Positions 1 through 36,895 of a stretch of DNA of 36,895 bases are shown in pieces. Location of the stretch: positions 1 to 36,895 of the IMG/VR virus record IMGVR_UViG_3300045918_000334; one strand, 5' to 3'. The position numbers and the translations under genes are program-made. The notes under the pieces are model-generated. The model searched no databases, was not told the origin of the DNA, and worked only from the letters and a program-made list of their open reading frames with translations. This DNA comes from a virus. Within the stretch, counting starts at the first letter, position 1; each line of letters opens with the position of its first letter.

Positions 1-396
1 CCTAGATCCCGCGTGGATACGCACGTCCCATGGGATACCCGCTGCGTCCAGTTCGGTGGTCGGTGTGCCGGGTGTGGTAGGCCAGCTGTCATCGTCATCC
101 ATGTTGGGGAGTGGTGGTGCGGGCACGCCAACTGCGCACTGCTCATATACTGTGGCAGGAACGGGAGGCGCGCCGAGCGCACTAGTAAAGGGCGCCGCTA
201 TGGCTGGAGTATCGGTAATAACTTCATTACATGCGGGTACTGGCCCTTTAGCGCAGGCGCATTCCGCACGATCCGCGTACAATTCCTTCTCTCGGCTATG
301 CCCATTCTCCATGTCCTCCGCGATCGCGACCAGGGCCGCGCCGATGTGTTTCAGCGCCGATGTGTCATAACTACCAATCTCTAATTTGATACTCAT
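1..396 (-). CDS. Phage hypothetical protein with PWDxRIHA motif, C-terminus cut by window edge
   Basis: Leftward reading frame, open for 132 codons to the first base of the window, so the C-terminus is missing. Three in-frame ATG codons lie in a row (402-394). The third, at 396, is 7 nt from a GAGGAG ribosome-binding site, and the middle one would also work. The visible C-terminal part reads ELDAAGIPWDVRIHAGS, a motif (LD-x2-G-x-PWD-x-RIH) that recurs in many uncharacterised phage proteins, usually followed by a basic stretch that would lie outside this window. The middle is rich in Ala and Pro and ends in an acidic DDDD stretch. It lies downstream of the cassette array but shows no attC-like element of its own, so it looks like resident phage DNA. 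The function is unknown. Confidence 0.72.
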   Translation of the reverse strand, partial: MSIKLEIGSYDTSALKHIGAALVAIAEDMENGHSREKELYADRAECACAKGPVPACNEVITDTPAIAAPFTSALGAPPVPATVYEQCAVGVPAPPLPNMDDDDSWPTTPGTPTTELDAAGIPWDVRIHAGSR

Positions 397-477
397 CATC
401 ATACTCCTCTCTGTCTATTTTATTCGTACACGTAAAGTGGTGTACGTTTGCAACTTTTGCGTATTCTCGCCAGTGCG

Positions 478-735
478 TCAGACCATCCAAAATACACCGT
501 CAACGTCTATTTTGTACCGGCCCCACCGACTGCCGGGATGAAATAGCATCACGTGCGTTTTGCCGCTTATCAGATTATCCACGGTTATTCTGAAACAATC
601 CTCCGGCAGTTCGGGCGGGTACGCTTTTGGCGGCAAATTAGCGTGATACGCATCCCACCGAGCATTTGCCGCACGACTCGCCTTGTCGCTACGTTTTTGT
701 TTTTCTGTTTCAGATCGGTACTTTTGCCAATTCAT
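478..735 (-). CDS. Small hypothetical protein (85 aa)
   Basis: Starts at MNWQKY (ATG at 735), with an AAGGA ribosome-binding site 7 nt upstream. Longer in-frame starts lie inside the upstream gene and have no RBS. The N-terminal half is strongly charged (Lys/Arg/Glu) and contains SDKASRAANARWDAYHAN, likely helical. The C-terminal half is more beta-like with aromatic residues and ends in GVFWMV. The gene follows the DpdA-like gene by about 40 bp. That gap holds only the left half of an attC-like element, so this gene may be the remnant of a cassette or the resident gene next to the array. No family is recognised. Confidence 0.6.
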   Translation of the reverse strand: MNWQKYRSETEKQKRSDKASRAANARWDAYHANLPPKAYPPELPEDCFRITVDNLISGKTHVMLFHPGSRWGRYKIDVDGVFWMV

Positions 736-772
736 GCATAGTTCCTTCCTTGCATAATATTGATAATGCCTT

Positions 773-779
773 GTTATAA
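773..779 (-). other. Half attC-like site (inverse core TTATAAC) after the DpdA-like gene
   Basis: Leftward, TTATAAC exactly complements the right core GTTATAA of the attC at 1527-1586, as expected for the second end of the DpdA-like cassette. It is followed by AAGGCATTATC, as in many attC sites, but no GTT-type right core is found before the next start codon. The distal half of the site therefore seems lost or degenerate, and the array appears to have been truncated here. Confidence 0.65.
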
Positions 780-1502
780 ATCTTGCTGAGTGTGCGGCGT
801 TTCCCAAACCGGAGCGGAGTTATGCCGCTCGATCCGCCACGCCAATACTTCTGATTTCTGACTCGATGATATGTCCTTGTAACATCCCTTCCAGCGTTCG
901 GTATCACCGTTATTTCTGCCGCAGTTGCAGGAATCAGCACTTCCCAACGGCAGATGCTTAAACACGTCTGGGTTCAGCATTCGGAGTCCGTGAACCTTGC
1001 AACGTGGGCGGCCTTGATCATCGCACACAACCGACATTACTTCCGCCATTCTCGCCCACCATGATTTTGTTCCCGGCGTGGGCCATTCACCAGAGCTGCC
1101 GATTGCAATTCGAGGGTAATTGCAGACGAGTCTCTCCAGATGCTCCATTGATTCGTGCATGTGGTAGACTGGCACTCCGAAAGGTGCTTTGCGGCCATAT
1201 TGGAACATCAGCCGCCAGTTGTCATCCTCGGTTCCGTCGATAATATCCGGGATCAAATGCCAGTCATAGCCGGGGTGGGCAACCCACTCATTCACCCACC
1301 GATAAAATTCGTCCCAGTCAGGCGTTTTGCCCCCCTGCCAGAAGGTAAACGCGCCGTTGTCCAAAACAAAAGATGCGCATGTTTTGGCTACAATAGCCAT
1401 GTCTTGTTGATTCGCAAACGAGACGAGCGCATGTTTTCCCGACAAAAACCGGGCAATCTCAACGCCATTCCCGCCTATTGGTGTTCCATGATATGCAATC
1501 AA
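774..1502 (-). CDS. DpdA-like 7-deazaguanine DNA transglycosylase family protein (gene cassette)
   Basis: A 242-aa protein of the phage DpdA-like family, a TGT-fold relative of queuine tRNA-ribosyltransferase. Characterised DpdA enzymes exchange guanine in DNA for preQ0-type bases, which protects DNA from restriction. Recognisable blocks from the N-terminus: IAYHGTPI; SFVLDNGAF (Asp48 candidate active-site residue); LIPDIIDGTEDDN near 84-96; VPVYHMHES; IAIGSSGEW; WWARM; GRPRCKVHGLRMLNPDVF; and LPLGSADS followed by RNNG. The length is typical of the short phage members. There is no ATG start. TTG at 1502 has GAGG about 8 nt upstream and gives the family-like N-terminus MIAYHGTP; TTG at 1508 is the alternative. 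The stop codon lies inside the half attC core at 773-779. No preQ0 synthesis genes (folE, queD, queE, queC) are in the window, so substrate would come from the host or elsewhere in the genome. Family membership is judged from remembered motifs. Confidence 0.82.
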   Translation of the reverse strand: MIAYHGTPIGGNGVEIARFLSGKHALVSFANQQDMAIVAKTCASFVLDNGAFTFWQGGKTPDWDEFYRWVNEWVAHPGYDWHLIPDIIDGTEDDNWRLMFQYGRKAPFGVPVYHMHESMEHLERLVCNYPRIAIGSSGEWPTPGTKSWWARMAEVMSVVCDDQGRPRCKVHGLRMLNPDVFKHLPLGSADSCNCGRNNGDTERWKGCYKDISSSQKSEVLAWRIERHNSAPVWETPHTQQDL

Positions 1503-1526
1503 GATCAAACCCTCACTTCAACCGAT

Positions 1527-1586
1527 TTATAACCAGTCGCGGCACACGGTCTGCGCTGCGCTTGCCGGTGCGCTTAGTCGTTATCT
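1527..1586 (-). repeat. attC-like recombination site B
   Basis: Read leftward: R'' AGATAAC, spacer GACTAA, L'' GCGCACCGG, a 15-nt terminal loop, L' CCGTGTGCCGC, spacer GACTG, R' GTTATAA. L'' and L' form a 9-bp stem with two bulged bases (T and C) on the L' side. Unpaired extrahelical bases of this kind set orientation in known attC sites. R'' is complementary to the right core of site C, and R' to the half site at 773-779. The site begins at the stop codon of the 97-aa gene and ends just before the DpdA-like gene. Its GACTAAGC start resembles the GACAAGC start of site A. Confidence 0.85.
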
Positions 1587-1874
1587 GCTGGCCAGTTTTT
1601 CGTAAATAGGTTCAGCAATCGTCAACGCGTCTTCATTGTTGCGGAGAATTTCGAGATAGGCATCATGGTCAATTCCCGCCTTTTCTCTCGCTGTCCGGCA
1701 AAATATCGCATGAGAGCTGCCAACCATTTCGTCCCATTCCTGACCGGCAGGCCAATCGTTCTCACTTTCTCGGCTCCGATTTGATTCATCCAGACACATT
1801 ACAGCGAGCGCCATTTGTGACCGATAAAGCATTTCCCAGAGTTGTTTTTCAAGGTCTGTTGTGAATTTATGCAT
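1581..1874 (-). CDS. Hypothetical protein of a gene cassette (97 aa)
   Basis: Leftward gene with ATG at 1874 and GGAAGGAA ribosome-binding site about 4-8 nt upstream (5'-GGTGGAAGGAACATC-ATG). The protein is mixed alpha, acidic, and begins MHKFTTDLEKQLWEML. It has two central Cys residues and a WPAGQEWDEM segment. No membrane segment or known motif is visible, and the family is not recognised. The single-gene unit is flanked by attC-like sites at 1896-1964 and 1527-1586, and its TAA stop is part of the AGATAAC core of the latter. There is almost no room for a promoter of its own, so expression would depend on readthrough from the leftward promoter at 2614-2642. Confidence 0.72.
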   Translation of the reverse strand: MHKFTTDLEKQLWEMLYRSQMALAVMCLDESNRSRESENDWPAGQEWDEMVGSSHAIFCRTAREKAGIDHDAYLEILRNNEDALTIAEPIYEKLASR

Positions 1875-1895
1875 GATGTTCCTTCCACCGCTGGC

Positions 1896-1964
1896 AGATA
1901 ACCAGCGGCTCGAATCAGCTCGGGCAAAAAACCCGCCAGACTGTTCAGCCTTGTGACGTTAGAT
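1896..1964 (-). repeat. attC-like recombination site C
   Basis: Read leftward: R'' ATCTAAC, spacer GTCACAA, L'' GGCTGAACAG, loop region with its own CGGG/CCCG hairpin over a T6 run, L' CTGATTCGAGCC, spacer GCTG, R' GTTATCT. L'' pairs with L' over 10 bp when the A and the G of L' are bulged. R'' complements the right core of site D, and R' complements the left core of site B. An extra 7-bp hairpin (1888-1894 with 1902-1908) overlaps the right core. The T6 run in the terminal loop could also weaken readthrough between cassettes. Confidence 0.85.
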
Positions 1965-2191
1965 TACTCTGCCAATTTCTTGATATTTGCGATAATGCAC
2001 AACTTGGTTGCGCTTGCATCTCCAAGTTGTGCATAGTAACTATTGCTGACTTCCACGGTAGTGTCGTCTGCAACTTCCACGGCGGATTCGATGGCCGCTT
2101 TCCACGCCGCTCTGCACCATGAAGTAACCGGCTCCGCAATAAAGGGATTGATTTTGACTCCCGCTGTTTCTAGCCACTGTTCAAATGTCAT
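1964..2191 (-). CDS. Small hypothetical phage-like protein of a gene cassette (75 aa)
   Basis: ATG at 2191 with an AGGGGGC ribosome-binding site. The protein begins MTFEQWLETAG and contains PVTSWCRAAWKAAIES, a layout (EQWL...W-x-AAW-x-AA) common in small uncharacterised phage proteins. It is probably all-alpha in the first 45 residues, with one Cys in that segment and a second near the C-terminus, and no membrane segment. Its TAA stop overlaps the last base of the ATCTAAC core of site C. It has an unusually long 5' region for a cassette (about 95 bp after site D), holding an inverted repeat of CTGTTCCCG that could regulate it. No function is assigned. Confidence 0.7.
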   Translation of the reverse strand: MTFEQWLETAGVKINPFIAEPVTSWCRAAWKAAIESAVEVADDTTVEVSNSYYAQLGDASATKLCIIANIKKLAE

Positions 2192-2208
2192 GATTGCCCC
2201 CTTTTCCG

Positions 2209-2277
2209 CTGTTCCCGAACGGGAATATTTTGTCTTTTTTCGCCGTTTTTTGGCTGGTTATTACCGAGCGGGAACAG
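2209..2277. repeat. Inverted repeat CTGTTCCCG / CGGGAACAG upstream of a cassette gene
   Basis: Arms at 2209-2217 and 2269-2277 are exact inverted copies 51 bp apart. The left arm is also part of a compact palindrome TTCCCG-AA-CGGGAA (2212-2225). Together they give three half-sites of the same sequence in front of the 75-aa gene, which suggests an operator for a dimeric regulator. The regulator is unknown. Confidence 0.45.
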
Positions 2278-2286
2278 TCTTTCGTA

Positions 2287-2338
2287 ATCTAACCAAGTGT
2301 CGGAGCCGAGAATCCGGCTCAACACTCAGCCGTTATTT
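2287..2338 (-). repeat. attC-like recombination site D
   Basis: Read leftward: R'' AAATAAC, spacer GGCTG, L'' AGTGTTGAGCCG, 6-nt loop GATTCT, L' CGGCTCCGACACT, short spacer, R' GTTAGAT. The stem is GAGCCG/CGGCTC plus AGTGT/ACACT, interrupted by an asymmetric T versus CG internal loop. R' GTTAGAT fits the GTTRRRY consensus exactly, and its complement is R'' of site C. R'' complements the right core of site A. This is the shortest of the four sites, close to the known lower size limit for attC. Confidence 0.85.
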
Positions 2339-2533
2339 ACTCACCATTACAATCAGCCCTTTTTCTGTCTCTTGCGCCGAAAGGATGTTCAACACAGTAC
2401 CGTGTGCCGCTTCATCTCGCAAAATTACGGCTGATATTGTCAGCTTCGCTTTTCGGAGCCTTTCACAGTCGCGGTTTGCGGAAATCAGTTTGTCTTCCAA
2501 CGTGCGGATTATTTCATCTTTTTCACATGCCAT
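2333..2533 (-). CDS. Small coiled-coil protein of a gene cassette (66 aa)
   Basis: ATG at 2533 preceded by an ideal GGAGGTGATC ribosome-binding site. The first 35 residues (MACEKDEIIRTLEDKLISANRDCERLRKA) show heptad-like Leu/Ile spacing and alternating charges, which suggests a short coiled coil. The tail is more hydrophobic and ends LIVMVSK. The gene is the first cassette after the leftward promoter and its TAA stop is inside the AAATAAC core of site D. The family is not recognised; small coiled-coil phage proteins often act as regulators or inhibitors, but that is not shown here. Confidence 0.72.
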   Translation of the reverse strand: MACEKDEIIRTLEDKLISANRDCERLRKAKLTISAVILRDEAAHGTVLNILSAQETEKGLIVMVSK

Positions 2534-2549
2534 CTTCGATCACCTCCGT

Positions 2550-2608
2550 AAATAACCAGCGCATAGACACCGATTCCCGTTGGTCACGGGTCATGCTTGT
2601 CGTTATGG
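2550..2608 (-). repeat. attC-like recombination site A (promoter-proximal)
   Basis: Read leftward: R'' CCATAAC, spacer GACAA, L'' GCATGACC, terminal region with a CCCGT/ACGGG hairpin, L' GGTGTCTATGC, spacer GCTG, R' GTTATTT. L'' pairs with L' over 8 bp with GT and T bulged. R' complements the left core of site D. R'' has no GTTATGG partner upstream, so the cassette that once preceded it is gone; the leftward promoter now stands there. The spacer GCTG and the ATAACGAC start are shared with sites C and B respectively. Confidence 0.8.
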
Positions 2609-2613
2609 CTAAA

Positions 2614-2642
2614 CATTTACCTGATATTATTTTACGTGTCAA
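2614..2642 (-). promoter_or_regulatory. Leftward promoter in front of the cassette array
   Basis: On the minus strand TTGACA (2642-2637), 17-nt spacer, TAAATG (2619-2614). The -35 box lies in the left arm of the 22-bp inverted repeat. The array starts 6 bp beyond the -10 box, so this promoter is placed like the Pc promoter of an integron. Confidence 0.6.
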
Positions 2643-2677
2643 TAGTTATTTTTAGTATTGACACGTAAAATAATATC
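2623..2677. repeat. Perfect 22-bp inverted repeat with 11-nt spacer between divergent genes
   Basis: Arms 2623-2644 and 2656-2677 are exact reverse complements and AT-rich, with core ACGTGTCAAT / ATTGACACGT. Each arm contains the TTGACA -35 box of one of two divergent promoters. The repeat may be an operator that controls both directions at once, or a cruciform or hairpin that functions in replication. Confidence 0.85.
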
Positions 2678-2686
2678 TGTTATTTG
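2658..2686 (+). promoter_or_regulatory. Rightward promoter of the replication module
   Basis: TTGACA (2658-2663), 17-nt spacer, TATTTG (2681-2686). The expected start of transcription is around 2692-2695, at the helicase ATG itself, which has no ribosome-binding site. The mRNA is therefore probably leaderless. The -10 box is weak. Confidence 0.6.
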
Positions 2687-2694
2687 TCCCAACC

Positions 2695-5403
2695 ATGAAA
2701 TTGTATCCACACCAGATAACTCTCTCCAATGACATCGACACCGCCTGGCTACTGGGCGCTACCAATATTATGCCCACTATGGACTGCGGTAGTGGCAAGT
2801 GCCTCGGCGCGGGCACTCCGGTGATGATGTATGACGGCTCTGTACGCAAGGTTGAGGACATAAAGCCGATGGATCTCCTCATGGGGCCAGACAGCAGACC
2901 CAGGCGCGTAAAGTCCGTGTGTTCCGGTATTGAGCAGCTATACCGGGTAGTTCCTCTAAAGGGCGCGCCGTATGTGGTCAACGAAAGCCATATCCTCAGT
3001 TTTAAAATGTGGGGGATGCCTCATAAACTTACCGGGCCAGATGGAAAAATGTATGGACCTGGTGATGTCGCCAATATCACGGTGAAACAGTACTTATCCG
3101 CATCTTCTACATTTCGGGTTTCAGCTAAGGCTTGGCGTACCGGCGTGGACTTCCCACATAATAAAAATAAATCCCTGATTACTCCATATATACTGGGTGC
3201 TTGGTTGGGAGATGGGAGTTCCGCTGGCCCAAAGTTGCATAACACCGATGATGCCGTGCAAGACGCATGGAGGAAGTTTGCGGAGTCTATAGGCTGCCAT
3301 GTGAATCTAGTTAAGACGCGTAACAGAATTGACACCCATTCTTTGACGAATGGCCGGAACACCACTAAAAACCCCCTCACTACGGAGTTAAGGCGGCTAA
3401 AACTGATAAATAACAAGCATGTCCCACCCCAATTCAAGACGGGGAGTCGTCAAGATAGATTGGAACTCCTGGCGGGGGTAATCGATACAGACGGGGCACT
3501 ATCTGGGGGGGGCTACGACGTAATCTCAAAAATAAAAACTTTAGCCGACGACGTGGCTTTTGTGGCTCGTTCTCTAGGACTCGCTGCATATGTAACTGAG
3601 TGCCTAAAAGAATGTGTAAATAATGGTGCTGTGGGTATCTATTACCGAATCAGTATCAGTGGTGATTGCAGCACCATACCGGTAAAAATTCCGTATAAGA
3701 AAGCCCCCGGAAGAAAACAGATAAAATCTGTTCTTGTTACTAAGGTTAGCCTGGAAAAAATAGGAGTAGGAAAGTACTACGGGTTTGAGCTATTAGGCAC
3801 CGATAGGTTATTTTTGTTAGGGGATTTTACCGTCACCCATAACACTGCCACATGCTGTTATAAGCTGTCGGAATGTACCGAGTCCTGTGTTGCGATAGCC
3901 CACCGGCAGGAGCTTGTCAGCCAGTGGTCGCTCACACTGGCAAGGTATGGCATTACCCACCGTATCATTGGCCCGATAGCAGTAATTAAATGGATCATCC
4001 AGCTCCAGACCCAGGAGTTCGGAAGAGATTTTTACGACCCCAACTCCCGCCGTGCTGTTGCTGGCGTGGATACCATTATATCGTGGAGCAAACCTGAGTC
4101 TCGTCATTATGACAGCATTACCCGATGGGGCAAACAGGTTAAACTGTGGGTAGTGGATGAGGGGCATCATCTGCTCAGAGATAATAAGTGGGGCAAAGCG
4201 GTGGAGTTATTCCCTAATGCACGGGGTCTCGCACCGACCGCAACAGCAGAGCGAGCGGACGGTAAAGGTCTGGGGCGACACCACGATGGGCTGATCGACG
4301 TAATGGTGGAGGGTCCACGTGGTAGATGGTTAATTGATAACGGGTACTTGACTGACTACCGTGTGTTCTGCCCACCATCGGACTTGAGACTTGATAACGT
4401 GGCGCACGGTGTAGACGGGGACTATATCCGCAAACAGCTCGCCACCGCTACACGGTCCTCCAGTATTATGGGTGATGTGGTCACGCACTACCAGCGGCTC
4501 GCGTCTGGGCGTCTGGGCGTTACGTTTGCTCCGGACGTTGAGACCGCAACCGAGCTGGCGGCGGGTTTTAACCGAGCGGGCGTTCCCGCTGAGGTAGTGA
4601 GTGCAAAAACACCTGACCGCCAGCGCGTCGAGGTAATGCGGCAATTTGCATCTGGTAAAATACTTCAGGTCGTCAACGTGGACCTCTTTGGAGAGGGATT
4701 CGACCTCCCTGCCATTGAGGTGGTCAGCATGGCCCGCGCTACAGATAGTTATGGCTTGTACCACCAACAATTCATGCGTGCGCTACGGCGCAAGGAGGGC
4801 AAAGATCGTGCCATCATTATTGATCACGTTGGGAATGTTATACGTCATGGTTTGCCTGATAGTCCTCGTGTGTATGGTCTGGATCGACGAGAGAAGCGAG
4901 CATCGTCTAAGGCAGAGGGTGTCATCCCGTTGCGCGTATGTCTCAACCCGGTCTGTATGTCCCCCTATGAAGCGGTGTACCCATCTTGTCCGTTCTGTGG
5001 ATGGATACCGGTGCCGCAATCACGTAGCTCCGTGGAGATGGTGGACGGTGATTTACATGAACTGGACGCCGCCACGCTTGCCACCATGCGTGGTGAAGTG
5101 GCACGAGTAGACCGCCCTTCCGAGGCCGTACGCGACGCCATGCTGCACGCAGGCGCCCCGACCGTCGCAGCATACGGCGCGGCGAAGAACCACCGAGCGC
5201 GGCAGGAGGCGCAGGAGACTCTGCGTGAGGCAATATCCTGGTGGGGCGGAGCGAGACGTGCAGCAGGTGACATTGACGCGGTGAGTTACCGTAGATTTTA
5301 TCATTTATTCGGTGTGGACGTACTGTCGGCGCAGGCGCTTGGTCGGCCTGAAGCGGAAGTACTGACGGAGCGAATCAATAAAAATATAGGGAGAGTGGTA
5401 TGA
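2695..5403 (+). CDS. Superfamily 2 DNA helicase, interrupted by an intein in Walker A
   Basis: 902-aa precursor; removing the intein (residues 36-383) leaves 554 aa, normal for phage SF2 (Rad25/UvsW-like) helicases. Visible motifs: Walker A CGSGK|T split by the intein between Lys35 and the following Thr; DEGH box at 488-491 (motif II); APTATAER (motif III); VDLFGEGFDLP (motif V); and QFMRALRRKEGK (motif VI, arginine fingers). A C-terminal Cys cluster (C-x4-C ... C-x2-C, in CLNPVC and CPFCG) is a likely zinc ribbon. It would unwind or remodel DNA in phage replication or recombination. The start is the ATG at 2695, at a probable leaderless transcript. The stop overlaps the next start (ATGA). 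Confidence 0.9.
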   Translation: MKLYPHQITLSNDIDTAWLLGATNIMPTMDCGSGKCLGAGTPVMMYDGSVRKVEDIKPMDLLMGPDSRPRRVKSVCSGIEQLYRVVPLKGAPYVVNESHILSFKMWGMPHKLTGPDGKMYGPGDVANITVKQYLSASSTFRVSAKAWRTGVDFPHNKNKSLITPYILGAWLGDGSSAGPKLHNTDDAVQDAWRKFAESIGCHVNLVKTRNRIDTHSLTNGRNTTKNPLTTELRRLKLINNKHVPPQFKTGSRQDRLELLAGVIDTDGALSGGGYDVISKIKTLADDVAFVARSLGLAAYVTECLKECVNNGAVGIYYRISISGDCSTIPVKIPYKKAPGRKQIKSVLVTKVSLEKIGVGKYYGFELLGTDRLFLLGDFTVTHNTATCCYKLSECTESCVAIAHRQELVSQWSLTLARYGITHRIIGPIAVIKWIIQLQTQEFGRDFYDPNSRRAVAGVDTIISWSKPESRHYDSITRWGKQVKLWVVDEGHHLLRDNKWGKAVELFPNARGLAPTATAERADGKGLGRHHDGLIDVMVEGPRGRWLIDNGYLTDYRVFCPPSDLRLDNVAHGVDGDYIRKQLATATRSSSIMGDVVTHYQRLASGRLGVTFAPDVETATELAAGFNRAGVPAEVVSAKTPDRQRVEVMRQFASGKILQVVNVDLFGEGFDLPAIEVVSMARATDSYGLYHQQFMRALRRKEGKDRAIIIDHVGNVIRHGLPDSPRVYGLDRREKRASSKAEGVIPLRVCLNPVCMSPYEAVYPSCPFCGWIPVPQSRSSVEMVDGDLHELDAATLATMRGEVARVDRPSEAVRDAMLHAGAPTVAAYGAAKNHRARQEAQETLREAISWWGGARRAAGDIDAVSYRRFYHLFGVDVLSAQALGRPEAEVLTERINKNIGRVV
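2800..3843 (+). mobile_element. Intein with LAGLIDADG homing endonuclease, in helicase P-loop
   Basis: 348 residues from Cys (codon at 2800) to the His-Asn pair ending at 3843, followed by Thr+1. Splicing blocks: N-terminal CLGAGTPVMMYDG (block A), NESHIL (block B with its His), and C-terminal YYGFELLGTDRLFLLGDF then VTHN|T (blocks F and G). Two LAGLIDADG-type helices, YILGAWLGDG and LLAGVIDTDG, each with an acidic residue, indicate a homing endonuclease that could still be active. It restores GSGKT exactly when excised. It is clearly related to the intein in terL (15214-16230). Confidence 0.93.
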
Positions 5404-5573
5404 AGGTACGGCGTATTAAACCCGGAGATCCGGGGTTTGACGAGATAGCCAAAACTATCCGCCCCATAGAGCGGGTGAGGCGTGAGAGTCATCCACATAC
5501 ATACATCGACGCCGACCAGGCGTGTAGCAGTATCGGGCAACGCCGCGAGTCGGTAGATAAATTTAGGGGGTAG
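5400..5573 (+). CDS. Small hypothetical protein (57 aa)
   Basis: ATG overlaps the helicase stop (ATGA at 5400-5403), which implies translational coupling. The protein is basic and begins MKVRRIKPGDPGFDEIAKTI. It contains RPIERVRRES and a C-terminal QRRESVDKFRG; no domain is recognised. The position directly after the helicase and the coupling support a real gene, perhaps a helicase or replication accessory factor (inference). Confidence 0.62.
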   Translation: MKVRRIKPGDPGFDEIAKTIRPIERVRRESHPHTYIDADQACSSIGQRRESVDKFRG

Positions 5574-5579
5574 CACGCT

Positions 5580-5684
5580 ATGACACGAGAAGATAAAATA
5601 AAGCTAGTAACCCTGCAGGTAGCCAATGCAGTAATAAGACGCAAAGCCGCTATACTGGCCGCGAGTAAATTATGCCGGTCCTAG
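5580..5684 (+). CDS. Micro-protein (34 aa)
   Basis: ATG at 5580, AGGGGG 9 nt upstream (inside the end of the preceding gene), stop TAG at 5684. The peptide starts MTREDKIKLVTLQVANAV and is a single amphipathic, basic helix ending KLCRS. It overlaps the next gene by 13 bp. Tight packing in the operon supports it, but its length allows no family call. Confidence 0.45.
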   Translation: MTREDKIKLVTLQVANAVIRRKAAILAASKLCRS

Positions 5685-5803
5685 CGTGCGGGCACGAGTA
5701 CGAGAATGGCAGTGGTCGGCGTAAGCGCTGCGCCACGTGCGCCCGGTTGCACCACCTGGCTCAGATGAGAGAGCATAGCAGGATGGTGTATCATGGCAAA
5801 TGA
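5672..5803 (+). CDS. Micro zinc-finger protein (43 aa)
   Basis: ATG at 5672, stop at 5803, overlapping both neighbours. Two metal-ligand pairs are seen: C6-x-H8 and C20-x2-C23, in CGHEYENGSGRRKRCATC, followed by a basic His-rich helix (LHHLAQMREHSRM). This is the size and shape of a minimal zinc finger that could bind DNA or RNA. No clear ribosome-binding site, so it is probably coupled to upstream translation. Confidence 0.5.
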   Translation: MPVLACGHEYENGSGRRKRCATCARLHHLAQMREHSRMVYHGK

Positions 5804-6137
5804 GGCAGCGGTACAAGCGGAGGTGCGGCTGGAGGCGGCGCGGCGCGGCGTTATACTCTGGCGTAATAATACCGGAGTGCTGCCGGACGTAACCGGTCGT
5901 CCTGTGCGGTACGGTCTGGGCAATGACTCCCGACAGGCCAACGAGGTATGCAAGAGTAGTGACCTGATAGGTGTTGGTCCGGATGGCCGCTTTTGGGCGC
6001 TGGAGTGCAAAAGTCGTGGATGGCATCTCACTCCAGGCGATAAGCGCGGGCAGGCGCAGCTGGCGTTTTTAAATTTAGTCAGGAGCAAAGGCGGCGTCGC
6101 TGCGTTTGTTACCTGCGTGGAGGATATACCATTATGA
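5793..6137 (+). CDS. VRR-NUC domain PD-(D/E)XK nuclease
   Basis: 114 aa, the normal length for stand-alone phage VRR-NUC proteins. Motifs: N-terminal QAEVRLEAARRGVILWRNNTG with the conserved Glu; SDLIGVGPDGRFWALECKS containing the catalytic D...ExK triad; and GQAQLAFLNLVRSKGGVAAFV, the typical Q-x3-L...GG-x-A-x3-V segment. Such nucleases act on branched or flapped DNA during replication and recombination. Start ATG at 5793 with AGGA upstream. The stop overlaps the next ATG (ATGA at 6134-6137). Surrounded by helicase and primase genes, so a role in DNA processing fits. Confidence 0.9.
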   Translation: MANEAAVQAEVRLEAARRGVILWRNNTGVLPDVTGRPVRYGLGNDSRQANEVCKSSDLIGVGPDGRFWALECKSRGWHLTPGDKRGQAQLAFLNLVRSKGGVAAFVTCVEDIPL

Positions 6138-6442
6138 GACTCAAACCAGAGGATAGATATAATCACATACTCGATGCAGCCATACGAGTGGCGGAGCGGA
6201 GCGGATACCGTACGCTGACCAGGCAGGATGTGGCAGAGGAGGCTGGTGTGAGTCCGGGCCTCGTATCACACTACTATTTGTACGTGGAGCTGTTACGCAT
6301 GGAGGTGCTTGCCAAAGGTGTGGAGCGTGGCGTGCTGCCTATTGTGGCGGAAGGTCTGGTGGCGGGTGAGCTTGTAGCTCGTCGGGCGCCAGAGGAATTG
6401 AGGCAACGCGCGGCGGTCTCGCTGATGGGCGGTGGGGTGTGA
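6134..6442 (+). CDS. TetR-type HTH regulator, short phage form
   Basis: 102 aa. The N-terminal 60 residues match a TetR DNA-binding domain: ILDAAIRVAERSGYRTLTRQDVAEEAGVSPGLVSHYY, with the recognition helix at SPGLVSHYY. The remaining 40 residues are too short for the usual ligand-binding dimerisation domain, so it is either DNA-binding only or dimerises differently. Translationally coupled on both sides (ATGA with the nuclease, GTGTGA with the primase). It may regulate the early operons, and the inverted repeats at 2623-2677, 13053-13066 and 13630-13669 are candidate targets (inference). Confidence 0.82.
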   Translation: MRLKPEDRYNHILDAAIRVAERSGYRTLTRQDVAEEAGVSPGLVSHYYLYVELLRMEVLAKGVERGVLPIVAEGLVAGELVARRAPEELRQRAAVSLMGGGV

Positions 6443-8748
6443 CGGGGGCGCAGTACATAATTTACAACTCCGATAAAAAGCCCCGCTCGCCATACACCGG
6501 ACAGGTGTGTGATCCGCACGACCAGGCCAACCGATCCGACCGTACCACCGCCGAGACTGCTGTAATGCTCGGTATGGGCGAGGGTATCGGGTATGTATTC
6601 TCCGATAATGACGGGCTATTTTTTCTCGATATTGACCACGCACTGCACGACGGACAGTGGTCCGCCGTAGCGATTGAACTCTGCACCGCTCTGTCCGGCT
6701 GTTATGTTGAGATAAGCCGAAGCGGCACTGGTCTCCACATCATTGGTACAGGTACACTCCCCTCCGGCCATCGTACCCGCTGTCAGGAGCACGGTCTGGA
6801 GTTATACACGTCCGGGAGATACTGCGCGTTGACGGGCAAGCAGGCGTCCGGCTCGTGGCAGCATGCGCCACAGGGCGCGCTTGACTCTATCCTGCAGCGT
6901 TACTTCCCGGCCACCGTGGGAGCGGTAGATGCCGAGTGGACAGACGGTCCGGCGCCGGAGTGGTCCGGCCCGACCGACGACCTGGATCTCATTGCAAAGA
7001 TGCTCGCTGCCAAGACCAGTGCTGCCGCTGCGTTCGGCGGGCGCGCCACTTTGCCAGAGTTATGGGCGGGTGACGCCAGCGCGTATCATGATGACGCCAG
7101 CGCGGCGGATGCGGCATTGTGCCAACATCTCGCGTTCTGGACCGGGCGTGACTGCGAGCGGATGGACCGGCTCATGCGTATGAGTGGCTTGATGCGTGAT
7201 AAGTGGGACCGCGACGACTACCGCGAGCGCACCATTCTCCGTGCCGTTGGTCTATGCCAGCAGGTATACAACTCCTCCCCGCGCCAAGTGGTGATAGAGC
7301 CACCCCCGCCAGATGCGGAGCCTGACCGCTGGCGCTCCGGGAGTCAGATACTCACACCTACGATGCAGGTAGAGTATTTTAAAGGCTGCGTGTACGTGAC
7401 TGATCAGCATAAAATACTCGTACCGGATGGGCGGATGCTCAAACCTGATCAGTTCCGTGCCGTGTATGGCGGTTATCAATTTGCACTCGACTCCAGCGGC
7501 AAGACCACCAAGTCTGCGTGGGAAGCGTTTACCGAGTCCCAGACGTATAGCTGGCCCAAAGTCCACACCACCTGCTTCAGACCGGAAGCGCCGGCGGGGG
7601 GAATACTTAGCGAGGAGGGGTGGGATGTGGTCAACTCGTACGTTCCGATTGATACCCCGCGCAAAGTGGGTGATGTGTCGCCATTTACAGGGCTATTGCT
7701 CAAATTGCTACCAGACGACCGGGACCGGGAGATCCTGACCAGCTACCTCGCCGCGTTGGTGCAGTATCCCGGCAAGAAATTCCAATGGTGGCCGGTATTA
7801 CAGGGCACAGAGGGCAACGGTAAGTCGGCTATTATCCGTGCTATAACAGCTGCGGTTGGTAACAGGTATACACATATACCAAACGTGGATGACATGGCTC
7901 GTAACGGTTTTAAATTTAACGCTTGGGTGAGTGGTAAACTGTTTATTGGCATCGAAGAAATTTATGTACCGGACCGGCGTGATTTTCTGGAAGCGTTCAA
8001 AACCACGGTAACAAACGAGCGCGTGCAGATCGAGGGTAAGGGTGTCAATCAAATTATGGGCGATAACCGGGCCAACGGTATACTCTGTACCAACCACAAA
8101 GACGGCGTACCCACCACCGTTGACACGCGACGGTATGCCATACTATTTACGGCGCAACAGAGCAAAGCTGACAAAGAGCGGGATGGCATGGGCGGTATGT
8201 ATTTCCCCGACCTGTACGATTGGTTTAGAGGTGAGGGGGACTACGCCAGCTGCGGTCTGGGGCACGGGTACGCCATTGTAAACGACTATTTGCGGACGTA
8301 CGCCATAGCAGAGGCACACAACCCCGCGCGAAGCTGTCAGGAGGCACCACGGACGAGTAGCACGGCGGAAGCTCTCCAGCTCTCTCTCGGTAGCGTGGAG
8401 CAAGAGGTTATGGAAGCAATCGAGACCGGCGCGCCTGGATTCGCGGGCGGTTGGGTGTCGTCGCTGGCACTGGATAAACTCCTAGAGGGTAAGCGGATGG
8501 ACGCAAGGCTACCGCGTAATAAGCGTCGCGGTCTCCTGGAGGGCCTAGGGTACATGCTGCACCCGTCGTTACCCGATGGCCGCGTCAATAACCCCGTGGC
8601 GATGGATGGCGGCAAACCCAGGCTATTTATAAAGCGTCACCATATACACTGTAACCTGCAAACGTGCGGTGAGATTGTAAGGCATTATACGGAGTGCCAG
8701 CAGGGGGGGGGTGGTTTGTCGGGAGTGTTTAAAAGCGCCACTGGTTGA
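6439..8748 (+). CDS. Primase-polymerase fused to SF3 helicase
   Basis: 769 aa, GTG start overlapping the preceding stop. N-terminal PrimPol (AEP) domain: FFLDIDHAL with Asp64/Asp66, then SRSGTGLHIIG with His100, and LELYTSGRYCALTG, the three active-site blocks of NrS-1-like primase-polymerases. The central ~120-330 part is a linker/DUF3987-like region. The C-terminal SF3/D5-type helicase has Walker A GTEGNGKS (456-463), FIGIEE (Walker B), and an ILCTNHKDG sensor-1 Asn. The protein primes and unwinds DNA and is probably the main replisome component; no separate replicative DNA polymerase is in the window. A run of nine G near the 3' end (8703-8711) is a potential slippage site but is in frame as read. 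Confidence 0.9.
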   Translation: MTGAQYIIYNSDKKPRSPYTGQVCDPHDQANRSDRTTAETAVMLGMGEGIGYVFSDNDGLFFLDIDHALHDGQWSAVAIELCTALSGCYVEISRSGTGLHIIGTGTLPSGHRTRCQEHGLELYTSGRYCALTGKQASGSWQHAPQGALDSILQRYFPATVGAVDAEWTDGPAPEWSGPTDDLDLIAKMLAAKTSAAAAFGGRATLPELWAGDASAYHDDASAADAALCQHLAFWTGRDCERMDRLMRMSGLMRDKWDRDDYRERTILRAVGLCQQVYNSSPRQVVIEPPPPDAEPDRWRSGSQILTPTMQVEYFKGCVYVTDQHKILVPDGRMLKPDQFRAVYGGYQFALDSSGKTTKSAWEAFTESQTYSWPKVHTTCFRPEAPAGGILSEEGWDVVNSYVPIDTPRKVGDVSPFTGLLLKLLPDDRDREILTSYLAALVQYPGKKFQWWPVLQGTEGNGKSAIIRAITAAVGNRYTHIPNVDDMARNGFKFNAWVSGKLFIGIEEIYVPDRRDFLEAFKTTVTNERVQIEGKGVNQIMGDNRANGILCTNHKDGVPTTVDTRRYAILFTAQQSKADKERDGMGGMYFPDLYDWFRGEGDYASCGLGHGYAIVNDYLRTYAIAEAHNPARSCQEAPRTSSTAEALQLSLGSVEQEVMEAIETGAPGFAGGWVSSLALDKLLEGKRMDARLPRNKRRGLLEGLGYMLHPSLPDGRVNNPVAMDGGKPRLFIKRHHIHCNLQTCGEIVRHYTECQQGGGGLSGVFKSATG

Positions 8749-8757
8749 GGGTGGCGC
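8735..8757 (-). terminator. Rho-independent terminator of the leftward operon
   Basis: GCGCCAC (8735-8741) and GTGGCGC (8751-8757) form a perfect 7-bp GC-rich stem with a 9-nt loop. On the minus strand the stem is followed by TTTTAAA, the expected U-tract. On the plus strand it is followed by G-rich sequence, so it works only leftward. It overlaps the end of the primase gene, and the primase stop codon lies in the loop. Confidence 0.8.
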
Positions 8758-8767
8758 GTGGGGTGTA

Positions 8768-8902
8768 TTACTTGCTTTTATCTATTATGCGTTTATAAAT
8801 GTATCCGTCTACGGAGAGGCCCGCCCGGCGGGCCGCCTCCCGGATCTCTTCCGCCTCCTCTGGTTGCACTCGGACCGATAAAATCACACTGTAGGCTGTC
8901 AC
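8768..8902 (-). CDS. Ribbon-helix-helix (Arc/CopG-like) regulator (44 aa)
   Basis: GTG start at 8902, chosen because GGGGAGGT lies 6 nt upstream and the GTGA overlaps the stop of the preceding gene; a longer in-frame version would start inside that gene. The sequence YSVILSVRVQPEEAEEIREAARRAGLSVDGYIYKRI has the pattern of one beta-strand followed by two helices with the GLS-x2-GYI turn. It would form a dimer that binds DNA through the strand, and is the likely autoregulator of this small-gene operon (inference). Confidence 0.75.
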   Translation of the reverse strand: MTAYSVILSVRVQPEEAEEIREAARRAGLSVDGYIYKRIIDKSK

Positions 8903-9090
8903 GTTACTACCTCCCCGAATTCGTTTTCTACGTCTACTGCTGCGATATTCCATGGCATATTTTTACATCCCCGGATAGCATCCGCGTGCCGTATGGCGGT
9001 GCGTTTAGTTTTCCAGCTCGTGCGGCCTCTAACAGATAGGTATGATCCATTACCGGCGCTGTCTATGAGGTGAACACTGTAGGCTCTCAT
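8899..9090 (-). CDS. Small hypothetical protein (63 aa)
   Basis: Starts at MRAYSVHLIDSAGNG, with GGGAGG 10 nt upstream and a stop that overlaps the next GTG. Its opening AYSVHL resembles AYSVIL of the following RHH gene, perhaps a shared beta-strand. The remainder is basic (TSWKTKRTAIRHADAIRG) and ends acidic (VDVENEFGEVVT). No family is recognised. Overlaps on both sides indicate a coupled operon member. Confidence 0.68.
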   Translation of the reverse strand: MRAYSVHLIDSAGNGSYLSVRGRTSWKTKRTAIRHADAIRGCKNMPWNIAAVDVENEFGEVVT

Positions 9091-9188
9091 CGTTTTATAT
9101 CCTCCCGGATCTGTTTGACTTCTAAGCATACGCCCCATAATACGGCAAGGGCACAAACTGTTACCATTAAATAGCCTAGTACTATCAT
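9087..9188 (-). CDS. 33-aa single-pass membrane peptide
   Basis: ATG at 9188 overlaps the preceding TGA (ATGA), and its own TGA overlaps the next ATG (ATGA), so it fills the gap between two genes exactly. The peptide is MIVLGYLMVTVCALAVLWGV followed by a charged tail with KQIREDIKR, i.e. one hydrophobic helix and a cytoplasmic basic tail. Small phage membrane peptides often modulate lysis, superinfection or host membrane enzymes; which one applies here is unknown. Confidence 0.65.
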   Translation of the reverse strand: MIVLGYLMVTVCALAVLWGVCLEVKQIREDIKR

Positions 9189-9940
9189 ACATCCTCCATG
9201 TCGGCGGCGTATTGTAGTATGGCGCGGTTGGTGGCGTGGTCTGTTAGGCTCTGGCCGGTTGCATCAATATGCTGTAGCATGTCGGCGGCGCTCTCGTAAA
9301 ATGCAACGGGCCATTGTGCCTGGTTGCGCGCTGTCCGTTCCTGTATGAGTAAGGCAAGGGCCAGATTATTTTTTAGCATGATAGCTTCATAGACCGGTGC
9401 CAGTCGTTTAAAATCGATGTAGCCGTTGCCGCCTGACTCAACCTGAAAGTACGTGTTAGTTTCTTCTTTGGCTTGTTCGTATGCTTCCCGGTTTATATCG
9501 GTGCCTAGGTCACAATCCTCCACGGCCGTCTGGTACTCGCGGGTGCATTCCCGGTGTAGGTCATTCCCGGCGTTAGTTATATACTCATCCTCAATCTCCG
9601 CCTCAACCAGGCTTACAAGCTCATCATCAAAGCACGGGTAATTATCCAGGCTCTCCAGTAACTCCTGGTTCTCCGGGGTGGCGAGTAGCCAGGCTGTCAC
9701 ACCACCATAACTGCCGGTCTCCCGGTGCGCTATAAGATCGTTTTCTTCCAGGTAATGGACGTTGGCGCGTTCAACGGCGCAACTGTTATCATAATCGCCA
9801 TAACTAAGTACTGCATGGCTTATAAGCTGCCGGCAGCTGGCCGGGTCCCCGTGCTCTGCTGGGCCTGTGGCCGGTGGGTTGTCGTAGCTGCACGTCCAGC
9901 AGCGTGGGTCATCACATTGGGTGCGGGTAATTGTGCTCAC
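9185..9940 (-). CDS. Hypothetical acidic protein (251 aa)
   Basis: GTG at 9940 with AAGGAGGT 6 nt upstream. The N-terminus has a Cys pair motif, CDDPRCWTC, and CRQ/SC-containing loops that may bind metal. The middle is acidic (LVSLVEAEIEDEYI; TAVEDCDLGTD) and the C-terminus is helical. No catalytic motif is recognised. The composition (Asp/Glu excess, many Tyr) matches the neighbouring 205-aa and 231-aa proteins, suggesting a common class of acidic phage proteins. DNA-mimic anti-restriction proteins are one type with such composition, but no family match is seen. Confidence 0.75.
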   Translation of the reverse strand: MSTITRTQCDDPRCWTCSYDNPPATGPAEHGDPASCRQLISHAVLSYGDYDNSCAVERANVHYLEENDLIAHRETGSYGGVTAWLLATPENQELLESLDNYPCFDDELVSLVEAEIEDEYITNAGNDLHRECTREYQTAVEDCDLGTDINREAYEQAKEETNTYFQVESGGNGYIDFKRLAPVYEAIMLKNNLALALLIQERTARNQAQWPVAFYESAADMLQHIDATGQSLTDHATNRAILQYAADMEDV

Positions 9941-9951
9941 GGTATACCTCC

Positions 9952-10569
9952 TTAGAAGTCCTGGATTATAAAGCTCTCGCCGTCGATGTCGATCACCTGC
10001 GTACTGTCCCGGATTTTATCGAGCGTGGCCTCGTAGTCAAGCTCTCCCTCAGTTGCTTCGGTCATGGTGGCTGTAATGAAGTAAAAATATCCTCCGGCGT
10101 TGAATCCCTGTTCAATGTCGGTGCTATTAGTCAGTCCATCGATGGCCTGCTGGATCTCTTCAAGTTTGGTGGCGTCTATTTCTTCCTGCAGCTGGTCGGC
10201 GGCGCTCTCCAGTTCCTCCAATATGTAGTTTTTTGCGTCGTCCGCGTCATCGAATTCTGCCGGCTCGCTGGCTGGCATGTACCCTGGCATATTCCACCCG
10301 GCAAAGTATACCGGTGTGGCTGGCTCGGGCTCGGTGTCCCATGCAAGATAGTCGTCGCTGTAAGCCCCTGCGAATTCGGCGGCGTTCTCATACTCGGTGA
10401 AATCACCACAAAGTGCGATTACGTCCAGCTCTATCTCCTCTCCGGTGCTGTCCTCGTACTCCTCCAGGTAGTCAAAAAGGGCTTTTTTGCCTGCGTAGCT
10501 AAAGTTGTTGTCACGGTTCATATCCACAAATGATCTCTCAAAATTGTAAAAATTGACGGTGTGTTTCAT
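9952..10569 (-). CDS. Acidic phage/plasmid hypothetical protein (205 aa)
   Basis: ATG at 10569 with AAGGAGG in a short hairpin upstream. The N-terminal half has the block FSYAGKKALFDYLEEYEDSTG then EEIELDVIALCGDFTEYE, which I recognise as a widespread uncharacterised family in phages and plasmids (typically F-x-R...FSY-x-ALFDYLE...DVIALCC-x-E). It is extremely acidic overall. The C-terminal half is unrelated coiled-coil-like (ESAADQLQEEIDATKLEEIQQ). Function unknown; it sits with other acidic proteins, consistent with an anti-host role (inference). Confidence 0.8.
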   Translation of the reverse strand: MKHTVNFYNFERSFVDMNRDNNFSYAGKKALFDYLEEYEDSTGEEIELDVIALCGDFTEYENAAEFAGAYSDDYLAWDTEPEPATPVYFAGWNMPGYMPASEPAEFDDADDAKNYILEELESAADQLQEEIDATKLEEIQQAIDGLTNSTDIEQGFNAGGYFYFITATMTEATEGELDYEATLDKIRDSTQVIDIDGESFIIQDF

Positions 10570-10617
10570 GGCTTGGTTGCCTCCTTAGGCGGTTAAGGTT
10601 GGTTGTATCGCAGTTGG

Positions 10618-10731
10618 CTATTCGCTGGCAGCCGGGGTTTTACGGGGCTTGCCCTTCGGCCATCCCCCTTTTTTGGCAGCCTGCCGGGATTGCTCGGCTG
10701 ATTCAGGGGAGCGGGGCTGAAGGTAGCCCCG
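10618..10731 (-). CDS. Small basic tail-like protein (37 aa), possible frameshift partner
   Basis: Starts at MRGYLQPRSPE (ATG at 10731), overlaps the end of the 53-aa gene by 29 bp and has no clear RBS. It ends with KKGGWPKGKPRK and TPAASE. The GWPKGKPRK segment resembles AT-hook-like RGRP tails found in small phage DNA-binding proteins. It could be made by translational coupling or by frameshifting from the 53-aa gene. An upstream in-frame ATG at 10827 lies fully inside that gene. Confidence 0.4.
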   Translation of the reverse strand, partial: RGYLQPRSPESAEQSRQAAKKGGWPKGKPRKTPAASE

Positions 10732-10864
10732 CATGACAGACACTTGACATTGGAATGATCGTGCAGTTATTGGAACCACGACCCTTATTGTTGGCATACC
10801 AGAAATAAAGGAAAGATCCGTCGTCAAGTTTCATACTCTGAATTCCGTTCATTAATGCGCTCAT
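10703..10864 (-). CDS. Small hypothetical protein (53 aa)
   Basis: Starts at MSALMNGIQSMKLDDGS with the RBS module AGGAGGCCACACC-ATGAGC, which is identical to the one in front of the 231-aa gene. Contains FLYFWYANNKGRGSNNC, rich in aromatic residues and Asn. No family is recognised. Confidence rests on the RBS and operon position. Confidence 0.6.
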   Translation of the reverse strand: MSALMNGIQSMKLDDGSFLYFWYANNKGRGSNNCTIIPMSSVCHAGLPSAPLP

Positions 10865-10953
10865 GGTGTGGCCTCCTGAGTTGTTTTTTCCTTCACTGTA
10901 CCCCGATGATCGAGCTTGGCAGAGCCAGGCTCCTTGTCGAATGCCACCCCTCA

Positions 10954-11148
10954 TTATGCGTTCTCTTTAGAATTCATGAAACTTTCAGCAGCTTCACGAT
11001 CTGCGAACCACATGGCATAAACTTGGTCGGATTCTGCCATGAGCCAGCAACCGTTTGTTGTCTGATCGTCACTTTCCAGAATGAAAGCAGGGGAGGTGAA
11101 TTCGTCTTCTGTGATTTCTACTGATTCTCTGATGATAGTGCGTTTCAT
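10954..11148 (-). CDS. Small acidic hypothetical protein (64 aa)
   Basis: ATG at 11148 overlaps the stop of the 231-aa gene (ATGA), with an AAGGAGG RBS inside that gene. The sequence has an acidic N-terminal half (ESVEITEDEFTSPAFILESDD) and a segment QVYAMWFADREAAESFMNS of the type seen in small single-domain phage proteins with a strand-helix layout. No function is assigned. Confidence 0.68.
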   Translation of the reverse strand: MKRTIIRESVEITEDEFTSPAFILESDDQTTNGCWLMAESDQVYAMWFADREAAESFMNSKENA

Positions 11149-11840
11149 GGCGTGTGCCTCCTTAGGCGGTTAGCTTCTCTGCTCGGTGCTCCATGCGTCA
11201 CTGCGGCTATAAATTGGCTACGTAGTTCGTCGGCGGTGTATCCGTCGCCGCCATAATATCCCCAACACTCCTGGTCGCGGTCTGGATCTTGCCAGCTGTC
11301 CGCGATCGAGTCGCGGGTGTACTCCCAAACAACTACGCCGTATACCTCCCCACTACACCACTGGCTATAATTTTCGATGCTCCCGGTTGCGTATTGTAGC
11401 GGGTTGGTGCCATCGGCGGGTGCTATGTAATAGCCCGACATGCGATCAAGTATATAGTCAGCGTCGCTCGTGTCGTTGTTGTGTGCAGTCCTGTTCCGGC
11501 ACATTGCTGGCGTTACAAGCTCGCCCGCTCGGTAGTCTGGAGAGCTGCCCTGCACACTAATAACTCTGCCTGGGTTAGCACGGATAATGCGTTTCCATTC
11601 CTCCAGGTCTGGGCTGCTAGTGTGATGGTCGTATCTGTTATTAAACTGATAGAACTCGCCCTCGTCGTACTCTGTAAATGGGTCATTTGGGCACTCGTCC
11701 TGCACTAAAAAAGCGAGTACGGCGTGCAGTCCGTTTTCTGATAGGTACTCTCGTTCCGGGTCGCTGTTGGTGTTGAATGGCAGGGGTAGGATCTCCCCCT
11801 GTAGCTCGTAGCTGTATGTTGTGTGGTGGTGTATGCTCAT
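11145..11840 (-). CDS. Hypothetical acidic, Tyr-rich protein (231 aa)
   Basis: Start chosen at MSIHHHTTYSYE (11840) because AGGAGGCCACACC precedes it; an in-frame ATG 13 codons upstream lacks an RBS. The protein is Tyr/Asp/Glu rich, with a GYYGGDGYTADELRSQFIAAV segment near the C-terminus and several Trp residues. No catalytic motif or membrane segment is seen. It belongs compositionally with the 251-aa and 205-aa acidic proteins of the same operon. Confidence 0.72.
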   Translation of the reverse strand: MSIHHHTTYSYELQGEILPLPFNTNSDPEREYLSENGLHAVLAFLVQDECPNDPFTEYDEGEFYQFNNRYDHHTSSPDLEEWKRIIRANPGRVISVQGSSPDYRAGELVTPAMCRNRTAHNNDTSDADYILDRMSGYYIAPADGTNPLQYATGSIENYSQWCSGEVYGVVVWEYTRDSIADSWQDPDRDQECWGYYGGDGYTADELRSQFIAAVTHGAPSREANRLRRHTP

Positions 11841-11856
11841 GGTGTGGCCTCCTGGC

Positions 11857-12045
11857 TCATAGGCCGGTTGTGTGGTCAAGTCCTAGGCGTTTGCACTCAA
11901 GGTAAGCGGCGTGGGTCTTTGCTTCATACTGGCGTTGAAGTGCAGGTGTTACAAAAACGCTGCCTAAAAATCTATCTTCTTGACGTTCTGCAAGTTGGTA
12001 TGCTTTCAGTGCTCCGCGTTGCTGCTTGGTAAGTCTTGTCGTCAT
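11857..12045 (-). CDS. Small helical protein (62 aa), first gene of the leftward operon
   Basis: ATG at 12045 preceded by AGAGGGGGG. The sequence MTTRLTKQQRGALKAYQLAE then an Arg/Gln-rich helix suggests an all-alpha, basic protein. It is about 45 bp downstream of a strong promoter (12091-12118), so it is the first and probably most abundantly translated product of the unit. No family is recognised. Confidence 0.68.
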   Translation of the reverse strand: MTTRLTKQQRGALKAYQLAERQEDRFLGSVFVTPALQRQYEAKTHAAYLECKRLGLDHTTGL

Positions 12046-12090
12046 GGTATGCCCCCCTCTGATATTCTGTAGTTATGATCCTTGTATACA

Positions 12091-12118
12091 AATATACTCC
12101 TAATATTACGCATGTCAA
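12091..12118 (-). promoter_or_regulatory. Leftward sigma70-type promoter of the small-gene operon
   Basis: On the minus strand TTGACA (12118-12113), 16-nt spacer, TATATT (12096-12091). It drives the block 12045-8768, which ends at the terminator 8735-8757. This is the best-matching promoter in the window. Confidence 0.75.
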
Positions 12119-12128
12119 GTATTATTTT

Positions 12129-12716
12129 TTAGTTGGTATAGTCCGGTGCTTCCGGGTACTTGTCCAAGCGTAACGTAGGCAGTGCGCGAATCGCCCGCAA
12201 GTTGTGTGGCGTGGCCCGGCGGACCGCCACAATCAGCAGCATGTGCGGATGCGCCCGCTTTATCTCTTTGCGCATCTGGATAGCTGCGCAGTTGCTTGTA
12301 CCGACGTATGAGACAATCAAACCGCTGCAGAGATCCGTTACATAGTAGTAGCGTATCTGGCGGGGTGTTGGGGCGTCGGGTTTACGTTGCGGCGTGGTGC
12401 GTGGTGCGTTGCGGCGTGTCATAGCCACGCATTGTAAGCAGATATGCGGCGTCTTCACGTACCGCCACGAGTTGTGGCCCTGTGCGGTGCACGTCGCCCT
12501 GAATATGGGAAGGCCTGCCCGCTTGGCGTAGTCCAGTGAGATATTAGCTTTTCCGTATAGCGCCGTCATGGCTACGATCATTGTACCGCGTCGGCGCGGA
12601 AAACAATCTACACATAGCCCTGATCCAGTCCATCGGTGCCTGTGCTTTGTATCGTGTTTACACGTGCCCGTGTATTGTCGGTCCCCCGCTAATAATGCTG
12701 CTTTTCGTCTGTTCAT
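12129..12716 (-). CDS. Hypothetical double zinc-finger protein (195 aa)
   Basis: ATG at 12716 with GGGGGGA upstream. The N-terminal half has two similar Cys/His modules: CKHDTKHRHRWTGSGLCVDC (residues about 19-38) and CTAQGHNSWRYVKTPHICLQC (about 75-95). Each has the order C-x(n)-H-x(n)-R/W...C-x2-C, probably one zinc each. After a basic PRTTPQRKPDAPTPRQ linker comes a C-terminal domain beginning RYYYVTDLCSGLIVSYVGTSN, which has a faint resemblance to the strand pattern of GIY-YIG nucleases, but no full motif. Nucleic-acid binding is likely and a nuclease is possible. It has its own promoter at 12749-12778. Confidence 0.68.
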   Translation of the reverse strand: MNRRKAALLAGDRQYTGTCKHDTKHRHRWTGSGLCVDCFPRRRGTMIVAMTALYGKANISLDYAKRAGLPIFRATCTAQGHNSWRYVKTPHICLQCVAMTRRNAPRTTPQRKPDAPTPRQIRYYYVTDLCSGLIVSYVGTSNCAAIQMRKEIKRAHPHMLLIVAVRRATPHNLRAIRALPTLRLDKYPEAPDYTN

Positions 12717-12748
12717 AATATTGTCCCCCCGTAATATTTGGCTGTAGA

Positions 12749-12778
12749 ATATTAGCAGATGCCGCGGGAGCTTGTCAA
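12749..12778 (-). promoter_or_regulatory. Leftward promoter of the zinc-finger gene
   Basis: On the minus strand TTGACA (12778-12773), 18-nt spacer, TAATAT (12754-12749). Its first twelve bases, TTGACAAGCTCC, are identical to those of the rightward promoter at 13065. Confidence 0.65.
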
Positions 12779-13064
12779 TATATGATATTCACCCCGTTGT
12801 GGTGCCGGGGTTACTAGCTGGTTATTTGCCGGGGTATCCTTATTTATTAGCTAGTTATCTCTCTATTAACCCCATACACTAACTATTATGATTAGATATA
12901 GCATGTATATGTGTAGTAATATTAGCACAACACATGGGGTGCCCACGTGGCACACGATAGGCGGGCGGTAGTCAGATGGGCTGGGTAAGTGGTAAAAAAT
13001 CTTTATTTATCATACGTTTATTTATACCACCCCGCACTTTTACGGGTTGGGTAATGGTTTACCA
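12779..13064. other. Non-coding repeat-rich region between divergent units (candidate origin or packaging site)
   Basis: No plausible gene. Seen: ACCCCG/CGGGGT inverted repeat (12791-12796, 12806-12811); GCCGGGGT twice (12804, 12828); near-direct repeats TAGCTGGTTAT and TAGCTAGTTAT, whose ACTAGCT/AGCTAGT parts (12813-12819, 12849-12855) are also inverted; a GTGCC/GGCAC hairpin around CACGT (12939-12953); and GTGGTA/TACCAC (12989-12994, 13025-13030) enclosing an AT-rich loop. An A+T-rich tract with iteron-like repeats fits an origin. The position next to a terS-like gene equally fits a cos/pac site. Confidence 0.5.
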
Positions 13065-13095
13065 TTGACAAGCTCCGCCCCATTGTGGCTATATT
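13053..13095 (+). promoter_or_regulatory. Rightward promoter with overlapping operator-like palindrome, upstream of terS-like gene
   Basis: TTGACA (13065-13070) followed by TATATT (13090-13095; 19-nt spacer) or GCTATA (13088-13093; 17-nt spacer). The inverted repeat AATGGT-TT-ACCATT (13053-13066) runs into the -35 box, so a protein bound there should block the promoter. Predicted transcription starts at or next to the ATG at 13102. Confidence 0.6.
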
Positions 13096-13101
13096 GTGGG
13101 T

Positions 13102-13566
13102 ATGGCAAGTAATGATAAAGATATACTGGCGGCTCTCGGAGTGGTGCCCACGAAGAAAATTATTAATAGGCTGGATCTCTCCTCGTGTTTAAAGGATAGA
13201 TACCACCACAAGCTCAGCTACCAGGCTATAGCGGACAAGTACGGCGTTAGCTCAAGCGCCGTATATCAGCTACTCGACAGGTTTGCTACACAGCTCGGAG
13301 ATCCAGAGGAGCTGTCAGCGTTCAAGGACGTAGAAGCGGACATCCAGAGTGCTATTAAGCGTCGGTTCAGTTCGGAGCTGCTTAGTGTCGACCTCAGTAA
13401 AACGTCCCCCAAGGATTTAGCCACGGTTTATGGCATCACGTATGATAAAAATCGTCTCCAAACTGGGCAATCGACCTCTAATCAGTCCGTGTTTTTCTCC
13501 ATCGTAAGCGAATCCGATGCGGCTGAGTCACCTGGCTGTATTGATATATCCCCTCCTTCCGAATAA
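13102..13566 (+). CDS. Putative small terminase subunit / HTH DNA-binding protein
   Basis: 154 aa from ATG at 13102 (an in-frame GTG lies six bases earlier; neither has an RBS, and the promoter places transcription start here, so the mRNA is probably leaderless). The first half has an HTH: DRYHHKLSYQAIADKYGVSSSAVYQLLDRF. The second half has a helical region and AVYGIT-type block TVYGITYDKNRLQTGQSTSN, recurrent in phage HTH proteins encoded next to terL and proposed as small terminases. It would recognise the packaging site and recruit TerL. The adjacent repeat region is a candidate target. TerS identity is inferred from context; the HTH is seen. Confidence 0.65.
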   Translation: MASNDKDILAALGVVPTKKIINRLDLSSCLKDRYHHKLSYQAIADKYGVSSSAVYQLLDRFATQLGDPEELSAFKDVEADIQSAIKRRFSSELLSVDLSKTSPKDLATVYGITYDKNRLQTGQSTSNQSVFFSIVSESDAAESPGCIDISPPSE

Positions 13567-13581
13567 TTCCAACCACTTACA

Positions 13582-13608
13582 ATGTCAAGTCATAGCATGA
13601 GTTGACAT
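13582..13608. repeat. Inverted repeat ATGTCAA / TTGACAT
   Basis: 7-bp exact arms (13582-13588 and 13602-13608) with 13 nt between. It repeats the TGTCAA...TTGACA arrangement of the helicase promoter region, where the distance is 15 nt. It may be divergent -35 boxes or a shared operator. No good -10 box is seen rightward. Confidence 0.45.
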
Positions 13609-13629
13609 CCTGCCCGGTATTGTCCTGCC

Positions 13630-13669
13630 TTGTTCTATTGTACATAACGTTGTTCTACTGTACAGAACA
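13630..13669. repeat. Two tandem 20-bp repeats, operator-like
   Basis: TTGTTCTATTGTACATAACG (13630-13649) and TTGTTCTACTGTACAGAACA (13650-13669) differ at four positions and abut exactly. The second is an imperfect palindrome (TGTTCT/AGAACA around ACTGTAC). A 20-bp period, about two helical turns, suits two dimers bound side by side on one face of DNA. They lie between the terS-like and recombinase genes. Confidence 0.6.
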
Positions 13670-13804
13670 GCGCCCCCGCCCCATCTCGATAGGCGGCGGC
13701 CATTCATTTGGGCACGGGGGGTGGCATGAGACCCGGCGTTGGATGAATCATTTGTCCCAATCCGGCGCATATGAAATAAATGGCCGACAAGTAAAAAATT
13801 ATAC

Positions 13805-13833
13805 TTGACATCCCCTCCCCCTCCCGGTATCCT
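13805..13833 (+). promoter_or_regulatory. Promoter of the recombinase-terL unit
   Basis: TTGACA (13805-13810), 17-nt pyrimidine-rich spacer, TATCCT (13828-13833). A TAGGAG ribosome-binding site follows, 8 nt before the ATG at 13854. Confidence 0.7.
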
Positions 13834-13853
13834 AAACTAATAGGAGTACCGAT

Positions 13854-14429
13854 ATGACCAGACCAGCCAAAGACAGTGTGATTACCGTGGACCCGCTCAG
13901 AACGCTGGCGGAAGTAGATGCCATGCGTAACGCCATCACCAACCACGCAGGCCCCACAACAGTGAGGGACACTGCGTTATTCGCGGTAGGTGTCCGTACC
14001 AACCTTCGCGCCACTGACCTGCTTACGCTCCGTCCGTCAGATATTGACTGGCTCACGGGGCGTCTCACGCTCCGGGAGGGAAAAACGAAGAAGATCCGGC
14101 AGATACCACTCTCCTCCGACACGATAGCCTTGCTCCTGCCCCTGTGTGGTGGTGAGTACTTGTTCGCCAGTGCCGGGACGGGTAAGCCTATGACGGTGGC
14201 GAGTCTTAACCATTTGGTGAAATTGTGGGCGATACGTGCTAACCTGCGCCACGGCAACTATGGGACCCGCACGCTCCGCAAAACATGGGCGACGATACAG
14301 CACTCGGTATTCGGAACTCCGGTGTGGCAGATCAGCCAGCAGCTTAACCACTCCAGCGAGGCCATGACGTATCATTACCTAGGGCTCAACCAGGCCCATG
14401 TGGAGGAGATTTATGCAAGGGATATCTAA
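13854..14429 (+). CDS. Short tyrosine recombinase (catalytic domain only)
   Basis: 191 aa. Box I Arg is in VRTNLRATDLLTLRPSDIDW; the beta-hairpin Lys is in LREGKTKKIRQIP; the box II region reads YGTRTLRKTWAT (Arg kept, the usual preceding His replaced by Thr); LNHSSEAMTYHYLG gives the second His and the nucleophile Tyr (HYLGL). The N-terminal SAM-like core-binding domain of normal integrases is absent. Short recombinases of this kind recur in phage genomes next to packaging genes, where resolution of genome multimers or ends is possible; it is not an integron IntI (no extra helix insertion, half the size). Start ATG at 13854 with TAGGAG. Its end overlaps the Zn-ribbon gene. Confidence 0.85.
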   Translation: MTRPAKDSVITVDPLRTLAEVDAMRNAITNHAGPTTVRDTALFAVGVRTNLRATDLLTLRPSDIDWLTGRLTLREGKTKKIRQIPLSSDTIALLLPLCGGEYLFASAGTGKPMTVASLNHLVKLWAIRANLRHGNYGTRTLRKTWATIQHSVFGTPVWQISQQLNHSSEAMTYHYLGLNQAHVEEIYARDI

Positions 14430-14610
14430 ACACGCCACGCACATGCAATTCCACACGATACGAGACGCGGATCCTCTCCCAGATGCCCGTTATGCCACCA
14501 CAGAGGCGCACTGCCCCGCGTGCGGGCGCGTGCTGCTCCACGGTGCATGGCAAGACCGCAGGTATTGTGATAATCCGTACTGTCACGCACTGGTGGTGGT
14601 CCATGAGTAA
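14413..14610 (+). CDS. Small zinc-ribbon protein (65 aa)
   Basis: ATG at 14413, with GGAGG about 6 nt upstream inside the recombinase gene (a start at 14398 lacks an RBS). Four Cys in two pairs: CPAC (C-x2-C) and CDNPYC (C-x4-C), separated by about 18 residues, form a rubredoxin-knuckle-like zinc ribbon. The C-terminus ends HALVVVHE. It overlaps the next gene (ATG at 14603). It is probably a DNA-binding or protein-contact accessory of the packaging module. Confidence 0.7.
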   Translation: MQGISKHATHMQFHTIRDADPLPDARYATTEAHCPACGRVLLHGAWQDRRYCDNPYCHALVVVHE

Positions 14611-14884
14611 ACAATCTCGCTGCACTGAGCAAAAGTTTACCCGCCTGCGGGATATTCAGGAGCGTATCCGCTTTGACGCCCCGTCCATGGCGGCCTGCCT
14701 GGGTATAACACCCAGAGCGTACCGGAATTACTTATACGATGCCCGACAGATCCCCCCGCACATCGCTCGCGCCGCGCTGGAATTGGAGCAGATAAACGTC
14801 ACATTTATGGAGACGTTACCGAGCCGTGTAGACCAGCACATACCCCCTGACGGGTACATAAGTGAGGTGACGCAGTGGCAGTAA
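14603..14884 (+). CDS. HTH protein directly upstream of terL (93 aa); alternative TerS candidate
   Basis: Starts at MSKQSRCTEQKFTR (ATG at 14603), 8 bp overlap with the preceding gene; a longer frame from 14483 would run through it. The middle, RFDAPSMAACLGITPRAYRNYLYDARQIPPHIARAAL, is a Cro/C1-like helix-turn-helix. The stop overlaps the terL GTG start by 10 bp, so the two are translationally coupled. Either a regulator or the true small terminase; the 154-aa gene at 13102 competes for that role. Confidence 0.65.
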   Translation: MSKQSRCTEQKFTRLRDIQERIRFDAPSMAACLGITPRAYRNYLYDARQIPPHIARAALELEQINVTFMETLPSRVDQHIPPDGYISEVTQWQ

Positions 14885-17532
14885 AACCGACCGCCAGGAA
14901 GGGTTACACTCAGGCGCACGTAGACCGTATTGGGTTTTATAAAACGCACCCCTTTGAGTGGTTCAAGGACCTATTTGGAGATAATGTCTATAAGCTCCAG
15001 CAGGCACGTGGCAGTATTACGGCGGATGGCATGTGGCGCGAGACTGGCGCGCCGGCTGACTCATCCGGTCTCACCGGCCAGCAGATCAACGCGCTGCAGG
15101 AGTGGGGTATCCTCATCGGGTGCAAGCTACTTTTAGCTGCCGGCAAAGACCTCACTGAGGCGCAGGCGCGGTGGGCTGATAAAGTGGGGATGTCCATACA
15201 GAGCGCGAACGGCTGTCATGCGTGGGGTACTCCCGTACTCATGCATGACGGGGAGATCCGGAGGGTAGAGGATGTCCGGGTCGGGGACTTAATCATGGGG
15301 GACGACAGCACACCCCGCAGAGTACTATCGCTGGCGCGGGGGCGAGAGCGTATGTACCGAATTCGATACAAAAACGGAGAATTCTACGATGTGAATGAGA
15401 GCCACATCCTGTCGCTCCGCTGTATCTCCAACCACGCCAGAAAGTACGTCAAAGGCCAGCTTTTAGATATTTCTGTCCGGGACTACCTCAAACTAAACAC
15501 CACCGAAAAAACTATGTTCAAAGGCTACAAAGCTCCGGTAGAGTTCCCAGAGAAGACGCTACCCATCCCACCATATATTCTCGGAATGTGGTTAGGAGAT
15601 GGCTGTTTTTCTGCTCCGGAAATGACCAGTATAGACCCAGAAATTATCTCGGAGTGGAACGATTGGGGTATATCCCTTGGCCTGACTATGAAACGACGGT
15701 CATATAAGGCCTGGCGTGTAACTAACGGGCACTGCGGGGGTGCTAAAAACGCCTGGATGGAGCTACTGAAGGAGGGGGGGCTTTTCCGAAACAAGCACAT
15801 CCCGGATGTGTACCTTAAATCGAGCAGGGCGCAGCGTTTGGAACTGTTGGCAGGTCTCATCGACACCGACGGGTCACTCGATAAACGCAAGGGGCGGGTG
15901 TACTCAATCATACAAAAAGATGAAGCTCTGGCCGGGCAGATCCGGTGGCTCGCACGCTCACTTGGTATGCACTCCACGATCAGTAAAAAAGAAAAATCAT
16001 GGACCTACAACGGTACCCGGAACGTAGGAGTGTACCACGAGGTTCACATAGCCAGAAAGGTGGAAGAAATACCGTGCAGAGTAGCACGGAAGAAGGCCGC
16101 CAAGATCCCCAACGGCATGGAACTTAATTTTGGTTTCGATGTAATACCCATGGAAATAGACGATTATTACGGGTTCGAACTGAACGGAAACCACCGATAC
16201 CTGATAGGAGATTTTACCGTTACTCACAACACCGGTAAGGATTTTACCGCCGCTATTGTGACGTGGCATTTCATGTTCTGCTTCAGCTATCCAAAGGTTA
16301 TCGCCACAGCCAATACGGGCAAACAGCTCAACGAGGTTTACTGGTCAGAGCTGGCTAAGGTGCGTGGACTCGCTCGTAAGGCCGATCCGTCTGATCCCAA
16401 TAGTGTGAGCGACCTGCAGGCGAACTTTACGATGCAGGCTGAGATGCTATTTGCCAACCTCCCCAATAAGGAGGAGCGCGGCAAGCGCCATTTTTGCGTG
16501 CCCGTCACGATTAACACCAAGGCGACAGCAGAGCAGCAGGGTGAAGCGCTGGCAGGTCGCCATGAGGACCACATGCTTTTCGTTATTGATGAGGCCAGTG
16601 GCATCCCCGACGCAGTTTTCAAACCAATAGAGAAAACCCTCACCGGTAAACTGAACCTGGTATTTATGATTTTCAACCCGACGCAGAACCTAGGGTTTGC
16701 TATCCGCAGCCAGGTAGAACAGCGCAGCAAGTGGGTCTGCAAACACTGGTCGGGCCTTGACTCCGAGAACGTGTCCCGCGCCTCCATCCGCAATCTGGCT
16801 GTGTACGGCAAGGACTCACCTGACTATCGTATCGGCGTTCTCGGTCTGCCACCACTGGCTGACTCAAACGGTCTGATACCATACCTGTGGATACAGGCGG
16901 CTATCGGAAGAGAGTTCGATAACGACAACGACCCCGTCATGGCGTCTGCTGACGTCGGCGGCGGCGGCGATAAGTCCGTATTCTGCTACAGGCAGGGCGG
17001 GGTGGTACAGGGTTTCAAGACCAATAACTCGAAAAACACCATGGATGTGGCTGACTGGGTGGTAGAGGCATGTGACGACGCAGACGCGGCGGTCTGTTTT
17101 GTGGATATCATCGGTTTGGGCCGTGGCGTCTACGACAGAGCGCGGCAATTACGTCGTATTGTACGTCCTGCCGATGCTCGTAACACTGCCAGCAACGAAG
17201 AAAAGTACTTTAACGCACGCGCTGAGGGATACCACACGCTTCGTAAGCAGTTTGAGCAGGGCACCATAAGCATCCCGGCTCCCGGAGACTCCAGGGACGC
17301 AAACGACCCCATTGTGAGGCTCATTCGTGAGTTGGGGGCCATCAAGAACGAGACCGTGGGTAAAAAGGACAAGATCGGTGACAAAAAAGAGATCCGGAAG
17401 CTGATCGGATTCAGTCCGGACTACGCCGACGCGCTTATGATGACGTTCTGGAAGCCGGATTCGCTATTCCGTAAGGTGGTATCTGGGCAGAAGCACAAGG
17501 CGGTAGACTTCAAGGGGGTATATTTACGATGA
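14875..17532 (+). CDS. terL: Large terminase subunit, interrupted by an intein in Walker A
   Basis: 885-aa precursor; the intein is residues 114-452, leaving a 546-aa TerL. GTG start overlapping the upstream gene. Extein motifs: Walker A SANG|TGKD split by the intein; Walker B VIDEA at 570-574; a nuclease domain with ADVGGGGDKS (Asp693), FVDIIGLG (Asp744) and SPDYADAL (Asp849/852), the three acidic positions of the RuvC-like fold. It powers packaging and cuts the concatemer. The ATPase is dead until the intein is removed, since the P-loop is broken. The next small gene overlaps the stop (ATGA). Confidence 0.95.
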   Translation: MAVKPTARKGYTQAHVDRIGFYKTHPFEWFKDLFGDNVYKLQQARGSITADGMWRETGAPADSSGLTGQQINALQEWGILIGCKLLLAAGKDLTEAQARWADKVGMSIQSANGCHAWGTPVLMHDGEIRRVEDVRVGDLIMGDDSTPRRVLSLARGRERMYRIRYKNGEFYDVNESHILSLRCISNHARKYVKGQLLDISVRDYLKLNTTEKTMFKGYKAPVEFPEKTLPIPPYILGMWLGDGCFSAPEMTSIDPEIISEWNDWGISLGLTMKRRSYKAWRVTNGHCGGAKNAWMELLKEGGLFRNKHIPDVYLKSSRAQRLELLAGLIDTDGSLDKRKGRVYSIIQKDEALAGQIRWLARSLGMHSTISKKEKSWTYNGTRNVGVYHEVHIARKVEEIPCRVARKKAAKIPNGMELNFGFDVIPMEIDDYYGFELNGNHRYLIGDFTVTHNTGKDFTAAIVTWHFMFCFSYPKVIATANTGKQLNEVYWSELAKVRGLARKADPSDPNSVSDLQANFTMQAEMLFANLPNKEERGKRHFCVPVTINTKATAEQQGEALAGRHEDHMLFVIDEASGIPDAVFKPIEKTLTGKLNLVFMIFNPTQNLGFAIRSQVEQRSKWVCKHWSGLDSENVSRASIRNLAVYGKDSPDYRIGVLGLPPLADSNGLIPYLWIQAAIGREFDNDNDPVMASADVGGGGDKSVFCYRQGGVVQGFKTNNSKNTMDVADWVVEACDDADAAVCFVDIIGLGRGVYDRARQLRRIVRPADARNTASNEEKYFNARAEGYHTLRKQFEQGTISIPAPGDSRDANDPIVRLIRELGAIKNETVGKKDKIGDKKEIRKLIGFSPDYADALMMTFWKPDSLFRKVVSGQKHKAVDFKGVYLR
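15214..16230 (+). mobile_element. Intein with LAGLIDADG homing endonuclease, in TerL P-loop
   Basis: 339 residues from Cys (codon at 15214) to His-Asn ending at 16230, then Thr+1. Block A CHAWGTPVLMHDG, block B NESHIL, LAGLIDADG helices YILGMWLGDG and LLAGLIDTDG, block F YYGFELNGNHRYLIGDF, block G VTHN|T. Excision rebuilds ANGTGKD. Shares with the helicase intein PRRV, (V/F)-NESHILS, KHIP/KHVP, RLELLAG-IDTDG and GDFTVTHNT, so the two are recent relatives. All splicing residues are present; the endonuclease looks intact. Confidence 0.93.
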
Positions 17533-17762
17533 TACGAGTCATACTGCACAAACTAAACGACGGGTTTGTAAGAGTCCGCACCAAGGATGGGTACGAGAGG
17601 TATTTTTTAATACGCGACGACTACCGGATGGTGATAGCGCTGAGAGAGGTATACCGTGATTTACTCTACGCACGGTACGGCGACCGGTATAGGTACGCCT
17701 ACGCGCATCACTGGGGAGACATAGCCCGCTCCATCGTGTCGGCTGTGCGGAGGATGCGATAA
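17529..17762 (+). CDS. Small hypothetical protein (77 aa) coupled to terL
   Basis: ATG overlaps the terL stop (ATGA at 17529-17532). The sequence is strongly basic and Tyr/Arg rich: MIRVILHKLNDGFVRVRTKDGYERYFLIRDDYRMV then REVYRDLLYARYGDRYRYAYAHHWGD. It is predicted beta N-terminal, helical C-terminal. It may bind DNA or terminase (inference). No family is recognised. Confidence 0.72.
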   Translation: MIRVILHKLNDGFVRVRTKDGYERYFLIRDDYRMVIALREVYRDLLYARYGDRYRYAYAHHWGDIARSIVSAVRRMR

Positions 17763-17768
17763 AATAGC

Positions 17769-17796
17769 TTGACAATCCGGTAAAATAAGCTACACT
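17769..17796 (+). promoter_or_regulatory. Promoter of the head-gene operon
   Basis: TTGACA (17769-17774), 16-nt spacer, TACACT (17791-17796). Transcription would start near 17803 and give a leader of about 105 nt before the portal start codon. Confidence 0.7.
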
Positions 17797-17907
17797 CCCC
17801 GCCCAAGGAGTCTGTCAGACTACGCAGTTATAAAGGGAGCCGGTTGGGCCTGGCGCAGATCTGGTAGTCTCCACACCTACAAGTGACCGCAGACGCGGGG
17901 GTTTTGA
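17797..17907 (+). promoter_or_regulatory. Structured 5' leader of the portal gene
   Basis: Non-coding leader with AGTCTG-T-CAGACT (17809-17821), an alternative long-range stem AGACTAC (17817-17823) with GTAGTCT (17864-17870) that excludes the first hairpin, a GCC-rich inner stem, and CCGC-AGAC-GCGG placed so that it covers the GGGGG ribosome-binding site. The start codon is TTG. Competing stems suggest translational control; no known riboswitch or tRNA is recognised. Confidence 0.45.
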
Positions 17908-19935
17908 TTGGAACTTTCTAAGCAAAAAGAGTTGGTATCCAGTGCTCAGTCATGGTTTGATGGTAAGTTAAAGACCATCATTACTGACTCCAGACGTCGC
18001 TACAGGATGCAGCTGAAGGACGCCAAAGATCGCTCCTCACGCGGACTCTCCACTATCCCCTCCACCAAGTCCACTTCCGCAGTGGATCGGTATGTTGAGC
18101 GCCTCGCCATCGAGATGTTCCAAGATCCTGACAGTATCTCATTTACCTCAAAAACAGCCTTCGACCCGGAGAAAGACATTGGCGGTCGTCTGCTCACCCA
18201 AGATTTTATTTATCGCAGCAAAGCCAAAAATGGCATGTTTCCCTTCTTTACGTGGCACCAGGCCAGCTCGCTGGCCGGAGCGGTAGACGGATTGGAAGCG
18301 GCTCTGGTGTGGTGGCGCCATGAGAGTTACGACGAGCCGACCGTGGGCTATCTCCACCTGGGACAGCCCGTAGATAAAGCTATTTACGACCAGTACCGTA
18401 ACGTAATGCCGGAGAGTTTTACCAAAGTTAAGGGGAGCAATAAGGTCGTAACCTGCGATACGTGGTGGATCGACCAACTTGAACCCGGCAAAGACATTAT
18501 ATGGGACCCGACGGTGGGCCTCCTCGACGTAGAACTGGGCCAGTTTGTCCGTATTAAACTCTCCCGTACCATCGACCAACTCCGGAGTATGGCGGATGCC
18601 GGTATTCTGGATAAGAGTAAAACTACCGACGAGGTGCTGAAGAAGTACCAGAAACCCGCAGGTAGTAGCCTCACGTACACGCTCAATGGCGATAAGACGG
18701 TGGATAACGGTAAGGATGTAGACCTGAAAGATCACAACGCCGTTGACCTGAATGTCATGTTCTACAAGGAGCGTAACTGTTGGCATGTGTCCTTCTCGCT
18801 CGGTGACTTTGCGGACGAGTTATCCACGGGGAAACGAGTCAAAGACGTATGGTTCGCTGGTAAAAATATCAATATCCTGCCAGTGAGCGTGGGTTACAAC
18901 AAGCCAAAACTGCTGGAGCAGGTAGGCTGGGCTATCCCGGAGATTATATCTCCGTTGGAAGATGAGCACGCCAACCACCGCAACAACGTATCCGACGCCG
19001 CCAAGATCGCTATCCAAGGTCGCTGGTGGGTTGAAGAGGGCGGCGATACCAACATCGACAACCTGCTCAATAGCCGGGTAGTGTACGGTAAAGCGGGCGC
19101 GGACTTTGGTAGTCTTGAGACAAACATGGACATCCTCTCCTCGTTGCGGGCGGATGACTCTATAAACTCCGATATCAACGAACTGATCCCTGCGGGTCTC
19201 CAGTCCGGAGCGAGGGGCGTAGTCCCCAAGGGCACTAACAAGACTCTCGGCGCCACACAACTCGGCAAAATAGAGAGCGACGAGAAGCTGGGCGTGCAGA
19301 TCGTTACCCGTAACGAGACGTTCATGTATAAGGTTCTGTACCTTATCGCCCAACTCACTATCTGTTTTGAGACAAGCGAGACCGTGCTGCGCATATCCGG
19401 TAATAAAGCGGGTGTAACGCTCCCAACCGTGCAGCGGATGGACGGCAGTACTATACCCGACTTGTCGGTAATCGACATTGACGTAGATATCCAGATCAAT
19501 GCCGGGCTCGGTTCAGCTCCTCGTTACCAGAAAGCGCAGAGCACTATGCAACTTGTGGACTGGGGCAAGACACACAACATCCCTGTGGACGCAGTGTCCG
19601 CTTACCGGCAACTCTCCGTATTGGCCGGGTACGGTCCAGAGGATCTGCTGGATAAGACTCCGCCCCCGCCCCCGCCTCCACCACCGGTTGATCACAAAGC
19701 TACGTTCGCTATCCCATGGGACGCGCTCAGTATAACCATAAAAGACCAAGTGTTGCAGGGTATCATGCAGGGTACAGTGGCGGTCAACGCTACAGTTAAA
19801 GACGATGAGTCCGCAGGGCGCATGGCCGAAGCGCGGCAGAACGGCGGGGGTATGATGCTCCCGGACCGCACCGGACAGGTCGTAGACGCCACAGGTAACT
19901 CCGCCATGGGTATGAGCGAAGGAGGTCAGCAATGA
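17908..19935 (+). CDS. Portal (head-tail connector) protein
   Basis: 675 aa, TTG start (17908) with GGGGG upstream; the first in-frame ATG is at residue 34 and would delete conserved-looking sequence. Position between terL and scaffold/capsid genes, its length, and a portal-like layout of an N-terminal helical clip (FDGKLKTIITDSRRRYRMQLKDAKDRSS), middle alpha/beta wing (WWIDQLEPGKDIIWDP) and C-terminal segment support the call. Residues about 587-596 are a run of nine Pro (codons from 19661), probably a rigid linker before a flexible Gly/Met-rich tail. It forms the dodecamer through which DNA enters and leaves. It overlaps the next gene by 4 bp. Confidence 0.85.
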   Translation: MELSKQKELVSSAQSWFDGKLKTIITDSRRRYRMQLKDAKDRSSRGLSTIPSTKSTSAVDRYVERLAIEMFQDPDSISFTSKTAFDPEKDIGGRLLTQDFIYRSKAKNGMFPFFTWHQASSLAGAVDGLEAALVWWRHESYDEPTVGYLHLGQPVDKAIYDQYRNVMPESFTKVKGSNKVVTCDTWWIDQLEPGKDIIWDPTVGLLDVELGQFVRIKLSRTIDQLRSMADAGILDKSKTTDEVLKKYQKPAGSSLTYTLNGDKTVDNGKDVDLKDHNAVDLNVMFYKERNCWHVSFSLGDFADELSTGKRVKDVWFAGKNINILPVSVGYNKPKLLEQVGWAIPEIISPLEDEHANHRNNVSDAAKIAIQGRWWVEEGGDTNIDNLLNSRVVYGKAGADFGSLETNMDILSSLRADDSINSDINELIPAGLQSGARGVVPKGTNKTLGATQLGKIESDEKLGVQIVTRNETFMYKVLYLIAQLTICFETSETVLRISGNKAGVTLPTVQRMDGSTIPDLSVIDIDVDIQINAGLGSAPRYQKAQSTMQLVDWGKTHNIPVDAVSAYRQLSVLAGYGPEDLLDKTPPPPPPPPPVDHKATFAIPWDALSITIKDQVLQGIMQGTVAVNATVKDDESAGRMAEARQNGGGMMLPDRTGQVVDATGNSAMGMSEGGQQ

Positions 19936-20207
19936 CCAACGACGCAATGCTTATGACACAGGCATCCGCTACACCAGGCTTTCAACTCATTATGACCCGT
20001 CTGCAAGATGTGGCTGACAAGATGCAGACTGAGTACGACACGGTGGACTTTGCTACTGATCCGGGTCGGGCCATGCACATCCAAGTAACCAGAGATGTCA
20101 TCCAGAATGGCATACCCCGTATCATGGAACAGATTATGAACTCAGACCAGCCGGAACCACGCTGGACTTTTAAAGGTTGGCTCAGGCACGTCCTGGGGGA
20201 AAGGTAG
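19932..20207 (+). CDS. Hypothetical protein between portal and scaffold (91 aa)
   Basis: ATG overlaps the portal stop (ATGA at 19932-19935), preceded by GGAGG. It is Met-rich and helical (GFQLIMTRLQDVADKMQTEYDTVDF...RWTFKGWLRHVLGER). It may be a portal or scaffold partner. No family is recognised. Confidence 0.75.
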   Translation: MTNDAMLMTQASATPGFQLIMTRLQDVADKMQTEYDTVDFATDPGRAMHIQVTRDVIQNGIPRIMEQIMNSDQPEPRWTFKGWLRHVLGER

Positions 20208-20213
20208 TAGCGT

Positions 20214-21158
20214 ATGGCAGACGAGACAGTAGATACGAGCGCGAGCGCTGATAGCTCACAATCGCAGCCAGCGGCGGCAGCGAGCGAGACGGCTACACCG
20301 ACACCGGAACAGAACGCGAGCGCTGTCAGCTCAGAATCTCAGTCGTCGGTGACTGAGGGCGGGGACGCAACGGTTACGGACCAAACCACTGGTCAAGAAG
20401 CTACTGGGCAACCGGTAGGGGGGCAGGTCAAGAAGTCACTGGAGGAGCGTGTAGAAGAACTCGCTTCCCGGAAGGTAGCCGAAGCGGAAGCACGTATCAA
20501 CGCCAAGCTCACCGAAACGCAGCAGGCCAAAGCGCCACTTGACTTTGTGCCCAACATCGACTTTGCGAAGGTCAACAACTACATCAAGGAGACGCTTACC
20601 GCTATAGAGCAGGCGCAACTCGATGGAGACTTCGTAAAGGCGCTGGATCTGCAGGAGGATTTACGGCAGACCAGAGAGGGTATCAAGGCAAATGAGGGAC
20701 GCAAGGCCGAGTACATGCAGCAGCAGCAGGCCACCGAGCAGTCCGAACAGCAGATAGTAGCGCTTAACTCGCGCATTGCCGATGCTTCCGCGCTGGTAGC
20801 CAAAGAGTACAAAATTCCGGAGGACGTGTGGAAGAAAGGGGAGGAGTTCTTTGCTGCAGAGCGACAGAGCAAGCCACTGATAGACGCACAGTACCGGGAA
20901 AAAGTTATGCTGCAAGGTCCGGTCGCCGCAATGATGTGGGCAAAAGACTACGTAGAGCAGAACATGGGCAAGAAGCAGCAGGATCTTATTAACTCTAAAG
21001 AGGCAGCGAAAGATGGCTTGATGCAGGGTAAGACCGCCACAGGTGCCGTGCTGGACGACAAGGCCAACAAGTTGGCTGAAGCGAAGAAAGCGGCGCAGAG
21101 TGGAAACCCGTCTGACCTGGCGGTATACAGCCGGATATTACGCGAGTCTCGCCAATAA
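20214..21158 (+). CDS. Capsid scaffolding protein
   Basis: 314 aa, directly before the capsid gene. The N-terminal 75 residues are low complexity (Ser/Ala/Thr/Gln), and the rest is coiled-coil-rich and highly charged (KKSLEERVEELASRKVAEAEARI; EDLRQTREGIKANEGRKAEYMQQQQ), the usual make-up of phage scaffold proteins. No protease domain is seen. It would guide procapsid assembly and then leave or be cleaved. The N-terminus includes an internal repeat, SASADSSQSQ / NASAVSSESQ (20241 and 20316). Start ATG at 20214; no strong RBS, but GGGGGAAAGG lies about 8 nt upstream. Confidence 0.82.
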   Translation: MADETVDTSASADSSQSQPAAAASETATPTPEQNASAVSSESQSSVTEGGDATVTDQTTGQEATGQPVGGQVKKSLEERVEELASRKVAEAEARINAKLTETQQAKAPLDFVPNIDFAKVNNYIKETLTAIEQAQLDGDFVKALDLQEDLRQTREGIKANEGRKAEYMQQQQATEQSEQQIVALNSRIADASALVAKEYKIPEDVWKKGEEFFAAERQSKPLIDAQYREKVMLQGPVAAMMWAKDYVEQNMGKKQQDLINSKEAAKDGLMQGKTATGAVLDDKANKLAEAKKAAQSGNPSDLAVYSRILRESRQ

Positions 21159-21170
21159 AGGAGGCCCATT

Positions 21171-22118
21171 ATGGGTGCAGTACCAAGTAATACCCTTACA
21201 ACCTTTGAACTGACCGGTAATCGAGAGGACATCGCGGATGAGATTTCCATCATCACCCCGATTGACAGCCCGTTTTATCACTCCATCGGAACCGCCCCGG
21301 TAACAGCCATGAAGCACGACTTTATGACTGACGCCATCGAGACCCCCGGAGAAAACTCAGCTCTCATCGGCTCTGACCCGACTATCGAAGCAAGCGAGCA
21401 GCCAACTAAATTATCCAACTATGTCCAGCTCCAGGAAAAGTCATTCAGTATCTCCGACTCCGCTGAAGCTGTAACCACCGTTGGTAACTCTGGCGGCTAC
21501 GATTACCAGAAAGCTCTCAAGATGAAAGCCTTGGTCGGTGATATGGAGTACGCTTTCCTTCGTGGCGTTGCTGCTGCGGGCTCTGCTGGTGCCGCACCGA
21601 CCATGAAAGGTCTGCTCAACTGGCTCACCACCAACCTCCAGAAAGCTGATGATGCTACTCTGGAAGCGGATGGTACTGTAACGGGGGGCTCGTCCCGTGA
21701 GTTGACCCGCGACCTTATCAAATCCGGTCTCCAGGCCACCTACTCAGCTGGCGGCGGCGGAATGAACAAAACGCTCACCGCTTACTGTGGCAGCGTCCAG
21801 AAAGATAAGTTTGATGGTTTCGCCTCATCGGGGAATAACCGCCGCGCCATCCAGAAGGACCAGGTGGACGATAAGGTAGATCTCTACATCACCTCATGGG
21901 GTACGGTAAAGGCTGAGATCCACCGCACTATGCCAACTGACGTTTTTGTTATTCTCGATCCGTCATTCTTCAAAAAGGCAACTCTCGTGCCGGTCGGTGT
22001 GCAGGAGCTCGCACGTAGCTCCCGTTCTAACCGCAAGTTCCACATGACTGTCCAGCACACGCTGGAGTCAAAAAATGAACTGAGCGGATGCCGCATCACC
22101 AACCTGTCAACCCTCTAA
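21171..22118 (+). CDS. Major capsid protein, SU10 family
   Basis: 315 aa, GGAGG upstream of ATG at 21171. N-terminal segment NREDIADEISIITPIDSPFYHSIG then a KHDFMTDAI segment, EASEQPTKLSNYVQLQEKSFSISDSAEAV and a central GDMEYAFLRG helix are the pattern of the SU10/DUF5309 HK97-fold capsid family, as is the C-terminal region KFHMTVQHTLE. It forms the shell. A strong hairpin (22125-22141) follows, so the gene ends a high-expression unit. Codon choice is visibly more regular than in neighbours, as expected of a highly expressed gene. Confidence 0.88.
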   Translation: MGAVPSNTLTTFELTGNREDIADEISIITPIDSPFYHSIGTAPVTAMKHDFMTDAIETPGENSALIGSDPTIEASEQPTKLSNYVQLQEKSFSISDSAEAVTTVGNSGGYDYQKALKMKALVGDMEYAFLRGVAAAGSAGAAPTMKGLLNWLTTNLQKADDATLEADGTVTGGSSRELTRDLIKSGLQATYSAGGGGMNKTLTAYCGSVQKDKFDGFASSGNNRRAIQKDQVDDKVDLYITSWGTVKAEIHRTMPTDVFVILDPSFFKKATLVPVGVQELARSSRSNRKFHMTVQHTLESKNELSGCRITNLSTL

Positions 22119-22124
22119 TTAGCC

Positions 22125-22141
22125 GGGGGCTTCGCGCCCCC
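22125..22141 (+). terminator. Terminator-like hairpin after the capsid gene
   Basis: GGGGGC-TTCGC-GCCCCC, a 6-bp all-GC stem with 5-nt loop, 6 bp after the capsid stop. It is followed by only weak T content (CAACTCTT), so it probably attenuates or protects the capsid mRNA 3' end and does not stop all transcription. Confidence 0.7.
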
Positions 22142-22166
22142 GCAACTCTTATCGGGAGGTAAGAAC

Positions 22167-22595
22167 ATGCGAATTTTTTTGAGCATCATTATGGTACTGG
22201 CGCTGGCAACCGCGTCGTTCGCGGCGCAACCGGCCATCAAGCAGGCTGTACCCTTCAGTAACGCCTCTGGGGCAAGTGCGGCGGTAAAGTACTCGGAAGT
22301 GTACAACGCCACGTACTTTCCCAACAAAACGCTTCACTATTCGGGTGTTACCCTGACAAGTACGCTGGCGAGCCCGACGTTCAAGAATATGTCCGGCACC
22401 TTGCTTGCGCAGTGCGCTCCTGCCGCGACCGGCCCGTGGTCAACCTGCGTCCTGAACAACTACGCCCAAACAGCGGTGAGCGCCACCACCAATGGGTCAT
22501 TTACCTGGAGAGATATTTCAAGCTACGTCCGTTTCAAGTGGACTTCCGGAACGGTCGGCGGAAAGTTGAAGGCATGGCTCAACCTAAGCGAGTAA
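22167..22595 (+). CDS. Exported-type virion/unknown protein with signal peptide (142 aa)
   Basis: GGGAGG upstream of ATG at 22167. Residues 1-19 are a classical signal peptide (MRIF then a hydrophobic run LSIIMVLALA, cleavage expected after SFA). The mature part is beta-rich, with Thr/Ser/Asn repeats and two Cys (QC and TC) that could form a disulfide. In the head-gene region, a decoration or adaptor protein would be expected, but a signal peptide is unusual there; an alternative is an exported protein acting on the host envelope. The end overlaps the next gene by 22 bp. Confidence 0.75.
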   Translation: MRIFLSIIMVLALATASFAAQPAIKQAVPFSNASGASAAVKYSEVYNATYFPNKTLHYSGVTLTSTLASPTFKNMSGTLLAQCAPAATGPWSTCVLNNYAQTAVSATTNGSFTWRDISSYVRFKWTSGTVGGKLKAWLNLSE

Positions 22596-22891
22596 ATAGC
22601 TGCCGACTGGCGGACTATAGGTACGAAAAGGACCGGGCGGTCGGGGTATATACCCAAGATGTCAGCCCGGTCCTCGCCTCCGCAGCTGCGCTACGAGAGC
22701 AGACGCCAGGGGCGTTCACAAGCTACGACCTGGATATGGGTTTCCAGTTCGCAAGTATCCCAAAGTTACTGTGGCTGAAGATGCAGCAACTCGGCATCAC
22801 AGATAACGCACCGGCAATGGTCCGGTTTCTTCAGGCGCATAAAGAGACGACCGGTCAGGATTTTTTTACCACAACCAAGCGCCTCATCTGA
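22574..22891 (+). CDS. Hypothetical protein (105 aa)
   Basis: Start chosen at MAQPKRVNSCRLADYRYEK (22574), with GGAAAG 8 nt upstream; a longer frame from 22412 lies inside the signal-peptide gene. Contains DRAVGVYTQDVSPVLASAAALREQ and a helical C-terminal half (LWLKMQQLGITDNAPAMVRFLQ). No family is recognised; gene order suggests a head-completion or small virion protein. Confidence 0.68.
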   Translation: MAQPKRVNSCRLADYRYEKDRAVGVYTQDVSPVLASAAALREQTPGAFTSYDLDMGFQFASIPKLLWLKMQQLGITDNAPAMVRFLQAHKETTGQDFFTTTKRLI

Positions 22892-22911
22892 GGCAGAAAG
22901 AGGTACGCAGC

Positions 22912-23262
22912 ATGGCAAAAAATATTATGGACGCGCTGGCGTCACGAGCAAGAGTACGAGTTTATAAACCAGCCCCGAACAGCGATGATCGCAGTAGCCT
23001 GTGCGGTGAACCGTTACAAAAAGACTTCGACAAAGATGGCAACGAGCGCCACTTTTTTGAAGTACCAGCGCACCAGGGGGATTACCTCAATTCCGCGTTC
23101 CGCAAGTACTCCGTATCAGAACCGTTTATCCCTGGAGTGGATAGCGCAGACGACCTCAAGACTCTGGACAAAGAGTTTGCGTGCCAGGTTGAGGGCTGCG
23201 GCAAAGTATTCAAACGAGCGCAGGATCTTTCCGCGCACATGAAGATGGCGCACAAGGAGTAA
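22912..23262 (+). CDS. Protein with C-terminal C2H2 zinc finger (116 aa)
   Basis: ATG at 22912 with GAGGT upstream. The N-terminal 85 residues look like a small structural or adaptor domain (RVYKPAPNSDDRSSLCGEPLQKDF...FFEVPAHQGDYLNSAFRKY). Residues 91-114 form a textbook C2H2 finger: Cys91-x4-Cys96-x12-His109-x4-His114 with conserved Phe100 and Leu106. Such fingers are typical of eukaryotes and sporadic in phage proteins. Its presence in the virion cluster suggests a folding or contact module, though DNA binding is possible. Confidence 0.8.
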   Translation: MAKNIMDALASRARVRVYKPAPNSDDRSSLCGEPLQKDFDKDGNERHFFEVPAHQGDYLNSAFRKYSVSEPFIPGVDSADDLKTLDKEFACQVEGCGKVFKRAQDLSAHMKMAHKE

Positions 23263-23265
23263 TCC

Positions 23266-23889
23266 GTGACCACGTATCTGTCCACAAAGTCAGTACTCGA
23301 CAGGGTTTTTAACAGAGTGAAGGATAACTCACCGGCCCTGCGGGTGAAGATGCTTGACTGGTTGAACAGTTCCATGCAGGACGTGTGGAGCGAACGATCA
23401 TGGCTCTTCTTGGAAAAGACGGTAGATCTCGCCATTGTGGCCGGGGCTATTACTCTTCCAACTGATTTTGGGGATGAGATATTTGTTCGCATTGGTAACA
23501 GTTTTATCTTTACCACAGGGGATAATATTACCCCATCCGACGCAACACGATGGGACGTGGCGGGTGGTGATCCACACGGTTACACCACCGACGATACCAG
23601 CCTCGTATTCCACCCGGCAGCGAGTGGTACCGCGTCGCTGACCTATACCGCCAAGTTCCCGGCTGCCGGGTACGCAGACGATACCACCAACACTATTTTT
23701 CCCACTGAATTTACACCCCTTTTTGAACGCGCCATGCTCACTGCTTTTTATGAGTATGACGTGGACACCGACAGAGCACCAGTCAGCATCCAGATTGACC
23801 AGCAGCAACTCCGCAGACTCAAGAAGCTGGACAATCAGCGCAGACCTTTGCCACAGTTGCACTCCCGTGGCTACGTGAGGACGAGCTGA
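23266..23889 (+). CDS. Head-to-tail adaptor protein
   Basis: 207 aa, GTG start 4 bp after the previous stop. N-terminal helices LDRVFNRVKDNSPALRVKMLDWLNSSMQDVWSERSW followed by a beta domain and a C-terminal helix (FERAMLTAFYEYDVDTDRAPVSIQ) correspond to the ring-forming adaptors (T7 gp11 / P22 gp4-like) of short-tailed phages. It would sit under the portal and receive the nozzle. Stop overlaps the next start. Assignment rests on layout and position. Confidence 0.65.
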   Translation: MTTYLSTKSVLDRVFNRVKDNSPALRVKMLDWLNSSMQDVWSERSWLFLEKTVDLAIVAGAITLPTDFGDEIFVRIGNSFIFTTGDNITPSDATRWDVAGGDPHGYTTDDTSLVFHPAASGTASLTYTAKFPAAGYADDTTNTIFPTEFTPLFERAMLTAFYEYDVDTDRAPVSIQIDQQQLRRLKKLDNQRRPLPQLHSRGYVRTS

Positions 23890-25352
23890 TGCCCGCATTT
23901 GGAGAACCGACATGGAATAAACCGCTATACCGGGATTTTACAGGTGGTGAGAACCTGAAGATCCTGCCGGAAGCGGTATTGCCCAACCAGGTACTCCGCG
24001 CCCAGAACTGTGTTATCACCAACGAGGGCTTGCTGGAGACACGTCTCGGAAAGACTCGACTTAACGCTACTTCTCTCGGCTCCGGCCCGGTGATATCCGC
24101 TCACCGCTACAGCAAAGAGAACGGGACTCGCTACATCGTGGCGCAGCACGGAACGTCGCTGTACGCTAAGGCATGGGACGGGGTAACGCCATTTACCACC
24201 TTTGGTGCCGCCGTCAAGACGGGGCTCAACGCAGCTAAACTACGATCATTGGTGTGGAAGGATAAGTTATTCCTGACCAATGGCGTGGATCAGGCATTTA
24301 CTTTTGATGGCACCGCCTGCACCGACGCAACGGACATCCCCCTAACAAAGATCCTGGTGCTATACGCCGGGCGACTTTGGGCGGTAGATGAAGCCACTGG
24401 GTTTCTGGAGAACAGCAATCTGGAGGATTACACCGACTGGTCTGAGTCCGGGAGTTATAAGGTACGGGACGGCGAGGGGGACAGCATCGTGGCCTTATCC
24501 CCCCAAAATGGTGGGATGGTCATATTCAAGCAAAACTCCGTTCAGACTCTCTACGGAACCAATAAAAATAATATTGTCATACAGGAACCATTCTCGCGTC
24601 GTATTGGGTGCATCGCGGTAGACAGCGTGCTGGAAGATGGGTTTTTTATGGCGAAGGATAATTTTTACACCTTCACTCTAAGTAGTATCGCTCCTCTCCC
24701 CGAAACGCACACTCCTATGCTTGAGGCTATGACGCTCGCTGAGAAGAAAGCAGTGTTCGCTGTACCCCACACGTTACTCAAGCGTGCCATAGTAAATATG
24801 GGTACTACCAGCGACCTAGCCCTGTGCCTGCACGCTAAGTGGGGCGGGGCTATTACGAGCTGGGCCAACCTCAACGCAGCGTGTTTTGCGGTCGCAGACG
24901 ATAAGGACGACTCAAACGCACTTATTATCGGTGACGCTACCGAAGGCAGGCTCTTTACCTACGGGGGAGATCGGGACGATACAGGGCTCATTGAGACCCG
25001 TATAAAGTCCGCGTATCTGGACCACCAGACCACCAGACAAAAAGAGTGGTCGTCGTTTATCCCGGAAGTTGAGGGACTGGAGTCCCTGGTGGCGTACCGC
25101 ATGTACTACAACTATGACGTAGATTTTGCTACCGCAGGGGGTATGCTCACCGGGTCGTACATCAATCGACTTCTCCGGTGGGGTCTGGATAGATGGGACC
25201 AGGCGATATGGGGCGCTGGATACCTCATTAACGAACCGTTTTTCCTCCACGACGCACGGGGTAATCGAGTTAGTTTTGAGACGGTGTGCGCTAACAGAAT
25301 CAGATTTAATGGTTTCACTACAAAATACCGCAAAGTGGGGGCGTCTATATGA
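23889..25352 (+). CDS. Tail nozzle / tail stabilization protein (P22 gp10, T7 gp12-like)
   Basis: 487 aa. Starts with YRDFTGGENLKILPEAVLPNQVLRAQNCVITNEGLLETR, the typical start of podovirus nozzle beta-propellers (FSGGLN...L-P-x-E...NC-x...G-x-L-x3-R). Repeating beta blades (LFLTNGVDQAFTFDG; LWAVDEATGFLENSN; MVIFKQNSVQTLYG) follow. It forms the hexameric tip that closes the tail and contacts the host surface. It overlaps both neighbours. Length is close to P22 gp10. Confidence 0.82.
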   Translation: MPAFGEPTWNKPLYRDFTGGENLKILPEAVLPNQVLRAQNCVITNEGLLETRLGKTRLNATSLGSGPVISAHRYSKENGTRYIVAQHGTSLYAKAWDGVTPFTTFGAAVKTGLNAAKLRSLVWKDKLFLTNGVDQAFTFDGTACTDATDIPLTKILVLYAGRLWAVDEATGFLENSNLEDYTDWSESGSYKVRDGEGDSIVALSPQNGGMVIFKQNSVQTLYGTNKNNIVIQEPFSRRIGCIAVDSVLEDGFFMAKDNFYTFTLSSIAPLPETHTPMLEAMTLAEKKAVFAVPHTLLKRAIVNMGTTSDLALCLHAKWGGAITSWANLNAACFAVADDKDDSNALIIGDATEGRLFTYGGDRDDTGLIETRIKSAYLDHQTTRQKEWSSFIPEVEGLESLVAYRMYYNYDVDFATAGGMLTGSYINRLLRWGLDRWDQAIWGAGYLINEPFFLHDARGNRVSFETVCANRIRFNGFTTKYRKVGASI

Positions 25353-25876
25353 CGATAGCCAATATCCTAAAACCATGGTCGTTCACCAATAACACCGAAA
25401 CTGCCGACGCGGTAAAAGTGAACGCCGATCTCGACGGGGTATACGCCGGCACCAACGAGGTTATAAATTCCCTCAACTCGGCATCTGGTAGTAAGGACTC
25501 GCTGGCGGCGAGACTTGCTGTCTCGCTCAATTCAGACGGCACACTCAAAGCTACGGCGATACCTGTCGGGACGTACGACCCCCGCACTGTACGGGTTATA
25601 AACGCAGCTACACCGATGGACGAGAGAGTAGTTACAGAGTTTGACTCTATCCTCATGGTGGATACTACAGCCGGGGATATCGGGGTCGCGCTCCCTGTAA
25701 CAGATACGGCGGTCGTGAGCCCCACCATAGTCAATACCGCAGCCACCGGTTACTCGGCAGTTATCACCCCGGATGTGACTGATACAGTTATGGGTCTGGA
25801 GTCAGTAAGTCTCAGTGTAGGTGGGGAGTCTATCAGACTTACACCACGCCCACGCAACTGGTGGAGAACCGGGTGA
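25349..25876 (+). CDS. Tail fibre-like N-terminal protein (175 aa)
   Basis: ATG overlaps the nozzle stop (ATGA at 25349-25352). N-terminus IANILKPWSFTNNTETADAVKVNADLDGVYAG is a common anchoring motif of phage tail fibre proteins (NT-x-ADA-x-VNA-x-F). The remainder is a beta-rich trimer-like repeat region. It ends at only 175 aa, so either a short adaptor or a fibre whose distal part is encoded elsewhere, e.g. 33459-35996. Stop overlaps the next GTG. Confidence 0.65.
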   Translation: MTIANILKPWSFTNNTETADAVKVNADLDGVYAGTNEVINSLNSASGSKDSLAARLAVSLNSDGTLKATAIPVGTYDPRTVRVINAATPMDERVVTEFDSILMVDTTAGDIGVALPVTDTAVVSPTIVNTAATGYSAVITPDVTDTVMGLESVSLSVGGESIRLTPRPRNWWRTG

Positions 25877-26244
25877 CGCTCATAGAAGAGGTGTGCGTGT
25901 TCCTCCAGTCTCTCGGGGGGGTATACGCGGTAATTACCGGAGAGATATGCGAGAATATCGCGTATTCGCTGGCGAGCGGGCAGTATGTATGGAATAAAAA
26001 CCTTTACTTTGCAGCATATTGGAGAGTAAGTTATGACGACATTGGGGACCTGCAGGACTGTCACAGACCCCCCAGCATAGTAGGCGGGCCGGTATGCTAC
26101 ATCGTGGAAGCGGGGAGTGTCGGGGGTGTACTAGAACTGGCACTAGAGTTACGTAAACAAAATACCGACGCAGAGGCAGTGATGTTCCACAGGGGTGGCA
26201 CATTAAAGCGGTTCGGACTGACGCGGAGAAGGGGGATGATATGA
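25873..26244 (+). CDS. Hypothetical virion-region protein, possibly GNAT-like fold (123 aa)
   Basis: GTG at 25873 overlaps the previous TGA (GTGA), with GGAG 6 nt upstream; GTG at 25861 is the alternative. The C-terminal part GGPVCYIVEAGSVGGVLELALELRKQNTDAEAVMFHRGGT followed by Arg-rich RFGLTRRRG resembles small phage proteins with a partial acetyltransferase fold encoded ahead of internal virion proteins. No catalytic motif is visible, so this is a weak suggestion. Confidence 0.6.
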   Translation: MTLIEEVCVFLQSLGGVYAVITGEICENIAYSLASGQYVWNKNLYFAAYWRVSYDDIGDLQDCHRPPSIVGGPVCYIVEAGSVGGVLELALELRKQNTDAEAVMFHRGGTLKRFGLTRRRGMI

Positions 26245-26759
26245 GTTTAAGTGGTGGGGGGGCTAATAGCAGCAGTGGGGGTGCGAGTGCGCCTTTGACT
26301 CCGGGGCAGATGCAGGTTTACTATGACCAAGCCATGTCAAACCTTACCCCAGTGATACCGACTGTCACTCCGGTACAGCAGCAGACTCTTACGGGGGGAG
26401 ACTACGCCGCGCTCCAACAGGGCTACGAGGCCCCTATCCAGCGCCAGCAGGATCTCGCTCTCAAACAGAATAATCAGGACATGGCGGATCGGGGTATCTT
26501 CACATCTCTCAATGCGGTCAAGTCCAACGATAATACACGGGAAACTTTCGCTCCTCAGTTCGCTGCGGCGGGTGCTAAGGCACTGGAGATGAAAGCTGCC
26601 GAGCAGACTCAGGGCAACCAGATCGGCGCAGCCAACGAGCAGAATAAATGGAAAACCGCCGACTATTTACAGAACATGTGGTTGGGCGGCAAAGGCCAGA
26701 CGAGCTTAGGTAACAGTTCCGGTTCGGGTTTCAACTTTGGCATAAGTGGTGGGAAATGA
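26241..26759 (+). CDS. Internal virion / ejection protein (172 aa)
   Basis: ATG overlaps the preceding stop. A Gly/Ser-rich N-terminus and a Gln/Ala-rich helical body (PIQRQQDLALKQNNQDMADRGI; AAAGAKALEMKAAEQTQGNQIGAANEQNKW) match small ejection proteins of podoviruses (first of a set of three, as in T7 gp14-15-16 or P22 gp7-20-16). These are stored in the head and injected ahead of DNA. Identification is by order and composition. Confidence 0.65.
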   Translation: MSLSGGGANSSSGGASAPLTPGQMQVYYDQAMSNLTPVIPTVTPVQQQTLTGGDYAALQQGYEAPIQRQQDLALKQNNQDMADRGIFTSLNAVKSNDNTRETFAPQFAAAGAKALEMKAAEQTQGNQIGAANEQNKWKTADYLQNMWLGGKGQTSLGNSSGSGFNFGISGGK

Positions 26760-27913
26760 GTACCCTCGGAGAGATCGGCGCAGTAGTAGCTCCAGGGGTA
26801 ATGCACTCACTATATGGTTATCAGGATAACCAGTTACTCAGAGACGACCTCAAACGGTTTGAAGCAGATCCCAACTACCGCATCGACCCCAGTAAATATA
26901 ATATCCCTGAGACCGCTGTGGCCGCGCAGGGGCATATCGACAACCTTATCGGAAAACAGCAGACACGGGAGGCATCCCCGACCGTCAACGCGCTGGCTCG
27001 GTTCGCCGCGCAGGGTTTTGGCTCTGATCCCTCATTCAACCAGCAGGAGTGGACGCAGGGAATGATGGATCTGGGGGGAGTTAAACCCCCAGCTGGTAAC
27101 CCCGTGGCCGCGAAAGCACTCACTGATTTTATGACACAGGGTGGAGCAGAACGTGACGCACAACTCGCAGCAGGGGGTGATATCTCCGCGCTGGCCCGTA
27201 TCTCTGCTCGTAGTAAAGATCCTTCCGTGGGCCTTAAAGATGTGTCGATGGCAAACGATAACTTTACCAAACGGGGGGAGCTGACCGCCGACCGCACGCA
27301 GGAGGCTGAGGCATTGCGCCGCACGTTGGGTTTGGATGCTGGTACGTATGGGACAACTCCCGGCGTGTCACCCTCGCTGGACCTGCGGCAGCGTACGGCA
27401 GCAGCAGCGTACGGCCTGACCAGCCCCGCAGCGCTCAAACAACTGGCTGGCTTTGCTGCTGATGTAGATAAACAATGGGGCGGGCAAGCGTTCAATCGTA
27501 ATACAAGTACGATCGGGACGGGTAACGCCACAAAGAAGATCGTGGAGGTCACTGACCCGCTTGGTAAGTTTGTTAAGACGGAAGAGGTTGCCAACCATCC
27601 TAAAGCTGCGAGCGGGGGCGCTGACCCTGCGAGTGCTCCACTATACGTAAGTTGGGTTTCCCCTTCTGGCGCTGCTCAAGCCGCCACCGTGCCTCGCTCT
27701 GAGTTACCAGCGCTCAAGTCTAGCCTGGAAGCGCAGGGTATTAAAGAGATCGAGACTGTGGACGGCAAACGCGCCAGCCGCACGGAGACGCTGATTAAAC
27801 CGGATAAGAAAAAGCGGGGTGGTCTGGGTGATCGTCCGGGTGGCGGAGCTCCGGTCGGAGCATCCGTATCAGTAGTGAGGGACGCCAACGGTAATCTGAC
27901 GGTGAAGCGATGA
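26756..27913 (+). CDS. Internal virion / ejection protein (385 aa)
   Basis: ATG overlaps the preceding stop (ATGA). Ala/Gln-rich, mostly helical, with an N-terminal small hydrophobic stretch (IGAVVAPGVMHSLYGY) and a C-terminal Lys/Gly-rich tail. Second gene of the three overlapping ejection genes. No enzymatic motif (lysozyme, protease) is seen. Confidence 0.65.
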   Translation: MSTLGEIGAVVAPGVMHSLYGYQDNQLLRDDLKRFEADPNYRIDPSKYNIPETAVAAQGHIDNLIGKQQTREASPTVNALARFAAQGFGSDPSFNQQEWTQGMMDLGGVKPPAGNPVAAKALTDFMTQGGAERDAQLAAGGDISALARISARSKDPSVGLKDVSMANDNFTKRGELTADRTQEAEALRRTLGLDAGTYGTTPGVSPSLDLRQRTAAAAYGLTSPAALKQLAGFAADVDKQWGGQAFNRNTSTIGTGNATKKIVEVTDPLGKFVKTEEVANHPKAASGGADPASAPLYVSWVSPSGAAQAATVPRSELPALKSSLEAQGIKEIETVDGKRASRTETLIKPDKKKRGGLGDRPGGGAPVGASVSVVRDANGNLTVKR

Positions 27914-30900
27914 ACGTCAACGGGCCGGATGGAAAGTCCTACCAGTTCCCGGAGGATGTAACTGACTCAGAGCTGACTACATTCTTTGCGCCCAAACCAG
28001 GCGTTATAGATAACGTAATATCCGCCCCACTCTCACGGGTAGCGCAGGGCATTAACTCTGCCAATGCAGGGTTTCTAAGTACGCTCGCCAAAGGCGCTAA
28101 GAAAGTAGCGGACTTTACAGGTCTGCCCGCATCCGGGGCATTTGACGCCGCAGCCAAAGCAGCACAGGAGGGAGCGGACTATTGGGGTCGTAAAGCGGAT
28201 CCCGTGATGGACCCCAACTCCGTAGTCTCCAAAGTGTACGGCGGTATCGGCAGCGCTCCAATGGGGCTCGCAAAGTTCGCAGCGGGCGTTCCATTCGCAG
28301 CAGCCGAGGGCGCCGTGGAGAATGGAGTGGGTGGTGCAGTCAAGTCCGGCCTAGAGCGTTTTGCCGTTGGTAAAGTGTTTAAAGGTCTGGAGTCTGCGAA
28401 TCTGTCACCAGTGCAACGCTCCGGAGCGATGGCGGGCACAATGGCCGCACAGACCGCCGCAGAGGGTGGATCGCTGAAGGATGTGGTCGCGTCCGGTCTA
28501 ACCGGTCTTGCCCTGTCCGCTCCGGGAGAAACTGGCGCTCGTTCCGTGGTACGCCAGAATATGCAACGCGCTGGCGCACTACCGGAGGTGGCAGCGGATC
28601 TCTCTGGGCGTTTCAACCCCGACATCCAGCCTGCTGGTATGGGCAGTATAAATACCAATAATGTGGATACCGTCTATTCTGCTGATCAGCCAACGCCAGC
28701 TCCCATCCGCGACTCCGAACAGATATCACTCACCGGTAACGAGTCGCGCCCACCCTCCGTTACGAGAGGCCCGGTGCTGGACGCTGAAAATGCCTCTCGT
28801 ATCTCGCCGTATGACGCGACCGGACCGTCCCCCGGCCTAAGTATAGAAGTCGCACGATTCAAACAAGAGCACCCGTACTGGTCTGATGCCGAGTCTCTGA
28901 AGGAGGCATCCAAGACCGTACTGACACACAACCCGGAAGTATTACCCGCCGCCACGGAACGTGACACATACCGCAACGTGCCGACGGAACCAAGTCTTAC
29001 AAATGAGGGTGGATTACCGCAGGCGGTCAGACAGTCTGAGGACGCGCCAGGTCTTGCCCATCCATTGCCTATCGGTAATCAGGAGATGGGCCAGCGATTC
29101 GGCACGTCTGACCGTATTACAGATCCAGCAGATCCCGGCTGGCTACTCAATCCGGAGGTATTGCCCGCACGTACCGACTCCACTGTAGTACGACCGGAGT
29201 TAAGACCGGTAGAAGCAGAACGCCCGGCGGAGCAAGCACCGAGCCGCACGGTCGAAGCGCAGAGCATGGAGAATTTTAGCCCCCATGTGCCCACAACCAA
29301 TGTGGACTCCAATGGTATCGACTGGCAGTCAGTGCACGGTATCCTGACAGCGCCAATCAATAACTATAGTACGGTTGTTAAGGGTGTAGCTGGGCCCGCT
29401 ACAGATAGCGCATTCACAAAGACATTTTCTCAGGTTTACCCCTCACTCTTTACTTTTGAAAACCCGAACTTTCCGAAAGCGAGCTTTGCGAAGTCGGATA
29501 TCCAGGCAACGGCGAAGAATCTTTCAGGGGGGAGAACGGTGGACCAACTCCCCCCAAAGCAAAAAATGATAGCCGATCGCATAATAGCCGACGAGCTTAA
29601 TATGCAGGAGATGACAAGGGAAGCACAGAGAGAAGCAGAGCTATACTCAGAAGATATAAGCAAAATGTCCGACGCAGAACTCTCGGCAGCAAATAAAGCC
29701 GCAGATGACTTCTTTTCACAGTTTGGAGATAAAAATGAACCTACCGAAAAAGCTACTGGCGGCAATGCCAAAGATGTCACCGGAACAGAAAGCGCAAGTC
29801 CACAAAATGATGGCAGTCAAGAACGAAATGTCGCGACGTCAGGCGTTGCAGATCTAGCCCCAGCAACCACGGTGTACCACGGGAGTAATTCCGCCACGCC
29901 AATGACCCCGGACGCGGGTGGTAATGTCCACTACTTCACGGCCCCTGGACCGGCGCGCTTGTACGGTAAAGTAAATAAGTCTGAGGTACGCCTCGACAAC
30001 CCACTTATTGTGGACGCAGGGGGTCGTACCAAAGGCGAGTGGGGTAACTACGATGAAAGTATCGCGGAAGCGAAACGCAATGGCAATGACGCAGTTATCA
30101 TAAAAAATATCATAGACGTTCCGACTGACATGGAAGAGGGTTACTATAAAGACCGGCTCTCCAAGTATAAGAGTGACGTAGTTATCCCCATTAGGCCGGA
30201 CGTAGCCCCAGCGGGGCAGGAAGGAGGTGGTACAAATGGCACCCAAGAAAAAGGGCGGCGGGAAGGGCTGTTAGATAACCCGGATACCAGCGCGGAACCG
30301 ACTATGCTTCACGCTGGTATCCATATCCCCACTCTCATACAAGACGCCAAAGACCTTTGGAACCACTACACCGCCAAGCTCGATCCGACCGCACCAGCTG
30401 GGTCGGTTAAAGAGTTTCTTGATGCCAACCGCAAGGCCAACGATAAATTCGGTACGGAACCACTCATCCGCCGCCTCAAGCGTGCTCTTATAGACTCCAG
30501 TGCCAACGTGCAGGACGCGCTCATGCGCGAGGGTAGCGCAGGAGAATTTGTCCGTCGTCAGTTTGACGCCATCTCGGGTGCGTCCGCTAAAGCTCAGGTA
30601 CGTGTAGAGCAGCAGCGTGAAGCACTCAACGGTATGTCCCTCCGGGAGCAGCAGGCGATGGGTGACATGATCGCCATCGACCGGGATTTAGCTATTGCGG
30701 ACTACCGCTACAAAGTCCCGACTAGTGATCCGAAAGAACTATATCAGTACATAGGGGGAAAGACACCCGCCGAGCTGTCTGCGGCCCGTAAGACCTTCCA
30801 AGCTGATTACAAGCTCTCCGACTCCGAGATGGCGCGAGTTGATAACGCCACCAAGCAGTACTTTGACGCATGGAAGCAGAATACGCAACGGATGCTTGAC

Positions 30901-33012
30901 TCCGGGCTCATTGACGCCACACAAAAAGCCGCGCTCGATACTCACGAGTACAGCCCCAAACAATTCTTAGAGAAGATCGACCCAGACACTCAGTCCTTCA
31001 ATGCCATCGGCGGAAGTCGAGTTACTGTTCCGGACTCTGGCATCAAGCGTCTGAAAGAGGGTAGTGACGGTTACTTCCGCAATAATCCGATGCGTCTGCT
31101 CTCTGAAGCAACGGCCCGCGTGGAAACCCGTATCGCCCGTAACGAGGCCAACCAGGCTCTTGCGTCACTACCGGCCAGCAACGGTATCGCAGAGGCGGTA
31201 AAGCCTGGCACCGCCGCGCCCGCTGGGTACGAAGCAATCAGTTACATGGAGAACGGCAAGCAACAGACTATCCACATGAAGTCAGAGTACGCAAAGGAAT
31301 GGCGTCAGAACGACCCACTTATAAATAGTGAACTGGTCAACGCGCTGCAATGGCTTACGGGCGCCAAGATTGTCCGAGCAGGAGCAACGGGGTACAATCC
31401 GGCGTTTCTTGTCTCCAACGTGCCGAGAGATCTCGTGACTATCTGGATGCAGGCCGAGAAGCAGGGCTATAGCAAACACGCCCCTATCGCTCTCAGTGAG
31501 ATGGCGAACGACCTGGTGAGTGTGTCGAAGGATGCGTGGTCCCGTAAAGGCCGGTACTTGGATTATGTCAACCAGGGTGGCGCCCGCGAACTGCTGACAC
31601 ACGCAGGTGCTTTATCCAACCATAGGGAGAACCTGGCCCCGGCTGTTGCCAAAGTGCAGAAGGTACTCTCCTACGTCAATGAGTTTTCCGAGATTGTTAC
31701 TCGCCTCGCATACCGAGAGCGCATGATCAAAAATGGTATGGACCCCGCGCTTGCCAGTAAAGCGTCGGCGGAGTATGTGGACTTCTCCCGTGGTGGCTCG
31801 GTATCAAAAGCTGTGGACCGTCTGGGCGTTCCGTACCTTAACGCCGCTATTCAGGGTACCCGGTCTCTGGCACGATCCGCAGGACGAGATCCGGGCGCGT
31901 TTGCGTATAAGACCGCGCAACTTATGATGGGCGCGGCTGGTCTATACGCTATCAACCAGATGACCAACCCGGAAGGGTGGGCCAACGTCAGTGATAGAGA
32001 GAAGTCCAGCAATTTTATTATCATGCTCCCCAAGCAATTTGAGTATGCAGATAAGGATGGTACCACTGTCAGTCCGTACTTCAAGATAAGCAAAGAGCAG
32101 TCCATGCAACCGTTTGTCACCGTGGCTGAACTGGCGGTAGACTGGGCCAATGGCGGGAAGCCGACCCCACAGCAGATACAGATGGCACTCGGTACTGCGC
32201 TGCCCGTATCGCTCGACAAGATGCCCCCCACCGCCGCAGCGTTCTGGACGTACGCGCTCAATGCTGATACGTACAAGAAAGAGCCCGTGTGGAAAGGCAA
32301 GCAGGAGATTGAGCCCTACGCTGAGTACACCAATAGCACCAACCCCATATATACCGCCATCGGTAAAGCCACGGCATCGCGGGATGCGCAGGGTGTAATG
32401 AGGGGTGGTATCTCCCCAGAACGTCTCAAAGCGGGGGTAGAGAAGATTATCACCCCATCTAACGCATATATACAGGCCGCAGGCAACGGCCTGACAGATA
32501 TGTTTGAGAAAATGAATCCATCTGACAAAGTGACGTTTGAGAAAACTAACTACGAGCAGATACGCTCCGTGCCGGGGGTTTCTCGTTTACTCGGTGGCGC
32601 CAAAGATACCGAACAGTTCCGGGAAGGTATCCGGGATACCCGCGTCGGTACCGCTACTCAACAGTTTGAGGTAAATAAAACACTCGACGCCATGGTGCTC
32701 CGTTACGTTAAAACGGGAAAGTCCGACCCGGCGCTGTACGACCGCATTGTAACCCACGTAGCGAAGCAGCCGGGAGAGATCCGCAGTAGGATGGAGCACC
32801 GTATCGAGGGCTTGGTAGAGACTGCGGACCTTCCGGATCGTGGCTGGTGGATGTCGGTGCGTGCTCTCCAACCGGAGGATCGTGCTGATCAGTTTAAGGC
32901 GCGTCTCAAGACAGTCAGTCCGGGGGAGCAACGCCGTATGCTTGACCTGGCGGATAACCTTACGGGTTTTGGGTCTGACCGGTTCTGGGAGCGTTACGAT
33001 GGATCTCCATAA
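27910..33012 (+). CDS. Very large ejection/polyvalent protein with ADP-ribosyltransferase-like domain
   Basis: 1700 aa, ATG overlapping the preceding stop. Regions: 1-330 helical, Gly/Ala-rich with SPVQRSGAMAGTMAAQTA membrane-active-looking helices; about 330-640 disordered, acidic/Pro-rich linkers; 653-740 ART-like domain beginning TTVYHGSNS (YHG at 656-658), RLYGKV, DNPLIVDAGG and NGNDAVIIKNIID (724-736), the layout of ART-PolyVal domains; 1158-1330 YNPAFLVSNVPRDLVTIW and EYVDFSRGG...YLNAAIQG, characteristic of LPD38-like regions of phage polyvalent proteins; then a helical C-terminus. It should be packaged and injected with DNA; the ART could modify host proteins at infection start. The middle (29430-29860) is more A+T-rich and carries nested start signals, suggesting recombination. 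No lytic transglycosylase motif was found. Confidence 0.8.
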   Translation: MNVNGPDGKSYQFPEDVTDSELTTFFAPKPGVIDNVISAPLSRVAQGINSANAGFLSTLAKGAKKVADFTGLPASGAFDAAAKAAQEGADYWGRKADPVMDPNSVVSKVYGGIGSAPMGLAKFAAGVPFAAAEGAVENGVGGAVKSGLERFAVGKVFKGLESANLSPVQRSGAMAGTMAAQTAAEGGSLKDVVASGLTGLALSAPGETGARSVVRQNMQRAGALPEVAADLSGRFNPDIQPAGMGSINTNNVDTVYSADQPTPAPIRDSEQISLTGNESRPPSVTRGPVLDAENASRISPYDATGPSPGLSIEVARFKQEHPYWSDAESLKEASKTVLTHNPEVLPAATERDTYRNVPTEPSLTNEGGLPQAVRQSEDAPGLAHPLPIGNQEMGQRFGTSDRITDPADPGWLLNPEVLPARTDSTVVRPELRPVEAERPAEQAPSRTVEAQSMENFSPHVPTTNVDSNGIDWQSVHGILTAPINNYSTVVKGVAGPATDSAFTKTFSQVYPSLFTFENPNFPKASFAKSDIQATAKNLSGGRTVDQLPPKQKMIADRIIADELNMQEMTREAQREAELYSEDISKMSDAELSAANKAADDFFSQFGDKNEPTEKATGGNAKDVTGTESASPQNDGSQERNVATSGVADLAPATTVYHGSNSATPMTPDAGGNVHYFTAPGPARLYGKVNKSEVRLDNPLIVDAGGRTKGEWGNYDESIAEAKRNGNDAVIIKNIIDVPTDMEEGYYKDRLSKYKSDVVIPIRPDVAPAGQEGGGTNGTQEKGRREGLLDNPDTSAEPTMLHAGIHIPTLIQDAKDLWNHYTAKLDPTAPAGSVKEFLDANRKANDKFGTEPLIRRLKRALIDSSANVQDALMREGSAGEFVRRQFDAISGASAKAQVRVEQQREALNGMSLREQQAMGDMIAIDRDLAIADYRYKVPTSDPKELYQYIGGKTPAELSAARKTFQADYKLSDSEMARVDNATKQYFDAWKQNTQRMLDSGLIDATQKAALDTHEYSPKQFLEKIDPDTQSFNAIGGSRVTVPDSGIKRLKEGSDGYFRNNPMRLLSEATARVETRIARNEANQALASLPASNGIAEAVKPGTAAPAGYEAISYMENGKQQTIHMKSEYAKEWRQNDPLINSELVNALQWLTGAKIVRAGATGYNPAFLVSNVPRDLVTIWMQAEKQGYSKHAPIALSEMANDLVSVSKDAWSRKGRYLDYVNQGGARELLTHAGALSNHRENLAPAVAKVQKVLSYVNEFSEIVTRLAYRERMIKNGMDPALASKASAEYVDFSRGGSVSKAVDRLGVPYLNAAIQGTRSLARSAGRDPGAFAYKTAQLMMGAAGLYAINQMTNPEGWANVSDREKSSNFIIMLPKQFEYADKDGTTVSPYFKISKEQSMQPFVTVAELAVDWANGGKPTPQQIQMALGTALPVSLDKMPPTAAAFWTYALNADTYKKEPVWKGKQEIEPYAEYTNSTNPIYTAIGKATASRDAQGVMRGGISPERLKAGVEKIITPSNAYIQAAGNGLTDMFEKMNPSDKVTFEKTNYEQIRSVPGVSRLLGGAKDTEQFREGIRDTRVGTATQQFEVNKTLDAMVLRYVKTGKSDPALYDRIVTHVAKQPGEIRSRMEHRIEGLVETADLPDRGWWMSVRALQPEDRADQFKARLKTVSPGEQRRMLDLADNLTGFGSDRFWERYDGSP
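30236..30274 (+). other. Nested strong ribosome-binding site and 12-codon frame
   Basis: AAGGAGGTGG-TACAA-ATG inside the 1700-aa gene in another frame opens a 12-residue peptide, MAPKKKGGGKGC. An SD this strong within a coding region is unlikely by chance, and the Lys/Gly/Cys peptide looks like a natural small phage peptide. It may be a relic of a separate gene joined by recombination, or an expressed nested peptide. Confidence 0.35.
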
Positions 33013-33274
33013 ACTGAAGGTATATGACGACCCGATCTTGGACCGGCAAATGGAAGAGTTATTCCGGATGCTCGCCAAACCGTCCGGGGCCGGAGTACCT
33101 ACGATTGGTCCTCGGTATCCCGGGGATGAATATCTAGACACCACCGCAAACCAATGGTATAAAGCGGTCAGTTTAACTACGTGGGCTCCGATCGGCAGTG
33201 TGGGAGAAGCTCCGAATGATGGTAAAATTTATGTGCGCCGTAATGGCGCTTGGGAAGAACTTGTAATTTCATAG
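32999..33274 (+). CDS. Short virion protein with fibre-type C-terminal motif (91 aa)
   Basis: ATG at 32999 with GGGAG 8 nt upstream, overlapping the previous gene by 14 bp; a longer frame from 32840 lies inside that gene. N-terminus HKLKVYDDPILDRQMEELFRMLA is helical. The C-terminus PGDEYLDTTANQWYKAV then GEAPNDGKIYVRRNGAWEEL is a motif often present in phage tail proteins (A-P-x-DGK-x-Y-x-R-x-NG-x-W). It probably belongs to the fibre/baseplate-like module downstream. Confidence 0.72.
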   Translation: MDLHKLKVYDDPILDRQMEELFRMLAKPSGAGVPTIGPRYPGDEYLDTTANQWYKAVSLTTWAPIGSVGEAPNDGKIYVRRNGAWEELVIS

Positions 33275-33282
33275 GGGGGAGT

Positions 33283-33462
33283 ATGGAGATGTCGGCGCCG
33301 GCGTGGGACTTAGTGAGGATGGTTTTGGTAGCGTATATCGTGTATCTACTCAACAAGCACGATAAGAACATGACCGAGTTATTCAAACGCATCACAGCCG
33401 TGGAGATAAATTGCGCTGCCAGCTCAGGGCACGTCCACCACAGGGAGAGTGACCACACATGA
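33283..33462 (+). CDS. Small single-pass membrane protein (59 aa)
   Basis: ATG at 33283 (alternative 33289) with GGGGGG upstream. One hydrophobic helix LVRMVLVAYIVYLL near the N-terminus, then a charged amphipathic helix KHDKNMTELFKRITAVE, and a His-rich end. Size and topology match small phage membrane proteins encoded near tail or lysis genes (haemolysin/holin-accessory type), but the holin proper is more likely at 36578. Stop overlaps the next ATG. Confidence 0.65.
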   Translation: MEMSAPAWDLVRMVLVAYIVYLLNKHDKNMTELFKRITAVEINCAASSGHVHHRESDHT

Positions 33463-34493
33463 AGTACGTATTACTACTTATAGCTCTGGCATGTGCCAGC
33501 CCGTCCCAAGCAGCCACAGTTGTGGGACAACCCACGTTCGGGGCGTACACCACAGCCATGATCGGGAGATTAGCGGGTAAACTCCCCACGGGGGGCAACG
33601 CTGCCACGGCAACCGCACTCGCAGCGAACGGGTCGAATTGTAGCGCGGGCCAAGCTGCCCTCGGGGTGGACGCCTCAGGTAACGCGGAGGGATGCTGGAC
33701 TCCGGCAGGAGCGTACACACTGCCAACTGCAACAAGCTCAGTGCTTGGGGGCGTGAAACCGGACGGCACCAGTGTGCTTAACACAGGTGGAGTGCTATCG
33801 GCCACAGCCGCAAGCGTTGGGGCGTTGGCAACGGGTGGGACAGCTACGGACTCGGACAAGCTCGACGGGCAACATGGTAGTTACTACCAAACTGCTCTCG
33901 GCTATACTGCTATGAAAACCGATTACTCTAATGCCGGCACAGCACCGACGTGGAACCAGAGTACATCCGGTAATGCGGGGACAGTAACAACAAATGCAAA
34001 CCTAACAGGCCCGATAACATCAACAGGTAACGCAACAGCAATAGCGAGTCAGACCGGAACCGGAAGCACTTTCGCTATGAGCGCCGACCCGTTATTTACA
34101 GGTACAGTCACGGTGTCAAAACCAGTCGCCGCTGGTTCTACTATAAATTCAACCAACTCAGCAGCCTATATATATTCAAGCGGAACACAAACACAGGCGA
34201 GCATGTTTTTTCTTCCGCTCGGATTTTATAACGGATACGCACCAGCGGCTATCACGGTGCAGTCGTTATGGTCTAATCAGTCGGATATTATTTTTTCAAC
34301 CAATGTGGACGGCAGTGCCACGGGAGTTCCTACAACAACTCCGTTGAGATTAACTGGTAACGGAAACGTAGTAGTCAACGGTGGATCGAACACTGTGTAC
34401 CGATGCACCGGAGCTACAAATTTGGGTATGCTTACTATCAACAATGCGCTTTGTGTTACCGGCTATGCTACTACATCACTAAATATAGATTAA
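33459..34493 (+). CDS. Tail fibre-like protein with signal peptide (344 aa)
   Basis: ATG overlaps the previous stop. Residues 1-19 form a signal peptide (MKYVLLLIALACASPSQA, cleavage after SQA); the Cys at 12 does not make a proper lipobox. The mature part is typical fibre sequence: YTLPTATSSVLGGVKPDGTSV, ATDSDKLDGQHGSYYQT, and long Ser/Thr/Gly/Asn-rich beta repeats. It has no lysine-rich enzymatic domain. Signal peptides are rare on fibres, which normally assemble in the cytoplasm. Confidence 0.72.
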   Translation: MKYVLLLIALACASPSQAATVVGQPTFGAYTTAMIGRLAGKLPTGGNAATATALAANGSNCSAGQAALGVDASGNAEGCWTPAGAYTLPTATSSVLGGVKPDGTSVLNTGGVLSATAASVGALATGGTATDSDKLDGQHGSYYQTALGYTAMKTDYSNAGTAPTWNQSTSGNAGTVTTNANLTGPITSTGNATAIASQTGTGSTFAMSADPLFTGTVTVSKPVAAGSTINSTNSAAYIYSSGTQTQASMFFLPLGFYNGYAPAAITVQSLWSNQSDIIFSTNVDGSATGVPTTTPLRLTGNGNVVVNGGSNTVYRCTGATNLGMLTINNALCVTGYATTSLNID

Positions 34494-34502
34494 GGAGTAG
34501 TC

Positions 34503-35996
34503 ATGTCATTTCTAGTTTATTCAAATAACGGCGAGTTTGTAACTAAATCTACTCTATACAAAGCACTTACGGATGCTGATACAACAGGGAAACTGATTGT
34601 TAATACCACTGCGGCCGCAACGCTTTCTGCTCCAGTAGCTATATCGGGAGGACGCACATTTGAATGCCGCAATGGTGGGTATATCACAGGTTCTAATGCT
34701 TTGACCGGACTAGGGGAAGCGTATGCCGATTGGTTTGGAGCTGGTTCGTCGGGGATTGCTAAAGCACTCCTAGCGGCAAACGTAGTTAAACTAAAACCAC
34801 ACACCACGTATGCAATGGATTCGGATATAACTATTGACGCAAGCAGGAACTCATTGATAGGTTCCAGCACTATATTGGATTTTTCAGCAGCGACAATATC
34901 AGCAAACTTTGCGGTCAAAATCACGAGCCTTGGTACTGGAACTGCCAACTATCTGCAATCCGGCAATACTATCGAGGGAGTACATATAAAAGGTGACTCC
35001 GCCGCTGTTCCTTACGGGTTATTTTTTGATCGTAACGCAGAACCAGGGCCACAGCATTTACTGATTTCTAAAGTGTCAATTTACGGGTTTCAGTACGGAG
35101 AATTTTTTAAAGATAACTCGTATATAATTCAGCACTTAAACTGCGATATATTCTCAAATACGGTGGGTATTTCCAACAGTGCTACAACATCCAACGGAGG
35201 AGAAAAACTTTCTTGGATAGGCTGTGCGATATTCAATAATGAAACTAATATTTGGCAGGCATTTGCCGGTTCGGATATGTCGTTTGCTGATACCAGCATT
35301 GATTACCCCGGTGTAGAACAAATCAAAATAACAGCCGGTGTAGTAAATTTTTCAAATTGCCATATTGAGGGCTACAACGTACCGCTGCTAACTCAGTCAG
35401 CAGCTACCTATGCAACATTTAATGGCTGCACATTGTGGCAAGCTCCTCCCGGTGGTGGTGCTACAATGGCCGTTCCTTTTATCACAGTGAATGGCACTGT
35501 GAGTATCATCGGCGGTAAATTGATTGCACAAAGCACAACTCTGACGCTGATTAAAACGAACGCTACCAGCAATCTAACGCTACTTGGTTCTTTCGTTAGT
35601 CACGGCGCACCGTTACTAGGCCGATACGACCTAGCGGGATATTACCTAATCAAGGACTCCGATAATAACACATTTAAATCATCTACGGCTCTGACACTAC
35701 CCTCGACTACCGTTACAACCGGCCAAATTACCTCAAATGCGGTTGTTACACTCGTAACGGTTAATGTATGGGTGGATATTCCTGTAGGTCAAAAACACGG
35801 TCTGATAGTTTACAGAGATTCTACCTCGGCCGGAACAGCATTGTTTTTAGTTGATCCAGCCGGAACAGCAACTTCATTATCCAACGCAATCACGGGGTTT
35901 GAATCTCAGGTTGCGGCGGGAATCACACAAGTGCGGGCTTCCTCTGGGGCTTTCCCAAGAACGATAGCGTATCTCCATCTATCATCGGGATTTTAA
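34503..35996 (+). CDS. Tail spike, beta-helix type (497 aa)
   Basis: AAGGAG upstream of ATG at 34503. The N-terminus (KALTDADTTGKLIVNTTAAATLSAPVAISGG) and a run of short strands with stacked Asn/Gly/Ser (GNTIEGVHIKGDS; NTVGISNSATTSNGGEKLSWIGCAIFNNETNIW; VNFSNCHIEGY; FNGCTLWQAP) indicate a right-handed parallel beta-helix, then a C-terminal trimerisation domain. Such spikes bind or cut surface polysaccharide. The gene is clearly more A+T-rich than its neighbours, as expected of a horizontally exchanged receptor-binding module. The enzyme class cannot be told from the sequence. Confidence 0.78.
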   Translation: MSFLVYSNNGEFVTKSTLYKALTDADTTGKLIVNTTAAATLSAPVAISGGRTFECRNGGYITGSNALTGLGEAYADWFGAGSSGIAKALLAANVVKLKPHTTYAMDSDITIDASRNSLIGSSTILDFSAATISANFAVKITSLGTGTANYLQSGNTIEGVHIKGDSAAVPYGLFFDRNAEPGPQHLLISKVSIYGFQYGEFFKDNSYIIQHLNCDIFSNTVGISNSATTSNGGEKLSWIGCAIFNNETNIWQAFAGSDMSFADTSIDYPGVEQIKITAGVVNFSNCHIEGYNVPLLTQSAATYATFNGCTLWQAPPGGGATMAVPFITVNGTVSIIGGKLIAQSTTLTLIKTNATSNLTLLGSFVSHGAPLLGRYDLAGYYLIKDSDNNTFKSSTALTLPSTTVTTGQITSNAVVTLVTVNVWVDIPVGQKHGLIVYRDSTSAGTALFLVDPAGTATSLSNAITGFESQVAAGITQVRASSGAFPRTIAYLHLSSGF

Positions 35997-35997
35997 T

Positions 35998-36585
35998 ATG
36001 AACATAGATAAAGCTAAATTCATATTTCTGTACGAACAGCAGTATTTTAAATTCCTTACCGACACGGCACGAGCGGGACTCACCGACCTGCTGGCGCTAC
36101 TTGGAAACGACCCTAATATGGTAGATGTCAGGTGGGTAGGGTATTGCCTTGCTACCACATTCCATGAAACGGCGGGTACGTGGTTGCCCGTAGAGGAATA
36201 TGGAAAAGGCAAGGGACTCCAGTACGGTGTGCCAGACAAGCGTACTGGGCGGACGTACTACGGACGGGGCTACACGCAGAATACGTGGTACGACAACTAC
36301 AAAATGCTGACAGACGCATGGAATAAGCTACATCCACAGGTTCCGGTTGATTTTACCCAGCATCCCGACCTGCTCTGCATCCCGGAATACGCGTATTGGG
36401 CTATGAGCTACGCCATGCGGAACGGGAGTTATACCGGAGTCGGATTGAAGCGGTATTTTAACGATACAACTACCGATCCGATAAACGCTCGAAAGATTAT
36501 AAATGGTACTGATAAAGCCGCACTGATTGCCAACTACTACGATATGTTTATGAAAATTCTTACGGGGAGTGTGCAAGATGCGTGA
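35998..36585 (+). CDS. Endolysin, glycoside hydrolase family 19-like
   Basis: 195 aa, ATG 1 bp after the spike stop. LATTFHETAGTWLPVEEYGKGKG has the catalytic Glu (HETAGT) and second acidic region of family 19 lysozymes/chitinases; YYGRGYTQNTWYDNYK is the conserved GRGY-x-Q-x(T/N)-x3-NY block. It cuts the glycan of peptidoglycan. No signal peptide or SAR helix, so it needs a holin to reach the wall, consistent with the next gene. Confidence 0.88.
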   Translation: MNIDKAKFIFLYEQQYFKFLTDTARAGLTDLLALLGNDPNMVDVRWVGYCLATTFHETAGTWLPVEEYGKGKGLQYGVPDKRTGRTYYGRGYTQNTWYDNYKMLTDAWNKLHPQVPVDFTQHPDLLCIPEYAYWAMSYAMRNGSYTGVGLKRYFNDTTTDPINARKIINGTDKAALIANYYDMFMKILTGSVQDA

Positions 36586-36832
36586 TACCAAAGGGTTTAA
36601 AGCGTATATGGGGCTATTGGTTACACTCGGTCTGCTGGCGGTAGTTATCGCACTTCTCTACGTGGAACCGAAGACCGGGGCAAAGGATGCATTATTGATA
36701 ACTCTCGGCGCTCTTGTATCTCTCGTCAAAGACGTTTATGGGTACTATTTTGGGTCATCTGAAGGGAGTTCACGTAAGACAGAAATCATGGAGGCAGCGA
36801 ATGTTCCAGCAAGTCAAGATATACCTGCTTAA
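36578..36832 (+). CDS. Holin-like protein (84 aa)
   Basis: ATG at 36578 with GGGGAG 8 nt upstream, overlapping the endolysin end by 8 bp. Two hydrophobic segments: YMGLLVTLGLLAVVIALLYV and ALLITLGALVSLVKDVYGYYF, followed by GSSEGSSRKTEIM, a tail motif (FGSS-x-GSR-KT) frequent in phage holins. It forms membrane lesions that release the endolysin. It overlaps the start of the next membrane gene by 32 bp. Confidence 0.8.
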   Translation: MRDTKGFKAYMGLLVTLGLLAVVIALLYVEPKTGAKDALLITLGALVSLVKDVYGYYFGSSEGSSRKTEIMEAANVPASQDIPA

Positions 36833-36895
36833 CAATAAAGTAACGGTACTACTGGTTATCATTTCAGCGGTCGCCGTGTCATCCGCAACGTGGGG
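36801..36895 (+). CDS. Spanin-like (i-spanin/Rz) membrane protein, C-terminus cut by window edge
   Basis: ATG at 36801 with GGAGG 6 nt upstream, inside the holin gene. The visible 31 residues have an N-terminal charged patch and one hydrophobic helix (VTVLLVIISAVAVSSATW), matching the N-terminal anchor of inner-membrane spanins that follow holin-endolysin genes. Only the start is visible, so another type of membrane protein is possible. Confidence 0.55.
   Translation, partial: MFQQVKIYLLNNKVTVLLVIISAVAVSSATW

Follow-up and report, generated by a model that had tools for sequence, protein, structure and literature searches.

A short region of the window (the whole stretch of viral DNA that was analysed, 36,895 nucleotides in length, corresponding to positions 1 to 36,895 of the IMG/VR virus record IMGVR_UViG_3300045918_000334) quite probably represents a phage integron that lacks an integrase gene (intI), and that is populated by back-to-front cassettes drawn from a pool circulating among phages. 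Integrons are viewed as devices by which bacteria capture genes, and the arrays found in phages as occasional passengers; swappable gene units of this kind spread antibiotic resistance between bacteria. Computational analysis demonstrated the attC architecture of the region, the chaining of its borders, the inverted polarity of its genes and an attI-like site, and further demonstrated that its dpdA cassette is shared with another phage and that counterparts of the region bear either a full-length or a deleted intI. The first-pass annotation had described an integron-type cassette array within a phage genome, comprising four leftward single-gene units and four elements of attC layout; each of those features is present in the window sequence at the place claimed for it, and the reading as a phage-borne array is supported both by covariance-model matches and by phage genes in the same contig. 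All of the sequences compared are metagenome assemblies. The features of the region are as follows (E-values are those of the covariance model R1, described below).

478 to 735, minus strand: g87, which adjoins the attI-like site; a shortened copy of its homologs in phages G012 and G013
736 to 779, plus strand: attI-like recipient site, GCATAGTTCCTTCCTTGCATAATATTGATAATGCCTTG followed across the cassette border by TTATAA
774 to 1580, plus strand (attC polarity): cassette 1, dpdA in antisense and attC E2; end 7-mers complementary
774 to 1508, minus strand: DpdA-like gene of family phrog_887 (annotated as queuine tRNA-ribosyltransferase), with its stop codon at the cassette start
1527 to 1586, minus strand (strand of the R1 match; canonical top strand plus): attC E2, E 2e-10
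1581 to 1958, plus strand: cassette 2, 97-aa gene and attC E3; borders GTTATCT/AGATAAC
1581 to 1874, minus strand: cassette 2 gene, 97 aa, no family match
1896 to 1964, minus strand: attC E3, E 6e-5
1959 to 2332, plus strand: cassette 3, 75-aa gene and attC E4; borders GTTAGAT/ATCTAAC
1964 to 2191, minus strand: cassette 3 gene, 75 aa, no family match
2287 to 2338, minus strand: attC E4, E 1.5e-7
2333 to 2602, plus strand: cassette 4, 66-aa gene and attC E5; borders GTTATTT/AAATAAC
2333 to 2533, minus strand: cassette 4 gene, 66 aa, no family match
2550 to 2608, minus strand: attC E5, at the array end on the promoter side, E 9e-5
2614 to 2642, minus strand: candidate phage promoter TTGACA-N17-TAAATG, recognized by eye, reading into the array

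Along the minus strand, four hairpins (2608-2550, 2338-2287, 1964-1896 and 1586-1527) alternate with four small genes, and all four attCs display NNNTAAC...GTTANNN ends surrounding an imperfect inner stem. The outer 7-mers, which had been described as exactly complementary in four of four pairs, do pair at 7/7 positions across each of the four cassettes (GTTATTT/AAATAAC, GTTAGAT/ATCTAAC, GTTATCT/AGATAAC and GTTATAA/TTATAAC). The inner stems range from -8.7 to -12.5 kcal/mol, values that were reached by 5.4% and 0.3%, respectively, of attC-like pairs in a shuffle control. Hairpins between genes are common, and at a loose threshold an average shuffle yields approximately 32 attC-like pairs, such that the array might be imagined as four chance hairpins (terminators or repeats) lying between small phage genes. 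Chaining of 7-mers without stem scores proved too noisy, and chains were therefore scored on condition that the inner stem reach 8 kcal/mol or more, and compared with 4,000 dinucleotide shuffles: the window contains one chain of four linked sites, whereas two linked sites arose in 26 shuffles and three or more in none.

A covariance model (R1) was then trained on 35 attCs, all taken from phages other than that of the window; chain-linked sites gathered from the window and other contigs together numbered 59. The structure of R1 comprises 12 base pairs, eight of which display compensatory changes, and as positive controls the model recovers the class-1 integron attCs on four plasmids and those of a Geobacter chromosomal integron (L124). 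Applied to the window, R1 identifies exactly the four attCs (E 2e-10 to 9e-5, where part of its training sites are homologous to E2), matches nothing else below E 0.1, and gives a next best value of 0.15; a search of Rfam returned no match. The shuffled chains and the R1 search refute the chance-hairpin explanation, as does the presence of one entire cassette in another phage, and its probability is negligible. A covariance search, of the kind that the first-pass annotation had proposed, recovered all four sites, and neither of the outcomes that the annotation named together as grounds for abandoning the array (the absence of any attC hit, and an invariant locus in all relatives) was observed, since the locus varies among related genomes as described below.

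Whether the array is back to front was judged by setting gene direction against attC polarity. R1 matches the strand opposite to the cassette gene in the Geobacter chromosomal integron and in class-1 integrons, whereas in the window array and in prophage L129 it matches the gene strand. A tally of adjacent open reading frames, which is a crude measure, gave 68 phage attCs on the same strand as the gene, 14 opposite (some of them arising from shadow reading frames) and 6 unclear, as compared to bacterial attCs, of which 8 were opposite, 1 was on the same strand and 2 were unclear; the one bacterial attC on the same strand belongs to the dfrB1 cassette, whose annotation likewise makes it opposite. 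Folding alone led to the same distinction: extra unpaired bases lie in the 3' arm in 49 of the 59 phage-set sites (4 in the 5' arm, 6 equal), but in the 5' arm in seven of eight canonical sites (equal in the other). The folding measure is clear for three of the four window sites and ambiguous for E3. According to these measures of polarity, the window cassettes run on the plus strand and their genes are antisense, the stop codons falling at the cassette starts or close to them. Gene direction is therefore inverted relative to attC polarity in the window and at most phage attCs; this inversion is not universal among phage arrays, since the array of phage TJE1 scores as canonical by R1.

Read in attC polarity, the first cassette begins between G773 and T774, immediately beyond a sequence (736-779) that is attI-like by its position and by a short motif. 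It contains the core TAATGC-CTT-GTT at 764-775, and the form TAATNN-NNN-GTT, read toward the cassettes, is common to most of the borders compared, among which the window copy is the most divergent. A similar sequence lies at this array border in G012 and G013, whose first cassettes differ from that of the window. The partner 7-mer at 773-779 had been taken as the edge of a fifth attC; it is instead adjoined on its left by the attI-like site, and a truncated attC at this array end was dropped as a candidate, because the polarity runs opposite and a similar border is found in G012 and G013. In those two phages, as in the window, the gene at the border is g87 rather than intI (tblastn identity 68-69% to both). 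A search of viral contigs with g87 returned G012 only; the window copy is shorter than its homologs and frame-shifted near its end.

In other phages, that place is occupied by the integrase gene. A full-length intI, whose start codon follows the border, was found in four phages or prophages (phages G020, G008 and G017, and prophage L129), all of which encode IntI proteins above the TIGR02249 cut-off and, as judged from translations, have genes for phage structure or packaging on the contig that carries intI (with a terminase family match for G008 and G020). In two more, intI is deleted: at the G007 border IntI is reduced to 30 residues of its C-terminal end, 73% identical to G008, and the G009 border carries an N-terminal IntI piece fused to the C-terminal end through an internal deletion. 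These truncated or deleted genes are a sign of decay from an integron to an array without intI. In the window contig, which is partial and beyond whose ends an intI may lie, no TIGR02249 score exceeded 13.8 bits, the cut-off being 265, so that the intI of a complete integron, present in the contigs G008, G017, G020:C222 and L129, is not found there.

A search of IMG/VR with an alignment of the four IntI proteins recovered IntI relatives in 142 viral contigs; 80 of these contigs were kept and counted as viral according to IMG/VR. At 78 of the intI loci R1 produced 55 matches at E <=0.02, 52 of which lie upstream of intI and on its strand, and among the segments with clear reading-frame content 20 point with intI and 2 against it. 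In a tree of IntI proteins, the four belong to a single clade of 15 sequences (support 0.999), one of which comes from a Geobacteraceae genome contig. Many other environmental phages carry arrays of this kind, some together with the recombinase, so that phages may run gene swapping of their own. The broader proposition, that environmental phages operate an integron system with attI sites, IntI proteins of a phage clade and back-to-front cassettes from a pool private to phages, appears on balance somewhat favoured, with appreciable doubt.

These observations at the border bear upon a further explanation, according to which a host integrase inserted the cassettes at a chance attG-like site, with their inversion subsequently selected for readout from a phage promoter. 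The insertion of attC cassettes at secondary sites is an established concept, and the array does start just downstream of a promoter-like element. Scattered insertion would not, however, predict a single polarity for all cassettes relative to the border site, the recurrence of the same border in G012 and G013, or the presence of intI or its remnants at this place in other phages, and this explanation is accordingly quite improbable.

The cassettes themselves point to exchange between phages. Positions 773-1584 of the window match positions 1628-2442 of G020:C222, a 58 kb contig in a Geobacter metagenome-assembled genome (MAG), at 83% over the whole dpdA cassette and its attC; the match ends at both cassette borders, the two DpdA proteins are 93% identical, and no other array DNA is common to the two besides this cassette with its E2-type attC. 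Because the dpdA cassette is common to both contigs, sequence exchange is implied. A 24-nt core of E2 has exact matches in 14 viral contigs and in two contigs from bacterial MAGs (one of the latter being the phage contig G020:C222 itself), and E2-type attCs adjoin different genes in different contigs. For E3, E4 and E5 no blastn match was found among the other contigs compared. Other phages also encode DpdA homologs, in L010 as part of a cassette and in, for example, L009 and L012 with no attC adjoining the gene. In the integron of phage G017, a cassette (1620-2270, L048) carries a ThyX-like gene, recognized by eye from its translation.

A rival explanation is that the region is an ordinary CALIN, a piece of bacterial chromosomal integron that was captured by a phage and is now frozen, with no platform or pool specific to phages. 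The window does have what defines a CALIN, namely at least two attCs that possess R and L boxes and fold into a stem, G/TT borders with complementary 7-mers at both cassette ends, and the absence of an integron integrase nearby within the partial contig. That absence of intI, the frequency of chromosomal intI in Geobacteraceae (34 of 76 genomes above the cut-off), and the published attribution of arrays in Vibrio phages to capture from the host (PMC9892861) all speak for it. It does not agree with the canonical gene direction of the chromosomal integron L124 as compared to the inverted window array, with the attI-like border and dpdA cassette held in common with other phages, or with the distribution of E2, which among 76 genomes of the family of G020 is found at 98% in the phage contig G020:C222 only. 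Capture of a bacterial fragment is thus considered unlikely. E2 had also been tried as a Geobacteraceae chromosomal attC and was rejected, its 98% match being confined to the phage contig and the other loci being without a linked three-site chain.

The phage nature of the surrounding sequence, described in the first-pass annotation as a lytic-phage backbone, is upheld by genes for a helicase, an NrS-1-type primase and a terminase in the same contig; its lytic character is unproven, given a partial contig that encodes a XerA-like recombinase. This tyrosine recombinase (191 aa, 13854-14429) lies below the IntI cut-off, and a weak XerA-like match is also found in G001, a relative without an array. 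The primase (6439-8748) combines an NrS-1-polymerase helix-bundle domain with DUF5906, and inteins with Hint and homing-endonuclease domains are found in both the helicase (2695-5403) and the terminase (14875-17532); the helicase of relative L003 is without an intein. A 28-bp stretch of the window (12112-12139) is identical to L003 17314-17341, an inverted near-copy of which lies at L003 18948-18916.

The helicase gene is divergent from the array and has relatives in L003 through L008, which allowed the locus to be compared among related genomes. No array is present at this place in L003 and L004, a different array of three attCs occupies it in L006, and in L005 the array lies on the opposite side of the helicase. 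Similar TTGACA elements occur at this place in L003, L004 and L006, and the element TTGACA-N17-TAAATG at 2642-2614 is, from its sequence, a probable phage promoter reading into the array; a scan for consensus promoters made no call at 2614-2642. An inverted repeat of approximately 55 bp (87%) spans 2623-2677, between the array and the helicase, and is possibly an operator or a two-way promoter.

The reading preferred here, that of an integron without intI supplied from a phage pool, suggests a mode of operation in which IntI would be provided in trans, either by an intI-bearing phage or by an integron of the host, and would join folded single-stranded attCs to the attI-like site at 736-779. 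Accessory genes would in this manner be acquired singly through an integron integrase from the pool of cassettes circulating among phages, and the dpdA cassette, being nearest to attI, would be the latest arrival. The inversion of the genes relative to attC polarity turns them toward attI, and the array would be read leftward from the phage promoter at its far end (about 2642-2614).

Among the four cassette genes only dpdA displays a family match (phrog_887, E 1.8e-63 over residues 4-215), which together with the conserved TGT-like motifs DNGA, HE and ADS places its product with the DpdA/TGT-like transglycosylases. A Pfam search with the protein gave no match, and its structure model (mean pLDDT 56) yielded weak TIM-barrel matches, with no TGT among the matches listed. 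Modification of the DpdA type shields DNA from restriction in other phages (PMC6884629), and by analogy the cassette gene probably acts in DNA modification for escape from host restriction. The window protein resembles the phage DpdA DNA transglycosylases described there in its phrog_887 match and TGT-like motifs, and differs from them in being short (244 aa) and in being borne as an integron cassette.

If these proposals are correct, phage integrons would serve as a store of exchangeable accessory genes, anti-restriction genes among them, and phages without intI, such as that of the window, would be its users in trans. Phage ownership of attI, intI, inverted cassettes and their exchange would amount to a second cassette economy, belonging to phages, and would account for the trade in single DNA-modification genes among small phages. 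It is further predicted that phage cassettes would lie antisense to Pc in bacterial integrons, yet be readable from phage promoters.

The array had been described as unusual for a phage; the array itself stands and its novelty does not, since cassette arrays without an integrase were reported in virulent phages by Qi et al. in 2023 (PMC9892861), where TJE1, P12002L, PH101, V. anguillarum phages and Shewanella M16-3 are named, and IntI1 recombined five of six phage attCs tested. Those arrays resemble that of the window as integrase-less cassettes in phage genomes with methylase-type cargo. When R1 was applied to published phage arrays, the attCs of PH101, P12002L and MW202573 were matched on the gene strand, which suggests that three of them are inverted too and one (TJE1) canonical. 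The consulted portions of that paper (PMC9892861) describe neither inverted polarity, nor an attI common to phages without intI, nor decayed intI, nor a cassette shared by phages; in the open-access literature (with preprints and subscription papers outside its scope) no report was found of inverted polarity, of decaying intI beside a phage attI, or of one cassette in more than one phage. What goes beyond the published phage arrays is the inverted polarity, the attI-like site, phage intI in full-length and deleted form, the recurrence of the dpdA cassette, and the occurrence of one attC type beside different genes in 14 viral contigs.

With class 1 and sedentary chromosomal integrons, the phage systems have in common their attC architecture, G/TT borders, a putative attI beside the start of intI and, in related phages, IntI proteins above the TIGR02249 cut-off. 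They differ in that the genes of class 1 and chromosomal integrons point away from attI, whereas those of the phage arrays point toward it (in the window, genes read toward the attI-like site rather than away from it from a Pc), and in that the window is without intI. A partial parallel is provided by the reverse, or inverted-integrase, integrons of Treponema, in which intI is transcribed toward attI (PMC3607928). The two systems agree in that intI and the cassette genes share one direction of transcription. They part over which element is reversed: phage intI, unlike its Treponema counterpart, is oriented away from attI, as is usual in integrons, and the reversal affects the cassette genes.
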